DNA of 64,000 nucleotides from the NCBI RefSeq assembly GCF_023168145.1, contig NZ_BQYK01000003.1:151999-215998 (forward strand), written 5' to 3'. The position numbers were made by a program, and so were the translations under genes. Origin of the DNA: Sporosarcina sp. NCCP-2222 (GTDB lineage Bacteria > Bacillota > Bacilli > Bacillales_A > Planococcaceae). The notes under the pieces are model-generated. The model searched no databases and was not told where the DNA came from. It was given only the letters and a program-made list of their open reading frames with translations. Positions 1-64,000 of the stretch are shown here, piece by piece. The number at the start of each line of letters is the position of its first letter. Position 1 is the first letter of the stretch.

Positions 1-635
1 AGCGGCGCGACAGTCGGATTTGTCTGTTTGTCGATGATCGTCTGAACCCGGTCTTCCAGCTCCGCTTCGCCAATACCGTAAAACTTCAATACTCTGGATG
101 CGATTACGTCATTCGTTCCCAGCGCGCCAAGCAGAAAAGGGATTGCTTCCTTTTCAAACATTGGTTTCATCTCGTGCGGCGGCCCGGGCAGCAATAGGTA
201 ACGTATACCGTCCTTCTCCATTGCCATACCAGGGGCCATGCCGTGCCTGTTCGGCAATACATGAGACCCATCCAGCACAAGCGCCTGCTTTTTATTGTTT
301 TCCGTCATATGGCGGCCCGTGCGTTTGAAATACGCTTGAATTTCAGTAAGAGCTTCCTCATTGCTGACTAGGGACACACCTAACCTTGCGGCGATTGTTT
401 CTTTTGTTAAGTCATCCTTTGTCGGGCCAAGTCCCCCGGTGAAAATGATCGTATTTGCACGTTGCTGGGCTATGACTATCGCCTCGTCCAACCGCTTTGG
501 ATTGTCGCCTACGACCGTGTGATAATGAATGTCGACTCCAATTTCCGCTAGCTTTTGTGAAATAAAAGCCCCGTTTGTATTTGTAATTTGACCTAGGAGC
601 AATTCAGATCCGACTGCAATAATTTCTGCTTTCAT
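1..635 (-). CDS. cinA: CinA family protein, N-terminal part (cut by window edge)
   Basis: Only the first 211 codons are in the window; the gene continues past position 1. The protein begins [16 protein letters not shown] and carries the molybdopterin-binding-like (MoCF) fold with TGGLGPT at residues 66-72 followed by KDD, characteristic of CinA. Family members are ADP-ribose pyrophosphatase/nicotinamide-nucleotide amidase-type enzymes, called competence-damage inducible because they often sit next to recA. The C-terminal amidohydrolase domain cannot be seen here. The ATG at 635 is preceded by GGGAGCGG, and pgsA ends 17 bp upstream, so the two are probably cotranscribed, as in B. subtilis. Confidence 0.93.
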
Positions 636-652
636 CACTCATCCGCTCCCAT

Positions 653-1231
653 TTACATCGAATCCAAGAGGACCCGTCTATTTTTATAGAAATAGTCAGC
701 ACCTGACCAAATGGTGAAAACAAGGGCAATATAGAGCATGATTGTTCCAAATGGAACATTGATGGCTTCAAAGAAGATGTTGTTCAGCAAAAGGGATGCG
801 ATCCCGACAAGCTGAGTCGCCGTTTTTATTTTTCCAAGTTGGTTTGCTGCAACTACTTCACCGCCGCCTGCCAAGATTAAACGTAATCCGGTCACGGCAA
901 ATTCACGGCTAATAATGATGATGACAACCCAGGAGGGAGCCAAGCCCATTTCAACAAGAATAATCAAAGCCGCCGAAACAAGCAGCTTGTCTGCAAGAGG
1001 GTCAAGAAATTTCCCCATATTGGTGACCAAATTATGCTTGCGGGCCAGATGCCCGTCAAACCAGTCAGTTGCCGCAGCGATAATAAAGATAAGAGCACCG
1101 ATCAATTGTTCAACAGACAGCTCGGTTCCGCCTACTGCCACATTTCCCATGCCGAAATCGACCAGCATGAATATCATGAAAATCGGGATGAGCACGATTC
1201 GCGCAACAGTAATCTTATTAGGTAAATTCAC
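653..1231 (-). CDS. pgsA: CDP-diacylglycerol--glycerol-3-phosphate 3-phosphatidyltransferase
   Basis: Integral membrane enzyme that makes phosphatidylglycerophosphate, the committed step to phosphatidylglycerol. It has the CDP-alcohol phosphotransferase signature, seen as DWFDGHLAR followed about ten residues later by [10 protein letters not shown], within several hydrophobic helices. I chose the GTG at 1231 (MNLPNK...), which gives 192 aa, close to the B. subtilis 193 aa. It has AGGTGA at a normal distance, whereas the upstream GTG at 1240 is only 3 nt from AAAGGA. It lies between ymfM and cinA as in Bacillus. A hairpin terminator follows ymfM just upstream, so some transcription may be attenuated before pgsA. 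Confidence 0.93.
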
Positions 1232-1270
1232 AGCTCTCACCTGTCCTTTACAACATTTATGTATTGAAAG

Positions 1271-1300
1271 AAAATAGTCATCCGCAAAGATGACTATTTT
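1271..1300 (-). terminator. Intrinsic terminator after ymfM (looks bidirectional)
   Basis: A perfect 12-bp inverted repeat (AAAATAGTCATC / GATGACTATTTT) with a 6-nt loop overlaps the ymfM stop codon. On the minus strand it continues TTTTCTTTC, a reasonable U-tract. Only about 40 nt separate it from the pgsA start. Confidence 0.75.
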
Positions 1301-2187
1301 TATTTCTTGTATTCAATAATGATATTCTGCGTCACACGATCAGAAGGATATTTGAGAAGTTCTCCATTTACATAAATCTCAGTATTGATAGTCCTTCCAA
1401 CCCGGATGCGCACAGATTCTGTATCAGAAACATCTACTTCCAATACTTCGCCCGCTTTTCTAATATCCGCCTTCGGTGTCCGTTCCTGTTGGGCGCTATC
1501 TGTAACTGCAATCCAGGAATCACCGCTTGTCTTAATTTCAAGGTTGAACTTTTCAGCATTCGTCAAGGTATAGGTTGAGGTCTCACCTGCCGTATTCACA
1601 AAGGCGAGTTCCTGTACTACCGTTTCATCAGCGGGCGGTTCTTCGGTCGCCGCTCCATCCTCTTCAGAAGTGCTGTCATTACCTTTTTCTGCATCTCCAT
1701 CCGCTTTGCCAGGCTTGGAGCTATCCTCTACAGGCGGTTTGCTCTCCATCGTGACGCCTGCTCCTGAGTCTGGTTCTACAAACGGTTTCTCCGGTCTCTT
1801 TTGATATAGAGTCCAGATGACGACGATAATAACAAGAATGAATAACGCCACAATAATCTTTGGAGCCATTTCATTAAACCGGTTGCTTGTACGGAAACTG
1901 CGCTTTCTCGACATAGGAGGAGAAGCGACTTGTCCTTCGTCTTCCGGCTTAACATGTGGAGCGGAATCTTTGTAAAGCGCAAGCATTTCATCCGCATCTA
2001 ATCCGACTGCTTCAGCATATTGCTTAATGAAAGCACGGACATAAAAAGATCCTGGCATCATGCTGTAATCTTCATTCTCAATACCGGAAAGGTACCGTTT
2101 CTGAATTTTAGTTAATGATTGCAAGTCATCCAATGAATATCCCTTAGCTGTTCTCGCCTCTTTGAGACGATCACCTAATCCGGTCAC
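1300..2187 (-). CDS. ymfM: RodZ-like membrane protein with N-terminal helix-turn-helix (YmfM)
   Basis: The 295-aa protein has an N-terminal HTH_25/Xre-like domain (about residues 5-70, starting [18 protein letters not shown]). A basic segment precedes one membrane helix at residues 111-128. An acidic, low-complexity linker follows (about 131-200, rich in E, D, P and S), then a C-terminal DUF4115-type beta domain. This is the RodZ architecture: the cytoplasmic HTH links MreB to the envelope during cell-shape control. The GTG start at 2187 has AGGTGA upstream; the overlapping ATG is out of frame. It sits in the conserved ymfK-ymfM-pgsA-cinA order. Confidence 0.88.
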
Positions 2188-2207
2188 TCATATCACCTAC
2201 CTAAACA

Positions 2208-3005
2208 TTAGAAATTAAACATTCCAAATCCGCCCATCGGTCCACTGTCGGACATCATATGGTTCTTTTCCATCATTTCATATGTAATTTCTTGATCTGG
2301 ATCTGTTCGTAATTCGATGATGTAGTCAAAATCCTCCATGTCGTACTCGGAATGTTGTACGAACATGTCAGGATGTTCAACAACCTTGATGGAAGGCATC
2401 CGCATCATCTCTCGGACTAGCTGCATATGTCGTTCATCACCGGATTTTCGGGTTACAATACCGTCTAGGATGAAGATATTATCTTTGGAAAACTCATCCC
2501 CGGCCAAATTGCTGCGTACAGTCTGTTTAATCATAGTAGACGATAAAAATATCCATTTTTTATTCGCACAAACACTGGCCGCCACTACAGATTCCGTTTT
2601 GCCCACGCGCGGCATTCCTCGGATTCCGATTAGCTTATGGCCTTCCTGCTTGAATAATTCAGCCATGAAATCAACGAGAACGCCGAGTTCACTTCGGAGG
2701 AAACGGAACGTCTTACGGTCATCCACATCCCGCTGGATATACCTGCCGTGTCTCACAGCTAAAATGTCACGCAGCTTCGGTTCGCGTATTTTTTTCACTT
2801 GGATCGTTTCCATTGTGGATGCAATCAATTCAAAGCGTTTGATCTGATCATCGTTTTCAGTTCGAACGAGCATTCCACGGTGCCCGCCATCCACTCCGTT
2901 AATCGTTATGATATTGACGCGCAACATCCCTAATAGGGAAGCGATATCGCCGAGAAGTCCTGGCCGGTTAACTTGAATTTCGTATTCCACATACCATTCA
3001 CCCAT
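2208..3005 (-). CDS. ymfK: YmfK-type DUF3388 protein: ACT-like domain plus P-loop
   Basis: Cytosolic 265-aa protein of the YmfK/DUF3388 family, whose function is not established. Residues 5-70 read like an ACT regulatory domain (VNRPGLLGDIASLLGM pattern). The middle has a Walker-A-like loop at residues 130-137 (GMPRVGKT), suggesting nucleotide binding. The C-terminus ends GPMGGFGMFNF. The start ATG at 3005 is preceded by GGAGGG. In B. subtilis a small gene, ymfJ, lies between ymfI and ymfK; here the 131-bp gap carries no ORF with a ribosome-binding site. A possible sigma-A promoter lies in that gap. Confidence 0.85.
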   Translation of the reverse strand: MGEWYVEYEIQVNRPGLLGDIASLLGMLRVNIITINGVDGGHRGMLVRTENDDQIKRFELIASTMETIQVKKIREPKLRDILAVRHGRYIQRDVDDRKTFRFLRSELGVLVDFMAELFKQEGHKLIGIRGMPRVGKTESVVAASVCANKKWIFLSSTMIKQTVRSNLAGDEFSKDNIFILDGIVTRKSGDERHMQLVREMMRMPSIKVVEHPDMFVQHSEYDMEDFDYIIELRTDPDQEITYEMMEKNHMMSDSGPMGGFGMFNF

Positions 3006-3067
3006 TCAACTTCCCTCCATCCTTCATAGCAGCCTTCAATAGGACGCATTAGATGCAACATAGTTCT

Positions 3068-3096
3068 ATCATAGCGGATTCCCAACATGAATTAAA
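3068..3096 (-). promoter_or_regulatory. Candidate sigma-A promoter for ymfK
   Basis: On the minus strand, TTTAAT (3091-3096) and TATGAT (3068-3073) are separated by exactly 17 bp, about 65 bp upstream of the ymfK start. The -10 is good and the -35 poor. Sequence match only. Confidence 0.35.
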
Positions 3097-3136
3097 GCAA
3101 AAATGAAAAGAGGATTCATCCTGCATCTTTCTTCCT

Positions 3137-3862
3137 TTATATGTACCAACCGCCATTTAATTTTAAAATTTCACCTGTCATATAATCGGCTTTGCCGCTG
3201 ATCAGAAAATCTGCCAGATCTGCCACTTGCTCGGGGGTGCCTGTTTGCCGAAGAGGAATCTGGTCGATTACCATTTGCTTCTCTTCTTCTGAAAGGGCGC
3301 CGTTCATCTCGGTTTCAATCCATCCAGGTGCAATGGCATTGACGGTAATACCTGAATAGGCGGCTTCTTTGGCATATGCTTTTACAAAGGCGTGCTGTGC
3401 CCCCTTTACAGCAGAGTACATCACTTCACCTGCTGCTCCAGTATTTCCCCAAATGGACCCAATGAAAACAATATAAGAATGATCAAAACTCCTCAGTTGA
3501 GGAGACAGCAAGCTTATTAAGGCAGCGGGATTTTTAACATGGACATTCCACAGCGCATCCATTTCAGGCAAGGATGTATCAGTCAGCAATTTCATGACGG
3601 TCTGGCCGCTGGAAACGATAACGGCTTGTACATGACCGACCTGCCGAGATAGGATATCTGCTCCGCCATTTTGGGAAAGGTCTGCATGGACCGGAATAAA
3701 TTCACTCTCCGGATACTTGGCTAGAAGTTCCCTTTGAAGAGAAACGACTGCCGATTTGCCTGTATGATAATGCAGAAACAGCGACCAGCCGGAAGATGCG
3801 AGCTTCCGGCTGATCGCCCTGCCGATGCCTCCCGAAGCACCTAAAATGACCGCATGTTTCAT
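3137..3862 (-). CDS. ymfI: SDR-family EF-P 5-aminopentanone reductase (YmfI)
   Basis: Short-chain dehydrogenase/reductase of 241 aa. It has the Rossmann motif GASGGIG at residues 8-14 and a catalytic triad readable as S136, Y149 and K153 (YSAVK). The B. subtilis orthologue YmfI reduces the 5-aminopentanone on elongation factor P to 5-aminopentanol, which activates EF-P for translation of polyproline stretches. The same role is inferred here from position (ymfF-ymfH-ymfI) and family. It could otherwise be a generic FabG-like reductase. The start at 3862 lies 4 bp after the ymfH stop, so the three genes look translationally linked. Confidence 0.85.
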   Translation of the reverse strand: MKHAVILGASGGIGRAISRKLASSGWSLFLHYHTGKSAVVSLQRELLAKYPESEFIPVHADLSQNGGADILSRQVGHVQAVIVSSGQTVMKLLTDTSLPEMDALWNVHVKNPAALISLLSPQLRSFDHSYIVFIGSIWGNTGAAGEVMYSAVKGAQHAFVKAYAKEAAYSGITVNAIAPGWIETEMNGALSEEEKQMVIDQIPLRQTGTPEQVADLADFLISGKADYMTGEILKLNGGWYI

Positions 3863-3866
3863 CGCG

Positions 3867-5168
3867 TCATTTCGCTTGGCCAGCAGGGGTAATTTTAAAA
3901 ACAGTATGGCTCTTTGGATCTGCTATCGTTCCAAATGCCTCTTTCAGGTCGTTTCCATCCAATTGTTCAAGTACCGGCAGGATATCAAATAAATTCATGT
4001 CATTGAAAAGATAATGGGTAAACTGATTGGCAATATATTCAATGGAATTCAACGAGCGCATCAATTGACCGATCCGCTTCTTCCGTGCTCTTTCCAAATC
4101 TTCGTCGCTGATAGACCAATTGCCTGCAGTCGACTGAATTGTCGTTTTGATCAACTGCTCCAGTTCATCCATGTGCTCGGTATCTGAATTAATGACCGCA
4201 AAGCCGAAGCTTTTTTCTAAATTAAATTCATACCCATACGATTCATCGATCCATCCTTCGGCATAAGCTTTCGAATAAAAATCTGACGATCTGCCGAAAA
4301 GGATATCCATTGCTAAACTGACTGCCAGCTCTTGCCGAAGCAATTCGTCGCCAGACAAATTCGTCCGGTCACATTTCATGCCGTAGCTGAATTTCGGTTT
4401 GGTGACGTCCATGTTGATCGTTTTAGCCGGGATGCCGGCCTCGGACGGTTCCTCATGTTTATCACGCACCACTTCTTCCGGTTCAGAAAAAGTTTTAGCG
4501 GATTGATCTTTCTTGACGAATTCGATCATCTCTTCCGGATCGACCGCTCCAATAGCAAAAAAGACCATATTGGACGGATGATAAAATGTTTCGTAGCATT
4601 CATATAAATGATCTGCTGTGATTTTATCGATCGATTCATACGTTCCAAGTATATCTATATGGATCGGATGCTGCTTATACAGGTTTTGAATCGTCCCTAA
4701 ATAGAGGCGCCAGTCTGGATTATCTTCGTACATCGTAATCTCCTGGCCAATGATCCCTTTCTCTTTTTCGACTGTCTGTTCAGTAAAGTATGGCTGCTGA
4801 ACAAAGTCCAACAAGACTTTCGTATTGTCATACAATTTTTCAGTCGTCGAAAATAAATAAGATGTGCGTGTATAGGAAGTGAACGCATTTGCTGAAGCTC
4901 CATTTTCCCCGAACTTCTGAAAAACGTCCCCCTCTTCCTTTTCAAACATCTTATGCTCAAGGAAATGCGCGATTCCATCAGGCACCCGTACCATTTCTTC
5001 TTTACCGCGAGGTACGAATACACTGTCAATCGAACCGTATTTCGTCGTAAAGGTTACATATGTCTTGGAAAAGCCTCTTTTAGGCAGTACGTAGACATCC
5101 AATCCATTTTCCAATTTCTCATGGTAGAGAGTTTCCTGCAAGTTTTCAAATGTAATTTTTTCCATCAT
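3867..5168 (-). CDS. ymfH: M16 zinc peptidase, catalytic subunit type (YmfH)
   Basis: Insulinase/pitrilysin family protein of 433 aa. The inverted zinc motif HxxEH is present as H68-F-L-E71-H72, with the downstream glutamate region ENPDWRLYLG-like segment expected in the family. YmfH-type proteins pair with a non-catalytic M16 partner (YmfF) to form a heterodimeric peptidase. The ATG at 5168 overlaps the ymfF stop by 4 nt (ATGA), supporting coupled synthesis. The natural substrate is not known for this pair. Confidence 0.9.
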   Translation of the reverse strand: MMEKITFENLQETLYHEKLENGLDVYVLPKRGFSKTYVTFTTKYGSIDSVFVPRGKEEMVRVPDGIAHFLEHKMFEKEEGDVFQKFGENGASANAFTSYTRTSYLFSTTEKLYDNTKVLLDFVQQPYFTEQTVEKEKGIIGQEITMYEDNPDWRLYLGTIQNLYKQHPIHIDILGTYESIDKITADHLYECYETFYHPSNMVFFAIGAVDPEEMIEFVKKDQSAKTFSEPEEVVRDKHEEPSEAGIPAKTINMDVTKPKFSYGMKCDRTNLSGDELLRQELAVSLAMDILFGRSSDFYSKAYAEGWIDESYGYEFNLEKSFGFAVINSDTEHMDELEQLIKTTIQSTAGNWSISDEDLERARKKRIGQLMRSLNSIEYIANQFTHYLFNDMNLFDILPVLEQLDGNDLKEAFGTIADPKSHTVFKITPAGQAK

Positions 5169-6436
5169 TCAGTCGCCTCTCTTCCCGATAACAAGTAAAC
5201 CAATTCCATCTTAATATTGGAAGCCATTTTTGTGACATCTTCTTTTGTAACAGTTGCCCATTTGGAAATTAAATTGTCTGCATTAAAATGCTCGTCTAAT
5301 TGTTTATATTGATCAAACACTTCGATTTGTCCTTTTGCGGAATCGAATGAGCTTCGGATGCTATTGGAAAGAAGCGCAACCGTTTGAGTGATTTCTAAAT
5401 CAGAAATTTCCCCATTGCGCATTGCCTCGAGTTGCTCTTCAATTAACTTCACCGCTTTTTCTTCCAGCTCCGCATCAATTCCGGCCAGCACATAAATAAT
5501 CCCATAATGTGCGGCGTAGGCGCTGTTGACGTAGTAAGCCATACTTTCCTTTTCACGTACATTCATAAATAGCTTGCTGTGTGCAAAGCCTCCGAGTACC
5601 CCGTTGGCAACTTGCATTTTAATGAAGTCAGGATGAGTAAAAGTAATCGGTGTCTGATAGCCGACTTGCAATTTCCCTTGCTTCATTTCTTGCTTTTCAC
5701 GTACGTTGCGCACTTCTTTTACATCAGGAGCTGACACTTCCTCGACTGCCCGGTCAATTGTACGGGCTTTTAATCCTATTAAAGAAGATATTTTTTGGAT
5801 CAACTCGTCTTCATTGATATCCCCAACCACATAGATATCGACTTCATCTGACGCAAGCATATCATTGTAAGCGTTTGTAAGTGACTCCGCAGAAATTTGA
5901 TCTACAGCCGATTCATTTCCGTAAGCAGAAATGGAAGCGGGCTGATCAGGTCTCATCAATTCCAGCATCCTTTTTTGTGCATATCTCGTCTTGTCATCAT
6001 AGACTGAGCGGATTCTTTCTTTGACAACACGTTTTTCCCGTTGCACCACGTCTTCAGCGAATGAACCATTTTCAAAATTAGGCTCGAACAGGACAACGCG
6101 CATCAAATTAAGAACCTCTTCAAACACACCCTGCTCCTTCAAATATTCGTCGTTGACGCATTCCGTGTTGACCGACAGGATATGTACGTCTCCCCGCTTC
6201 GATACGTCCGTATAATAGACGGTTCCATAAAGAGTATCGAGTGCTCTTTGGAATTCGCTTTGAGACCGGTACACCGCATTAGAGTCCTGCATGACATTTG
6301 CTAAGACTGCACGGTTTGCGTTTTTATCCACATTTAAATCGGATTTGAACTTAATTGATAAATTGATTGTTTTAAACTGCTTCGTATTTCGGACATACAG
6401 TGTAACGCCTTCTTGCAGAACTGTTTTCCTAAACAT
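5165..6436 (-). CDS. ymfF: M16-family partner protein lacking the zinc motif (YmfF)
   Basis: 423-aa protein with the M16 fold, for example VANGVLGGFAHSKLFMNVRE in the second half. It has no HxxEH zinc-binding motif in the N-terminal half, where the corresponding stretch reads ANRAVLANVMQDSNAVY. It is therefore expected to be the non-catalytic half of the YmfF/YmfH pair, contributing to substrate binding. The start ATG at 6436 has AAGAGGTG upstream. A good promoter candidate lies at 6480-6509, after a strong terminator for the upstream transporter genes, so ymfFHI likely forms its own transcription unit. Confidence 0.9.
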   Translation of the reverse strand: MFRKTVLQEGVTLYVRNTKQFKTINLSIKFKSDLNVDKNANRAVLANVMQDSNAVYRSQSEFQRALDTLYGTVYYTDVSKRGDVHILSVNTECVNDEYLKEQGVFEEVLNLMRVVLFEPNFENGSFAEDVVQREKRVVKERIRSVYDDKTRYAQKRMLELMRPDQPASISAYGNESAVDQISAESLTNAYNDMLASDEVDIYVVGDINEDELIQKISSLIGLKARTIDRAVEEVSAPDVKEVRNVREKQEMKQGKLQVGYQTPITFTHPDFIKMQVANGVLGGFAHSKLFMNVREKESMAYYVNSAYAAHYGIIYVLAGIDAELEEKAVKLIEEQLEAMRNGEISDLEITQTVALLSNSIRSSFDSAKGQIEVFDQYKQLDEHFNADNLISKWATVTKEDVTKMASNIKMELVYLLSGREATE

Positions 6437-6479
6437 ATGAACACCTCTTGTTTTCCTAATATTCCAAGTACCCTATTTC

Positions 6480-6509
6480 ACTATACATTCTTATGATCCT
6501 GCGTTGCAA
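6480..6509 (-). promoter_or_regulatory. Candidate sigma-A promoter for ymfFHI
   Basis: Minus strand TTGCAA (6504-6509), an 18-bp spacer, and TATAGT (6480-6485), located 44 bp upstream of the ymfF ATG and downstream of the nup terminator. Four and five of six consensus matches. Confidence 0.5.
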
Positions 6510-6554
6510 AGTAAACGCATCCTGATTGCATAATGTTAGTGTATCCGAAATACA

Positions 6555-6603
6555 ATAGAAAAACCGTCTGGATGAAGTAGAATCTTTCCAGACGGTTTTC
6601 TAT
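6555..6603 (-). terminator. Intrinsic terminator after nupQ
   Basis: Long inverted repeat (ATAGAAAACCGTCTGGA and its complement, with one extra A on one arm) around a 14-nt loop, with T-runs on both sides. It ends the transporter operon about 65 bp downstream of the nupQ stop and separates it from ymfF. Confidence 0.85.
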
Positions 6604-6667
6604 TTAGCAGCATAATGCCGAAGTGTAGGATGTAAAACTCAAACTTGAGACAGCATATGCATTTTTA

Positions 6668-7633
6668 TTATCTGCTGCCTTTAATATATGGAGTACCGCT
6701 CGCTTTCGGTGCGTTCGCTTTACCGATAAAGCCAGCCAATGCCAAAATTGTAAGAGCATACGGCAAGATCAGGAAGACGACGGATGGAATCTTTTGAATG
6801 AATTCTACGTCGATCGAACCCGCACTGATTGCAAGGGCTTGGGCAAAACCGAAGAATAATGCCGCAGCCATCGCCCCGATTGGATGCCATTTACCAAATA
6901 TCATTGCCGCTAACGCCATGAACCCTTGTCCATTGATCGTCGCGTGGCCGAAATCGCCCGTCATCGTTTGCGAATAAACCGCCCCACCAATACCAGCTAA
7001 TCCACCTGAGATAATAACAGCGACGTAACGGATTTTCGAAACATTGATCCCCATCGTATCAGCCGCCATCGGATGTTCCCCAACAGAGCGGAGACGCAAG
7101 CCGAATGGCGTCTTATAAATGACAAACCAAGCGAGAATTGCTACAGCAATTGCAAGGATGGAAGAACCGTAAACTGATTTGAAGAACATAGGACCGAGAA
7201 CCGGGATATCCTGTAAGAAAGGGATATTAATACGCGGAATCTTTTCTTGAATGAAATCTGTCTGTCCCTTGCCAAAAATCATTTTCACTGTAAATAAAGC
7301 AATCGCGATCCCCAGCATGTTGATCGCCACCCCTGATACAACCTGATCCGCACGGAAGGAGATCGATGCTACTGCGTGCATGAGGGAAAATAATGCCGAA
7401 ACAACCATTGCTACGAGCAAGGCGACCCAAGGTGTCCAACTTCCAAAGGTATCTACAAAAAATAGATTGAACACGATACCGATAAACGCACCCATGACCA
7501 TGAGACCTTCCAAACCGATGTTAACAACACCGGAACGTTCGGAGAATACTCCTCCAATAGCCGTAAAGATCAATGGAGCCGCATATGCGATGGTCGTTGG
7601 AATGATGAAATAGAGAACTTCCAAGAAGCTCAT
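6668..7633 (-). CDS. nupQ: Nucleoside ABC transporter, permease subunit (NupQ-like)
   Basis: Hydrophobic 321-aa protein of the BPD_transp_2/YufQ family, with about eight to ten membrane helices. It includes the family segment RSGVVNIGLEGLMVMGAF near the N-terminus and an EHPMAADTMGI coupling segment in the middle. It forms the membrane channel with NupP, energized by NupO and fed by the BmpA-type lipoprotein. The start is the ATG at 7633 (MSFLEVLYF), with AAAGGAGG at 7641-7648. A longer reading from 7678 would run through the nupP end and has no ribosome-binding site. It starts 1 nt after the nupP stop. Confidence 0.9.
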   Translation of the reverse strand: MSFLEVLYFIIPTTIAYAAPLIFTAIGGVFSERSGVVNIGLEGLMVMGAFIGIVFNLFFVDTFGSWTPWVALLVAMVVSALFSLMHAVASISFRADQVVSGVAINMLGIAIALFTVKMIFGKGQTDFIQEKIPRINIPFLQDIPVLGPMFFKSVYGSSILAIAVAILAWFVIYKTPFGLRLRSVGEHPMAADTMGINVSKIRYVAVIISGGLAGIGGAVYSQTMTGDFGHATINGQGFMALAAMIFGKWHPIGAMAAALFFGFAQALAISAGSIDVEFIQKIPSVVFLILPYALTILALAGFIGKANAPKASGTPYIKGSR

Positions 7634-7634
7634 A

Positions 7635-8684
7635 TCATTTCGCCTCCTTTTTCTTTGCCAACCGTTGTAAACCAACACGGATGATGTAACCCGAGGCTAC
7701 GAAGAAAATGATGAGTGCTATGACTATCGAAACAATCTCCAAAGGAATATTTGCTGCATTCGGCATATTATTCGCACCGTATTTCAAGGAGCCGAATAAG
7801 GATGCGCCGAAAATAACGCCAAGCGGTGAATTTGCACCTAGCAAGGCAACGGCAATTCCGTCAAAACCGATTCCGGTAAATCCGCCTCGGTTTGTCATGT
7901 TTCCAAAAGTACCTAAAGCTTCCATGGCTCCGCCAAGACCTGCGAATGCACCTGATATAACCATCGCAAGAATGATGTTTTTATTGACGTTCATCCCTGC
8001 ATATTGTGACGCATGATCGTTAAAACCAACAGACTTCAACTCATAGCCCGTCTTCGTTTTCTCAAGAATGAACCACGTTACAATGACCATCGCCAGCGCA
8101 ACGAAAATTCCATAATGCAATGTTGAGAAATCAGTTAACTGGGATAAGAAGTCCGAACGCAAGGAAGCGGTCGGTTGAATCTTTTCAGTTTTGTAGCCTC
8201 CGCCGGACACCGCTTTGATTAAGGCGTTGACTGTATGGAGGGCTATGTAGTTCATCATGATCGTTACAATAACTTCATGCACACGTAAAGTAGCTTTTAA
8301 AATTCCGGGAATGAGTCCCCAAAGAGCACCTGCTACAGCTGCTGCGAGCAATGACAATGGCAAATGAATGATCATCGGCAGCTCAAAAGCAGAACCGACA
8401 TACGCTGCAGCGAACCAACCGACCATCAATTGCCCTTCTACCCCGATGTTGAACAAGCCTGTTCGGAAAGCGAACGCCACAGCAAGTCCAGCCAAAATAT
8501 ATGGACTGATTTGACGGATCGTTTCACCGATTGCATACGCATCACCGAAGATACCGTTCCATAAAGCAATATAACCAGCTACTGGATCATAGCCGCTCAC
8601 CAGCATGACGATTGCCCCAACAATAAGGCCTAATATGATCGAAATGACAGGAACGAGTATATTCACAACCTTATTTGACATCAT
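7635..8684 (-). CDS. nupP: Nucleoside ABC transporter, permease subunit (NupP-like)
   Basis: Integral membrane permease of 349 aa from the YufP/BPD_transp_2 family. It has a FRTGLFNIGVEGQLMVG segment and several glycine-rich helices (for example SGAFAGLGGAMEALG). It partners with NupQ. The start is taken as the ATG at 8684, 5 nt after AAGAAGG; the ATG at 8681 is equally possible, while the GTG at 8690 lies too close to the ribosome-binding site. The coding region overlaps the 3' end of nupO by 14 nt, so translation is probably coupled. Confidence 0.9.
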   Translation of the reverse strand: MMSNKVVNILVPVISIILGLIVGAIVMLVSGYDPVAGYIALWNGIFGDAYAIGETIRQISPYILAGLAVAFAFRTGLFNIGVEGQLMVGWFAAAYVGSAFELPMIIHLPLSLLAAAVAGALWGLIPGILKATLRVHEVIVTIMMNYIALHTVNALIKAVSGGGYKTEKIQPTASLRSDFLSQLTDFSTLHYGIFVALAMVIVTWFILEKTKTGYELKSVGFNDHASQYAGMNVNKNIILAMVISGAFAGLGGAMEALGTFGNMTNRGGFTGIGFDGIAVALLGANSPLGVIFGASLFGSLKYGANNMPNAANIPLEIVSIVIALIIFFVASGYIIRVGLQRLAKKKEAK

Positions 8685-10239
8685 CGTCACCTTCTTTCAC
8701 AACGGCATTTTCCCCGTCTGTCACGATTTTGTCTCTTGAATGGCCCGCCATAAGCAAACCTAGTTCCTGTTCAGACGTTTCGGCTGGTGTCACCGTATCT
8801 ATTATGTGTCCATCGTGGATAACTGCTATCCGGTCTGATACATTCATGACTTCGTCCAATTCAAACGAAATGAGGAAGACTGCTTTTCCATTGTCTCTTT
8901 GTTCGATTAACCGCTTATGGATGAATTCAATCGCCCCAACATCCAAGCCGCGCGTCGGCAATGCCGCAATGAGAAGATCCGGATTACGCTTCACTTCCCT
9001 GCCGATGATCAGCTTCTGCTGGTTCCCTCCTGACAAGGCTCTAGCCAGTTCGTGCTCACCCTGTGTACGGACGTCAAATTCTTCAATGATTTGGTTCGCA
9101 TGAGAGGAAATGACTTTATAGTTCATTATGCCATTTTTAGAATATGGTTTATGGTAGTACTCCTGCAAAGCGGCGTTGTATCCGACCGAAAAGTCAAGAA
9201 CCAAGCCGTGCTTATGACGGTCCTGCGGGATATGCCCTACACCTGTTTCGGTAATTTCACGAGGTTTTTTTCCAGTAATATCCTTGCCATTTAGGCTGAT
9301 CTTACCGCTCTTCACCTTGCGCAGGCCGGTAATGGCCTCAATCAGCTCCGACTGTCCGTTCCCGTCAATCCCCGCTAGGCCGACAATTTCACCAGCCCGT
9401 ATCGACAAGTTCAAGCCTTTTACCTTTTCAATCCCGCGGTTGTCAGCAACAACCAGCTCCTCGACATGCAGAACTTCTTCTTTCGGATGCGAAGGCCCTT
9501 TTTCGGTTTTAAATGTCACTTGCCGGCCAACCATTAACGTGGCGAGCTCTTCGGGATTCGTCTCCGCTGTAATGACGGTTCCGATTCCTTTCCCTTTTCG
9601 GATAACAGTGACTCGATCAGAAACATCCATGATTTCTTGAAGCTTATGCGTAATCAGTATTATTGATTTACCTTCAGCTATCAATTTCTTCATGATGGCG
9701 ATCAATTCTTCGATTTCCTGTGGTGTCAAGGAAGCGGTTGGCTCATCAAAAATGAGAATTTCTGCACCGCGATAAAGCGTTTTCAGAATTTCCACACGTT
9801 GTTGCATTCCTACTGAAATGTCCTCAATTTTCGCATACGGATCCACATTCAACCCGTATAACTTCGAAATTTCGGCAACTTTTTTTGCTGCATCTTTAAT
9901 ATTAACAGTTCCCATTTTGGTAGGCTCACTGCCTAGAATAATGTTTTCAGTAACCGTCAGATTTTCAACGAGCATAAAGTGCTGGTGGACCATCCCAATT
10001 CCAAGGTCATTTGCTATGTTAGGATTCGATATATTTACCTTCTTGCCCTTGACCCGGATCTCGCCTTCTTCTGGCTGATACAAGCCAAAGAGCACGTTCA
10101 TCAATGTTGACTTGCCCGCACCATTCTCTCCTAAGAGTGCATGAATTTCTCCTTGCCTCAATTGAAGAGTGATGTTGTCATTCGCGAAGAAATTACCGAA
10201 CTGCTTTGAAATATTCAGCATTTCAATGACGTATTCCAA
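8671..10239 (-). CDS. nupO: Nucleoside ABC transporter, duplicated ATP-binding subunit (NupO-like)
   Basis: 522-aa ATPase with two ABC domains. The first has Walker A GENGAGKST, signature SVGMQQR and Walker B ILIFDEPTAS. The second has a divergent Walker A (GIDGNGQSE, no lysine), signature LSGGNQQK and Walker-B region LLIAALPTRGLDVG, typical of the sugar/nucleoside CUT2-like class. The start is a TTG at 10239 (MEYVIEMLNISKQFG), matching known YufO proteins and preceded by GAGGAAG. The ATG further upstream would add 18 residues unlike the family. It powers purine-nucleoside uptake by analogy with B. subtilis NupNOPQ. Confidence 0.92.
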   Translation of the reverse strand: MEYVIEMLNISKQFGNFFANDNITLQLRQGEIHALLGENGAGKSTLMNVLFGLYQPEEGEIRVKGKKVNISNPNIANDLGIGMVHQHFMLVENLTVTENIILGSEPTKMGTVNIKDAAKKVAEISKLYGLNVDPYAKIEDISVGMQQRVEILKTLYRGAEILIFDEPTASLTPQEIEELIAIMKKLIAEGKSIILITHKLQEIMDVSDRVTVIRKGKGIGTVITAETNPEELATLMVGRQVTFKTEKGPSHPKEEVLHVEELVVADNRGIEKVKGLNLSIRAGEIVGLAGIDGNGQSELIEAITGLRKVKSGKISLNGKDITGKKPREITETGVGHIPQDRHKHGLVLDFSVGYNAALQEYYHKPYSKNGIMNYKVISSHANQIIEEFDVRTQGEHELARALSGGNQQKLIIGREVKRNPDLLIAALPTRGLDVGAIEFIHKRLIEQRDNGKAVFLISFELDEVMNVSDRIAVIHDGHIIDTVTPAETSEQELGLLMAGHSRDKIVTDGENAVVKEGDDDVK

Positions 10240-10352
10240 TCGTTTCACTTCCTCATGTGATTTATTTAAGATTGTTTCAGTTAATTGACACAATAAAAGA
10301 TTTTTAAGAAAAAATCTTTTACTCTATCAATTCAGTATTCCCAAATGATAAA

Positions 10353-10370
10353 GGCCGGACTTAACCGGCC
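10353..10370 (-). terminator. Hairpin between bmpA and nupO (weak terminator or processing barrier)
   Basis: GGCCGG-ACTTAA-CCGGCC, 20 nt after the bmpA stop, followed on the minus strand by TTTATCATTT. The stem is strong and the U-tract poor. A second, A/T-only hairpin (AAAAGATTTTT and complement, 10295-10320) lies between it and nupO. Such intercistronic hairpins commonly let the solute-binding protein be made in excess over the ABC subunits; that role is inferred here. Confidence 0.5.
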
Positions 10371-10389
10371 AATACCATTCGTACATCAA

Positions 10390-11460
10390 TTACTTTGTGA
10401 ATTCAGGTACTTCGATTTCACCATCAGCAATTTTCTTTGCATAATCGTCAACTTGCTTTAAGACATCTTCAGGAATTGCGCCACGGGAGTCAGCTAGGGT
10501 TACACCATCATCATGCAAACCGTAAACTTTTGTTTCTCCACCTGGGAATTTCCCTTCTTTAGCCAAGTTGGAAATGTCTTGAACTGCTACGTCAACACGT
10601 TTCAACATAGATGTCAATGTAACGTTGTCGTCACCGACTTTACCTTCTTCGTACTGGTCGGAGTCAACACCGATTACCCAAACATAAGCATCTTTGTCTG
10701 CTTTTTTACGTTCTTTTGCTTCCGTGAATACACCATTACCAGAACCGCCTGCAGCGTGGAAAATAATATCTACGCCTGAAGAATACATACGGCCTGCAGC
10801 TGCTTTACCAAGTTCCGCTTTGTCAAATGCACCTGTGTATTGAACATCAACCTTGATGTCAGGTTTTACAGCAGCGACACCAGCTTCAAAGCCAGCTTGG
10901 AAACGTTCGATAACTGGAATTTCCATTCCGCCGACAAATCCGATCTTGTCAGACTTTGTCATCAATGCAGCAGCAACACCAGCCAAGAAAGCTCCTTCTT
11001 GCTCTTTGAACAGGATGCTTGCTACGTTCGGTTGATCGACTACACCGTCAATAATGGCATAGTTTGTTTCAGTTTGTTGGGATGCAATGGTATCAATCGC
11101 ATCTTCCATTAAAAAGCCTACGCCGAATACTAGATTAAAATCACGGCGAGTAAGCGCGTTCAAATTGGACGTATAGTCAGATTCATCTTTCGATTGAAGA
11201 TAATCGAAACCACCGTCACCTTTAGTCATCTCGTTGTCCTTGCCGAACTGTTGGATTCCTTCCCAAGCAGATTGGTTGAACGATTTGTCATCAACGCCGC
11301 CTACGTCAGTAACCATGGCTACGGAGAATTCGGATTGATTTCCACCGCTTGAAGATGTGTTGTTGTCTTTCTCTTTGTCTTTGTCCGTTCCGCAAGCCCC
11401 TAAAATTGTACCGGCAGCAAGAACCAATGATAACGCAAGACCGTATTTACGTTTGCTCAC
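10390..11460 (-). CDS. nupN: BMP-family nucleoside-binding lipoprotein (NupN/BmpA-like)
   Basis: 356-aa substrate-binding lipoprotein. It has a signal peptide with a lipobox L20-G21-A22-C23, a polar low-complexity linker, then the PnrA/BMP fold with landmarks [33 protein letters not shown] and [20 protein letters not shown] proteins bind purine nucleosides. The GTG start at 11460 has GGGAGG 8 nt upstream; the region further upstream in frame is not coding-like. It lies 91 bp downstream of the GntR gene and precedes the ABC subunits, fitting a regulator-plus-importer operon. Confidence 0.92.
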
Positions 11461-11551
11461 TGTGTGGACCTCCCTGTTTTTTATAATTTGGTATTTATGC
11501 GACGTGCTAAACGTCTTGCAAAGTGTATCCGGCATTAATCCGGACCCCACC

Positions 11552-12280
11552 TTATACCCGTTTCCTTACAACATGAAAGCTGAATTTATCCGCTCTGAAA
11601 TAGTTTTTCGAGAACAGGACCATTTCACCTTCTTCGCTGTAATGATGTTGCAGCAGAACTAGCAATGGTACATCGACACCACAGCGTAAGATGCTTGAAG
11701 CCTCGTCATCATAGCCGACTGGTTCAATATTCGCTATTGCTTGGACAATTCGGATGTCACCTGATTGCTCAATTGCATTAAAAATGGATTCATTGGCAAG
11801 TACATCTTGTCCATTCGGAAGATGTTTAGCCAAGACATGATCGATGCAATATACGACTGGATCTCCATCAGCGGTGCGTACCCGTTTGATTGTGACGAGA
11901 TTGTCTCCTGCGCCACAGTCAAACTTGTTCATCATTTCGTCATTTGGCAACACATTATCCACTTCTTTGAATATTGTCCCAGGCTCCATGCCAGCATCCG
12001 ATATCATAGAAGATACGCTAGATAACTGTTCGATGCCTGATGTGAATAACGGCTTGGAGTTGACGAATGTACCAACCCCGTGCTTCCTGACAATGATTTT
12101 CTCTTCTTCCAGGACACGCAGCGCTTCTCGAAGCGTAGCTCTGCTAACGCCAAGGGACCGGGAGAGTTCAAATTCAGAAGGGAATTTTTCATTCTCTTTG
12201 AAGATTCCATCCTCGATATCCTGTTTTAGCCGCTCAATCACTTGAACATATAAATGTCTTGGATCCGCTTTTATCATCAC
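11552..12280 (-). CDS. ymfC: GntR/HutC-family transcriptional regulator (YmfC-like)
   Basis: 242-aa repressor-type protein. An N-terminal winged helix-turn-helix (about residues 8-75: [18 protein letters not shown] ... [23 protein letters not shown]) is followed by a UTRA ligand-binding domain. It sits where ymfC lies in B. subtilis, directly downstream of the SpoIIIE gene. Here it heads a nucleoside importer operon, so it plausibly controls that operon in response to a nucleoside or derivative (inference). A promoter and a 15-bp palindrome lie in its leader. The start is the ATG at 12280 after GGAGGGAGG. Confidence 0.88.
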
Positions 12281-12299
12281 TGCATTTCCTCCCTCCAGA

Positions 12300-12314
12300 A
12301 GAGGTTAGACCTCT
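12300..12314 (-). promoter_or_regulatory. Palindromic operator candidate in the ymfC leader
   Basis: AGAGGT-TAG-ACCTCT is a perfect 6-bp inverted repeat around 3 nt, lying between the promoter and the start of the GntR gene. Its size and GGT...ACC core resemble operators of HutC-subfamily GntR proteins. Nearby on the minus strand is a GTCAC-GAT-GTCAC direct repeat. Autorepression of ymfC and the importer genes is inferred. Confidence 0.5.
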
Positions 12315-12343
12315 GATGTGTGACATCGTGACTAATCATCCAT

Positions 12344-12372
12344 ACTATATCATTTTCACCATACAAAATAAA
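12344..12372 (-). promoter_or_regulatory. Candidate sigma-A promoter for ymfC-nupNOPQ
   Basis: Minus strand TTTATT (12367-12372), 17 bp, TATAGT (12344-12349), about 64 bp upstream of the ymfC start and upstream of the palindrome. Confidence 0.5.
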
Positions 12373-12423
12373 CACCCGATTTTGAAAGCAGAAGAAAAAG
12401 AAAAGACTGATAACTATTTCCAT

Positions 12424-14769
12424 TTATGAATGAATATCGGCTTCGCTTCTATCTATTAGGACTTGACGGGGTTTACTGCCTTCGGAAGGCCCAACAACAC
12501 CGCGCATTTCCATCTGATCAACGATTCTTGCGGCTCTTGAATATCCGATCCGGAATCTTCGCTGAAGCATGGAAACAGAAGCTGTCTGCATTTCCAAAAT
12601 CAAGTTCACGGCTTCGTCATAAAGTTCATCTGTTTCTTCGTGCGGGGAGATTTCCTCAATTTCCGTCGGGATCATATCCTCCTGATACTGTGCCTTCTGC
12701 TGTTCGATGACAAAATCAACGACCGCCTCGACTTCTTGATCGGAAACGAAAGCTCCTTGGATCCTTACAGGCTTCGAGGCACCCGCAGGAAGGAATAGCA
12801 TATCTCCGCGTCCAAGAAGCTTTTCTGCGCCGACTCCATCCAAGATGGTCCTTGAATCGACGGCAGAGGAAACGGCAAAAGCAATTCTGGATGGGATATT
12901 TGCTTTAATAATACCTGTAATAACATCCACACTTGGCCGCTGGGTGGCAATGATCAGATGGATGCCTGCAGCTCTGGCCATTTGGGCGAGCCTAGTAATG
13001 GAATCTTCCACATCATTAGAAGCGACCATCATCAAATCTGCCAACTCATCGACAATGACAACGATATACGGCATCTTCGGATGTTTCTCCTCGTTTTCTT
13101 CATTCCATTGCTCAATATGTTCATTGTAACCTTCAATATTACGAGTGCCCGTGTGGGAAAAGAGTTCGTAACGGCGCTCCATCTCAGATACGACTTTTTT
13201 CAGTGCCTGTGATGCCTTTCTTGGATCGGTTACTACAGGAGCCAATAGATGAGGTATCCCATTATAGACATTTAATTCTACCATTTTCGGATCGATCATC
13301 ATCATTTTTACTTCATGCGGTTTAGCCCGCAATAAAATACTGATGATGATCCCATTTATGCAGACACTCTTCCCGCTGCCCGTTGAACCGGCAACGAGAA
13401 CATGCGGCATTTTATTCAGCTCTGCCAGCATCGCTTGACCAGTAACATCTCTTCCAAGGGCAATCATCAGCTTGGAACCAGGCCGGTTATTTTCTTTTGC
13501 CTCAATTACTTCACGTAGACTGACGACAGCCACTGCATTATTCGGAACTTCAATGCCAACAGCTGATTTACCTGGGATTGGCGCTTCAATCCGAATATCC
13601 CTAGCTGCAAGCGCAAGTGCAATATCATCCGACAGGCTAACGATCCGGCTGACTTTTACACCTGTATCCGGAAGCACTTCGTATTTTGTAACGGCTGGAC
13701 CAAGATGGACTTCTGTCACTCTGGCCTTGACACCAAAACTTAAAAACGTACGCTCTAGTTTTTGGGCATTGGCTTGAATGGAATTCAATTCCCCTGATTG
13801 GTCGTTCTCCGGAGTTTCCTTTAGGAGCCCAGAGGACGGCAATATATAAGAAGTATTCTCCTCTTCTCCGGCAACTCCGTCATAAGGGTTTGCAGGCTCG
13901 TCTTGCCGTTCCTCTGCAGCAGGTTTTTCATGATGTTGTGAAACCGGACGACTTTCTTCTTCAGGCGTTTCCGTCCGCCGTTCGTTGAATGCAGAGATAA
14001 TCGGCTGCGAAACAACCTCTTCTGCTTCAAACGTGGCCAGTGTTTCCTCAGGTTGTTTTTCAATATTCTCGCTGATCTGTTTTCTGGACCTTGACATTCG
14101 TGTATCCGCATTCTTCTTACCGGTAGGGACAGGCTTCGGTTTCTTAGCGAAGCGCTCACGCATGGAGGCCCATGCTTTCGGGTATGCCTCAACTAAAATC
14201 GGAACGAGCGCTTTGCCTGTAAGCAGCACGATACCGATCAACAATAAGAGGATACCTGCGACCGTAGCACCGGCCGAATCGAACAATGAGTGGAACATAG
14301 CGAAAAGGATGGCACCCGCCATGCCGCCGCCTAATGCCCCGGTTCTCGACTGAATCCCTTCATTCGTGATTAATACTTTCCAAGTTTCTTTTAAGGCTGA
14401 GTTTGATAGCAGTGTATGACTATTGTGCAGTTCCTTAAATAAGTGAATATGACTGAACAGCAGCAGACTGGCCAGAACGAATAGGCTGCCTGCAACAATC
14501 CGGTTTTTCCAGCCGCCTGCCTTCCGTTTGATCATGAATAGCAACGCCTGCACAATTAATAAGAAAGGAACAGCACTATGCCAATTTCCGAAGAGGAATC
14601 TTGCAAATGATGCCAGCCCTCTGCCCACAATGCCGAATTCGAAAATGATAATGATGGCGAGTCCAATCATCGTCAAGCCCGACACTTCATAAATCAGTGG
14701 GTGCAGTCCGTCCTCTTTTTTCTTTTTAGAAGACGCGCCTTTCTTTTTCTTCTTCGTTTTCTTGGACAT
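12424..14769 (-). CDS. spoIIIE: FtsK/SpoIIIE DNA translocase
   Basis: 781-aa septal DNA pump. A lysine-rich N-terminus is followed by about four membrane helices (roughly residues 25-185) and a charged, variable linker. The RecA-like motor domain follows, with Walker [10 protein letters not shown] and Walker B region [16 protein letters not shown]-terminal winged-helix gamma domain reads out DNA polarity (near [20 protein letters not shown]). It moves chromosomes through the division or sporulation septum; the length and gene position match SpoIIIE. A terminator-like hairpin (14785-14828) sits just before its ribosome-binding site, with no room for a promoter in between. Confidence 0.95.
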
Positions 14770-14784
14770 GTTCCTCCTCCTTTC

Positions 14785-14828
14785 AAAAAAGGATTTCCCG
14801 CCGCTCGGGTCGGCACGGAAATCCTTTT
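14785..14828 (-). terminator. Intrinsic terminator between rnjB and the spoIIIE ribosome-binding site
   Basis: 12-bp stem (GGAAATCCTTTT / AAAAGGATTTCC) with a further 4-bp inner stem in the 18-nt loop. On the minus strand it runs into TTTTTTG and then directly into GGAGGAGG and the spoIIIE ATG. Confidence 0.8.
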
Positions 14829-14880
14829 CAGCATATCATCAGTCGCTATGACAGTTCTGTTCGGTTTTCGCCGGCAAAAA

Positions 14881-16548
14881 TTAATATTCCATAATAATTG
14901 GGATAATCATCGGGCGTCTCTTCGTTTGTTGGAACAAATAAGAACTTAGCGTGTCACGTATCTCTTGTTTTATGTTTGTCCATTCAAACGTATCTTTATT
15001 CACATATTTCTCGACAATGCCTCTGACGAGCTTCTTGGACTCTTCCAGTAATTCCTCTGATTCTCGGACATAGACGAAACCTCTCGAGACGATTTCAGGT
15101 CCTGCCGCAATCCTTTTCTGCTTCCGGCTCAGTGTAATGACAACAGTGAAAATGCCATCTTGGGACAGCAACTTGCGGTCGCGCAATACGATATTGCCTA
15201 CATCTCCCACACCGATTCCGTCAATGAGGACGTTGCCTGCTTGAACACGGCCGCTCATGCGCATCTTATTATTTTTATATTCTACAATATCCCCTTTATC
15301 CGCTATGAATATTTGGGATTTTGCAAGACCGACTTGCTGCGCCAGCTTGGAATGGGCGATCAGCATCTTATACTCGCCTTGAATTGGAATGAAATATTTC
15401 GGACGCATTAAGTTAATCATCATCTTTAAGTCTTCTTGGCTTCCATGTCCAGAAACATGGACTTTCTTTATTGATGTAAGAACATTAGCTCCCGCTTTCG
15501 AAATTTCATTCATCATTTGGAACATTGAAATTTCCATGCCGGGTGAAGGCGTGAATGTGATAAGTACTGTATCAGAACTCTTCATTTTAATTTCACGGTG
15601 ATGGTTGCGCACGATTTTTTCAAGCGCATCGAGTGGCTCTCCTTTATTGCCGGTCACGATAATGACGATATCCTTGTCCTCATACTTGCCGATTTCCTTT
15701 ATCGGAATGACCATCTCTTCATCCACCTGCAAGTAACCTAAGCGCATACCTACTTCGAAATAGCTTTCCAAACTCTTGCCTACGACGGCAACTTTTTTTC
15801 CGGTCTCCGCTGCTTTGTCGAAGACTTGCTGAATCCGTATGAAGTTTGATGCATAAAGTGCTACAAGCAATCTTCCATCTGCGGCGTGGAAAGTGCTAGA
15901 GAGCTGTTCTTCAATGACCGATTCGGAAGTCGTGTAGCCAGGACGCTCCGCTTCATTGGAATCAGACATCAAAATGAAAACGCCGTCCTCGCCAAGGTTC
16001 GCCATCCGTGAAAGGTCTGGACGATATTTACCTTTGGCAGACTGGTCGAATTTGAACTCCCCTGTATGCACGATTGCGCCTTCACTTGTATGGAAGACGA
16101 TTCCTAACGAATCTGGAATGCTGTGAGTTGTATGGAAAAACGTCACATGCGTGCGTTTAAAATTCATCCGGCTTTTATTTGTCACTTCAAAGAATTTGAC
16201 TGGCGCAGGAGCCGGCATTTCTTTTAAATGTTCTTTGGCAAGCGCTAACGTAAGCTTCGAGCCGTAAACTGGCGCTTGTACTTTTTGAAGGAGATAGGCA
16301 ATAGAACCGATCGCATCTTCATGCCCGTGTGTCAGGAAAATACCTTTGACCCGTTCTTTGTTTTCCTCAATGTAGGACATATCTGGAATGACGATATCAA
16401 TGCCGAGCATCTCACCTTCCGGAAACATCAGTCCTGCATCAACGATGAATAATTCTTCATCTATTTCTACAACATACATCGCTTTCCCTATCTCACCGAC
16501 TCCACCGAGCGGGATGATTCTAATCAATTCATTTTTTGTCTTTGTCAC
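14881..16548 (-). CDS. rnjB: Ribonuclease J2
   Basis: 555-aa metallo-beta-lactamase/beta-CASP nuclease. Its position just upstream of spoIIIE matches rnjB (ymfA) of B. subtilis. Motifs include the LGGVGEIGKAMYV start, HSIPDSLG and the C-terminal VSGHGSQED. The zinc motif reads H74-G-H76-E-D78-A79, so the final histidine of HxHxDH is alanine, and HTGEF has E164 where aspartate is usual. Both changes fit the weakly active J2 paralogue that works in complex with RNase J1 in RNA turnover. The GTG start at 16548 has AGGAGG upstream; an earlier in-frame ATG would add 16 unrelated residues. Confidence 0.9.
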   Translation of the reverse strand: MTKTKNELIRIIPLGGVGEIGKAMYVVEIDEELFIVDAGLMFPEGEMLGIDIVIPDMSYIEENKERVKGIFLTHGHEDAIGSIAYLLQKVQAPVYGSKLTLALAKEHLKEMPAPAPVKFFEVTNKSRMNFKRTHVTFFHTTHSIPDSLGIVFHTSEGAIVHTGEFKFDQSAKGKYRPDLSRMANLGEDGVFILMSDSNEAERPGYTTSESVIEEQLSSTFHAADGRLLVALYASNFIRIQQVFDKAAETGKKVAVVGKSLESYFEVGMRLGYLQVDEEMVIPIKEIGKYEDKDIVIIVTGNKGEPLDALEKIVRNHHREIKMKSSDTVLITFTPSPGMEISMFQMMNEISKAGANVLTSIKKVHVSGHGSQEDLKMMINLMRPKYFIPIQGEYKMLIAHSKLAQQVGLAKSQIFIADKGDIVEYKNNKMRMSGRVQAGNVLIDGIGVGDVGNIVLRDRKLLSQDGIFTVVITLSRKQKRIAAGPEIVSRGFVYVRESEELLEESKKLVRGIVEKYVNKDTFEWTNIKQEIRDTLSSYLFQQTKRRPMIIPIIMEY

Positions 16549-16594
16549 AATGTTTCCTCCTATTGTAAATTCCCGTCCATTACGACTATGTATC

Positions 16595-16624
16595 ATTATA
16601 CGTGACGAAACCCCTTAAGCACAA
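16595..16624 (-). promoter_or_regulatory. Candidate sigma-A promoter for rnjB
   Basis: Perfect TATAAT on the minus strand (16595-16600) with TTGTGC 18 bp upstream (16619-16624), directly after the dapA terminator and about 50 bp before the rnjB start. Confidence 0.5.
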
Positions 16625-16653
16625 ACAAAAAAAGCCGGTTGCAAAGACCGGCT
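16624..16653 (-). terminator. Intrinsic terminator after dapA
   Basis: AGCCGGT / ACCGGCT stem with a 7-nt loop, followed on the minus strand by TTTTTTTGTTTG. It ends the ymxH-spoVF-asd-dapA unit, 59 bp beyond the dapA stop. Confidence 0.88.
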
Positions 16654-16711
16654 CTGATTCGGCTCTTATGATATTTCACCATATAGCTTATTAAACAGCT
16701 AAGCCACTTTA

Positions 16712-17602
16712 CTAAACGAATAGTTTCTGACTTTGCTTAAATTCATCCCAGATAATGTCGAATTGTCTGGCATCTTCACCGAACTCCCTAAGCGGCAGCC
16801 GGACGCCTCCAGTTTCAATGCCTATTTTTTGCAAGGCATACTTCACAGGCACCGGATTTGGTGCAGAAAACAAGGCTGAGAAAAGTGGAACGAGCGCACG
16901 ATGCATCGCTCCCGCCTGGTCCTGTTTTCCTTGCTTAAACGAGTTGATCATTAATTGCATCTCCGGCCCAACTACATGGGACGCGACGGATATAATCCCT
17001 TTCCCGCCAATTGCGAGCACCGGCAGCGTCAGTGCATCATCCCCGCTATAAACGGAGAAGCCAGCGTCCGTCCCGGAAATGATTTCGGCCATTTGATCAA
17101 GACTTCCACTTGCCTCTTTGACAGCACGGATATTTTTTATTTTTGATAACTCAATGACCGTTGTGGCATGCATATTGACAGCAGACCGTCCCGGAATGTT
17201 GTACAGCATGATCGGAAGAGATGTTTCGGTTGCAATGTAGGAAAAGTGTGCGAACATTCCTTTTTGATCCGGTTTATTATAGTAAGGGGCGACGAGCATG
17301 ATGCCATCTGCCCCCAATTGTTCCGCCTGTTTCGTCAAATACACGGTTTCAGCGGTATTGAACGTTCCCGTTCCCGCAATGACAGGAATCCTCTTTTTTA
17401 CAATATCAATCGAAAATTTCAGTAGATTTGCCTTTTCCGCATGTGTTAATGTAGGCGATTCACCCGTTGTCCCACAAACGACCAGGGAATCTGTGCCGTT
17501 TTGGATTAAGTGCTCGATCAATTTTTCAGTTCTTTCGTAATCGATGTCCCCTGCTTGTGAAAAAGGAGTGACCATCGCTGTTCCAATTTGTCCAAGTTCC
17601 AT
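16712..17602 (-). CDS. dapA: 4-hydroxy-tetrahydrodipicolinate synthase
   Basis: 296-aa class I aldolase that condenses pyruvate with aspartate semialdehyde on the route to lysine, diaminopimelate and spore dipicolinate. Visible residues include GTTGES (T45-T46), Y134 and the Schiff-base lysine K162 in VKEASGS. The ATG at 17602 (MELGQIGTAM) is preceded by AAAGGGATGG. Upstream in-frame starts (17641) lack a ribosome-binding site. It directly follows asd here; B. subtilis has the aspartokinase gene dapG between them. The product feeds SpoVFAB encoded in the same cluster. Confidence 0.95.
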   Translation of the reverse strand: MELGQIGTAMVTPFSQAGDIDYERTEKLIEHLIQNGTDSLVVCGTTGESPTLTHAEKANLLKFSIDIVKKRIPVIAGTGTFNTAETVYLTKQAEQLGADGIMLVAPYYNKPDQKGMFAHFSYIATETSLPIMLYNIPGRSAVNMHATTVIELSKIKNIRAVKEASGSLDQMAEIISGTDAGFSVYSGDDALTLPVLAIGGKGIISVASHVVGPEMQLMINSFKQGKQDQAGAMHRALVPLFSALFSAPNPVPVKYALQKIGIETGGVRLPLREFGEDARQFDIIWDEFKQSQKLFV

Positions 17603-17681
17603 TCTGACCATCCCTTTATTCGTAATACCCTGGTTATCCATCTTGTTACGAATAGGCTGCAGATAATGGAAAACTGATTGC

Positions 17682-18710
17682 TTAGCGCTCCAATAACTTT
17701 TCGGCGATTTGAACGGAATTTAATGCGGCACCCTTCAGCAAGTTATCAGAGACAATCCACATATGAAAACCTTTTGCTTCGTTCGGATCTTTTCTTACTC
17801 GGCCGACGAAAACATCATCCTCATCTTCCGCAAATAGAGGCATCGGATAAAACTGAGTGGACGGGTCATCCTGCAAAGTAACTCCAGGGGCGCCAGCCAT
17901 TGCCTGGTGAAGATCTTCTACAGTAACCCCTTCTTTTTCAACTTCGATATAAACTGATTCTGAGTGGCCAGAGACGACCGGAAGCCGGACGCAAGTGGCA
18001 GACACGGCAATGGAATCGTCACCAAAAATCTTTTTCGTTTCGTTCATCATTTTCCATTCTTCCAGTGTATATCCAGCCTCGCCGAACATGTCAATTTGAG
18101 GAATGGCATTAAACGCGATTGGATAATGCTTCTCCGCAGAGGCGGATGGCAATATAGCCGCTTCAATGTTTTTTCTATCGCTAAATTGACGACTTTGTTC
18201 CTGTAACTCATCGATCGCTTCCGCACCTGCACCGGAAACCGCTTGGTATGTCGAGACAATAATTCGCTTTAACCCAAATTTTTCTCGAATTGGTTGAAGC
18301 GCAGCGACCATTTGGATCGTCGAGCAGTTCGGATTGGCAATAATGCCTTGATGCTTTTGCAGTGTATGCGGGTTTACTTCTGGAACGACGAGAGGCGTCT
18401 CCGGGTCCATACGGAATGCACTCGTGTTATCGATAACAATCGCCCCGCGGGCAACCGCTTCTTTAGCGAATTTTTGAGAGACAGATCCGCCTGCACTGAA
18501 AAATGCAATGTCCACCGACTCGAAAGACTCGGGTACCGTTTCCTCTACGATATATGTTTGGTCTCCTACTTTGATCTCAGTGCCTGCAGATCTTGCGGAA
18601 GCCAATAGTTTAACGGACTGCATAGGAAAGTTCCGTTCCACCAGCTTTTCAAGAATTTTTGTTCCAACCGCTCCCGTTGCTCCGACTATTGCAATATTCT
18701 TCATTATCAT
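17682..18710 (-). CDS. asd: Aspartate-semialdehyde dehydrogenase
   Basis: 342-aa NADPH-dependent enzyme that reduces aspartyl phosphate to the semialdehyde. It has the N-terminal GATGAVG nucleotide loop and a catalytic cysteine C129 in NPNCSTIQ. The start ATG at 18710 lies 6 nt after GGGAG; the ATG at 18704 (MKNIAIVG) is an alternative that matches many homologues. It is preceded by a 158-bp leader holding an extended -10 promoter and a terminator-like hairpin right before the ribosome-binding site, so it may be controlled separately from spoVFAB. Confidence 0.95.
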   Translation of the reverse strand: MIMKNIAIVGATGAVGTKILEKLVERNFPMQSVKLLASARSAGTEIKVGDQTYIVEETVPESFESVDIAFFSAGGSVSQKFAKEAVARGAIVIDNTSAFRMDPETPLVVPEVNPHTLQKHQGIIANPNCSTIQMVAALQPIREKFGLKRIIVSTYQAVSGAGAEAIDELQEQSRQFSDRKNIEAAILPSASAEKHYPIAFNAIPQIDMFGEAGYTLEEWKMMNETKKIFGDDSIAVSATCVRLPVVSGHSESVYIEVEKEGVTVEDLHQAMAGAPGVTLQDDPSTQFYPMPLFAEDEDDVFVGRVRKDPNEAKGFHMWIVSDNLLKGAALNSVQIAEKLLER

Positions 18711-18725
18711 CTCTATCTCCCTTTC

Positions 18726-18760
18726 GAAAAAAGGATGGGGATTAGGGTTGCTTGCATCCT
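18726..18760 (-). terminator. Terminator-like hairpin in the asd leader
   Basis: AGGATG / CATCCT stem (6 bp) around a 17-nt loop, followed on the minus strand by TTTTTTCG and then the asd ribosome-binding site. It could act as an attenuator. No lysine riboswitch core was recognised upstream. Confidence 0.45.
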
Positions 18761-18832
18761 ATATACAAAAATAACCAATAGGAATGTCCGCACCCGCTTA
18801 CATCCATTTATCCTTATCAATTCATTGGAGGA

Positions 18833-18841
18833 ATTATATCA
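18833..18841 (-). promoter_or_regulatory. Extended -10 promoter candidate for asd
   Basis: Minus strand TGATATAAT, a perfect TATAAT with the TGn extension, about 120 bp upstream of asd. No convincing -35. It would give asd-dapA vegetative expression independent of the sporulation genes upstream. Confidence 0.45.
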
Positions 18842-18868
18842 TATTTAAAATATTTCGGTAGTGAATTT

Positions 18869-19459
18869 TTATATTTTCTCGTGAATAATTAATAATGGCT
18901 GCAGCTGTCTTTTTTCAAGTGCTGCAGCTGCGGCGGGAACCATGAGAGTGAAATCGGAGATTAACGAGTTCGGTTTCTTATGCGGGTCATCCTGTCCGAA
19001 CGGGATAAAATAGATATTTTTTGTATTGAGCAGCTTCATAATATTCATTCCGTTTAATCCGAGCGCATCATTCGTTGAAATCCCGAGCAATACGGGAGAT
19101 CCATTGCGCAATGTTGCTTTAGCTGCCATTAAGACCGGTGAGTCGGTGGCAGCATTGGCCAGCTTGCTAATTGAGTTTCCAGTCATCGGAGCAATAATCA
19201 TGCAGTCGACCGGTGACGAGGGACCGAATGGTTCGGCTCCCACTATAGTCGATATTACTTTCTCACCGGTCGCCTCTTCAATTCGCTGTATCCATTCCTC
19301 ACCCGTCCCAAATCGGGTGGCGGCAGTCAATACCGAGTGAGTGATCACCGGAACGACTGACGCCCCAGCATCTTGCAATTCCTTTATGACCGGCAGGATT
19401 TGATCATAGGTGCAGTGCGAAGCGGTAATCCCTAAACCGATCCTTTTACCTTCCAGCAT
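18869..19459 (-). CDS. spoVFB: Dipicolinate synthase subunit B
   Basis: 196-aa flavoprotein-like protein (about residues 5-150: RIGLGITASHCTYDQILPV, IIAPMTGNSISKLANAATDSPVLMA). It is the known partner of SpoVFA in oxidizing dihydrodipicolinate to dipicolinic acid, the major small molecule of the spore core, in the mother cell. The start ATG at 19459 follows AAAGGGGA. It lies 19 bp downstream of spoVFA and upstream of asd, the conserved order. Confidence 0.94.
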   Translation of the reverse strand: MLEGKRIGLGITASHCTYDQILPVIKELQDAGASVVPVITHSVLTAATRFGTGEEWIQRIEEATGEKVISTIVGAEPFGPSSPVDCMIIAPMTGNSISKLANAATDSPVLMAAKATLRNGSPVLLGISTNDALGLNGMNIMKLLNTKNIYFIPFGQDDPHKKPNSLISDFTLMVPAAAAALEKRQLQPLLIIHEKI

Positions 19460-19478
19460 CCAATTCCCCTTTCGTCCG

Positions 19479-20246
19479 CTATTCCATCCTTAGAAGTGCT
19501 TCTGCCAATACTTGTGCGGCATCATCCGGGAAATGTTTCCCGGGCAACCCAAGGTGTATTGTATAGTATTCAGCAAAAGAACCGGGCTTTAGGCACCCCG
19601 GAGCGGACGCTAAGTCATAGACACGAAGAGGTGAATGGTTTTGCAGGAAAAGCCATTGTGCGGGAATGGTATTCACTAGAACTGAATCCTCTTCACTTAA
19701 GTCCTGATGGATGGATTGAATGGTATACCCTAACGAGATAGCTTCGCTTAATTGGGCCTCGGACCTTGCAATTACAGTCACTTTTCCTCCTAAGGCTTGA
19801 ATCGCTTTGGCTGTCATCTTTCCGACTTTGCCAAACCCTGTGACAAAAAAGTGTTTTCCTTGGACGCAACGGTTGGAGTCCTTGTAAAACTCACGAAGAA
19901 ACCCTTCAGCAGTCAGAATCGCATTTTCCCAGATGAACCGCTCCTCATGCAAATATCTGACGACCTGGTAACCACTCGATTGATAAATATCGATCCATTG
20001 GTTCGTTGCCACACCAACATATAGCTTCGTGCCGTTTGCCAACAATTCCGGAGGTATGTTCCCTTGCATCTCTAATATGGGAAAAACGATATGTCCGGGT
20101 TGAAACGATGTGATCAGTTGGCCTAATTCTTCACTATATGCATTCGAATTGAAATAGGCGGATGGAATGCCCATCCCCTCAAAAAGGGTGCTACAAATTT
20201 CCAATCTCCGGTCGCTGCCAATAAACAGCCATTTCTCTTCATGCAT
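19479..20246 (-). CDS. spoVFA: Dipicolinate synthase subunit A
   Basis: Mother-cell enzyme subunit making dipicolinate. A Rossmann segment is visible as VTGFGKVGKMTAKAI in the middle, and the C-terminus keeps APGCLKPGSFAEYY...LGLPGK...AAQVLAEAL. I chose the ATG at 20246 (MHEEKWLFIG), overlapping the ymxH stop by 8 nt; a longer TTG reading from 20309 lies inside ymxH. The 255-aa product is clearly shorter than the roughly 300-aa B. subtilis protein and diverges in the N-terminal half. Confidence 0.88.
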   Translation of the reverse strand: MHEEKWLFIGSDRRLEICSTLFEGMGIPSAYFNSNAYSEELGQLITSFQPGHIVFPILEMQGNIPPELLANGTKLYVGVATNQWIDIYQSSGYQVVRYLHEERFIWENAILTAEGFLREFYKDSNRCVQGKHFFVTGFGKVGKMTAKAIQALGGKVTVIARSEAQLSEAISLGYTIQSIHQDLSEEDSVLVNTIPAQWLFLQNHSPLRVYDLASAPGCLKPGSFAEYYTIHLGLPGKHFPDDAAQVLAEALLRME

Positions 20247-20517
20247 AGTCTTCAATATCGAAGTCCCCCAGATGATGCGTTTTTCCAAAAAGAATCCGAT
20301 TTTCGCCAATTAACACGATTTCACTCCAAGGAATGAATTCAGCTGGTTGTTGATCCCGATTTTTGAAGGGATTTCTGCCAAACTTCTTCCTAATTTCAAA
20401 ACCAAGGATTTCTCCCGTCTTTTTATTAAAAATCATATCGGTCTCCGCTAAAAAGCCGTATCTAATTCCTTCCTCTACCTGGATCAATTCTTTCTGGGCG
20501 AGCTCTGACAATAACAT
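20239..20517 (-). CDS. ymxH: PRC-barrel sporulation protein of the YlmC/YmxH family
   Basis: 92-aa protein with a single PRC-barrel domain (KTGEILGFEIRKKFG, EFIPWSEIVLIGENRILF). The YlmC/YmxH family is restricted to spore formers; its function is unknown. It heads the ymxH-spoVFA-spoVFB cluster and overlaps spoVFA by 8 nt. The ATG at 20517 has GGGGAGAG upstream. A sigma-K-like -10 lies about 30 bp upstream of the start, consistent with late mother-cell expression. Confidence 0.88.
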   Translation of the reverse strand: MLLSELAQKELIQVEEGIRYGFLAETDMIFNKKTGEILGFEIRKKFGRNPFKNRDQQPAEFIPWSEIVLIGENRILFGKTHHLGDFDIEDYA

Positions 20518-20545
20518 TTTCTCTCCCCTTTCCGCATATTCCCTC

Positions 20546-20554
20546 TATCATATG
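20546..20554 (-). promoter_or_regulatory. Sigma-K-like -10 element upstream of ymxH-spoVFAB
   Basis: Minus strand CATATGATA fits the sigma-K -10 pattern CATAnnnTA exactly, and the implied start site gives a short leader that includes the ribosome-binding site. The -35 about 17 bp upstream (GCAG) is only a partial match to the loose AC consensus. Confidence 0.4.
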
Positions 20555-20599
20555 AGTCGACCTAGAAAAAACTGCCGGGAAAAGGGATTTTCTATAAAA

Positions 20600-21841
20600 T
20601 TATCGGCTTTCTAAAATCAGTTGCGGTCCGAGAATGGATACGGCTCTTTCACGCTTAAGCAGCTTCATTGCCATAGCGTTCACCTTTTCCACTGTCACCT
20701 CATCAATTAATCTGACGACTTCATCAATCGACTTATGGTCCTCCAGAATGAGTTCCTGCTTCCCATTCCGATGCATAATTGCCTCAGTACTTTCCAGTCC
20801 GAGCAAGAAGCTGCCCTTTAATTGCTCTTTTGCATTCAGCAGTTCCCGTTCGGAGATGCCGTTTTCGGCGATATCACTCAGGATATCCTCGACTGTCTCC
20901 ATCGCTTCTTGCAGTCGTTCGGGTGAGGTACCACCGTATATGACAAAAGCGCCTGCCGATTCGTAGGCGGAATAATAGGAATAAACCGAGTACGCCAACC
21001 CTCGCTCTTCCCTGATTTCTTGAAAAAGCCTGGATGACATCGTTCCTCCAACGATGCTGTCCAACAAAATGAGATCGTGGAGATGTGGATCTCGGATCGT
21101 CAAACCTGGAAAACCGATGCAAAAATGCGCTTGTTCAATATCTTTCACTTTCTTTCTGCCAGCGGATTGAAAGAGCGGTGTTTCCGTCATGGCGGAAACG
21201 ACAGTTCTATGCCTACTTGTATAGGATCCGAAAAGTTGAATAACTGTCTGCAGCAAACCATCATCATAATTTCCTGCTATTGAAATGACAATATTCTCGG
21301 GCACGTAATGAGCATTCAAGAACTTTTGGATTTTTTCCTTTGTAAACGTCCGGATCGTCTCTTCCTTGCCGCCGACAGTCCGGCCGATAGGATGCCCGGC
21401 AAACATATCAGACCATAATAGTTCGTCGACATCCTCCTCAGGCGTGTCTTCGACTGATGCGATTTCCTCGTAAATGACCATTTTCTCCTTCTCAATCTCT
21501 TCCGTATCAAAGGAGGAATTGAAAAACATATCCGCAAGGACCATTACTGCCTTTTCGGCGTGATGTCCTAATACCGTTGTAAAATAGCAAGTCATCTCTT
21601 TGGATGTGAAGGCATTGATGTCCCCGCCCATCATATCAAATTGTTCCGCGATGTCCCGAGCACTGCGTTGCGCAGTTCCTTTAAACAGCATATGTTCAAT
21701 AAAATGTGCCAATCCTGCTTCCGATTCCCCTTCATGCATGGACCCGGCCTTCACCCAGATACCAATTGCAGCAGAACGGACATGTGGCAGCTTCTCGTGA
21801 ACGATGCGAACCCCATTCGAGCAAGTATATTTTTCGAGCAT
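20600..21841 (-). CDS. mlpA: M16 zinc peptidase (MlpA/YmxG)
   Basis: 413-aa processing-peptidase-like enzyme with the HxxEH zinc site H46-F-I-E49-H50 and downstream glutamates in EKEKMVIYEEIASVED. The C-terminal M16 half contains GGTMSSRLFQEIREERGLAYSVYS. The B. subtilis orthologue sits in the same place beside pnp and spoVFAB. The ATG at 21841 (MLEKYTCSNG) follows AGGAGG; the longer reading adds 16 noncoding-like residues. The polysaccharide deacetylase gene ylxY, found between pnp and mlpA in B. subtilis, is missing here. Confidence 0.93.
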   Translation of the reverse strand: MLEKYTCSNGVRIVHEKLPHVRSAAIGIWVKAGSMHEGESEAGLAHFIEHMLFKGTAQRSARDIAEQFDMMGGDINAFTSKEMTCYFTTVLGHHAEKAVMVLADMFFNSSFDTEEIEKEKMVIYEEIASVEDTPEEDVDELLWSDMFAGHPIGRTVGGKEETIRTFTKEKIQKFLNAHYVPENIVISIAGNYDDGLLQTVIQLFGSYTSRHRTVVSAMTETPLFQSAGRKKVKDIEQAHFCIGFPGLTIRDPHLHDLILLDSIVGGTMSSRLFQEIREERGLAYSVYSYYSAYESAGAFVIYGGTSPERLQEAMETVEDILSDIAENGISERELLNAKEQLKGSFLLGLESTEAIMHRNGKQELILEDHKSIDEVVRLIDEVTVEKVNAMAMKLLKRERAVSILGPQLILESR

Positions 21842-21862
21842 AAGTACCTCCTGTGACAGAAC

Positions 21863-21902
21863 AAAAAGCCGCCATCTCACACTATGCAAAATGGGGCTTT
21901 CC
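21863..21902 (-). terminator. Intrinsic terminator after pnp
   Basis: Stem GGAAAGCCCCAT.../ATGG(C)GGCTTT with one bulge, followed on the minus strand by TTTTTGTTCTG. It ends only 13 nt before the mlpA Shine-Dalgarno. Confidence 0.75.
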
Positions 21903-21913
21903 GTATTGTATTA

Positions 21914-24046
21914 TTATGATTCAGTTGTAGGGTTCTGTGCAGCTTCCCGCTCTTTCTCTTCTTTCAAAACGACTTTGCGGGACAGGTTAACCCTGCCTTG
22001 GTTGTCAATTTCAATTACTTTGACGAGCAATTCATCACCAAGCTTTAGAACGTCCTCTACTGCTTTTGTTCTCTCTTCTTGAATCTCTGAGATATGCAGC
22101 AGGCCATCTTTGCCAGAGAAAATTTCTAGGAAAGCACCGAACTTTTCAATCCGTTTCACTTTACCCATGTAATATTCTCCGACTTTTGCTTCTCTGACGA
22201 TATCCTCGATCATTTTCTTCGCTTTCTCATTCATTTCTGAGTCAGGGGAAGAAATATAGATAGTTCCATCCTGTTCCGTATCAATCTTGACGTGAGTCTC
22301 TTCAATGATTTTGTTAATGACTTTTCCGCCAGGTCCGATGACATCACGGATTTTATCCGGATTAATGCGGATCATGATGATTTTCGGTGCATATCTGGAA
22401 AGCTCTCCACGTGGTACAGAAATCGTCGATAGCATATGGTTTAAAATCGCATTACGGCCAATTTTGGCTTGTGCCAATGCTTCCTCCAAAATCTGTTTGG
22501 AAAGGCCTTCAATTTTAATGTCCATCTGTAAGGCAGTAATACCTTTTTCGGTTCCTGCTACTTTAAAGTCCATATCCCCAAGATGGTCTTCCATTCCTTG
22601 GATGTCGGATAATATCGAGTAGTTGTCATCCTTCTTAACCAATCCCATGGCAATACCGGCAACAGGTGCTTTAATCGGAATGCCTGCATCCATCATGGCC
22701 ATTGTCGATGCACAAATGGATGCCTGAGAAGAGGAACCATTCGATTCAAGGACTTCCGCAACTAAACGGATTGTATATGGGAATTTTTTTTCGTCTGGAA
22801 TAACCGCTTCCAGTGCCCGTTCACCAAGCGCTCCGTGTCCGATTTCCCGGCGGCCTGGTCCGCGGATTGGTCCTGTTTCCCCTACACTGAAGTTAGGGAA
22901 GTTGTAATGATGCATGAAACGCTTCGATTCTTCGAGGCCAAGCCCGTCTATAATCTGTACTTCGCCAAGTGCGCCAAGCGTACAAACACTCAATGCCTGT
23001 GTCTGTCCTCGTGTGAATAGCCCAGAGCCATGCGTTCTTTGAAGAATGCCGACTTCTGAAGACAACGGACGGATTTCATCCAGTTTCCGGCCGTCCGGAC
23101 GAATTTTTTCATCAGTAATGAGACGGCGTACTTCGTCCTTTATGAGCTTTTCCAAAACATTTTTCACTTGTTTTAGTGTGTCATCATCCGCTTCATTTTC
23201 CGTATACTCGTCAATGACACGAGCTTTCACTTCGTTAATGGCATCTTCTCTAGCGTGTTTCTCTTCCGTTTGGATCGCGCTGATTAGATCTTTTTCACAT
23301 TTTTCTTTAATGACAGCCATCAATTGTTCGTCTAGCTCAAATAGTTCAATCTCCATCTTTTGCTTGCCGACTTCAGCCACAATCTTTTCTTGGAATTCGA
23401 TCAATTTCTTAATTTCTTCGTGACCGAACATGATCGCTTCTAAGATGATATCTTCCGAAACTTCTTTCGCTCCGGCTTCTACCATGTTGATGGCATCTTT
23501 TGTCCCTGCAACGACCAGATCCAGCTCACTTGCTTCCAGCTGTTCAGGTGTTGGGTTAATGATGAGTTCCCCATTGAGTCGTCCAATATGGACACCAGCG
23601 ATTGGGCCTTCAAACGGAATGTCCGAAATGGACAATGCGAGCGAGGAGCCTAGCATAGCAGCCATTTCTGAGGAACAATTTTGATCAACTGACATGACAA
23701 GGGAGATAACTTGTACATCGTTACGGAATCCATCCGCAAATAACGGACGAATCGGACGGTCAATCAGACGGCTTGTCAAAACCGCTTTTTCAGACGGACG
23801 CCCTTCCCGCTTGATAAAACCTCCTGGAATTTTACCGACCGCATATAAACGTTCTTCGTAATTGACAGTCAATGGGAAGAAATCAAGTGCTTTTGGATTT
23901 TTAGATGCTGTTGCTGTCGATAGTACAGTTGTTTCACCGTATCTGACGAGCACTGCACCATTCGCCTGCTTTGCTAGCTGGCCGGTTTCGATCGTGAGCG
24001 GTCTTCCCGCCCAATCGAGGGTGTATACCTTTTTCTGTTCTGTCAT
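21914..24046 (-). CDS. pnp: Polynucleotide phosphorylase
   Basis: 710-aa phosphorolytic 3'-5' exoribonuclease and degradosome component. It has two RNase PH domains separated by a helical domain (first about 1-230, second about 310-540, with FTRGQTQAL and [15 protein letters not shown]). A KH domain ([15 protein letters not shown]) and a C-terminal S1 domain ([18 protein letters not shown]) follow. Length and domain order are normal. In B. subtilis it also processes RNA during competence and DNA repair. It follows rpsO as in most bacteria, but here a strong terminator and a 224-bp spacer separate them. Confidence 0.97.
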
Positions 24047-24232
24047 GAATGGAACCCCTTTCTAATGTAACAATAAAAGTTCATACGTAGTATGTATTAA
24101 GTAGTAGTGTATCAAAAAAGGAAACGTTATGCGAAGTATTTAAAATAATATTGTAAAAGCAGGGGGATGCAGACTAGACTGGATAACGGGTATCACAATC
24201 TGTCCGCCTCCATGGAAGTTTATTTTTCATAG

Positions 24233-24257
24233 AAAAAAGCGGGCAAGGCCCGCTTTT
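24233..24257 (-). terminator. Intrinsic terminator after rpsO
   Basis: AAAAGCGGGC / GCCCGCTTTT perfect 10-bp stem with a 3-nt loop and a T-run on the minus strand. The rest of the 224-bp rpsO-pnp spacer holds the pnp leader; a weak extended -10 (TGATACACT) is the best promoter match there. Confidence 0.92.
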
Positions 24258-24270
24258 CGTATTTGTCTTA

Positions 24271-24540
24271 TTAACGGCGAAGGCCGAGTTTTGCAATAAG
24301 ATCACGGTACCGTTGAACTTCAGTTTCGCGTAGATACTTAAGAAGTCTACGGCGTGTACCGACCATTTTGTAAAGGCCACGACGAGAGTGGTGATCCTTT
24401 TTATGCGTACGCAAATGGCTGTTCAAGTTGTTGATCTCTTCTGTAAGGATAGCGATCTGTACTTCAGCAGATCCTGTGTCGTTTTCATGAACTTTGTATT
24501 CATTGATCAATTCATGTTTACGTTCTTGTGTAATTGCCAT
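24271..24540 (-). CDS. rpsO: 30S ribosomal protein S15
   Basis: 89-aa primary 16S rRNA-binding protein ([18 protein letters not shown] ... [16 protein letters not shown]). The length equals the usual S15. The ATG at 24540 has AGGAGG 8 nt upstream; a GTG 9 bp further up sits inside the ribosome-binding site and is rejected. It is transcribed from a strong promoter at 24639-24667 through a leader of about 90 nt that may carry S15 autoregulation. Confidence 0.98.
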
Positions 24541-24632
24541 CCTTTTCACCTCCTAATTAATAAAAATATCCCCAAATCCCGAGCAATCGTTGGTGATTCG
24601 ATTTGCCAAGGAACGGTTTGTGCTCTTTGCAC
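24541..24632 (-). promoter_or_regulatory. rpsO 5' leader, possible S15 autoregulatory structure
   Basis: The leader can form a GTGC-AAAGA-GCAC hairpin and a second helix between GGCAAATCG and CGATTGCTC, arranged before the ribosome-binding site. S15 represses its own mRNA in several bacteria through such leader structures. The particular S15 binding motif could not be proven by eye. Confidence 0.4.
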
Positions 24633-24638
24633 TGATTC

Positions 24639-24667
24639 ATCATATCATGGCGCCTGCATATATGCAA
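24639..24667 (-). promoter_or_regulatory. Sigma-A promoter of rpsO
   Basis: Minus strand TTGCAT (24662-24667), 17 bp, TATGAT (24639-24644) with a TG extension; a strong match 99 bp upstream of rpsO. Confidence 0.65.
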
Positions 24668-24756
24668 CTTTCAACTAGTTGAGCACGGTACACGAGATTA
24701 TTTAACAATTTCTCTTCAACGGAATAAATGCTAGCAAAAGTTTATTGAGCAATAGA

Positions 24757-25707
24757 TTATGAAATGTTGTTTCCCAATATCTTGCGTGCCGTTTCCTTAT
24801 CCCGCCCGATTTGCGCAACGAGTTCATCGACAGAAGCAAATTTTTGTTCATCCCGAATCGAAGCAATCCAGTCGACCGTGGCAACTTGATCATATAAATC
24901 GCCCTCATAATCCAACACATGCACTTCAATAAGCGGTTTCATTTCACCAGGATTTTTAAAGGTGGGTTTAATGCCGACATTGCAAACGCCAAGGTGTTTT
25001 TCTGAGTGAGCAGTAAAAAACACAGCATACACACCGTTTTTAGGCAGAATCGTTTCTTCGTCTGTTTCAATATTGGCAGTCGGGAAACCTAGAAGCCTTC
25101 CCCTCTTTTCTCCATGAATCACTTTCCCAGTAGTACGGAAAGGGCGTCCGAGCAATTCTGCTGTCTTTTCGACATTTCCTTCCGCTAGCAGTGTTCGTAT
25201 ACGGGTAGAGGAAATTTTCTCGTTCGCATCTTCCACTCTTTCGATTACTGTAGTGCCGTATGAGTCTTTAGAGAGAATCGCCATATGCTCCATGGTTCCT
25301 GCGCCTTTTGAGCCGAATGTGAAATCAAATCCGGCCGTGACATGTTTGACATGTAAACCTTTTATGAAAATAGTTACAAATTGCTCAGGTGATAAGGATG
25401 CCAATTCCCAATCAAATCGTACGATGAATAGAGTGTCCACTCCCAAATTTTCCAGCACTTTCACTTTTTCTTCATAAGGTGTGATGTAACCGACTTTATC
25501 TTTCCCTTTGCCAAAAAGATGGGATGGATGTGGATTGAATGTCATGACTGCAGAACGGATGCCTAGTTCCTTTGCTTTTTGAACCGCACTCTCAATGACC
25601 TGCTGATGCCCTTTGTGCAGACCGTCAAAAAAACCAATGGCTAAGGAGTATTCATCCTGCCCGTCTACTGCTGTATTGTTAGGATAGTCCAATTCATAGA
25701 TTTCCAT
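24757..25707 (-). CDS. ribF: Bifunctional riboflavin kinase / FAD synthetase
   Basis: 316-aa enzyme (ribC in B. subtilis) that converts riboflavin to FMN and FAD. The N-terminal nucleotidyltransferase domain (GFFDGLHKGHQ; later ISSTRIRTLLAEG) is followed by a C-terminal flavokinase barrel (GKVIHGEKRGRLLGFPTANI; LIEVHVLDYEGDLY). Length is normal. The ATG at 25707 follows AAAGGAGG. It is the last gene of the nusA-infB cluster and lies 25 bp after truB. Confidence 0.96.
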   Translation of the reverse strand: MEIYELDYPNNTAVDGQDEYSLAIGFFDGLHKGHQQVIESAVQKAKELGIRSAVMTFNPHPSHLFGKGKDKVGYITPYEEKVKVLENLGVDTLFIVRFDWELASLSPEQFVTIFIKGLHVKHVTAGFDFTFGSKGAGTMEHMAILSKDSYGTTVIERVEDANEKISSTRIRTLLAEGNVEKTAELLGRPFRTTGKVIHGEKRGRLLGFPTANIETDEETILPKNGVYAVFFTAHSEKHLGVCNVGIKPTFKNPGEMKPLIEVHVLDYEGDLYDQVATVDWIASIRDEQKFASVDELVAQIGRDKETARKILGNNIS

Positions 25708-25732
25708 TTCAATCCTCCTTTCTGGATAGGTA

Positions 25733-26644
25733 TTACGAATGAATAGGAAACATCTTTTCCGGTTTCATCATGCCAGCTTTATCCGGATGATTTTTATAAA
25801 CGGCTAAAGCTTTTCCATCATGCATAAAAACAACCCTCTTATGATCTTGAAGCAATTTCACACTCTGTAATACTTGCCCGTTCATAATGTTGCCGAGCAG
25901 TCCGGCATCCAGTTCAACGGTAGGAAACTCTGCCAAAGCCTCTTCAAGAGGCCTTATGAATGAATGCAGCGTCCCTTTGAGGAATTGTTCTCTTGTCTCT
26001 TCCAACGTCAGACATTCAGACTTAGTAAAGGTCCCCGACATGGTACGCACGAGTGAAGACATATGTGCGGGGTATCCGAGCAGCTCGCCAATCTGCACAG
26101 CCAGCGTTCGAATATACGTCCCTTTCCCGCAAGCAACCTTGATCATGAATGTAATCTCTTCCCCGTCAAATTGCTCACGCTCATCCAGCAATTCAATGTC
26201 ATAAATCATGACTCTCCGATGAGGACGTTCCACTTCAATCCCTTTTCGGGCATATTCATATAACCTGCGGCCATTCACCTTGACTGCTGAATACATTGGA
26301 GGCACCTGGGTAATCTCACCTGTCAGTTGCTGCAAGGCATGCTCTAGGGATGCTCTAGAAACAGATTTAAAAGAGCTATCAATTGCTACTTTTTCTCCGT
26401 CAGCGTCCTCTGTTTCGGTAGAAGAGCCGATACTAACCTCGGCAATATATTCCTTCCCGGCATCTGTAATGTATTCCGCCACTTTCGTAGCCTGTCCAAG
26501 ACAAATAGGAAGGACGCCTTCCACATTCGGATCCAGTGTCCCCGTATGGCCAATCCGCTTCATGCCCAGTATTTTGCGCAATTTAAATACGCAGTCATGA
26601 GACGTCATCCCTTTTTCTTTCCACAATGGAAGAATTCCATCCAT
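25733..26644 (-). CDS. truB: tRNA pseudouridine-55 synthase
   Basis: 303-aa enzyme that makes pseudouridine 55 in the T-loop of tRNAs. The catalytic aspartate is D38 in GHTGTLDPN. The motifs TYIRTLAVQIG and a C-terminal PUA-like region are present. The start is the ATG at 26644 (MDGILPLWKEKG), with GAGGAGG 6 nt upstream; a longer reading adds six residues that overlap that site. A hairpin with a GAGGAAG stem lies in the short rbfA-truB spacer. Confidence 0.95.
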   Translation of the reverse strand: MDGILPLWKEKGMTSHDCVFKLRKILGMKRIGHTGTLDPNVEGVLPICLGQATKVAEYITDAGKEYIAEVSIGSSTETEDADGEKVAIDSSFKSVSRASLEHALQQLTGEITQVPPMYSAVKVNGRRLYEYARKGIEVERPHRRVMIYDIELLDEREQFDGEEITFMIKVACGKGTYIRTLAVQIGELLGYPAHMSSLVRTMSGTFTKSECLTLEETREQFLKGTLHSFIRPLEEALAEFPTVELDAGLLGNIMNGQVLQSVKLLQDHKRVVFMHDGKALAVYKNHPDKAGMMKPEKMFPIHS

Positions 26645-26682
26645 GACGTTCCTCCTCGCCAACAGCTTGTATGTAGTAAATA

Positions 26683-26718
26683 GAGGAAGCCGAAAGCCTC
26701 AATGGCGACGACTTCCTC
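26683..26718 (-). terminator. Hairpin between rbfA and truB (weak terminator or processing site)
   Basis: GAGGAAG / CTTCCTC arms 22 nt apart, followed on the minus strand by TATTTAC. The U-tract is poor, so read-through into truB and ribF is expected. Confidence 0.35.
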
Positions 26719-26723
26719 CACTA

Positions 26724-27071
26724 TTATTGTTCGTCATCCCGCACTTGGCGGAGCAATGATTCAATTCGATTTCCGTATTCGACAGAATCGTCAAATGCAA
26801 ATTCGATTTCAGGTGTTTTCCGTAGCCGGATCCTCTGTCCAATTTCAGAACGAATGAATCCTTTTGCTTTGGAAAGACCTTTTAACGTTTCTTCCTTTTT
26901 ATAATCGCTGCCTAGTACAGAGATGAAGACAGTCGCTTGTTGAAGATCACCAGTTACATCGACGTCTGTGACAGTCACAAATCCGATTCTCGGATCCTTC
27001 AATTTTTGGCCGATGATTTCGCCAAGCTCCTTTTTCATCTGCTCAGCAACTCGGTTCGATCGCATTGTCAT
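26724..27071 (-). CDS. rbfA: 30S ribosome-binding factor A
   Basis: 115-aa KH-like assembly factor that binds immature 30S subunits ([33 protein letters not shown]). Length is typical. The start is at 27071 (MTMRSNR) after GGGGTGAG; the ATG at 27065 is an alternative. It follows ylxP by 23 bp in the infB-ylxP-rbfA-truB order. Confidence 0.96.
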
Positions 27072-27094
27072 GCACGCTCACCCCGATTCTAAAT

Positions 27095-27373
27095 TCAATA
27101 GTATTCCAGTTGAAGATCTGTCAGTTCCCATTCCGGATTGGATTCCAAAAAACGTATGGCTCTCCTGACTTCTCCTTCTGCAGGTTCTTTTGCTGAAGCG
27201 ACACAAACGAGTGCAATGACAGTCCGTTGCCATAGATCTTGATAATCTATTTCGGCAACAGATACATTGAAATCATTTTTCACACGCTCCATCATGCGTT
27301 GCAGGACAGAGCGCTTTCCCTTCAGCGAGTTGATGTCAGGAATGAAGAATGAACATTCCGCATAGACAATCAT
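27095..27373 (-). CDS. ylxP: YlxP family (DUF503) protein
   Basis: 92-aa protein of the DUF503/YlxP family ([33 protein letters not shown]). It is conserved between infB and rbfA in Firmicutes, and related proteins have been linked to ribosome assembly. Its start overlaps the infB stop by 4 nt (ATGA), so it is likely translated by coupling. The function is not established. Confidence 0.92.
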
Positions 27374-29817
27374 ACCCGTTTGACTTCCTCCATTACGTAG
27401 GCTTCGATGATGTCGCCTTCTTTAATGTCATTAAAGTTCTTGATTGTAATACCGCATTCGTAGCCTTTCGCCACGTCCTTCACATCGTCCTTGAAGCGTT
27501 TTAATGTGTCCAATTCGCCTTCAAAGACAACGATGTTGTCACGGATAATACGCACACCGGAATCTCTTGTGATCTTGCCGTCAATGACATAGCTGCCGGC
27601 AATCGTACCGATTTTCGATACTTTGAAAGTCTCACGCACTTCTGCCTGGCCAATGACTTTTTCCACATATTCCGGATCCAACATACCTTTCATGGCTGCT
27701 TCAATTTCCTCAATCACTTTATAAATGACGCGGTGCAATCGAATATCGACGCCTTCTTCTTCCGCAGCACGTTTCGCATTGACATCAGGACGAACATTGA
27801 ATCCGATGACGATGGCATTGGATGCAGCAGCCAATGAAATGTCTGATTCGTTAATAGCGCCTGCTCCCGTGTGGATAATCTTAACGTTAACCCCTTCTAC
27901 ATCGATTTTCATCAATGAAGCTGCCATTGCTTCGACCGTACCTTGAACGTCCGCTTTGACAATTAGGTTAAGCTCTTTCATTTCGCCTTGTTTCATTTGG
28001 TCGAATAAGTTATCGAGTGTAACACGCGTTTTTTCAACACGCTGCTCTTGAAGCGCATCTCCCGCTCTCGACTCACCGATTTGACGGGCTGTCTTCTCGT
28101 CTTCGAAGACGACAAAACGGTCACCTGCCTGCGGAACATCGTTCAAGCCAGTAATTTCGACTGGAGTCGATGGACCCGCTTCTTTCACCCGGCGTCCTAC
28201 ATCATTGATCATCGCACGAACACGGCCGAATGTATTCCCGACAACGATTGGATCTCCTACATGCAACGTACCATTCTGCACAAGCAAGGTAGCAACAGAA
28301 CCGCGTCCACGATCCAATTGAGCTTCGATGACTGTACCACGAGCACGGATTCCAGGATTCGCTTTCAACTCTGCCACCTCAGAGACAAGGAGGACCATTT
28401 CAAGCAACTGTTCAATCCCTTCGCCTTTTAACGCAGAAATTGGGACGAAGATTGTGTCGCCTCCCCAGTCTTCCGCAACGAGGCCATGCTCGGTAAGCTC
28501 TTGCATTACTCGATCTGGGTTGGCACTTGGCTTATCCATTTTATTTACTGCGACGATGATTGGAACTTCCGCAGCTTTAGCATGGTTGATCGCCTCAATA
28601 GTTTGAGGCATAACGCCGTCATCCGCTGCAACAACAAGGATGGTAATATCCGTCACGCTGGCACCGCGTGCACGCATCGTTGTGAAAGCTTCGTGACCAG
28701 GAGTATCAAGGAATGTGATTTTCTTCCCAGCCTCCTCGATTTGATAAGCACCAATATGCTGCGTGATGCCTCCCGCTTCTCCCTGTGTCACTTTAGTATC
28801 ACGGATGGAGTCCAACAATGTTGTTTTACCATGGTCGACGTGACCCATGATTGTAACGACAGGAGGGCGTTCCGTTTCACCGGATTCCACTTCCTCATTC
28901 TCATCAAAATAAATTTCAAGATCAGTCACATCGATGCGGATTTCTTCCTCAACCTCCACACCATAGTCTGCGCAGATCAATTCAATTGCATCCTTATCCA
29001 GCTCTTGGTTAATTGTTGCCATAACCCCAAGCATGAATAATTTCTTAATGATTTCAGATGGTTCCTTGCCTAATTTTTGAGCTAGTTCGCCAACAGAAAG
29101 CGATTCATAGAACGTAATTTTTTCCGGCAACGGTTTTTCAACCTTAGGCATTGGAGTCGTTGGACGGTATCTCCGTCTTCCTTGGTTGATCCCTTTTGCT
29201 GGTGGACGGCCGCCTCTGCCACCTTGGCGATTGCCACCCTGGCCGCCTTGCGACTGGTTACGGTTGCCGCCTTGACCTTGTGTACGATTGGCGCCGCCTT
29301 GGTTATTCGGACGCTGTTGGCCGGATTGCGGACGATTGCCGCCTTGGCTACCCTGGCCGCCTGGTCTAGCTTGGCCTTGGCTTTGTTTATTACCGTTGCC
29401 CTGGCCGGCCGGGCGTTGTGGACCGCCTTGGCCTTGACGAGGTTTATTTTGGTTTTGATTTTGATTTTGATTTTGATTTTGGTTTTGGTTTTGATTTTGG
29501 CCTTGGTTTGGTCTTCCTTGGCCATTCGAACCGGAACGTTGGCCTGACCGGTTCTCATTTGAGTTTCGGCCTTGCTTTTGATCGCCTCGGTTTGCAGGAC
29601 GCGGTGCGTTCGGCTGCTTATTTCTTGCAGGAGCACCATTTGCAGGCTGTCCTTCGTTCTTTCTGCCGAACTTTGCATCCAATTTAGCTGTCGCATCATG
29701 ATCCAGCATAGACATGTGATTGGAAACATTCACATTAATTTTTCCTAATTCCTCAATGACTTCTTTACTCGTCCGATTCACTTTCTTCGCGTATTCGTGT
29801 ACACGTATCTTCGTCAT
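27370..29817 (-). CDS. infB: Translation initiation factor IF-2
   Basis: 815-aa GTPase that brings initiator tRNA to the 30S subunit. An N-terminal IF2-N domain ([19 protein letters not shown]) is followed by a long G/Q/N/R-rich, low-complexity linker (about residues 70-230). A second IF2-N domain, the G domain ([24 protein letters not shown]) and domains II-IV follow. It is about 100 residues longer than B. subtilis IF-2 because of the linker, which holds an (NQ)n run encoded by a hexamer repeat. The ATG at 29817 follows GGGGGTGGG and lies inside the 3' end of ylxQ. Confidence 0.97.
29451..29500 (-). repeat. Hexanucleotide tandem repeat in the infB linker
   Basis: About eight copies of a 6-bp unit (AATCAA or AACCAA on the coding strand) that encode alternating Asn-Gln. 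Copies differ only at one position. Unit length is a multiple of three, so copy-number change keeps the frame. Confidence 0.85.
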
Positions 29818-30142
29818 TAGCCCACCCCCGGTTAGATTCGTTGAGGAGCCCGGATAGTTTCCCGGCAAAACCGGCATCCGTTAACGCGAGAACGACCCGC
29901 GACTCTTTACCGATAGCATGCCCGAGTTCTTCTCTGGAACCTAGGACATGCTTCTCAACGTTATAAGAATTACATTTATCCGTAATTTTTTTCATTGTAT
30001 TTTTTGAAGCATCGTTCGACACAATCACCAGTTTGGCTTTGCCGTTTCTGATTTCACGAACGACCAGCTCTTCGCCTGTGACAATTTTCCTGGCCCGTGC
30101 CGCCATGCCTAGTGTTTGATAGATGGCCACTGAGTGACTCAT
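29765..30142 (-). CDS. ylxQ: L7Ae-family ribosomal/K-turn protein YlxQ
   Basis: 125-aa protein of the L7Ae/L30e/S12e family ([41 protein letters not shown]-like [11 protein letters not shown]). Family members bind kink-turn RNA. The core ends near residue 100, the usual length. Here the frame runs on for about 25 acidic/polar residues that overlap the first 53 nt of infB. The start ATG at 30142 overlaps the ylxR stop by 4 nt. Confidence 0.92.
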
Positions 30143-30417
30143 TTGAGAGCCTCTCGGCGAATGGCATGCAGTAAATCCTCAAATACCTGCTCAGGGACTG
30201 CCACGCCCAATTGCTTTTCAATTGAATGGTTACGGCGTGCCGCCTCAACAGCGGATTCCGTCTTCGACACATAGGTGCCTCTACCTGATTTCTTTCCGGT
30301 CAAATCGACCGAGACTTCGCCTTCCTTCGTACGTACGATCCGTATCATTTCCTTTTTCGGGAACATTTCTCCAGTCGCCGCACATTTGCGCAAAGGCACT
30401 TTACGATTATTCGTCAT
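30139..30417 (-). CDS. ylxR: YlxR family RNA-binding protein (RNase P modulator, RnpM)
   Basis: 92-aa protein with the YlxR fold (KVPLRKCAATGEMFPKKEMIRIV; the GRGTYV motif in the middle). The family is found between nusA and ylxQ. Work in B. subtilis indicates that it binds RNase P RNA and modulates its activity (RnpM); the same role is assumed here. The ATG at 30417 is preceded by GGGAGG. Confidence 0.92.
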   Translation of the reverse strand: MTNNRKVPLRKCAATGEMFPKKEMIRIVRTKEGEVSVDLTGKKSGRGTYVSKTESAVEAARRNHSIEKQLGVAVPEQVFEDLLHAIRREALK

Positions 30418-30436
30418 GAGAAGTCAGCCTCCCACA

Positions 30437-31642
30437 TCAATTGTCATCATTTGTATCTGCGTATAGATCGATCGCTTCGTCTGCTTCCGGCTCTTCCATG
30501 CTGTATGGATCGTCGTTATACACATCGTCGCCAACTTCTTCCGCGCTATATACGTCCACTTCTTCTTGGAACAAGATGTTTTGGCCGGCAGAAGGATAGA
30601 TTCCCATTTCGCGAGCATCTGTTTCACTCTTGATATCAATTTTCCAGCCAGTCAGCTTAGCTGCAAGGCGGGCATTTTGGCCTCTTTTCCCGATTGCAAG
30701 AGACAATTGATAGTCAGGAACGACAACAGTTGTGGATTTCTCTTCTTCATTTACTTGGACATCCAGCACTTTAGAAGGGCTCAATGCATTCGCAACGAAA
30801 ACAACAGGGTCTTCAGACCACTCAACAATATCGACTTTCTCGCCGTTCAATTCGTTTGAGATGGATTGCACGCGGGCGCCTCTTGAGCCTACGCATGAGC
30901 CGACAGGATCGACTTCTTCGTTATTCGTATGGACCGAAATTTTCGACCGGTCTCCTGCTTCGCGCGCGATGGATTTGATTTCAACCGTGCCGTCATAGAT
31001 TTCAGGCACTTCCATTTCAAAAAGTCTGCGAAGCAATCCAGGATGTGTACGGGATACGAATACTTGCGGCCCCCGTGAAGTGCGTTCCACCTTTGTGATG
31101 TAGACTTTGATCCTGTCATGGGGCTGGTAGGATTCCGATTGAATCTGCTCTGCTACAGGTAGGACAGCCTCCACTTTCCCAAGCCCAACATAAATATTGC
31201 GCTGATCGAGCCGTTCTACAATCCCGTTGACAATATCATCTTCCCGGTCCACATACTCATCATAGATTAACCCGCGTTCCGCTTCACGGACACGCTGCGT
31301 GACAACTTGTTTCGCTGTTTGCGCTGCAATTCGCCCGAAATCACGCGGTGTCACTTCTTCCTCGACAATATCGCCGATTTCGTAAGCAGGATTGATCATA
31401 TGTGCATCTTCCAGCGCAATTTCAAGTCTTTCGTCTTCGACTTCTTCCACCACATCTTTGCGGGCGTAGACTTTCATCGTCCCTTTTTCAAGGTTCAAAT
31501 CAACCCGGACATTTTGCGCTTGGTTAAAATTACGTTTATAAGCAGTCACAAGTGCCGCTTCAATTGCTTCCACTAATACATCCCTTGAAATGCCCTTCTG
31601 TTTCTCAAGAGCTGTCAGTGCATCGAGTAGATCACTACTCAT
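30437..31642 (-). CDS. nusA: Transcription termination/antitermination factor NusA
   Basis: 401-aa RNA-polymerase-associated factor. It has an N-terminal RNAP-binding domain ([22 protein letters not shown]), an S1 domain ([17 protein letters not shown]), then KH1 and KH2 ([34 protein letters not shown]). The tail after residue about 365 is strongly acidic and tyrosine-rich and makes the protein about 30 residues longer than that of B. subtilis. It stands in the rimP-nusA-ylxR operon. The start at 31642 follows GGGGAGTG. Confidence 0.96.
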
Positions 31643-31666
31643 TGTTCTTCACTCCCCTAAATTCAA

Positions 31667-32143
31667 TTATGCGGAAAAATCGATCGCCAGACGTGCGAAT
31701 GCAATCTTTTCCTTTTCAATTTCCACTGTTACTTTTCTAGTTTTTATTCGCATTTGGATCTCCACTTTTTCGGGAGTGTATGAAAGCAGATAGCCTTCAA
31801 ACTCTTTCATGCCATTCACAGGCTCGTATGTTTTGACGAACACATATTGGCCGACAGCTCGTTGAAAATCCTCTTCTTTTTTGAGAGGACGCTCAGCCCC
31901 GGGTGAAGAAACTTCAAGGAAATAGTTTTGTGGGATTGGATCGGTCCGGTCCAACTCTTCGCTCAGCCTTTCACTGACGAGCGCACATTGTTCGATATCG
32001 ATATTCCCTTCTGGGGTATCAATATAGACACGTAAAAACCAGTCTTTTCCTTCTTTCACAAACTCGACATCGATCAGCTCCAAGTTGAAATCTTCTACAA
32101 TCGGCTTGACAAGCTGTTCGACTTCTTCTGTTATTTTACTCAT
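31667..32143 (-). CDS. rimP: Ribosome maturation factor RimP
   Basis: 158-aa 30S assembly factor with two domains (LELIDVEFVKEGKDWFLRVYID; LEVSSPGAERPLKKEEDF). It is the first gene of the operon running to ribF. The ATG at 32143 has GGGAGG upstream. The roughly 110-nt leader contains a GCCGG/TCGGC hairpin but no recognised riboregulator. Confidence 0.95.
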   Translation of the reverse strand: MSKITEEVEQLVKPIVEDFNLELIDVEFVKEGKDWFLRVYIDTPEGNIDIEQCALVSERLSEELDRTDPIPQNYFLEVSSPGAERPLKKEEDFQRAVGQYVFVKTYEPVNGMKEFEGYLLSYTPEKVEIQMRIKTRKVTVEIEKEKIAFARLAIDFSA

Positions 32144-32256
32144 TTTAAACCTCCCGAACGTGAATTCTAATCGCTATGCCCCGGCGCACCTGCCGACTCT
32201 CCGGCTTTTGTACCTGATACATGGATAGGTCAAATTCAGCCGAGCGAGGTAAAATA

Positions 32257-32262
32257 AGTATA
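32257..32262 (-). promoter_or_regulatory. Possible -10 of the rimP-nusA-infB operon
   Basis: Minus strand TATACT just downstream of the polC terminator and about 115 bp upstream of rimP. No good -35; reported because a promoter is expected here after a strong terminator. Confidence 0.3.
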
Positions 32263-32270
32263 GACAACAG

Positions 32271-32297
32271 AAAAGAGCGGGAAACCCCACTCTTTTT
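32271..32297 (-). terminator. Intrinsic terminator after polC
   Basis: AAAGAGTGGG / CCCGCTCTTT stem with one G-T pair and a T-run on the minus strand, about 105 bp beyond the polC stop. Confidence 0.88.
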
Positions 32298-32402
32298 ACG
32301 CGAGACTTATAGCAAAAGTTGCTACAATTATACCACCTGGTGCACTTCTATGCAAATAATGTGCATGGCTGGTGAATTGTAACGCGCTTTCCTGTCTGCA
32401 AA

Positions 32403-35400
32403 TTAGAACAGTGACAGTTGGTTCGTATCTGGCATTCCTTCCAAACAACCAAGGGTATCCATATATTCAACGACTGTCTTCGAAACTCTGCCCCGCTGCT
32501 GTAAATCCTCTTTCGATAGGAAAATCCCGTCTTTTCGGGCTTCTACAATCATTTTGGCGACGTTCGTCCCGAGTGAAGGAATCGAGTTGAACGGCGGGAT
32601 GAGCTTATTATCCTCAATAATGAAATCCGTGGCGTCTGACTTGTACAGGTCTGGTTTCGCGATGGAAAATCCTCTTTCACACATCTCGAGTGAAATTTCC
32701 AACACGGTCAATAAGCTTTTCTCTTTCGGTGAGGCATCCAATCCCTTGTCGTTGATCTCTTTAATTTTCGCACGTATAGAAGCCGGTCCCTTGGTCATGG
32801 TGACCAGGTCATAATCAGTGGCACGAACAGTAAAGTACGCCGCATAATACATGATCGGGTGATGCACCTTGAAATAGGCGATGCGCAATGCCATGAGAAC
32901 GTAGGCGGCCGCATGGGCTTTCGGAAACATGTACTTGATTTTCTTACAAGAATCGATATACCAATCCGGCACGTTATTCGCTTTCATTTCGGCTTCAAAT
33001 TCAGGAGTCAGCCCTTTCCCCTTACGCACTGATTCCATGATCTTAAAGGCGATGGACGGTTCCAGCCCTTGGTAAATCAGGTACACCATAATATCATCAC
33101 GACAGCCGATTACATCAGACAACTCACAAATTTTATTTTGAATTAATTCTTGTGCATTGCCGAGCCATACATCCGTCCCATGCGACAGGCCGGAAATTTG
33201 AATGAGCTCTGAAAATGTAGATGGCTTCGTCTCTTCCAACATTTGACGTACAAATCGGGTTCCGAACTCCGGCACGCCAAGTGTCCCTGTCTTGCAGTCG
33301 ATCTGCTCCTCTGTGACCCCAAGTGACGAAGTGCCGCTGAAGAGTGCCATAACCCCATCGTCATCCGGCGGTATTGTTTTCGGGTCGATGCCTGACAAAT
33401 CTTCCAGCATCTTGATCATGGTCGGATCATCGTGTCCCAGAATATCCAGTTTCAATAAGTTGTTATCAATGGAGTGGAAGTCAAAATGTGTTGTCCGCCA
33501 ACTTGAGCCGGTATCATCAGCTGGATACTGGATTGGCGTGAAATCGAAAATCTCCATATGGTCTGGCACAACTATAATTCCGCCCGGATGCTGCCCTGTA
33601 TTACGTTTTACACCTGTACAGCCTTGAACTAGGCGATCGATCTCGGCACCGCGGAGGTGAAGATTATTGTCGTTCATATACCCTCTGACATACCCATAAG
33701 CAGTTTTTTCGGCAACCGTTCCGATTGTACCGGCACGATACACGAAATCCTCACCAAATAGCACCTTCGTATAATTATGGGCGTGCGCTTGGTATTCTCC
33801 ACTAAAGTTCAAATCAATGTCGGGAACTTTGTCGCCGTTGAATCCTAGGAACGTTTCAAACGGAATATCCTGGCCATCTTTTTTGAACATCGTTCCACAT
33901 GACGGGCAGGCCTTATCCGGCAAGTCAAAACCGGACCCGACCGATCCGTCATCAAAGAACTCGGAAGTTTTACATGACGGACAAATATAGTGCGGAGGCA
34001 TTGGATTCACTTCTGTGATTTCCATCATGGTCGCTACTAGGGAAGAACCGACTGATCCACGGGAACCGACCAGATACCCGTCATCCAAAGATTTCTTAAC
34101 TAGTTTATGAGAAATAAGATAAATAACCGCAAATCCATTACCGATAATCGAAGTCAATTCCTTCTCAATTCTCGCCTCAATAATTTCAGGAAGCTCTTCT
34201 CCATATATTTTATGGGCCATATCATATGTCAGCTGGCGAACTTCCTCATCTGCCCCTTCGATAGCAGGCGGATAGAGATCGTCTTTAATAACCTTCACGT
34301 CCCCTATGCGTTCCATAATGGCCTTTGGATTATCAATAACGATCTGCTGTGCTATCTCATCACCCAGGAAAGAAAACTCATCGAGCATTTCATTCGTCGT
34401 TCTGAAGTGGACGGACGGCAAGGAGTGGCGGTTTAATGGATTGGCACCGCCTTGGGAACGAACAAGAACCTGCCGATACATCCCATCATTTTCGTCAATG
34501 TAATGCACATTTCCTGTCGCACAAACCGGAAGGCCTGTCTTCTTGCCCAGTTTGATCATTTTCCGCATAATGTCTTCCATATTCCATTCATCGCGTATCA
34601 ATTCCAGTTCAATCAAATGGGAATAGACCGGCTTCGGATGTAGCTCAAGGTAATCATAAAACTTGGCAATTTCCTCTACTTCTTCAAGCGATTTCTGCAT
34701 CAGCCCTTCAAAAACTTCACCTTTATCACAGCCGGATCCAACCAGCAGCCCTTCACGGTGTTTCATCAATAATGAGCGGGGAATCCGAGGCACCCGATAG
34801 AAATAGTTAAGGTGCGAGTAGGATACGAGTTTGAACAAATTTTTCAAGCCCGTATCATTTGCAACTAACAACGTGCAATGAGATGGCCGAGATCGTTTAT
34901 AAGCATCTCCTTCGCCGATGTTTTTATTGAAGTCGTCGAGCCACTCAATTCCTTTTTCAGCAGCATCCTTCATAAGTTTCACGAATAAGTATGCTGTTGC
35001 TTCCGTGTCGTAGATCGCACGGTGATGCTGTGTCAATTCAATATCAAATTTCTTGGCCAATGTGTTGAGCCGATGATTTCTTAACTCGGGGTATAGGAAG
35101 CGAGCAAGTTCCAGCGTATCGATGACTGGATAATTTTTGTCATGGACGCCAGTCTTTTTGCTAGCTTCGTAAAAGAATCCCATATCAAAAGATGCGTTAT
35201 GCGCAACGAGTATGGAATCCCCGATAAACGTTTTAAAGTCACGGATAACTTCCTCGACTTCCGGCGCATCTTTCACCATGTCATCTGTAATTCCCGTCAA
35301 TTCCGTTGTCGTCGAAGACAACGGATGATGCGGATTGGCAAACCGTTCAAAACGTTCGGTGATTTCCCCGTTTTGCACTTTTACTGCAGCGAGTTCGATG

Positions 35401-36713
35401 ATTGTGTCATATACAGCAGAAAGACCTGTTGTTTCCACGTCAAAAACAACATATGTATCGTCTTCCAGCTTACGATGCTGTTCATCGTATACGATTGGAA
35501 CCCCATCATCGACCAGATTGGCCTCCAAACCGAAAAGGACTTTAATGCCATGCTTTTTCCCGGCTGAATAGGCTTCTGGGAATGATTGGACATTGGCGTG
35601 ATCCGTTATGGCAACAGCAGGATGGCCCCATTTCGCAGCCTGCGCTACGAGTGCAGACGCGGATGTCACTCCATCCATCTGGCTCATATTCGTATGGGCA
35701 TGCAATTCAATCCGTTTTCGATCGTCAGGCGCTTTGTCCTTTCTGACAATCGGCGGAACTTCCATGATATCTTGCGCCATCATAATTAGATCCCGCACAA
35801 ACGTATCGTTTTGAATACTCCCTCTCGCCCGGACCCACGCGCCTTTCTTCATTGTTTTCATCAATTCGGCATCTTCGTTGTCCCTGGAGAACATTTTGAC
35901 AAGGATGGAATCGGTATAATCTGTTACTTTGATTGTCAGCAATGAACGTCCGCTTCGAAGTTCCCTCACTTCTGCATCAAATACGTATCCTTCGATCGTT
36001 ACACGGCGTTCTTCGTCTTGTATTGTTTTAATATCAAGGATCGGTTCATCCGGTTTGATTGGTACACCAAGGACAAACGGCCTGTTGTTTTCAGGGCTGT
36101 CCTTTTTGGTCGTGTCACGCTCTTGCATAGAAGCCAGTGCTTTCAGGGCATAAGCCTCTTCCTCTGCTTGCCGAGCTGCCATGAATGCGAGGCGCGCTTC
36201 TTCTTCCTCCTTGTTTTCTTCTTGCAAATGAAAATCGAATAACAGGGAAGGAAACCCGAACGTGCCATAGACCTCCGCTAGCAATTTTGCATATTTATTC
36301 TTCAATGTCTGCATTTCAAACTCGGTACCCGAACCGAGCATGAGCTTTTCCCCTTTGACTTCTGGACGCTGATTGCTGAGGCGCTCACGAATCGGAGGAG
36401 ACATATCTTGTATTTCTTCCAAAATCAACGGCCAATAGCTGGTGATCAGCTCTTGATCCATCCTTCTCTCTCGGCATGTAACGTGGAGCTGAATGGTCGC
36501 AATCGATGCAAAAGCATCCAAAACACGCTGTTTGAGGGTTTTATAGACAGCAATCGGCAATGGCTGGTCATTGACAATTTCAAACCGCCAAATCCTCGAT
36601 TTTTTATGAATCGCCAGCCGCTCTAACGTGGCATTCTCAAAGTGCACGACAAACTGATCGTCGGTCATATTAATTTGTTGCAACAAAGTCATCAATTTCA
36701 TTTTTCCGTCCAT
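32403..36713 (-). CDS. polC: DNA polymerase III subunit alpha, Gram-positive PolC type
   Basis: 1436-aa replicative polymerase, nearly identical in length to B. subtilis PolC. An N-terminal domain and an OB fold are followed by a PHP domain ([14 protein letters not shown], starting near residue 335). A DnaQ-like 3'-5' exonuclease is inserted in it ([29 protein letters not shown]). A zinc-finger region ([18 protein letters not shown]) and the polymerase palm and fingers ([22 protein letters not shown]) follow. The start at 36713 follows AAAGGAGG. The 262-bp spacer to the ProRS-like gene carries a terminator and an unassigned leader. Confidence 0.98.
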
Positions 36714-36930
36714 GGGACATCCTCCTTTCTGCCTGCGATCTTGTTATGCCCGAAGCAAAACAAAAAAGGAAACCACCAGCAAATTGACATTCTTGATGTG
36801 TCTGTCCAAGACATGGACTGACCCATCATGCTGTTACGTTTCTGCAGCTTTTCAATTTCCACAGGATCTAATTCTATCTACTCGCTATTATGTAGAAAGC
36901 ACATTCAGAAACACGAATTATTTGGTCAGG

Positions 36931-36968
36931 GAAAAACAAGGGAAGCGCTGTTTCGCAGCCTTCCCTTG
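36931..36968 (-). terminator. Intrinsic terminator after the proS-like gene
   Basis: CAAGGGAAGGC / GC-GCTTCCCTTG stem followed by TTTTTCCC on the minus strand, immediately after the stop codon. The remaining about 215 nt up to polC have no T-box signature; -10-like CATAAT and TAGAAT occur without matching -35 elements. Confidence 0.88.
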
Positions 36969-36975
36969 AGTCAAA

Positions 36976-38658
36976 TCAAACATGGAAGAACGACTGCAAT
37001 TTTTCGGTCACTTCTTCCTTTTGCCATTCTACTGTTTCTCCTGTCTCCCGGAATTTGATTTCTATTATTCCGTCCGTTGCTCTTTTTCCAACGGTTAGAC
37101 GAATTGGCACACCGATCAGGTCGGCATCAGCAAATTTCACACCGGGCCGTTCTTGCCGATCATCATACAAAACTTCATATCGATAGGTTCTCAAGAGATA
37201 ATAAAGTTCTTCAGACAATTGATGCTGTGTCTCATCATCATCATTTACGGTGAGTAAGTGGATGTCAAATGGAGCAAGCTGTTTTGGCCATTTGATTCCA
37301 TTCTCATCATGGAATTGTTCGACGAGCGCAGCGAGCAAGCGCGATACACCAATGTGATAGGTGCCCAACAGATAAGGCTGATATTCACCTTCGCTGTTTT
37401 GAAACTCCGCTTTGGCCGGTTGGCTGATTGCTGTCCCCTTATTGGAGATACTGCCAATTTTTATTCCTTTGGCAAATCGGATGGTTCCTAATCCATCAGG
37501 AGAGGGATCGCCTTCTTGGACAAAACGCAAATCCAAGTACGAATCGACCGCAAAGTCCCTCTCCGGATTTGCATGCATGAAATGAAAGCCTGTCTCATTG
37601 GCTCCACAAACACCATTGACGACGGAGCCGACTGCCAGATCTGCGATAACTTTCACACCGACCGGCAATTTGATTGGACCAATTGATCCCGCTTCAGCCG
37701 AAAAGAGATGTTGAACTTCATCCGGCGTGGCCAGACTGACTCGCATGGCCTTCATATAATGTTTCAATTTCCGTTCGTTGATTTCATGATCTCCTCTACA
37801 TAGCACGGCTACCATTTCATCATCAATTGTATAAAGTAATGTTTTAATAATTTGGGATGGTAGAACTTGCAGGAAATCCGCCACTTCACTTACTGTATGC
37901 ACATTCGGCGTGGCGACTTTTTCCATCCCCATCATCCGAATCTCACCCGTCTGTTCTTCAGGCTTCGTTTCCGCCCAATCTAAACTGGCAGCATAAGAAG
38001 AGGAATCGCTGTAAGCAATAATATCGTCTCCTATAGAAGACATCGCAATGAATTCAAGAGATCTGCCCATATCCGCTTCCATCCCTATTTGAGCATTTAC
38101 TTCTCTGTAGTTCAATCCCAATCTAGTGAAAATGTTTGAGTATGCCTGATTAAATTGCTCCTGCATGTCATGAAGACTAGTATGTTCCGCATGAAAGGAG
38201 TAAGCGTCCAACGAGATAAATTCCCGGCTTTGCAGCAACCCGAATCTTGGGCGCTGAATATCGCGAAACTTCTTTTGAATTTGATAAAGTGTTACAGGAA
38301 GCTGCTTGTAGGAGGCTATATGATCCTGTATGAGAGCAGTCATTGAATTTGCGTCAGATGGACAAAGAGCGTACCCTCTCCCTTGGTGATCATGCAAAGT
38401 AAAAGCCTCATCACCAAAGGCTTCGCCAGGATGTTGCAGTATGGGCATAACCGCTTCTGCTGCTTCTATCTTTTCCATTTCTTCATGAATTACATTTTCG
38501 ATTTTGCGTAATACCTTTTGGGCTAAAGGCAGAAATGTAAAAACACCACTTGCATTCGTACGGATATAGCCTGCTTTTACTAACAGCTGATGTGAAGTGG
38601 CATCGATGTCAGCAGGTGTTTGCCTCATTGTCGGTATGAACGTTCGTGATTGTTTCAT
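36976..38658 (-). CDS. Prolyl-tRNA synthetase-like protein with a degenerate aminoacylation site
   Basis: 560-aa protein in the proS position between rseP and polC, with the full bacterial ProRS layout: class II catalytic domain, INS editing domain (about 220-390) and anticodon-binding domain (about 460-560). Against canonical ProRS, the WxxSGRW segment is missing (about 8 residues lost near 76-85). The TxE loop (THEE) reads S101-D102-A103-N104. Motif 2 FRDE...LLRGREF reads FRDI...LLQSREF (I134, Q143, S144). Motif 3 GIGVSR reads HIGVSR, keeping R440. The INS features K272 and GANETGFH remain. The start is the ATG at 38658 after AAGGTGGGG. Prolylation activity is doubtful; an editing or regulatory role is inference. 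Confidence 0.85.
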   Translation of the reverse strand: MKQSRTFIPTMRQTPADIDATSHQLLVKAGYIRTNASGVFTFLPLAQKVLRKIENVIHEEMEKIEAAEAVMPILQHPGEAFGDEAFTLHDHQGRGYALCPSDANSMTALIQDHIASYKQLPVTLYQIQKKFRDIQRPRFGLLQSREFISLDAYSFHAEHTSLHDMQEQFNQAYSNIFTRLGLNYREVNAQIGMEADMGRSLEFIAMSSIGDDIIAYSDSSSYAASLDWAETKPEEQTGEIRMMGMEKVATPNVHTVSEVADFLQVLPSQIIKTLLYTIDDEMVAVLCRGDHEINERKLKHYMKAMRVSLATPDEVQHLFSAEAGSIGPIKLPVGVKVIADLAVGSVVNGVCGANETGFHFMHANPERDFAVDSYLDLRFVQEGDPSPDGLGTIRFAKGIKIGSISNKGTAISQPAKAEFQNSEGEYQPYLLGTYHIGVSRLLAALVEQFHDENGIKWPKQLAPFDIHLLTVNDDDETQHQLSEELYYLLRTYRYEVLYDDRQERPGVKFADADLIGVPIRLTVGKRATDGIIEIKFRETGETVEWQKEEVTEKLQSFFHV

Positions 38659-38753
38659 TATACCCCACCTTTTCACCAATAACTTTGAGTTGTTTTGTTC
38701 CAATAAATCGCTTGTTTGGTCAATAAATGCAAGTTGCTCTTTAAGCGACTAAT

Positions 38754-38777
38754 GGAGTCCCGGAAATCCGAGACTCC
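38754..38777 (-). terminator. Hairpin after rseP (probable weak terminator)
   Basis: GGAGTC / GACTCC plus CGG / CCG stem with one mismatch, 14 nt after the rseP stop. The following ATTAGTCGC is a poor U-tract. Confidence 0.5.
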
Positions 38778-38790
38778 ACCACTTTCGATA

Positions 38791-40053
38791 TCAGTTGAAG
38801 AAAAATTTCTGGATATCGTTCCAAGTTACAACGAGCATGAGAACCATCAGAAGCATGATGCCGACAAAATGAACCATGCCTTCCTTCTGTTTATCAACTG
38901 GTTTGCCACGCAACCCTTCGAACAGGAAGAACAGCAGCCGCCCGCCGTCTAGAGCCGGCAAAGGAAGCAAGTTCATGATGCCGAGATTGATGCTCAAAAT
39001 TGCTGCAAAATTCATTAGGCTATAGATCCCGAATTGTGCAACAGTCTCGGTTGTTTTATAAATACCGACTGGTCCTGATAACGCATCGATACTAAATTTA
39101 CCCGTTACAAGCTGACCTAACAGTTCGAATATCCGCTTAATCCAGTAAAACGTCTGCTCTGCCCCGTATACAAAGGACTTGCCGACACTTTTTTCATAAA
39201 CAGGCTCCGTACTCACTCCGAGCTGGCCAAACTCCATCCCGGAATCTTCAATGACGGAAGGCGTAACACGCAAAGTCTCTTGCTGACCATTCCGCAGTAC
39301 AGTGAGCTCGAGCTCCTTGCCAGGATTCTTTTGAACAATATCGGTAAACGCTGTCCATTTCTCAATCTTTTTTCCATTAATGCCGATCACCAGGTCTCCG
39401 GCTTGCATTCCGCCACTTGCTGCTGCGGAATTCGGTACGACTTCATTGATGCGTGGTTCGTTTGTCGGAACCCCAATCAGCAAAGCGATCGCAATGAACA
39501 GGAAGAAAGAAAGGATAAAGTTGAACAAAGGACCTGCAAAAATAGTCATCGCCCGGCTGCCGAGCGGCTTCGATTCGAATTGCCGATCATATGGGGCAAT
39601 TAACGTTTCCTGCCCTTTCTCCAGTATGACAGCATTGCGGGCAATCGGGAATCGGACCAGTTCCTCAGAATCATTATATCCTTCAATATAAAGCTTCTTT
39701 GACAAGTCGGCTGATTCCGTTTCAAGGAACATAATATTCGGATCCGAAACATTCCGGTTCAAATAAATCTTCTCTACTTCATCTTTGTCATTTAGAAGCA
39801 GTCCGACACGGTAGCCCGGCTGGAGTTCAACAGTGTCAAAATCCTGGCCCGCCATCCGCACATAGCCGCCAAGCGGCAACAGACGGATCGTATATAATGT
39901 TTCACCTTTTTTTGAATAAAAGATTTTAGGACCAAAACCGATTGCAAATTCCCGGACCATGATGCCCGATTTTTTCGCAAATAAAAAGTGCCCCAATTCA
40001 TGAAAAAAGACGAGCGATCCAAAAATAACGATAAACGCAATAACGGTTTCCAT
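38791..40053 (-). CDS. rseP: Site-2 intramembrane zinc protease RseP/RasP
   Basis: 420-aa membrane metalloprotease. The zinc motif is H18-E-L-G-H22 in the first helix, a PDZ domain lies in the middle (GGMQAGDLVIGINGKKIEKW), and the third zinc ligand is in NLLPLPALDGGRLLFF near the C-terminus. About four membrane helices are seen. In B. subtilis RasP cuts anti-sigma factors such as RsiW, remnant signal peptides and FtsL. It follows dxr by 99 bp in the uppS-cdsA-dxr-rseP order. The start at 40053 follows AAGGTGG. Confidence 0.96.
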   Translation of the reverse strand: METVIAFIVIFGSLVFFHELGHFLFAKKSGIMVREFAIGFGPKIFYSKKGETLYTIRLLPLGGYVRMAGQDFDTVELQPGYRVGLLLNDKDEVEKIYLNRNVSDPNIMFLETESADLSKKLYIEGYNDSEELVRFPIARNAVILEKGQETLIAPYDRQFESKPLGSRAMTIFAGPLFNFILSFFLFIAIALLIGVPTNEPRINEVVPNSAAASGGMQAGDLVIGINGKKIEKWTAFTDIVQKNPGKELELTVLRNGQQETLRVTPSVIEDSGMEFGQLGVSTEPVYEKSVGKSFVYGAEQTFYWIKRIFELLGQLVTGKFSIDALSGPVGIYKTTETVAQFGIYSLMNFAAILSINLGIMNLLPLPALDGGRLLFFLFEGLRGKPVDKQKEGMVHFVGIMLLMVLMLVVTWNDIQKFFFN

Positions 40054-40152
40054 GTAAAACCACCTTACTGGCCTAACCGGCCTTGTAATCTGCGGGCAAA
40101 CTCTTCAAAGCTATGACAGCTCCCGCTTGTATTCCTACAGAAACGTAAAAGC

Positions 40153-41310
40153 TTACTGTAGTCTCGTAACTATATCATACACCATTTTTCGGGAGGCGGC
40201 ATCTGTCTGGAGTATCGTCTCTAAATCAGGATGAGAGATTTTCTGATGCTTCTCCATGACAGTTTCGACCAGCTCCTCGATTTGAAGGAAGGAGATCCGG
40301 CCTTCCATAAATAATTGGACCGCTACTTCGTTCGCCGCATTCATCGCAGCCGGCATAGTGCCGCCTTCTCTCCCTGCATCATATGCGAGGGACAGTGCTT
40401 TAAAACGTTCAAAATCCATTTTTTCAAAATGTAGAAGCCCAAATTCCTCAAGACGAAGCCGTTTTGCATTTTGCATCGGTATTCTGTCCGGATACGTCAT
40501 GGCATATTGAATTGGGACTCTCATATCAGGAGAGCCAAGCTGCGCCATAATGCTTGTATCCTCGAATTCGACCATCGAATGAATGATGCTCTCTTTATGA
40601 AGCAGGCAATCGATTTGATCGAACGGCATGTTAAACAGATGATGGGCCTCAATTACTTCCAGCCCCTTATTCATCATAGTGGCCGAATCGATCGTCAGCT
40701 TGTTCCCCATCGACCAGTTCGGGTGAGCCAGTGCCTGCTCCACCGTAACGCCCGCTAATTCGTCACGCGAGCGATCTCGGAAACTGCCTCCTGAAGCCGT
40801 TAGGATCAAACGAGTGATCCGCTTCGGATTTTCGCCGTTCAAGGATTGGAACAATGCGGAGTGCTCGCTGTCGACAGGCAAGATCGGAACATTGCGCTCC
40901 GCAGCCTCTCTCATGACGATTTCACCAGCCGCAACAAGTGTTTCCTTATTCGCAATGGCAATTGGAATATGAGATTGAATCGCTTTCAAAGTAGGCTCTA
41001 GCCCCACACTGCCGATGACAGCGTTGACTAATAAATCCGGGCCCGCTTCGCATGCAACGGCCATCAGCCCTTCTTTTCCGTGCATGACACGGATTTCCGG
41101 AAAATCACGCTGCAATGATTCGGCGTCTTCCGCCCGCAGGACGGACACAATTTCGGGCTGGTGGTTTCGTGCAATTTCCCTAACTTTCGTAATGTTTGTC
41201 CCAGCAGAAAATGAGACCAGCTGGAACTTGTCCCTATTTGATTCAATGATATCTAATGTTTGGACACCGATGGAACCCGTTGCCCCGAGTAAACTAATAC
41301 GTTTTACCAT
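40153..41310 (-). CDS. dxr: 1-deoxy-D-xylulose 5-phosphate reductoisomerase
   Basis: 385-aa enzyme of the MEP isoprenoid pathway. It has the NADPH loop [14 protein letters not shown], metal and substrate residues in [13 protein letters not shown], and the segment [20 protein letters not shown]. It supplies isoprenoid precursors for UppS encoded two genes upstream. The ATG at 41310 lies 22 bp after cdsA, with AAAGGATG upstream. Confidence 0.96.
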
Positions 41311-41332
41311 GTCACTAATGTCATCCTTTCAG

Positions 41333-42127
41333 TTAACCGACTAGATGTAGGAAATGCAGGAGCGGCAACACGAACAGGAGACTGTCAAACCGGTCCAAAA
41401 TCCCCCCATGTCCCGGGAGAATTTTTCCTGAGTCTTTTACTTGATAATGCCGCTTCAATGCGGATTCAACTAAATCCCCCAACTGCCCTACGATAGACGC
41501 CACAAGGGTGATGAGGATCAGAGATATATAAGACGGAGCTATTGGATATATCGCTTGTAATATGCAGGCGAAAACGATGGCGCAGATGATTCCGCCAATA
41601 AAACCTTCGACGGTTTTATTCGGGGAAATTTTTGGCCATAATTTCCGCTTGCCTATTTTTCTGCCGATAAAATAAGCCCCCGAATCAGTGGACCAGATGA
41701 CGAGCAATGCATACATGACATACTCCAGTCCAAAAAAGCTGGTTTCAATCAGATAATAAAAGCCAATTCCAACGTACAACGCACCGAGTACGGAAAAAGA
41801 GGCATCGTCAAAAGTATAACGATTTTTAGCAATGACTGTGTAAATCAACAATAGCAGAACGAGAGCAAAGGTCATTTCCGTTTTTGTCAAACCTACTGCG
41901 TGTTCCACGTCCGCGGCCCACTCCGACGGTATAATCAATATGGCCATCGCAAGCCATGTTATCAGGCCTTCGACCGAAAATACGTTCATCTCTTTCATTT
42001 TAAATAGCTCATATAGCCCTACAGACGCAATCACATAAATTGCGATGGTAAATGGGAATCCCCCAATTAGCACGAGAGGAACGAATAGGGCTAACGCAAC
42101 GATGGCTGTTACTATTCTCTGTTTCAC
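41333..42127 (-). CDS. cdsA: Phosphatidate cytidylyltransferase
   Basis: 264-aa polytopic membrane enzyme that makes CDP-diacylglycerol, the substrate of PgsA. About seven to eight hydrophobic helices are present, and the C-terminal family signature reads ALKRHYQVKDSGKILPGHGG then ILDRFDS. I use the GTG at 42127 (MKQRIVTAIVALALF), which overlaps the uppS stop as GTGA; the longer reading lies inside uppS. Confidence 0.95.
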   Translation of the reverse strand: MKQRIVTAIVALALFVPLVLIGGFPFTIAIYVIASVGLYELFKMKEMNVFSVEGLITWLAMAILIIPSEWAADVEHAVGLTKTEMTFALVLLLLIYTVIAKNRYTFDDASFSVLGALYVGIGFYYLIETSFFGLEYVMYALLVIWSTDSGAYFIGRKIGKRKLWPKISPNKTVEGFIGGIICAIVFACILQAIYPIAPSYISLILITLVASIVGQLGDLVESALKRHYQVKDSGKILPGHGGILDRFDSLLFVLPLLHFLHLVG

Positions 42128-42918
42128 TTTTCCCGTTCTCCTTCCACACTTCCAAAACGGCGGTTTCTCATTTGAAATTCTTCGATGGAGTGCAGCATGC
42201 ATGATTCATCGAAATCCGGCCAAAGCACATCGGTGAAGGAGAATTCAGCATAAGCCAGCTGCCAAAGCATGAAGTTGGATAATCGCACTTCGCCACTCGT
42301 CCGGATTAGCAGATCTGGCTCCGGCAAATGTGCCGTCATTAAATGGGAGTTGATCATCGAATCATTGATGTCATCAATTCCTACCTTATCATTCTTAATT
42401 AAATCGGCAATTTCCTTCACCGCGTTGACGAGTTCCAATCTACTGCCATAATTCATTGCAAAATTAAGTATAAGACCTGTATTATTCGAGGTTTTTTCGA
42501 CAGCTGTCATAATCGCTTTCTTCGTATGATCCGGCAGAGCATCAAAGTTGCCGATCATCTCCACTTTCACATTTTGTTCGATTAGCTCAGGTAAATATGT
42601 ACTCAAAAATTCGCCTGGCAGCTTCATCAAAAAATCGATTTCCATCTTGGGACGTTTCCAATTTTCTGTTGAAAATGCATAAAGGGTCAGTACTTTTATT
42701 CCGATTTCGTTTGCAATACGGGTGATCTTCCGGACTGTCTTCATTCCTTCATGATGGCCCGCAATACGCGGTAGATTTCGTTGCTTTGCCCATCTCCCGT
42801 TGCCGTCCATGATGATTGCGACATGCGCAGGTATCTGCCTGCTTCTTATGGCTTGCAATCGATCTGTAAGCGAAGCATCCATCTCAACCGTTTTCTTTCG
42901 CAATAATTTATCAAGCAT
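42124..42918 (-). CDS. uppS: Undecaprenyl pyrophosphate synthase (cis-isoprenyl transferase)
   Basis: 264-aa enzyme that makes the C55 lipid carrier for peptidoglycan and teichoic acids. Motifs are HVAIIMDGNGRWAKQR with the catalytic aspartate, TLYAFSTENWKRP, and RTSGEVRLSNFMLWQLAYAEF. The ATG at 42918 (MLDKLLRKK) follows GGAGG. It is preceded by a 376-bp gap with a promoter candidate at 42958-42986. Confidence 0.96.
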   Translation of the reverse strand: MLDKLLRKKTVEMDASLTDRLQAIRSRQIPAHVAIIMDGNGRWAKQRNLPRIAGHHEGMKTVRKITRIANEIGIKVLTLYAFSTENWKRPKMEIDFLMKLPGEFLSTYLPELIEQNVKVEMIGNFDALPDHTKKAIMTAVEKTSNNTGLILNFAMNYGSRLELVNAVKEIADLIKNDKVGIDDINDSMINSHLMTAHLPEPDLLIRTSGEVRLSNFMLWQLAYAEFSFTDVLWPDFDESCMLHSIEEFQMRNRRFGSVEGEREK

Positions 42919-42957
42919 CTCGTTTCCTCCACTCGGCAACTTTTTGAGCAAGTACAC

Positions 42958-42986
42958 ATTCTATCGTATCAAACTGGATAGGAAAA
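42958..42986 (-). promoter_or_regulatory. Candidate promoter for uppS-cdsA-dxr-rseP
   Basis: Minus strand TTTTCC (42981-42986), 17 bp, TAGAAT (42958-42963), about 40 bp upstream of uppS. Good -10, weak -35. Confidence 0.35.
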
Positions 42987-43247
42987 TTCATTTATTAAAA
43001 CTGATTGTGCCACCGTTTTTGATCACAATATACTTCTGCCGCATCCTCACAGCAGAGATGCAGCCATTTTTAGACGCAATAATCCATTTTTAAATATGTA
43101 TTTCAAGTTCTAGCTCTCTGATCGGTACTCTTATCGTATGCGCAAAATCATAATAATAGGAGCAGTGAATATGCAACTTCTAAGGCAGTTTTGCTTTCTT
43201 ATTCCGTCTCCACTCTGCATGGTCCACGGGAGTATAAACATGTGAAA
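42987..43247. other. Noncoding part of the frr-uppS gap
   Basis: The frr-uppS spacer is 376 bp. Apart from the frr terminator and the uppS promoter candidate I see no conserved gene. It contains a minus-strand CATACGATA (43132-43140) resembling sigma-E or sigma-K -10 elements. On the plus strand, a 24-codon ORF (43171-43245, MQLLRQFCFLIP...) has AGGAG 8 nt before its ATG. Neither is supported beyond motif resemblance. Confidence 0.4.
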
Positions 43248-43273
43248 GGGACGTCCTGAAAGTAGGACGTCCC
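43248..43273 (-). terminator. Hairpin terminator after frr
   Basis: Perfect 10-bp GGGACGTCCT / AGGACGTCCC stem with a 6-nt loop, 22 nt beyond the frr stop. The U-tract (TTTCACATG) is short. Confidence 0.75.
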
Positions 43274-43294
43274 GGAATATAGAAAGTTCTTCTA

Positions 43295-43852
43295 TCAGAT
43301 TTCCATAATTTCATTTTCTTTATCTTTTGCAATGCTGTCGATCTTTTCGATAAATGAATCAGTCAATTTTTGGATTTCATCACTTTCACGGCGAAGTTCG
43401 TCTTCAGTGATATCACCGGCTTTTTCAAGTTTCTTCAATTCGTCGTTACCATCACGGCGAATATTTCGGATTGCGACTTTGGAATCTTCTCCTTCTTTTT
43501 TAACCAATTTCACTAGTTCTTTACGTCGCTCTTCTGTTAAAGCAGGGACAGCAAGACGAATGATCGATCCGTCGTTTGATGGTGTAATTCCAATATCCGA
43601 CTTCATGATCGCTTTCTCGATGTCGCCAAGGATTGACTTGTCATACGGCTGAATGACGAGCAATCTAGGTTCCGGCGTCGAAATTCCCGCCATTTGGTTC
43701 AACGGTGTTGGGGCTCCATAGTAATCGACTGTAATTCTGTCTAACAAAGATGCGTTCGCACGTCCTGCACGAATGGATGCCAGCTCTCTAGTCAGAGCGG
43801 CGATCGCCTTATCCATGCGGTCCTTCGTTTGATCCAAAACTGCTTTAGACAT
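43295..43852 (-). CDS. frr: Ribosome recycling factor
   Basis: 185-aa factor that splits post-termination ribosomes with EF-G. Motifs include [45 protein letters not shown] and the C-terminal [13 protein letters not shown]. Length is exactly typical. Its start shares one nucleotide with the pyrH stop (TAATG), so the two are translationally coupled. Confidence 0.98.
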
Positions 43853-44577
43853 TACCCTTTCCTCCTGACAACCGTACCAATCGGTTCACCCAGTACGGCT
43901 TTTTTAATATTTCCATTATCCATAATCGAGAATACTACGAGAGGGATATCATTGTCCATACATAGGGTCGACGCAGTGGAATCCATGACTTCCAGTCCTT
44001 GGCTAATCACTTCCAAGTAGGAGAGTTCGGTATACTTAACAGCTGTCTCATCTTTCATCGGGTCAGCTGAATAGACACCATCCACATTATTTTTCGCCAT
44101 TAAAATGACGTCTGCCTCTATTTCGGCCGCACGCAATGCAGCGGTCGTGTCCGTAGAAAAATACGGGTTCCCCGTACCTGCCGCAAAAATGACGACACGC
44201 TTTTTCTCCAGATGTCGGATCGCCTTGCGCCGGATATATGGTTCAGCTACCTGTCTCATATCGATTGAAGAAGAAACACGTGTTTCAACTCCCAACTTTT
44301 CCAACGAGTCTTGAAGCGCCAATGAATTCATGACTGTCGCGAGCATACCCATATAATCAGCAGTGGTCCGATCCATTCCCATTTCGCTACCGACCTTGCC
44401 TCGCCAATAATTGCCGCCGCCAACAACAACTGCAACTTCAACACCTAGATCGACGACTTCTTTCACTTGTGATGCAACAGATTTCACGATTTCTGGGGAA
44501 AGACCGTAGCCTTTATCTCCCGCGAGTGCCTCTCCGCTAAGTTTCAAGACAATCCGTTTATATTTTGGGACGTTCAT
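43852..44577 (-). CDS. pyrH: UMP kinase
   Basis: 241-aa amino-acid-kinase-fold enzyme phosphorylating UMP. Motifs are [43 protein letters not shown] and [15 protein letters not shown]. The ATG at 44577 has GGAGGG upstream. A strong terminator lies only about 30 bp upstream of the start, after tsf, with no visible promoter in between. Confidence 0.97.
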
Positions 44578-44606
44578 ATGTACCCTCCATCTACTCAGTT
44601 TTCTCG

Positions 44607-44637
44607 AAAAATAGGGAACACATCGAAGTGTTCCCTA
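44607..44637 (-). terminator. Intrinsic terminator between tsf and pyrH
   Basis: TAGGGAACAC / GTGTTCCCTA perfect 10-bp stem with a 6-nt loop, followed on the minus strand by TTTTTCG. The pyrH ribosome-binding site follows directly. Confidence 0.85.
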
Positions 44638-44678
44638 CTCCATATAGTATATTGCGTTTCAAAGGATTTTTAGACAGC

Positions 44679-45563
44679 TTAGTTGCCTTTTACTTGGCTC
44701 ATTACTTCATCTGCAAAGTTATCTTCGCGTTTTTCGATTCCTTCACCAACTGCGTAGCGGATGAATTCTTTCAATGTGCCGCCAGTTGATTTTACGAAAT
44801 CGCCAACTTTTTGGTCTGAGTTTTTAACAAACGCTTGGTCAAGGACACAGATTTCTTCGAAATACTTGCCAAGACGGCCTTCTACCATTTTCGCAACGAT
44901 GTTTTCAGGCTTGCCTTCGTTCAAAGCTTGTTCTGTCAAGATTTTGCGTTCATGCTCAACTTCTTCTTCAGAAACTTGGTCGCGGGAAATGTATTTAGGG
45001 TTCAATGCAGCGATATGCATAGCAACGTCTTTTGCCGCTTCTGCATCTGTAGTTCCTTCAAGAACTGTAAGAACTGCAATCCGTCCGCCCATGTGAAGGT
45101 ATGGACCGAAAGCATCGCTGTCTGTTTTAGTGCGCACTTCAAAACGGCGAAGTGTGATTTTTTCTCCGATTTTTGCAACCGCATTAGAAATGTGGTCTGC
45201 TACAGATGAGCCATTGGACATTTTTGATTCGATTGCTTCTTCAATGGATGCAGGTTTTGCAGCCAATAGGTGCTCAGCAAGTTCTTTAACAAGTGTTTGG
45301 AAAGCTTCGTTTTTCGCAACGAAGTCAGTTTCTGCATTCACTTCAAGAATGACAGCGTCGTTACCGTCTACTAGGATATATGTTGTACCTTCAGCAGCGA
45401 TACGGTCTGCTTTCTTAGCAGCGCTAGAAAGACCTTTTTCACGAAGGAAGTCTACTGCCGCATCCATGTCACCATTCACTTCAGTAAGTGCTTTTTTGCA
45501 GTCCATCATACCTGCGCCTGTTTTTTCACGCAATTCTTTTACCATTTGAGCTGTAATTGCCAT
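44679..45563 (-). CDS. tsf: Elongation factor Ts
   Basis: 294-aa nucleotide-exchange factor for EF-Tu. It has an N-terminal UBA domain ([24 protein letters not shown]), the [10 protein letters not shown] signature and a coiled dimerization region. Length is normal. The start at 45563 follows AGGAGG. It lies 94 bp after rpsB, with a terminator between them, so tsf levels depend on partial read-through. Confidence 0.98.
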
Positions 45564-45606
45564 TTTCCATTCCTCCTGATAGTAAGATTATTTTGCAGTT
45601 GCTCTT

Positions 45607-45643
45607 TAAAAAAGACGATAAGTGGATTGGCCGCTTATCGTCT
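45607..45643 (-). terminator. Intrinsic terminator between rpsB and tsf
   Basis: AGACGATAAG / CTTATCGTCT stem with an 11-nt loop, followed on the minus strand by TTTTTTAAAG. An attenuator of this type between rpsB and tsf is common. Confidence 0.85.
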
Positions 45644-45657
45644 CTTCATTTGAACTA

Positions 45658-46392
45658 TTACTCTGCAGCTACTGTTTCTGCTTCTTCTTCTGCCGTTACT
45701 TCTTCGTCTGCGCCTTGTCTTGATTCGATCAACGCGTCAGCCATTTTGCTTGTAAGAAGACGAACTGCACGGATTGCATCGTCGTTTGCAGGGATGACAT
45801 AATCGATTTCATCAGGATCGCAGTTTGTATCGACAATACCAACTAGCGGAATGTTCAATTTGATCGCTTCAGCAACCGCGATGCGCTCTTTGCGTGGGTC
45901 TACAACAAAGATGACATCCGGTAAAGATTTCATGTCACGGATACCGCCAAGGAATTTAACAAGGCGTTCGTGTTCTTTTCTAAGTTGAGAAACTTCTTTT
46001 TTAGGAAGTACTGCGAATGTGCCGTCTTCTTCCATAGCTTCGATTTTCTTCATGCGAGCAACCCGCTTTTGGATTGTGCCGAAGTTTGTAAGTGTACCAC
46101 CAAGCCAGCGTTGGTTGATGTAGTACATGCCAGCGCGTTCTGCTTCTTCTTTAATCGCTTCTTGCGCTTGTTTTTTCGTACCGACGAATAGGACTTTCCC
46201 TCCGTCAGCACCAACTTGACGCATAAAGTCATATGCTTCCTCAAGTTTCTTTACAGTTTTTTGCAAGTCGATGATATAAATACCGTTACGCTCTTGGAAA
46301 ATGAATTTCTTCATTTTTGGGTTCCAACGGCGTGTTTGGTGTCCGAAATGTACACCTGCTTCAAGCAATTGCTTCATTGAAATAACAGACAT
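45658..46392 (-). CDS. rpsB: 30S ribosomal protein S2
   Basis: 244-aa ribosomal protein ([50 protein letters not shown]). The C-terminus has an acidic tail ([15 protein letters not shown]). The ATG at 46392 follows AGGAGG. A strong promoter and a structured leader of about 100 nt lie upstream, separating it from the flagellar operon. Confidence 0.98.
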
Positions 46393-46493
46393 TTGTTCTT
46401 CCTCCTATTTGGTTAGTTTCCTCCGCATGTTTCATCCAGCGAAGCTACCTTCCGGCACCCTCTTCGCCATCCACATACGTGTGTAGTAACACC
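46393..46493 (-). promoter_or_regulatory. rpsB 5' leader with stable hairpin
   Basis: The leader can fold into a GGCGAAG / CTTCGC(T) stem with GTGCCGGAAGGTAG in its loop, followed by GCGGAGGAAACTAACC before the ribosome-binding site. S2 leaders are sites of autoregulation in many bacteria; whether this one binds S2 is inference. Confidence 0.4.
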
Positions 46494-46500
46494 ATTTGAT

Positions 46501-46529
46501 AATATACCATAAGCTTTTGTCGAATGCAA
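46501..46529 (-). promoter_or_regulatory. Sigma-A promoter of rpsB-tsf
   Basis: Minus strand TTGCAT (46524-46529), 17 bp, TATATT (46501-46506), about 110 bp upstream of rpsB. Same -35 hexamer as the rpsO promoter. Confidence 0.65.
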
Positions 46530-46535
46530 CTCGGT

Positions 46536-47027
46536 TCACTTGAATTTTAAGATCAATTCAATTTCCGTTTTCCCTTTCCCAAGCTCACGGGCGATTTCTT
46601 CCACAGACCAGCCATTTTTTTGGAGCTTCAACGCTCTTGACCGATCGTCTTCTTCCTCTTGGTTGTCTGCAACAGATGGTTTTGAGAAGGATTTATATGA
46701 CTGAAGAGCCACTTGAACCGGAATGACTGGCTTTTGGTTTTGCCCCTTTTCCGATGGTGCAGGAGCCATGTGCAACTTTTCTTTCTGGCTATCCTTTTCA
46801 GCCGGCTCCACCTCGTCATCCAATCGTTTTTCCAACAGGCGGATCAACCGATCATTCTCATCCTTTAATTCAGTTAAATAGGCTGCTATGGCATCATCCA
46901 TTTCGGACATCAGTTTTTGTTGCTTCGTTTCAAGTTTGTCGAATTTAGCCATGCGCATGTAAAGGAGGGCAATAAAATAAAAAGTGATAAGCTGTAATAT
47001 GAATAAGATAATTAAAAAGATGACCAT
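46536..47027 (-). CDS. swrB: SwrB/YlxL-like flagellar regulator
   Basis: 163-aa protein in the swrB position between sigD and rpsB. One N-terminal membrane helix (residues 1-25) is followed by a coiled-coil segment (MAKFDKLETKQQKLMSEMDD), a charged linker, and a C-terminal helix-turn-helix-like end (SRALKLQKNGWSVEEIARELGKGKTEIELILKFK). SwrB in B. subtilis promotes activation of the flagellar export apparatus. Sequence similarity is limited, so the assignment rests mainly on architecture and position. Confidence 0.75.
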   Translation of the reverse strand: MVIFLIILFILQLITFYFIALLYMRMAKFDKLETKQQKLMSEMDDAIAAYLTELKDENDRLIRLLEKRLDDEVEPAEKDSQKEKLHMAPAPSEKGQNQKPVIPVQVALQSYKSFSKPSVADNQEEEDDRSRALKLQKNGWSVEEIARELGKGKTEIELILKFK

Positions 47028-47033
47028 GTTTGA

Positions 47034-47339
47034 TTACCCCGTAAAGTCGACGAAAGCACCTTTGTATGGATGCGCCATCTCACTTTCTTTGTTGTTTTTC
47101 TTCTGCCGGGACTGTTCCCTTGGTGTTTGTTCTGAGTCCCCGTTTTTGGAATCGGAGTCGGTTTTGGCGGAGCGATCTGATTTTATTACCGTTTCCCGAA
47201 TTTTGGCTTGTTCTTTTTCCGTCAATACACCTGCATGGTCTTGTCCCGCTTGGATCATCTGCTGCTTTTGCTCTGCCATTTTGCCAGCGTCGAAGGTCTT
47301 AGGAATCGCGATTTGAAGTTCTATGCCTTTGAGGCTCAT
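47034..47339 (-). CDS. Unrecognised 101-aa protein between sigD and swrB
   Basis: No confident family. The N-terminus is hydrophobic-amphipathic (MSLKGIELQIAIPKTFDAGKMAEQKQ). The middle is highly charged and probably disordered, rich in K, E, S, D and Q. The C-terminus is a compact motif, HPYKGAFVDFTG. It overlaps the sigD start region by 4 nt (start inside the sigD stop, ATGA) and ends 6 bp before swrB, so it is almost certainly translated as part of the flagellar gene set. No signal peptide or membrane helix is evident. Confidence 0.75.
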   Translation of the reverse strand: MSLKGIELQIAIPKTFDAGKMAEQKQQMIQAGQDHAGVLTEKEQAKIRETVIKSDRSAKTDSDSKNGDSEQTPREQSRQKKNNKESEMAHPYKGAFVDFTG

Positions 47340-48115
47340 AGGATCCCCCCGTCAATAATTTCTGGCGACAGCAATTTCCGCAGTTTAAATAATGCCTTGG
47401 AATGGATTTGAGAAATTCGTGAAGTCGAGAGATTAAGAATTTCACCTATTTCTGTCAAGGTCATCTCTTCGGTATAAAACAAACTTAAGACGAGTTGCTC
47501 ATTTTTGTTCAGCTGCTTGATTTTCAACGATAGATCTCCAACCAGCTCATTCATCATAGCACTTTGCTCGGGTGTTCTTTGCGTCTCATCCTTAATGACA
47601 AACGACTTTTGGCTATCCTCATCCTCATCGCTCATCCTTTCATCGATCGATAAGATATTGGAAAAATAATTTTCATGGACAGTTTGGTAAACATCCTCAA
47701 CCGTCAATCCCAGATGCTGAGCCACTTCTTCCGGAGTCGCATGCCGGAGCAGTTTCTGTTCCAGCCTAATGATTTCCTCTTCCATCTTCTTCGATTTCTC
47801 TCTCGCGGAACGGGGCAGCCAATCTTCTTTTCGCAGGCCATCGATGATCGTACCGCGTATTCGAAAAGAGGCATACGTATCAAATTTCAGATCGCGTCCT
47901 GGATCGAACTTTGTCAAAGCATCAAACAGGCCTTGAAATCCCAAACTTTTAATGTCGTCTCGCGAAACATTCCGCGGAAGCCCTGAGCTGATTCGCTGCA
48001 CATGGTAATTAACGAGAGGAGTATACTTACGTACGAGCATATCGCCCGCCTCCGCATCCCTATCCGTTAACCATTGCCTCCAACATTCTTCTTCTGTCAT
48101 ACTCTGGCTGGACAT
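47336..48115 (-). CDS. sigD: Flagellar/motility sigma factor SigD (sigma-28, FliA)
   Basis: 259-aa alternative sigma factor for late flagellar, autolysin and chemotaxis genes. Region 2 (PRNVSRDDIKSLGFQGLFDAL, DLKFDTYASFRIRGTIIDGLR), region 3, and a region 4 helix-turn-helix (LTEIGEILNLSTSRISQIHSKAL) are all present. The ATG at 48115 follows GAGGGG. Unlike B. subtilis, where sigD is cotranscribed with che genes, a strong terminator and a promoter candidate lie in the 127-bp gap upstream. Confidence 0.97.
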   Translation of the reverse strand: MSSQSMTEEECWRQWLTDRDAEAGDMLVRKYTPLVNYHVQRISSGLPRNVSRDDIKSLGFQGLFDALTKFDPGRDLKFDTYASFRIRGTIIDGLRKEDWLPRSAREKSKKMEEEIIRLEQKLLRHATPEEVAQHLGLTVEDVYQTVHENYFSNILSIDERMSDEDEDSQKSFVIKDETQRTPEQSAMMNELVGDLSLKIKQLNKNEQLVLSLFYTEEMTLTEIGEILNLSTSRISQIHSKALFKLRKLLSPEIIDGGIL

Positions 48116-48172
48116 CGAACCCCTCGCTTTCCAGAATGAATCTATTAATATCAGAACAAATTTTATGTATTA

Positions 48173-48181
48173 AGTATATCA
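48173..48181 (-). promoter_or_regulatory. Extended -10 promoter candidate for sigD
   Basis: Minus strand TGATATACT, about 60 bp upstream of sigD and directly downstream of the cheD terminator. A second TATAAT lies at 48183-48188. No convincing -35 for either. Confidence 0.4.
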
Positions 48182-48191
48182 AATTATAGCG

Positions 48192-48220
48192 AAAAAAGGC
48201 GACTGAATCGTTCAGCCGCC
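48192..48220 (-). terminator. Intrinsic terminator after cheD
   Basis: GGCG(G)CTGAA / TTCAG(T)CGCC stem with one mismatch and a 3-nt loop, then TTTTTTCG on the minus strand. It would end the long fla/che transcript before sigD. Confidence 0.88.
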
Positions 48221-48242
48221 ACTTACGATATAAATGATCTAA

Positions 48243-48737
48243 TCAGATCTCATGCGTGCCAGCGTTTACTGTCCGGATGCTCAGGATGCTTGTAGCTGGA
48301 TCGAATTCAATCGTCCGTCCGCTTGACCCGCCTGTATCTTCTGCGACAATTGGAATAGATAGCCGGCTAAGTTCTTTTTTTACGGCTTCCACATTGCGCG
48401 GACCGATACGTGTCGTATCACTTGAACCGAATTGAAACATCTGGGCTCCTCCAGCTATTTTTGCTTTCAATGCCAGCGGGCGCACCCCTTCCGCTTTCAA
48501 CGCTTCCATAAGTGCATAAATTCCGGTATCCGCAAATTTCGCCATATTGATTTTATCTGATTTGCCTAGACTGGAATCAGGCAGCATCACATGCAGCAGG
48601 CCGGCAATTTTCTTTTTCTCGTCATATAACACGACACCCACACATGAACCGAGCCCTGACGTCCGGATCGTTTCCGGTACCTTTGCAATGTTCAGATCGG
48701 CAATACCGACCCGGACAACCTGTTTCAACGCCTGCAT
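48243..48737 (-). CDS. cheD: Chemoreceptor glutamine deamidase CheD
   Basis: 164-aa enzyme that deamidates receptor glutamines and binds CheC. The catalytic cysteine is in RTSGLGSCVGVVLYD and the histidine in AGLLHVMLPDS; a KIAGGAQMF segment follows. I use the ATG at 48737, directly after the cheC stop; a GTG at 48749 would add four residues. It is the last gene of the chemotaxis block before a terminator. Confidence 0.94.
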   Translation of the reverse strand: MQALKQVVRVGIADLNIAKVPETIRTSGLGSCVGVVLYDEKKKIAGLLHVMLPDSSLGKSDKINMAKFADTGIYALMEALKAEGVRPLALKAKIAGGAQMFQFGSSDTTRIGPRNVEAVKKELSRLSIPIVAEDTGGSSGRTIEFDPATSILSIRTVNAGTHEI

Positions 48738-48738
48738 G

Positions 48739-49371
48739 TTACAACACACCTAACGAACGGAAAATAGTCAAATAGGATGGCGGATCCGGCATCAAGAAGA
48801 AATGCCCGTCTACACTCGACGATCCGTCCTCGTCTTCTTCTTGTATTCTTGTATTAATGACTATGACCTCATCACTATACTGTGAAACTTCAATAAGGCC
48901 AAAGCTGACAATGGCACCTACCATGTCGACACTTAGCGACGGTACAGTCGGATAGATATTCAGCCCTGTGAAATCCGATAAGGCTGAAAGATAGGAGCCG
49001 GACAGAATGTTGCCTAACTCCTGCATCGCAGAAACGCCCATTTCAGGAATAGGATGTTGATTGAAATGAAATGATTCGTCCCCAATAAGCCTTTGAATAA
49101 AATGGTTGGCCGATTCGATGGGCAAAACGAAAAACATACTGCCCGATAAATCGCCCTCGATTCGTAAATAGATGCCCGCGACAATCTTTTCGGACCCCCC
49201 AGCCATCTCAAACATGTCATCAAAAGAAACTAGCCGCACATTCGGCACATGCATATCAATTTTCCTGCCAAGCAATTGGGATAAAGAAGTAGCCGCATGG
49301 GCTGCTCCAATATTCCCAATTTCCTTTAGAACATCCAGATGCATGTCTGTAATCGGATTATTAGTATTCAT
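48739..49371 (-). CDS. cheC: CheY-P phosphatase CheC
   Basis: 210-aa protein with both CheC/FliY active-site signatures (D/S-x3-E-x2-N): DVLKEIGN near the N-terminus and SAMQELGN in the middle. It dephosphorylates CheY-P and, with CheD, forms the adaptation loop typical of Bacillus. The start overlaps cheW by 11 nt. Confidence 0.94.
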   Translation of the reverse strand: MNTNNPITDMHLDVLKEIGNIGAAHAATSLSQLLGRKIDMHVPNVRLVSFDDMFEMAGGSEKIVAGIYLRIEGDLSGSMFFVLPIESANHFIQRLIGDESFHFNQHPIPEMGVSAMQELGNILSGSYLSALSDFTGLNIYPTVPSLSVDMVGAIVSFGLIEVSQYSDEVIVINTRIQEEDEDGSSSVDGHFFLMPDPPSYLTIFRSLGVL

Positions 49372-49828
49372 CTGAAGACACCCGTTTCAACGGCTGCAGC
49401 ACTTTATCGAGATTCAGCATAACTAAAAGGCGTTTATCCAATTTTACCACGCCTGAAATGAATTCAGACTCTACCGATCCGACCACTTCTGGCTGCGGTT
49501 CGATGGAACGAAGAGGGATATCGATGACATCGTTGGCCGCATCAACAATTAATCCAACTTCAAAATCCTGTAAAGAAACTATAATGATCCGGTTATTATC
49601 GTCCATCTCTTTCGTTTCAAGACCGAATCGTTCCCGCAAATCTACAATCGGTGTGACGACACCGCGCAAATTGATAACTCCCTTTACATAAGAAGGTGTT
49701 TTCGGCACGCGGGTTATGGACATTAATTTTTCTATACCTTCTACGACATCGACTTCCATCGCATATTCCTTATCCAACAATTGAAACACGATGGATTTTA
49801 CAGTATCTTGTCCGACTAACTCTGGCAT
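49361..49828 (-). CDS. cheW: Chemotaxis coupling protein CheW
   Basis: 155-aa SH3-like adaptor that links receptors to CheA (QLLDKEYAMEVDVVEGIEK; VKGVINLRGVVTPIVDLRERF). Length is typical. It lies 15 bp after cheA. Confidence 0.96.
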   Translation of the reverse strand: MPELVGQDTVKSIVFQLLDKEYAMEVDVVEGIEKLMSITRVPKTPSYVKGVINLRGVVTPIVDLRERFGLETKEMDDNNRIIIVSLQDFEVGLIVDAANDVIDIPLRSIEPQPEVVGSVESEFISGVVKLDKRLLVMLNLDKVLQPLKRVSSDEY

Positions 49829-49843
49829 TTCAGTCTCCCCTTC

Positions 49844-51907
49844 CTATTTTATTAATGCATTGCAATCTACAATCAGGGCGACTTGACCATTACCGAGAAT
49901 AGTCGCTCCTGAAATCGCAAAGACACTTTGCAAGTAGTTGCCCAGGGATTTTAGAACAATTTCCTGTTGGCCAATAAAGGAGTCTACGACCAGTCCAGCC
50001 AACTTCTCTCCTTTTCGGACAATAACGACAGACTGGAAGCCATCTGAACGAACGTCTCCGTCTTCCATTTCGAAAATATCCTTCAGGTTGACCAACGGGA
50101 CAATATTGCCGCGGAAGTCAATGACTTTTTGATTATGCGCATTCATAATATCTGATGTTTGGATGATTGCTGTTTCGATGATCGATGATAACGGAATTGC
50201 ATAAATATCTTTGTCCAACTCTACCAACATGACCGAAATAATCGACAACGTCAATGGCAGCTGCACTTGGAAAAGGGAACCTTGTCCCTCTTTGGAATCG
50301 ATGGTAATATAGCCGCCAAGAGATTCGATTGTGCTCTTTACCACATCGAGACCGACGCCTCTCCCTGAAACATCAGTAATCTTTTCAGCAGTGGAAAAAC
50401 CGGAAGCCAAAATTAATTCAGCCACTTGTTTATCCGTCATTGTTGCTGCGGATTCTTCGGTAATAATGCCTCTCTCCAATGCTTTGGCAAGGACACGCTC
50501 ACGATTAACGCCAGCGCCGTCATCTTCCAGTTCGATAAAAACATGGTTTCCCGAATGGTAGGCACGCAGCGTGACAGTTCCCTCTTCAGGTTTGCCTTTT
50601 GCAATGCGCTCTGCAGGACTTTCAACTCCATGATCCAAAGCATTGCGGATAAGATGGACGAGCGGATCGCCGATTTCGTCAATTACAGTTCGATCCAGCT
50701 CCGTTTCCGCACCGATAATTTCCAACTTAATCTTTTTGTCCAAGTCCCTTGCCAATTGTCTTACCATTTTAGGGAATCGATTAAATACCGTTTCCACTGG
50801 AATCATCCGCATATTCAAAATGATATTTTGGAGATCTCCGGACACCCGCGTCATTCTTTCCACTGTTTCATTTAAATCCGGATTATGCAGTTCAGTTGCA
50901 ATGGATTGCAGACGCCCACGGTCAATTACCAATTCCTCGAATAGGTTCATTAATACATCGAGACGATCGATATTCACACGGATTGTTTTATTGGAATGGC
51001 TTGCAGCTGTGCTTCTTTTGCTTTGTTGTTTAGCTGTTTCTTCTTTCGCCGGCTTTTGCTTCGTTTCTGCCTCTTCAACGATAAGCTTGGAAGCATTCTC
51101 TTCTTTGGCGCGCTTTTCTTCTTTTAAAGACTCTACATAAATCGGCAGAACTTGAACATGTTCTACCTCAGATACTTTCATCACTTTAGCGGAAATGGAG
51201 CCGACATCTTCTTTTGTCAATAAAACAACAGTGAATTTCTCATCAAAATCTTCATTCTCCAATTGTTCCACATTCGGAATGGACTTGATTACTTCACCGG
51301 ACTTCTCCAATATTTCAAAGACCATAAATACACGGGCCGCTTTGAGAAGGCAGTCTTCCCGCAATTCTACAGTTACTTCATACGCTGTAAACCCTTGTTC
51401 TGCTGATTGCCCGATAACAGTTAATTCGAATTCATCATAGTCCATTGCAGGAGCAGCCGGAATATCCGTTGCTTCCTCTAAGACAGCGGCTGCAGTTTCA
51501 GCAGCTGAAGATGCTTCAGCAACATGTTCTCCCGCTTCGATGCGATTGAGTATGGAGACGAGCTCAGATACATCCTTCTTGCCTGTACCGCCAGCTTCTA
51601 TATCTAGAACCATTTCTTCTAGATAATCAACTGCTTTAAACACAACATCCAAGATTTCGGTCGTCACTTCAATTTTGGAATTCCGAATTGCATCCAATAC
51701 GTTCTCCATTTTATGTGTCAAATCGGCTATGTCTTCGTATCCCATTGTTGCAGACATGCCTTTCAAAGTATGAGCAGATCGGAAAACTTCGTTTACAATC
51801 GCTAAATCTTGAGGATTGTTTTCGAGTTCCAGCAAATGTTCGTTGCATGATTGAAGATGCTCTTTACTTTCGTCCAGAAACATTTCCAAATATTGATTCG
51901 TTTCCAT
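49844..51907 (-). CDS. cheA: Chemotaxis histidine kinase CheA
   Basis: 687-aa kinase in the standard five-domain order. P1 carries the phosphorylated histidine in FRSAHTLKGMSATMGY, and a P2 CheY/CheB-binding region follows. P3 is the dimerization domain (IRVNIDRLDVLMNLFEELVIDRGRL). P4 is the ATPase (HLIRNALDHGVESP, DVSGRGVGLDVVKS), and P5 is CheW-like. The ATG at 51907 is 9 nt from AGGGGG; a GTG just before it is an alternative. Confidence 0.97.
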   Translation of the reverse strand: METNQYLEMFLDESKEHLQSCNEHLLELENNPQDLAIVNEVFRSAHTLKGMSATMGYEDIADLTHKMENVLDAIRNSKIEVTTEILDVVFKAVDYLEEMVLDIEAGGTGKKDVSELVSILNRIEAGEHVAEASSAAETAAAVLEEATDIPAAPAMDYDEFELTVIGQSAEQGFTAYEVTVELREDCLLKAARVFMVFEILEKSGEVIKSIPNVEQLENEDFDEKFTVVLLTKEDVGSISAKVMKVSEVEHVQVLPIYVESLKEEKRAKEENASKLIVEEAETKQKPAKEETAKQQSKRSTAASHSNKTIRVNIDRLDVLMNLFEELVIDRGRLQSIATELHNPDLNETVERMTRVSGDLQNIILNMRMIPVETVFNRFPKMVRQLARDLDKKIKLEIIGAETELDRTVIDEIGDPLVHLIRNALDHGVESPAERIAKGKPEEGTVTLRAYHSGNHVFIELEDDGAGVNRERVLAKALERGIITEESAATMTDKQVAELILASGFSTAEKITDVSGRGVGLDVVKSTIESLGGYITIDSKEGQGSLFQVQLPLTLSIISVMLVELDKDIYAIPLSSIIETAIIQTSDIMNAHNQKVIDFRGNIVPLVNLKDIFEMEDGDVRSDGFQSVVIVRKGEKLAGLVVDSFIGQQEIVLKSLGNYLQSVFAISGATILGNGQVALIVDCNALIK

Positions 51908-51921
51908 CACTAAATGCCCCC

Positions 51922-53046
51922 TTATTGTTTTAGGCTTTGCACGATTGTCGATGCAATGTTTTGTAAATCAACGACTTGATCGGCAAGTCCTGATTCAATG
52001 ATCGCTTTTGGCATCCCATAAATGACAGAAGTTTTCTCTGACTCGGCTATGCAAAAGGCATTCCTTCTTTTTTTCAATATTTGCATGCCTGCTTTTCCAT
52101 CATGGCCCATGCCTGTCATAACGACTGCGACAAATCGGGCATCCTGGATTGCGGCGGCTGATTCGAACAAAACATCCACAGATGGACGATGTCCCATTCT
52201 CGGCAATTCCTCAGAATCAAGACGGACACAAAAAGCGGTACCAATTTTAACGATTTTCAAATGTTTACCACCGGGTGCAATATAAGCCGTCCCACCTGAA
52301 AGCAACTCTCCGTCTATAGCCTCTTTAACGTGAATGCCGCTCAGACCATCCAATCGATCTGCTAAAGACTTCGTAAATCCGGGCGGCATATGCTGCACTA
52401 CTAGAATAGGCACACCGATATCGGATGGGAGTTTTGTCAGAACTTCTTGTAGTGCTCTAGGCCCACCAGTCGATGTACCTATTATAACAAAAGTATTAGT
52501 TGATTTGGTAAACTTTTTCTGCGTCACTGCAGAATTTAACTCGACTTCTTTAGGAACAAATTTCTCTTGTGCAAGCGAGTTTAACGTTTCCGGCAATACT
52601 TGCTGGCTACCGCCTGCTTTTGCAGTAAGCGTGGCAATTTTGACCTTTGAAGCGGCAACAACTTTCTCGACAATTTCTCTTTCTACATCCTTTAAATTCA
52701 GTGAAATGGGTCCACCGGGCTTGGCGACAAAGTCGACAGCACCATATTCCATCGCTGTCATTGTGTTGGTTGCCCCTATTTCCGTCGTACTGGAAAGCAT
52801 GACAATTGGCACTGGATTAGTTTCCATAATCAGTTTCAGAGCTTCTAAGCCATTCAAAACGGGCATTTCGATGTCCATAGATACAACATCAGGTTTCATT
52901 AATTGAACTTTTTCCAATGCATCTTTGCCATTTCGCGCAGTCGCAATCACTTCCAGATCAGGATGGGAAGAAAGCATTTCCGAAATCAGTTTCCTCATAA
53001 AAGCGGAATCATCTACTACGAGCACTTTTTTACGCACGTCTCGCAT
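51922..53046 (-). CDS. cheB: Protein-glutamate methylesterase CheB
   Basis: 374-aa response regulator. The receiver domain has its phosphoacceptor aspartate in DVVSMDIEMPVLNG. The C-terminal methylesterase has the triad in IIGTSTGGPRAL (Ser), VVQHMPPGFTKSLADRL (His) and VVMTGMGHDGKAGM (Asp). It lies between flhG and cheA as in B. subtilis. Confidence 0.96.
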   Translation of the reverse strand: MRDVRKKVLVVDDSAFMRKLISEMLSSHPDLEVIATARNGKDALEKVQLMKPDVVSMDIEMPVLNGLEALKLIMETNPVPIVMLSSTTEIGATNTMTAMEYGAVDFVAKPGGPISLNLKDVEREIVEKVVAASKVKIATLTAKAGGSQQVLPETLNSLAQEKFVPKEVELNSAVTQKKFTKSTNTFVIIGTSTGGPRALQEVLTKLPSDIGVPILVVQHMPPGFTKSLADRLDGLSGIHVKEAIDGELLSGGTAYIAPGGKHLKIVKIGTAFCVRLDSEELPRMGHRPSVDVLFESAAAIQDARFVAVVMTGMGHDGKAGMQILKKRRNAFCIAESEKTSVIYGMPKAIIESGLADQVVDLQNIASTIVQSLKQ

Positions 53047-53048
53047 TT

Positions 53049-53915
53049 TTAATCACGCCCTCTCGAAAAAAGACTTTTTAACCTGCCTAGGAAGCTTTGC
53101 TCCCTTGAAGTCTCTTGTTCCCTCGATATCCCTGCGAATGCGGTCGCGATGGTTTTCATCTTTCTGGAGACTGGTGCATCCGGAAAATAAAGAAGAAATG
53201 GCTTCTGAGCAACAACAGAGGTATGAACAGCCGGGTCCTCTGGCAGAAAGCCTAATATAGTCGTTTCTTTATTTAAAAACTTCTTCATGGCAAACTGTAG
53301 TCTTCTCGCAGCTTCCAACCCTTCTTCCTGTTTAGCCACCCGATTGCTGACTAAGTGGAAGCGTTTCTCAGGATCCTTTAAATAGATGAATTTCATCATG
53401 GAATAGGCATCCGTGATGGATGTTGGTTCTGTTGTCGAAATAACGATGACCTCATCAACAGCAATAATTAGATCGATTGAACTTTGGGTAGCTCCAGCCC
53501 CCATATCAAAAAGAATGAAGTCGTATTCTTGCTGCAATTGATCAAAAGCTTCCAACAACCGGTTAAACATTTCTGCAGACCAGTCCAGGACACTATCTAG
53601 ACCAGAACCGCCCGAGATAAAAGCAAGCCCTTCTGTATCCATTGTGATGACCTCTTGAAGGGTTTTCTGGCCGCTTACATAGTCTTTCAAGCTATAGGCA
53701 GGCGAAGAGCCTAGCAATATATGAATATTGCCCATTCCAATATCCATATCGACTATGATTACTTTTTTCCCGGAATTTTGAAGGGCATAAGCAAAGTTAG
53801 TCGAGAAATTTGATTTGCCTACACCACCCTTGCCACTGACTACCGCAATGGATCTGGCTAAACCGCCCTGGGCTCTCAACATTTTAAGGCGCAATGCTTC
53901 AGCTTGATCACGCAT
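53049..53915 (-). CDS. flhG: MinD-like ATPase FlhG (YlxH/FleN)
   Basis: 288-aa ParA/MinD-type ATPase that sets flagellar number and placement with FlhF. It has the deviant Walker A VVSGKGGVGKSNFS, then IIVDMDIGMGNIH, and a C-terminal basic segment. The ATG at 53915 (MRDQAEALRLKML) follows AAAGGTG by 6 nt and overlaps the flhF stop; the GTG at 53924 abuts that site and is less likely. Confidence 0.94.
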   Translation of the reverse strand: MRDQAEALRLKMLRAQGGLARSIAVVSGKGGVGKSNFSTNFAYALQNSGKKVIIVDMDIGMGNIHILLGSSPAYSLKDYVSGQKTLQEVITMDTEGLAFISGGSGLDSVLDWSAEMFNRLLEAFDQLQQEYDFILFDMGAGATQSSIDLIIAVDEVIVISTTEPTSITDAYSMMKFIYLKDPEKRFHLVSNRVAKQEEGLEAARRLQFAMKKFLNKETTILGFLPEDPAVHTSVVAQKPFLLYFPDAPVSRKMKTIATAFAGISREQETSREQSFLGRLKSLFSRGRD

Positions 53916-55023
53916 GGGAAACACCTTTCATCAGCAGGGAAATGAGAGAATCCAAGTTTGCTTCTACAAGATCCTCGGGCACTTCCTGACCGTCCGTATA
54001 GTACGCAACGCCCATCTGATATTCTTTCATTAAGTTGAAAATCGGTCCGATGGAGCCTGTTTCATCTACTTTGGTAAAGATGAAACGCTGGATCGGCAAT
54101 GATTTAAATTGATCAATGATTGCTCTCATGTCTTCCTCTTTGGAGGTAACCGAAAGGACTAGATACAATTCCATTTCCAACGAGAAATCGACGAGTGACT
54201 GGAGGTCACGGACAAATTTCTCTTCCTTATAATTGCGGCCTGCTGTATCAATGAATAATAAATCGCGGTCAGCCAGTTTTTCAATTGACGTTTGAAAATC
54301 ACTTGCATTATAAGCAACTTCGACTGGTGCTTGTAATAGATTTGCATACGTCCGCAATTGTTCGATCGCAGCAATTCGATATGTATCCGTCGTGATGAAG
54401 CCTATTTTCTTTTTTCGTTCCAATAAAGCGCGAGCCGCAATCTTCGCAATGGTTGTTGTTTTGCCAACACCTGTCGGCCCTAAAACATTCACATATTTCT
54501 TTGTAAAATCCGTACCGCCGAATGACAGATTTCCAAACTCCTCATGAAGAATCGCCTTTGCAGCTTCGACCTGCTCAGTACGAGTAAAATCTCTTTTCTC
54601 TGCTTTCATCTTCGAGAAGATTTCATTTCCAATGCGATCAATTAAACCACGGTCTAAGCCTTGATTTTCTAAATGGACTAACAATGGTTTAAGGTCATCC
54701 GGATACTGATCCATGTTACCCGATTGCTGCATTTGCTTCAGCAGCCGTTTCATTTCTTTCATTTCTCTTGATAAATCGAGATCGGGTTTAGATGCCATCT
54801 CGGTAACTTGTTGCGGAACAATCGACACTGCTGGCTGAACCGGTTTTGCAGCAGGCTCGTCAAAGCCTGCTACTACTTCGACCGATTTCTTTTGAAACAG
54901 TCCTAAGAAGCCTTTTGATTTCACTACAGTCGAACTCAGAATGACCGCATCTTCCCCAAAGTCCGTCCTGACTTTTTTCATCGCTTCGACCATTGTATTG
55001 GCAGTATACTTTTTCATTTTCAT
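53908..55023 (-). CDS. flhF: Flagellar SRP-type GTPase FlhF
   Basis: 371-aa GTPase related to Ffh and FtsY. A basic, variable N-terminal B domain is followed by the N domain and a G domain with VLGPTGVGKTTTIAKIA, FITTDTYRIAAIEQL, FIDTAGRNYKE and IFTKVDETGSIG. It helps position flagella. Its start overlaps the flhA stop by one nucleotide (TAATG). Confidence 0.96.
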   Translation of the reverse strand: MKMKKYTANTMVEAMKKVRTDFGEDAVILSSTVVKSKGFLGLFQKKSVEVVAGFDEPAAKPVQPAVSIVPQQVTEMASKPDLDLSREMKEMKRLLKQMQQSGNMDQYPDDLKPLLVHLENQGLDRGLIDRIGNEIFSKMKAEKRDFTRTEQVEAAKAILHEEFGNLSFGGTDFTKKYVNVLGPTGVGKTTTIAKIAARALLERKKKIGFITTDTYRIAAIEQLRTYANLLQAPVEVAYNASDFQTSIEKLADRDLLFIDTAGRNYKEEKFVRDLQSLVDFSLEMELYLVLSVTSKEEDMRAIIDQFKSLPIQRFIFTKVDETGSIGPIFNLMKEYQMGVAYYTDGQEVPEDLVEANLDSLISLLMKGVSHA

Positions 55024-57053
55024 TAAATATCCACCACCCCAACACTTTGTACTTCTATTGAAGCCTCCAGCTCATTGTAGGATAGGACTGGAATTTGCGG
55101 AAAGTATCTCTCCGTTATTTGCCTTAAATACATACGGATTGCCGGGGAACACAAGATGATCGGCGATTGATCCAGCAGAGCAACCCTCTCCACTTCTCGA
55201 GCAATCGATTCCAATATATTTTGGGAAATGGATGGATCGATAGAAAGATAGTTCCCTTGTTCCGTTTGTTGGATATGATCTGCTATCAGTTTCTCTACTT
55301 TTCCTGAAACCGTCAGCACTTTCAATGATTGGCCGGCTGTCGAATATTGATTTGTGATTTGTCTTGCTAATGACTGCCGTACATACTCTGTCAAGAGATC
55401 CACGTCTGATGTATACTTCGAATAATCGGCTAATGTTTCAAAAATAATCGGTAAATTACGGATTGAAACATGTTCATTTAATAACTTAGCCAGTACTTTT
55501 TGAATTTCTCCGATGGATAACGGAGTAGGTGTGAGTTCATCCACAAGAATCGGATACGTTTCACGAACATGGTCAACAAGCTGCTTGGTTTCTTGCCGTC
55601 CGATCAGATCTGCCGCATTTGCACGGATTACTTCCGTCAAATGAGTGGATACCACACTTGGTGGATCGACAACTGTATACCCCATAATTTCTGCGTCTTC
55701 TTTAACAGATTCAGTGATCCATTTTGCAGGAAGTCCGAAAGACGGTTCAATCGTATCAATGCCTTCAATGGAGTCATCTCCACCAGGGCTCATCGCTAAG
55801 TAATGATCCAACAGCAATTCTCCCCGTGCCATCTCATTTCCCTTAATTTTAATTCGATATTCGTTTGGCTGCAGTTGGATATTATCACGAATTCGAACAA
55901 CCGGGATAACTAGCCCAAGTTCCAGTGCCAGCTGTCTGCGGATCATAACAACTCGGTCCAGAAGATCCCCACCTTGCTGGGCATCCACAAGAGGAATAAG
56001 TCCGTATCCAAATTCAAATTCAATCGGATCCACATTCAGCAAGTTCACGACATTTTCAGGACTCTTCATCCCTTCCGTCTCAACTTCTTCCTCCATCTCG
56101 AACAATTCTTCCGGATCTTCCTGTGGCTTGCGGGTCATGAAGTAGGCACCCGCTGCCAATGCCGCGGCAATTGGAATCGTTACGACATCATTAATCGGCG
56201 TCGCCAATCCGAGTAATCCGATGGTAGCCGCAGCGACATAGAGTAATTTCGGCTGTCCTAAAAGCTGCTTTGTAATATCCATACCAAGATTGCCTTCAGA
56301 TGCAGCCCGGGTAACAACGATACCGGTAGCAGTTGAAATTAGAAGCGCCGGAATCTGCGATACGATACCATCACCAACGGTCAGGCGAGAAAATTGTGTA
56401 GCCGCTTCTGCAAATGGCAATCCCATTTGAGCGACGCCGATAATCATTCCGACAAGCAAGTTGATCATAACAATGATGATCCCGGCAATCGCATCCCCTT
56501 TTACGAATTTCGTGGCACCGTCCATGGCTCCGTAGAAATCTGCCTCGTTGCTGACCTTTTCGCGCCGCATGCGTGCCTCGGTTTCAGAGATCATGCCCGC
56601 GTTCAAGTCTGCATCGATACTCATCTGCTTCCCAGGCATTGCGTCGAGTGTGAAGCGGGCAGCTACTTCAGAAACCCGTTCAGATCCTTTCGTAATAACG
56701 ATAAACTGGATGATGATTAATATGACAAAGACGACGAGCCCGACTACAATATTGCCGCCTGTTACGAATGTTCCAAACGTATCTACAACCCCGCCTGCAT
56801 CCCCTTCGGACAAAATGGCGCGGGTAGTTGATACATTCAGGCCAAGACGGAAGAGGGTCAGCAATAATAAGAGCGAGGGAAAAATCGAAAACTGCAATGC
56901 TTCTTGCATATTCATCGCAGTCAATAGTACAAGCAAGGCCAATGTGATATTGATAATGATCAAAAAACTTAGAAGCCAAGGCGGCAACGGGATGACGAGC
57001 ATCGCAACAATCATAATGACCGCCGCTAACACTCCAATATCTCTGAACTGCAT
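55023..57053 (-). CDS. flhA: Flagellar export gate protein FlhA
   Basis: 676-aa member of the FHIPEP family. The N-terminal half has about eight membrane helices and the conserved loop MPGKQMSIDADLNAGMI. The C-terminal half is the cytoplasmic ring domain that docks late substrates and chaperones. Length is normal. The start is at 57053, 26 bp after flhB. Confidence 0.97.
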   Translation of the reverse strand: MQFRDIGVLAAVIMIVAMLVIPLPPWLLSFLIIINITLALLVLLTAMNMQEALQFSIFPSLLLLLTLFRLGLNVSTTRAILSEGDAGGVVDTFGTFVTGGNIVVGLVVFVILIIIQFIVITKGSERVSEVAARFTLDAMPGKQMSIDADLNAGMISETEARMRREKVSNEADFYGAMDGATKFVKGDAIAGIIIVMINLLVGMIIGVAQMGLPFAEAATQFSRLTVGDGIVSQIPALLISTATGIVVTRAASEGNLGMDITKQLLGQPKLLYVAAATIGLLGLATPINDVVTIPIAAALAAGAYFMTRKPQEDPEELFEMEEEVETEGMKSPENVVNLLNVDPIEFEFGYGLIPLVDAQQGGDLLDRVVMIRRQLALELGLVIPVVRIRDNIQLQPNEYRIKIKGNEMARGELLLDHYLAMSPGGDDSIEGIDTIEPSFGLPAKWITESVKEDAEIMGYTVVDPPSVVSTHLTEVIRANAADLIGRQETKQLVDHVRETYPILVDELTPTPLSIGEIQKVLAKLLNEHVSIRNLPIIFETLADYSKYTSDVDLLTEYVRQSLARQITNQYSTAGQSLKVLTVSGKVEKLIADHIQQTEQGNYLSIDPSISQNILESIAREVERVALLDQSPIILCSPAIRMYLRQITERYFPQIPVLSYNELEASIEVQSVGVVDI

Positions 57054-57079
57054 GTCATACCCACTTTCTCAAAATGATT

Positions 57080-58162
57080 TCATATTTTGCGTTGTATCCG
57101 ATACACATAGGCCAATATCTCAGCGACCGTCTTAAAAAACTGCTCCGGAATGCGGTCCCCTATCTCCGTCTCATCATAAAGAGCCCGTGCCAATGGCCTA
57201 TTCTCCACCATGACAATATCATGCTCTTTGGCAATTAATTTGATCTTTTGGGCAACGAAATCGACGCCTTTTGCCACGATGACCGGCGCGTCCATATCCT
57301 TGTCATCATATTTAAGAGCAATCGCGTAATGGGTCGGGTTTGTAATGACGACGTCCGCCTTCGGAACTTCCTGCATCATACGCCTCATTGCCATTTCACG
57401 CTGGCGCTGTTTGATGCGCGACTTGATGATAGGATCGCCTTCGGTATTTTTATATTCATCCTTGATGTCTTGTTTAGACATGCGAAGGTTCTTTTCGTAG
57501 TCATATTTTTGATAGAAGTAGTCCAAAACCGATATAAATAATAAAACAAATGATGCGACGATCCCCATGAGAGCGACTAGCTGCCCAACTGTCACGAGTG
57601 TGTCGTGGGGCGTCTTAAATGCAAGCCCAAGGACTTTATCAATATTCATCATGACAATGAAGGTGGTGACAGAGCCGATAAACGTTATTTTTAATAACGA
57701 CTTCAGTAATTCAACTAATGCTCGAACGGAAAATATCCTTTTTAGACCCTTAATGGGATCAATTTTTTTAAGATCGAACTTTAACGGTTCCCCTGTAAAA
57801 AGCAAACCGAATTGGACCAAATTGCCTGCAACTCCTGCAATCACGGCAATTAACATGACAGGCAGGAGAATGTAAGCCATTTGCTTGACCATTTGTAAGT
57901 AGATGAGCATGACGCCCTCGTGATCCAATTGATCAATAGATAAATATTCATTGAAGGTGTGTTCAAAGAAAACGAAAAAATGGTCTCTCATAAAGCCAGC
58001 TGCAAAAAATAAAAAGAGAAAGACAAACAACAAGACTATGGCACTTGTCACATCTTGGCTTTTTAAGACTTGTCCCTTTTTCCGAGAGTCTTGACGCTTT
58101 TTCGGCGTGGCCTTTTCTGTTTTTTCACCGGCAAAAAATTGCAAATCAAGCCGCAGCAACAA
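57080..58162 (-). CDS. flhB: Flagellar export switch protein FlhB
   Basis: 360-aa protein with an N-terminal FAGEKTEKATPKKRQDSRKKGQ segment, four membrane helices, and the cytoplasmic self-cleaving domain with the NPTH site in VVITNPTHYAIALKY. I choose a TTG start at 58162 (MLLRLDLQFF), 8 nt from AGGAGG, which gives exactly the B. subtilis length. The GTG at 58171 lies inside the ribosome-binding site. It begins 1 nt after the fliR stop. Confidence 0.93.
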   Translation of the reverse strand: MLLRLDLQFFAGEKTEKATPKKRQDSRKKGQVLKSQDVTSAIVLLFVFLFLFFAAGFMRDHFFVFFEHTFNEYLSIDQLDHEGVMLIYLQMVKQMAYILLPVMLIAVIAGVAGNLVQFGLLFTGEPLKFDLKKIDPIKGLKRIFSVRALVELLKSLLKITFIGSVTTFIVMMNIDKVLGLAFKTPHDTLVTVGQLVALMGIVASFVLLFISVLDYFYQKYDYEKNLRMSKQDIKDEYKNTEGDPIIKSRIKQRQREMAMRRMMQEVPKADVVITNPTHYAIALKYDDKDMDAPVIVAKGVDFVAQKIKLIAKEHDIVMVENRPLARALYDETEIGDRIPEQFFKTVAEILAYVYRIQRKI

Positions 58163-58163
58163 A

Positions 58164-58940
58164 TCAGCCACCTCCTAAAATGATCATCAACCCACGCATC
58201 GAGGACATCATCACTTCAAACAACTTCTGCATGACAGCAATCATGACGCCTGCCATAGTTGCAAGAACTAGAAAACTAACCCCGATCTTAATTGGAAAAC
58301 CGACCACGAAAATATTTAATTGAGGAACTGTCCGTGCTGTAATCCCAAGTGCCAGATCCACTAAAAATAAAGTGGCCACTATCGGGATGGACATTTGAAA
58401 AGCGATGGCAAATGTCATAGCAAACGTTTTGACAACAAATTCGATTAATCGTTCATCCCCAAAAGCCGGCACCAGATGATCTACCGAAATGAATTGATAA
58501 CTATAAAAAATGCCATCCAGCAGCATATGATGACCATTCAGCGTCAGCAGCAACAGTAGCGCTAACACGTTGAAAAACTGGCCGAGCAACGGCGACTGAG
58601 CACCAGTTTGCGGATCAATAACGTTGGCGATCGCAAACCCCATTTGAAAGTCGATAAACCCTCCAGCAATCTGGATGGCAGAGATGACAATATAGGCGAT
58701 CATCCCGATAAATAATCCGACCATCGCTTCTTTCATGACGAGGAGAAAATAAGCCCCATCTATTTCAATCGGCGGAACATCCATCGTAAAGACAATCATC
58801 CATGCGAGCAGCGCTGCAAAAATAATGCGGTGCGTAGCGGGGATCGCACGGTAGGAAAATAACGGAACGGTTAATATGAATGCTGATACTCTCGTCAAAA
58901 TTAGCAGATACAACGGGATGGATGGTAAAAACTGTTCCAT
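58164..58940 (-). CDS. fliR: Flagellar export protein FliR
   Basis: 258-aa hydrophobic component of the export gate (about six helices), with the family segment YIVISAIQIAGGFIDFQMGFAIANV. It sits between fliQ and flhB, 4 bp after fliQ. Confidence 0.95.
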   Translation of the reverse strand: MEQFLPSIPLYLLILTRVSAFILTVPLFSYRAIPATHRIIFAALLAWMIVFTMDVPPIEIDGAYFLLVMKEAMVGLFIGMIAYIVISAIQIAGGFIDFQMGFAIANVIDPQTGAQSPLLGQFFNVLALLLLLTLNGHHMLLDGIFYSYQFISVDHLVPAFGDERLIEFVVKTFAMTFAIAFQMSIPIVATLFLVDLALGITARTVPQLNIFVVGFPIKIGVSFLVLATMAGVMIAVMQKLFEVMMSSMRGLMIILGGG

Positions 58941-58944
58941 TCAA

Positions 58945-59214
58945 TCACCCGATAAACCGAGTCAGATTATCAAATATATCAGAAGCGAACGATGTAACGC
59001 GGGATAACATCCAAGGGCCGAAAAAGATGATGGCAACAAGGACTGCTATGATTTTGGGGACAAACGCCAAGGTCTGTTCCTGTATTTGTGTCGTTGCCTG
59101 GAAAATACTGACGAGCAACCCCGTCACCAGCGCAACTATTAATAATGGGCCTGAAGTCAATAGAATGACCCAAACCGACCGTTCGGCGATGGAAATGACC
59201 ATTTCTCCCGACAT
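58945..59214 (-). CDS. fliQ: Flagellar export protein FliQ
   Basis: 89-aa protein with two membrane helices (VWVILLTSGPLLIVALVTGL; ATTQIQEQTLAFVPKI), the usual FliQ length. The ATG at 59214 follows AGGAGGG. Confidence 0.96.
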   Translation of the reverse strand: MSGEMVISIAERSVWVILLTSGPLLIVALVTGLLVSIFQATTQIQEQTLAFVPKIIAVLVAIIFFGPWMLSRVTSFASDIFDNLTRFIG

Positions 59215-59255
59215 ACGGACCCTCCTGACTACTCCTGTTTTATCTGTTCATTTTG

Positions 59256-59921
59256 CTAAAAACTTTGCAACAAGGATTTTATGATCAAATACCAACCATC
59301 AACTAATATGAAAAGCAATATTTTAAATGGAAGAGAAATCATGACAGGCGGCAACATCATCATCCCCATGGACATCAGTATACTTGCCACAATCATGTCA
59401 ATCACAAGAAAAGGGATAAAGATCATGAAACCCATTTGAAATGCTGTTTTCAGTTCACTGAGCGCGAACGCAGGAACGAGCATAGTGAGCGGGATATCCT
59501 CCATCTTTTCCGGTCGCTCTGCTTCATTATATCGGAGGAAAAGCTCCAGATCCTTTTGCCTTGTATGCTTGCTCATGAACTCTTTAAAAGGCAGGCTCGC
59601 TTTTTCATAAGCTTCGTCCAATGTGATTTCCTCATTGAACAAAGGAGTCAAAGCGGTTTCATTCACCTGCTGAAAAGTCGGTGCCATGATGAAAAAGGTT
59701 AAAAACATAGCTAGTCCGACTAGCACCTGATTCGGAGGCATCTGCTGCGTAGCCAATGCAGTTCTAACGAACGACAGCACGATAATGATCCTTGTAAATG
59801 AAGTCATGAGAATAAGAATAGCCGGCGCTAAAGTTAAAACTGTGAGCAAAAGCAGCATTTTGATGGATGTCGAAACATTTTCCGGATTACTATCCGAAAA
59901 GAATTGCACAAACTCATTCAT
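59256..59921 (-). CDS. fliP: Flagellar export protein FliP
   Basis: 221-aa core gate component (LAPAILILMTSFTRIIIVLSFVR, PFLVIDMIVASILMSMGMMMLPP), with about four helices. It overlaps the fliO end by 8 nt. Confidence 0.96.
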   Translation of the reverse strand: MNEFVQFFSDSNPENVSTSIKMLLLLTVLTLAPAILILMTSFTRIIIVLSFVRTALATQQMPPNQVLVGLAMFLTFFIMAPTFQQVNETALTPLFNEEITLDEAYEKASLPFKEFMSKHTRQKDLELFLRYNEAERPEKMEDIPLTMLVPAFALSELKTAFQMGFMIFIPFLVIDMIVASILMSMGMMMLPPVMISLPFKILLFILVDGWYLIIKSLLQSF

Positions 59922-60606
59922 CTTTTCTGCTCTCCTTTTCCTCCAACCGCTTAATATGCTGCTTTCTTTCTGCTTTCATTTGCTCAATCCGCTCAGAAAA
60001 AAGCTTTCCAAACTGACTTGTGCCCGCGCCCTCTTTTGGGATTGTAGGCGCCTCCTTTTTAAAAGCTTTTGTGAGGAGACGGTCCAATAATCCACCAGCC
60101 GGTACATCATCACTTTCCTCAAAATATTGTTGAAGACGAGTGATTTCGTCTGGATCTGTTACCTCCTTGAGCAACTCAACATTTTCGCCAACACCTACGA
60201 TATAGAAGGCGTCGCCAATGCTGACAAGTTGAATAGATTTCTGTTGGCCCAATGCCAAGCCGCCTAAGTTTTTCATTAATTTGTTTGATTGATAGGATCT
60301 ATTTTTGCGGTTAATGAACTTTAACAAGGCGAATAACAGGCAGATTACGAAAACAAAGGCGACTAGTGTCCTGCCAAAATCTTGCCAAGACGCACCGACA
60401 GCTGCCCCGTCATCCGGACGGTCAGCAGCTGGCATCTCATTTTCGATATCAGGTTTTTCGTCTTGTCCAGTATTTTTACCATAGTAATCCGAAACAAATT
60501 TGCTTGAATCGGACGCCGCTAAGACAGTGGTTGATTCGTCAAGAATGTAGACTATGGCAACTAGCAAGAGCGCTGATAACAAACGGAAAATGATTGATTT
60601 CTTCAT
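59914..60606 (-). CDS. fliO: Flagellar assembly protein FliO (FliZ in older Bacillus naming)
   Basis: 230-aa protein with a cleavable-looking N-terminal signal sequence, an acidic extracytoplasmic segment, one membrane helix near residues 80-95 (TLVAFVFVICLLFALLKF), and a cytoplasmic FliO domain (LGGLALGQQKSIQLVSIGDAF). The C-terminus is basic and coiled. It stabilizes FliP during gate assembly. It stands between cheY and fliP, as in B. subtilis. Confidence 0.92.
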   Translation of the reverse strand: MKKSIIFRLLSALLLVAIVYILDESTTVLAASDSSKFVSDYYGKNTGQDEKPDIENEMPAADRPDDGAAVGASWQDFGRTLVAFVFVICLLFALLKFINRKNRSYQSNKLMKNLGGLALGQQKSIQLVSIGDAFYIVGVGENVELLKEVTDPDEITRLQQYFEESDDVPAGGLLDRLLTKAFKKEAPTIPKEGAGTSQFGKLFSERIEQMKAERKQHIKRLEEKESRKDE

Positions 60607-60610
60607 TCGT

Positions 60611-60973
60611 TTATCCTAGGGCTTTTTGAATTGCTTCGACTACCCGGTCTGCCTGGAATGGCTTAACGATAAAGTCTTTGGCACCTGCTTGGATTGCATC
60701 GATTACCATTGCCTGCTGGCCCATCGCTGAGCACATGATGATGGTAGCAGAAGAATCCTTTGCTTTAATTTCTTTAAGCGCAGCGATTCCATCCATTTCC
60801 GGCATTGTAATATCCATTGTGACAAGATCCGGTTTCAGTTCAAAATACTTTTCAACCGCTTGTGCGCCATCAGCTGCTTCGCCGACAACTTCAAAATTGT
60901 TTTTTGTAAGAATATCTTTAATCATCATGCGCATAAAAGCTGCGTCGTCTACTATTAATATACGTTTACTCAT
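60611..60973 (-). CDS. cheY: Chemotaxis response regulator CheY
   Basis: 120-aa single receiver domain with acidic residues D9-D10, phosphoacceptor D54 (VTMDITMPEMDG) and the conserved lysine in FIVKPF. In Bacillus-type chemotaxis CheY-P binds FliM and causes counter-clockwise rotation; it is reset by CheC and FliY. It lies between fliY and fliO. Confidence 0.96.
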   Translation of the reverse strand: MSKRILIVDDAAFMRMMIKDILTKNNFEVVGEAADGAQAVEKYFELKPDLVTMDITMPEMDGIAALKEIKAKDSSATIIMCSAMGQQAMVIDAIQAGAKDFIVKPFQADRVVEAIQKALG

Positions 60974-60993
60974 GTTAGGGAGCCTCCTAGATT

Positions 60994-62199
60994 CTATCGT
61001 AAATTATTCAATCGTTCAGTTTGACTTAAAATATCTGTGATCCGCACGCCAAAGTTTTCATCAATGACAACGACTTCACCTCTGGCGACATGCCGATTGT
61101 TAACAAGAATATCAACCGGTTCTCCAGCCAGTTTATCCAGCTCGATAATGGAACCGCTGGACAATTCCAGAATCTCCTTGACGGAGCGCTTCGTACGGCC
61201 AAGTTCAACCGTCACATTTAGCGGAATATCAAGCAACATATTCAAATTGTTCGATTCCGCTTGGCTAAGAGAAGGTGTTTCGAAATTCGCGAATTGAGCC
61301 TGTTGAACATGAACTTGCGGCTGCGGACTTTGCTGCCGTGGCGGCAATTGCGTTGCGGGCTGTCCGAAGCTCGGTAAGCTTTGCTGTTCCTGCTGGTATG
61401 AATATGGGTCGTGAGCAGTCTCATACGCCGGTTGCTGCTGACCATACGGCTGTTCATTCACCGGTCTCGCTGGCGCTTCCACCGCTGCCGCCGCTTCATC
61501 GCCTGAACTGTCGCCCAACAAGGAACCTACTAATTTCTTACCAAAATCTAACGGGAATAATTGCATAATATTCGAGTCGATTAAGGTGCCGACTTTTAAT
61601 TCGAATGAAACTTTAATAAGTGGATTTTCATCTGGGATATGTTGCATCCCCTCATCCGCTTGAACATCCATCAGATCGATCGACGGAGGAGAAATATCGA
61701 CTTTTTTATTAAAGACTGTCGACATCGAAGTCGCGGCTGATCCCATCATTTGATTCATCGCTTCTTGAACCGCACTTAAATGTATCTCATTCAGCTCTTC
61801 TTGTGGACTGAGACCATCACCACCTAGCATCAAATCAGCAATAATAGCCGCATCACTCTGTTTAATGACAAGTAGATTGATTCCATTCAAGCCTTCTGTA
61901 TATTCCACTTGGATTGCAACATAAGGATGAATAAATTCGGATTCCAAGATGGAACGGTCGATGACGGAAATAGAAGGCGTTGTAATCTCTACCTTCTGTC
62001 CTAACAAGGAGGAAAGTGCGGTAGCAGAGCTGCCAAATGAGATATTTCCGATTTCGCCTAACGCATCTTGTTCAATTGCACTTAAATGATCTTCGGTACG
62101 AATGTCTGCTGGTGAATCCTTTGTCGTATCAGCAGACGGCAAGGGCTCCCCTCTGAGCAGAGCTTCAATTTCTTCCTGGGAAAGAATATTATCACTCAT
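60994..62199 (-). CDS. fliY: Flagellar switch protein and CheY-P phosphatase FliY
   Basis: 401-aa protein. The N-terminal CheY-P-binding peptide (SDNILSQEEIEALL) is followed by a CheC-like domain with two active-site signatures (DALGEIGN and SAVQEAMN). A Pro/Gln-rich linker (about 235-300) and a C-terminal FliN/SpoA domain (VTVELGRTKRSVKEILELSSGS) follow. The ATG at 62199 overlaps the fliM stop. It replaces FliN in the C-ring of Bacillus-type motors. Confidence 0.95.
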   Translation of the reverse strand: MSDNILSQEEIEALLRGEPLPSADTTKDSPADIRTEDHLSAIEQDALGEIGNISFGSSATALSSLLGQKVEITTPSISVIDRSILESEFIHPYVAIQVEYTEGLNGINLLVIKQSDAAIIADLMLGGDGLSPQEELNEIHLSAVQEAMNQMMGSAATSMSTVFNKKVDISPPSIDLMDVQADEGMQHIPDENPLIKVSFELKVGTLIDSNIMQLFPLDFGKKLVGSLLGDSSGDEAAAAVEAPARPVNEQPYGQQQPAYETAHDPYSYQQEQQSLPSFGQPATQLPPRQQSPQPQVHVQQAQFANFETPSLSQAESNNLNMLLDIPLNVTVELGRTKRSVKEILELSSGSIIELDKLAGEPVDILVNNRHVARGEVVVIDENFGVRITDILSQTERLNNLR

Positions 62200-63190
62200 C
62201 ATCTTCATCCCCTCCATTCCATGTATCTATTATTTGGACGGCCATACGATTCCTCAGATGCCCTGGTTGTCCAATGAACTTCGGCAAATCGCCAACTTTT
62301 ATTGTTAGTGGATCATCAATTTTGCTATTCAGCGAAATGACATCCCCCTGTTGCAAATAAAGGAAATCTTCTACAGATATTGTTCCTTGGCCGAGCTCGG
62401 TAATGACAGGCAATGTCGCCTGCTTCAACCGCTTTTCCAGACGCTGGCTCTGTTCTGGTGATGGTTCTTTCTTATTGGTTTGCATCCAATAACGAACCGA
62501 TAAATTTGGTACAATCGGTTCCAAGACAACATGCGGAATACAAATATTAATCATTCCACTCGATTCACCAATTTGAATATTGAACGAGATGACCACGACT
62601 GTCTCATTCGGCGAAATCATTTGGAGAAATTGTGGATTGACTTCCATTTCAGTCAAATACGGATCAATTTCAATAATGCCTGACCAGGCTTCCCGTAGAT
62701 TGTCAAATGAACGTTCAAATAGATTCGTCAAAATCTTCGTTTCTATTTCGGTCATATTATCCACTTTGCCTGGTCCTTCACCCATGCCTCCCATCAATCG
62801 ATCCAGCATGGAATAGGCAACATTCGGATTTACCTCCATAAGGATATTCCCTTCCAAAGGAGGAACTTCAAAAATATTGATCAGCGTCATGTTCGGAATT
62901 GAACGGATGAACTCCTCGAAAGGGATCTGATCGACAGAGGCGACATTAATTTGAATATACGTCCGCAGCTGTGCAGAAAAATAAGTCGTCAACAACCGGG
63001 CGAAATTCTCGTGAATTCTCGTTAAACTGCGGATTTGATCCTTCGAGAACCGAAGAGCACGCTTGAAGTCATAAACTTTCACCTTACGGGTCTCTTCATC
63101 TTTTTTCATGTCTTCCGCCGACATTTCTCCTGTTGACAACGCGGACAACAGAGCATCAATCTCACTTTGGGATAAAATATCTCCCGACAT
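62192..63190 (-). CDS. fliM: Flagellar motor switch protein FliM
   Basis: 332-aa C-ring protein with the N-terminal CheY-binding motif (LSQSEIDALLSAL), a middle CheC-like domain without phosphatase residues (LDRLMGGMGEG) and a C-terminal SpoA domain. The start at 63190 follows GGGGGAGGTGG. It overlaps fliY. Confidence 0.96.
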   Translation of the reverse strand: MSGDILSQSEIDALLSALSTGEMSAEDMKKDEETRKVKVYDFKRALRFSKDQIRSLTRIHENFARLLTTYFSAQLRTYIQINVASVDQIPFEEFIRSIPNMTLINIFEVPPLEGNILMEVNPNVAYSMLDRLMGGMGEGPGKVDNMTEIETKILTNLFERSFDNLREAWSGIIEIDPYLTEMEVNPQFLQMISPNETVVVISFNIQIGESSGMINICIPHVVLEPIVPNLSVRYWMQTNKKEPSPEQSQRLEKRLKQATLPVITELGQGTISVEDFLYLQQGDVISLNSKIDDPLTIKVGDLPKFIGQPGHLRNRMAVQIIDTWNGGDEDDE

Positions 63191-63235
63191 AAGGCCACCT
63201 CCCCCGGTACTTACTTCAACAAACCCACTCTACAT

Positions 63236-63664
63236 TTACTGGATGATATAAGAAACGATATATACTTTTTCAATTTCCCCCGATTGCATGAGCGGGTTCA
63301 ATTGCGACTTGATCGCGTCCTCAAAAGCCTGTTTCCCGGCTTTACCTTCCAGATCTTTCGGAGTCATTTCAGAGAGTTCCTGAATGACGATGTTGTTCAC
63401 TTGAAAATCCCGTTTCGCCAATTCTTCTGCAGCCTTTTTATTATCCGTTTGAATTTTTAATGAAATGCGGATAAACTGGCTGCCGGATAAATTCGTCGTA
63501 ATTTCTGGTACATCAACAGACGCTTCAATAATCTCATCAATTGATGGTTCTTCTGGTCCGTTTGCACCTTTATTGAGCTGCAAAGCGAGAATGAGGCCGA
63601 CAATCCCAACAAGTGTAATTACAACTAGAATGATCAAGGTGATCGTAAGAGCTTTATTCTTCAT
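63236..63664 (-). CDS. fliL: Flagellar basal-body-associated protein FliL
   Basis: 142-aa single-pass protein (helix at about residues 7-28) with a periplasm-side FliL domain (EITTNLSGSQFIRISLKIQTDNKKAAEEL). It surrounds the stator. Its start overlaps flbD by 11 nt. Confidence 0.94.
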   Translation of the reverse strand: MKNKALTITLIILVVITLVGIVGLILALQLNKGANGPEEPSIDEIIEASVDVPEITTNLSGSQFIRISLKIQTDNKKAAEELAKRDFQVNNIVIQELSEMTPKDLEGKAGKQAFEDAIKSQLNPLMQSGEIEKVYIVSYIIQ

Positions 63665-63875
63665 CTTCTTCCCCCCGGATGTGCGGATTCGATAAGAGCT
63701 GAACCGACTGATAAAATGCGATGATACGGCGATTAACTTCGTCTATCGGATCAAGGACGACATATTTGGAGCCTGTCGTCAACGTGATCGTCGTATCGGG
63801 GAACGATTCGACTTTTTCTATGTACAATGCATTCAACGTAAACGTCGTGCCGTTCAATCGTGTAACTTGAATCAT
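63654..63875 (-). CDS. swrD: FlbD family protein (SwrD/YlzI)
   Basis: 73-aa FlbD-family protein (MIQVTRLNGTTFTLNALYIEKVESFPDTTITL), whose B. subtilis member SwrD increases flagellar motor power. The ATG at 63875 is the first possible start after an in-frame TAA. Its only Shine-Dalgarno (AAAAGGAGGG, 63907-63916) is separated from the ATG by a GC-only hairpin. Confidence 0.92.
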   Translation of the reverse strand: MIQVTRLNGTTFTLNALYIEKVESFPDTTITLTTGSKYVVLDPIDEVNRRIIAFYQSVQLLSNPHIRGEEDEE

Positions 63876-63916
63876 ATGTAAGGGGCCGGGCGCAGAGCCG
63901 GCCCGACCCTCCTTTT
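63876..63916 (-). promoter_or_regulatory. flbD translation initiation region with a hairpin between Shine-Dalgarno and ATG
   Basis: On the minus strand: AAAAGGAGGG, 2 nt, a 7-bp stem GGGCCGG / CCGGCCC with an 8-nt loop (63883-63904), 7 nt, then ATG. Linear spacing is too long for initiation; with the hairpin folded, the effective spacing is about 9 nt. Confidence 0.7.
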
Positions 63917-64000
63917 ATACCTATTATAAGTGTTAGTTGATTAGTAGTATATAAAAAAATAAATAATTTCTATAAGAAGTTTTTTGAAAAAATTAGTAAT
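63917..64000. other. AT-rich noncoding sequence upstream of flbD
   Basis: Very AT-rich (runs of A and T, TTTTTTCAAAAAA palindrome on the minus strand) with no ORF. A minus-strand TATAAT-like ACTTATAATAGG lies at about 63919-63930, without a clear -35. The next gene upstream, expected to be flgG, is not in the window. Confidence 0.4.

Follow-up and report, generated by a model that had tools for sequence, protein, structure and literature searches.

The way in which INS, the editing domain of bacterial prolyl-tRNA synthetase (ProRS), finds its tRNA is the subject of a study reportedly by Das and colleagues. The portions of PMC3973320 drawn on here describe the E. coli INS domain as lacking any intrinsic tRNA specificity and as depending on the anticodon domain of ProRS; editing by INS is little affected by changes in the acceptor stem, and the K279A ProRS is an editing-defective enzyme. 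The same account has the free-standing protein ProXp-ala clearing Ala-tRNAPro where ProRS is without INS (PMC3973320). In the part of PMC4787780 used here a complete ProRS is named among the factors able to hydrolyse misacylated tRNA in trans, and ThrRS-ed is also named. PoxA is named in the corresponding part of PMC9437257.

The window, i.e. the whole stretch of 64,000 nucleotides of Sporosarcina DNA that was analysed, carries a degenerate proS between rseP and polC, in the gene order cdsA-dxr-rseP-proS-polC (neighbours named by eye; Table 1). A sequence-only reading of this DNA had reported an intact frame of 560 codons with a good ribosome-binding site and its own terminator. The frame is indeed open from its ATG, and a start at an in-frame TTG upstream would give 575 codons; an A/G-rich stretch lies ahead of the ATG and a hairpin follows the gene. 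This hairpin and the one between rseP and proS both come from folding, and the terminator pattern scan listed neither. The same reading had called the gene paralogous. That label does not fit, as the gene occupies the native proS place, beside a non-orthologous synthetase, and is not a duplicate elsewhere. The domain order of the product is that of a full ProRS, not the single INS domain of a free-standing ProXp-ala. In an AlphaFold model (mean pLDDT 85.9) the INS and anticodon domains are confident. The lowest ten-residue blocks (191-200, 71-90, 131-140 and the linker 231-240) are read from the model of this protein alone. Neither the predicted structure nor a fold search goes beyond confirming that this is a ProRS fold.

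Table 1. Features of the degenerate proS locus, in window positions.
Feature	Position	Strand	Remarks
Degenerate bacterial-type ProRS, 560 aa	36976..38658	-	native proS place
rseP, upstream neighbour	38791..40053	-	named by eye
polC, downstream neighbour, source of the species tree	32403..36713	-	named by eye
Ribosome-binding site, A/G-rich stretch ahead of ATG 38658	38663..38673	-	by eye
proS terminator hairpin	36937..36968	-	folding: -20.3 kcal/mol, z -4.0
Hairpin between rseP and proS, likely rseP terminator	38744..38783	-	folding
N-terminal catalytic part, motifs 1 and 2, residues about 1-215; 25/68 invariants lost	38014..38658	-	
Deleted WxxSGRW block, site between G78 and E79	38424..38427	-	
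S101-D102-A103-N104 replacing the proline-binding THEE loop	38347..38358	-	
Motif 2 E to I134, R132 kept	38257..38259	-	
Motif 2 Q143-S144 replacing R-G	38227..38232	-	
INS editing domain, tRNA_edit match, residues 250-365; T250, K272, H359 kept	37564..37911	-	
K272, counterpart of editing lysine K279	37843..37845	-	alignment; PMC3973320
C-terminal catalytic part, motif 3, residues about 389-455; 8/22 invariants lost	37294..37494	-	
Anticodon-binding domain, Pfam match, residues 468-556	36991..37257	-	

Damage to the protein was gauged by aligning 100 intact bacterial-type ProRS (the window protein and 99 from relatives), with the residues invariant in 15 out-of-family ProRS as the yardstick: 90 in the catalytic, 26 in the INS and 25 in the anticodon region. 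Of the 90 catalytic invariants 57 survive in the window protein and 33 are lost, an excess over the rest with a Fisher p of 3.7e-05 when sites are taken as independent. As a control, all 30 further out-of-family ProRS, outside the yardstick set, retain at least 0.92 of the catalytic set. The residues singled out by the sequence-only reading reappear in the alignment, namely S101-D102-A103-N104, I134, Q143-S144, the RSLEF segment and, in place of the motif-3 glycine, H435; the reported WxxSGRW deletion is seen as the missing columns W80, G84 and R85. In reference numbering the THEE loop, motif-2 E142 and R151, K158 and motif-3 G442 are lost as well. Both class II arginines persist, R132 in motif 2 and R440 in motif 3. 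The hallmarks of an active bacterial-type ProRS, with WxxSGRW, the TxE/THEE loop, fRxE of motif 2 and motif 3 all intact, are not found, and we infer that aminoacylation has been lost. The product scores above the cut-offs of two NCBIfam equivalogs (609 against 558; 551.9 against 306.7) and by score would be named a proline-tRNA ligase, yet the gene is very probably not one.

In the INS region 24 of the 26 invariants are kept. The two that are lost, S225 and D227, are positioned ahead of the tRNA_edit (PF04073) match, within which all 17 invariants remain. The match scores 90.1 bits against a cut-off of 25.5 and includes the catalytic lysine; T250, K272 and H359 correspond to T257, K279 and H366 in reference numbering. 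K272 and the GANETGFH stretch had been pointed out before and are found in the alignment, and the C-terminal domain is as conserved as had been claimed, with 24 of the 25 invariants of the anticodon/C-terminal region retained and one lost.

The sequence-only reading predicted a second, active ProRS and set a search for it as a check; the search found one. In this genome, rated 99.95% complete, a search located class II core domains at seven places, which were named by eye except for the two ProRS and a short ThrRS. An archaeal-type ProRS of 485 aa (C4:354332-355789; TIGR00408 592.6 bits, cut-off 437) has Thermus thermophilus ProRS as its best solved match, and its conserved stretches are intact, which marks it as canonical. 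It has no tRNA_edit (INS) match. A tRNA_edit domain with the catalytic lysine and co-occurrence with an INS-less ProRS are two marks of a trans-editing protein of the INS family, and both are present here; such a protein would also hydrolyse Ala-tRNAPro and make no Pro-tRNAPro. A ProRS search of the genome returned one bacterial-type match (E <= 1e-20) and one archaeal-type match (E <= 1e-60), which excludes a hidden second bacterial-type enzyme. At E <= 0.001 tRNA_edit is matched at two places, proS and ybaK. The YbaK homologue (C4:4082-4417; TIGR00011 170.8 bits, cut-off 153.25), of a family known for Cys-tRNAPro, is the only other tRNA_edit protein found; with a third match absent, a free-standing ProXp-ala in this genome was ruled out. 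As a separate observation, the genome also encodes a 414-aa ThrRS (L003:1192-2436) without the N-terminal and editing part (TIGR00418 positions 164-564), which coexists with a 645-aa ThrRS named by eye.

A T-box leader lies ahead of the archaeal-type proS (102.8 bits, gathering 93), with a specifier that, read by eye, appears to be CCU (Pro); none was found around the degenerate proS. Among the 22 loci scanned, the window's own included, 16 have a T-box ahead of the archaeal-type gene, five over the gathering threshold and eleven more at E <= 0.01, of which one passes gathering as well; for two of the six misses the gathering threshold was the only one applied. The idea that the T-box marks genomes with a sole synthetase, hinted at by 5 of 20 loci over gathering, was dropped when the permissive scan gave 11 of 15, canonical genomes included. 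The four loci without a T-box at E <= 0.01 belong to group-c genomes (L049, L057, L060, L068), and the other 11 have one. The Bacillaceae-1 sRNA (RF01690) was matched near an archaeal-type proS (L055:210-276) and, in another genome, between proS and polC (L267:4477-4542). Two pattern searches for tRNAPro genes gave zero matches, which says only that the patterns did not fit.

We compared divergence by domain, taking p-distances to one canonical relative, G035, with seven further canonical relatives for comparison. PolC places the window closer to this reference (0.15) than the seven (0.17-0.23). The catalytic part is nevertheless at 0.44, about twice the canonical 0.17-0.25; INS, at 0.45 against 0.31-0.40, has evolved somewhat faster, and the anticodon domain, at 0.27, falls inside the canonical range of 0.25-0.33. 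Selection was estimated as pairwise Nei-Gojobori dN/dS, in which dS is high or saturated in several cases and a few pairs show very little change. In the window's clade (three pairs) the whole protein gives 0.10-0.18 and the catalytic part 0.12-0.23, compared with 0.03-0.07 and 0.00-0.05, respectively, in nine canonical pairs. Within the clade INS lies at 0.07-0.19 and the anticodon domain, the best kept part, at 0.03-0.06. A ratio near 1 had been named beforehand as the sign of a decaying copy; the values are well below 1 in every domain and, together with the open frame, the whole-protein ratio rules out a pseudogene. The degenerate proS is under constraint and, from the distances and ratios by domain, this constraint has been lifted mainly on synthesis.

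With INS and the anticodon domain kept, the window protein combines the parts that editing of Ala-tRNAPro is known to require, and an archaeal-type ProRS without INS suggests a need for separate editing. Residue retention, domain-specific rates and the INS-less second ProRS support an editing role indirectly and make it likely. The reading that we favour, and hold to be moderately probable, is that the synthesis-dead, full-length ProRS proofreads tRNAPro in trans on behalf of the enzyme that has no INS. The archaeal-type enzyme would charge tRNAPro and, assuming that it mischarges, would make some Ala-tRNAPro; the conserved anticodon domain of the degenerate protein would recognise this tRNA and its INS domain would hydrolyse the alanyl ester in trans. 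The dependence of INS on the anticodon domain would explain why the whole scaffold has been retained.

Degenerate proS genes recur among the relatives. We classed 130 of the 136 matched genomes (100 plus 30 further), leaving aside G022 for its frameshifts (polC and rseP are frameshifted as well), G025 and G125 for contig ends, and G116, G134 and G148 for matches in two pieces. With degenerate defined as less than 0.90 of the catalytic set, 37 of the 100 proteins, the window's included, fall into this class, 36 of them within the genus; G051 is borderline with a retention of 0.89. An archaeal-type ProRS is present in all 37 degenerate genomes and in 41 of the 63 canonical ones. Since 25 of the 30 canonical genomes of the genus also carry it (Fisher p = 0.016, uncorrected for kinship), its presence was dropped as statistical support and is better read as a requirement than as proof. 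The lesions vary from group to group. In a PolC tree of 49 genomes there is support for each of four lineages (groups d and e, the short group and the window's clade), and the c groups fall together. On this tree the contrast of canonical and lost takes 8 changes, one being the absence of proS in G068 and G070; in a group table with G074 as its own group the canonical label needs 7 changes, 6 of them forced by well supported branches. We put the events of decay or loss at about 6-8, one an outright loss. The fork that holds the c groups, the short group and other lineages is without resolution, so that c and short could represent a single event.

Whether the lesions are clade-wide had been set as a check, and in the window's clade they are largely shared: all four genomes have the WxxSGRW block deleted or eroded, the THEE histidine changed to D, the motif-2 E to I or V and the motif-3 G to H. 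In the THEE loop, G043 keeps T109 and E111, and G016 keeps E111. The case of G043 indicates that decay has been graded. The editing lysine is present in all four genomes and the histidine in three (H366 is R in G016). Across the 37 degenerate proteins K279 is retained in 27; among the 27 proteins outside the short group it persists in 26. In group c1 the catalytic part shows dN/dS of 0.02-0.06 in four pairs, about the canonical constraint, with its loops altered, which suggests that an altered site may still be in use in some relatives. The motif-2 R and the first glutamate of THEE are retained throughout the c groups, whose proteins may be active.

The short group comprises ten Sporosarcina genomes (L073-L082) with a 533-aa proS in which decay is more extreme. 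T257 has become G and H366 F in all ten, K279 is gone in nine and the anticodon-region invariants are down to 0.52-0.60; dN/dS is about 0.1 in five of six pairs, the sixth (G008-G066) having too few changes to read. Editing residues lost while the frame is kept make editing an unlikely reason for retention there. T257, K279 and H366 are likewise all lost in G014. The gene is absent from G068, G070, G086 and G088, four genomes of two related genera, and rseP abuts polC in G068 and G070, the two loci looked at. No tRNA_edit match at all was found in G068 and G086, both genomes searched of one related genus, which argues that editing is dispensable in relatives. In the relative G013 a group II intron (RF02004, 155.1 bits) splits polC (L267, 1260-1455) near residue 969, and a frame beside the intron resembles, by eye, a reverse transcriptase.

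Several of these observations weigh against an editing role: the lost INS residues in the short group, G014 and G016, the four genomes without proS, the somewhat faster evolution of INS, the survival of R132 and R440 and the graded decay of G043. The two surviving arginines, the T109 and E111 of G043, the constraint on the altered c1 catalytic part and the equivalog scores would suit a protein with weak or altered synthetic activity, whether for another amino acid or for adenylate formation only. We consider this distinctly unlikely for the window protein, which has lost the WxxSGRW block and the motif-2 glutamate and has its proline loop replaced, and whose clade shows raised dN/dS in the catalytic part compared with the canonical pairs. 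Slow decay of a redundant synthetase heading for loss would account for the genomes without proS, two with the empty place seen, and for a whole-protein dN/dS above that of the canonical pairs. It is very unlikely, given that dN/dS stays well below 1 throughout and that the lesions cluster in the synthetic site and are not evenly spread; all 37 degenerate genes are also open, though open frames alone were classed and the frameshifted G022 was left out.

Within the window's clade no part is better kept than the anticodon domain, the short-group gene is under selection after the loss of its INS residues and the archaeal-type proS carries a T-box. These points would agree with a tRNAPro-binding regulator or chaperone that adjusts how much tRNAPro is free, and with it, for instance, the signal to that T-box, with INS kept mainly for the fold. 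Were binding all that mattered, the retention of the editing residues in the window's clade would be unexpected, and in the short group the anticodon invariants fall too; we judge this explanation unlikely. Trans-editing remains our preferred reading for the window protein. Its extension, that Sporosarcina and a relative have repeatedly made the native ProRS a full-length tRNAPro proofreader, in about 6-8 events with one outright loss, and that the scaffold of the short group passed to a third use once its editing residues had gone, is offered as a tentative possibility only.

Among the matches listed in a search of the open-access literature on ProRS duplicates, editing and dead synthetases (titles and abstract starts) there was no report of such a case, and an open-access search for ProRS with Sporosarcina gave no paper. 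If the protein edits in trans, it would represent a third way to accurate proline decoding, beside INS in cis and free-standing ProXp-ala: a displaced synthetase retired into an editor, in a genus where this has seemingly been repeated. The repeated losses provide independent evolutionary replicates for asking whether editing, tRNA binding or both were selected, with the genomes that have no INS-like match as natural controls. Nature would then have repeated, several times over, an experiment that shows what it pays to keep of a synthetase after its relief from synthesis.

HisZ and PoxA/EpmA are degenerate or re-used synthetases with new roles; the reuse is alike, but they are not editing proteins, unlike what we propose here. 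Archaeal ThrRS-ed, split from ThrRS-cat, is likewise derived from a synthetase, combines editing and anticodon domains and edits in trans; its counterpart in NCBIfam is the Ser-tRNA(Thr) hydrolase entry PRK14938. It concerns another amino acid and an editing fold other than INS. Unlike ThrRS-ed, the window protein retains a nearly complete catalytic domain, and its active partner is a non-orthologous synthetase. ProXp-ala and YbaK, as described in PMC3973320, have a homologous editing domain that acts in trans; they are single-domain proteins, whereas the INS of the window protein sits inside a full ProRS scaffold. The ThrRS pair T1/T2 of Anabaena is, in the part of PMC4787780 used here, another case in which one of two synthetases can edit for the other, although T1 is complete as an enzyme, switches role when zinc is short and joins its duplicate in heterodimers. 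Streptomyces ProRSx is similarly an additional ProRS gene whose role has changed and, unlike our proposal, is reported in the text of PMC9437257 drawn on here still to ligate proline, to a tRNA with an alanine anticodon. Compared with the bacterial ProRS that carries INS (TIGR00409; PDB entry 2j3l, Enterococcus faecalis), the protein described here has a broken synthetic site and is accompanied by a second ProRS of the other type.
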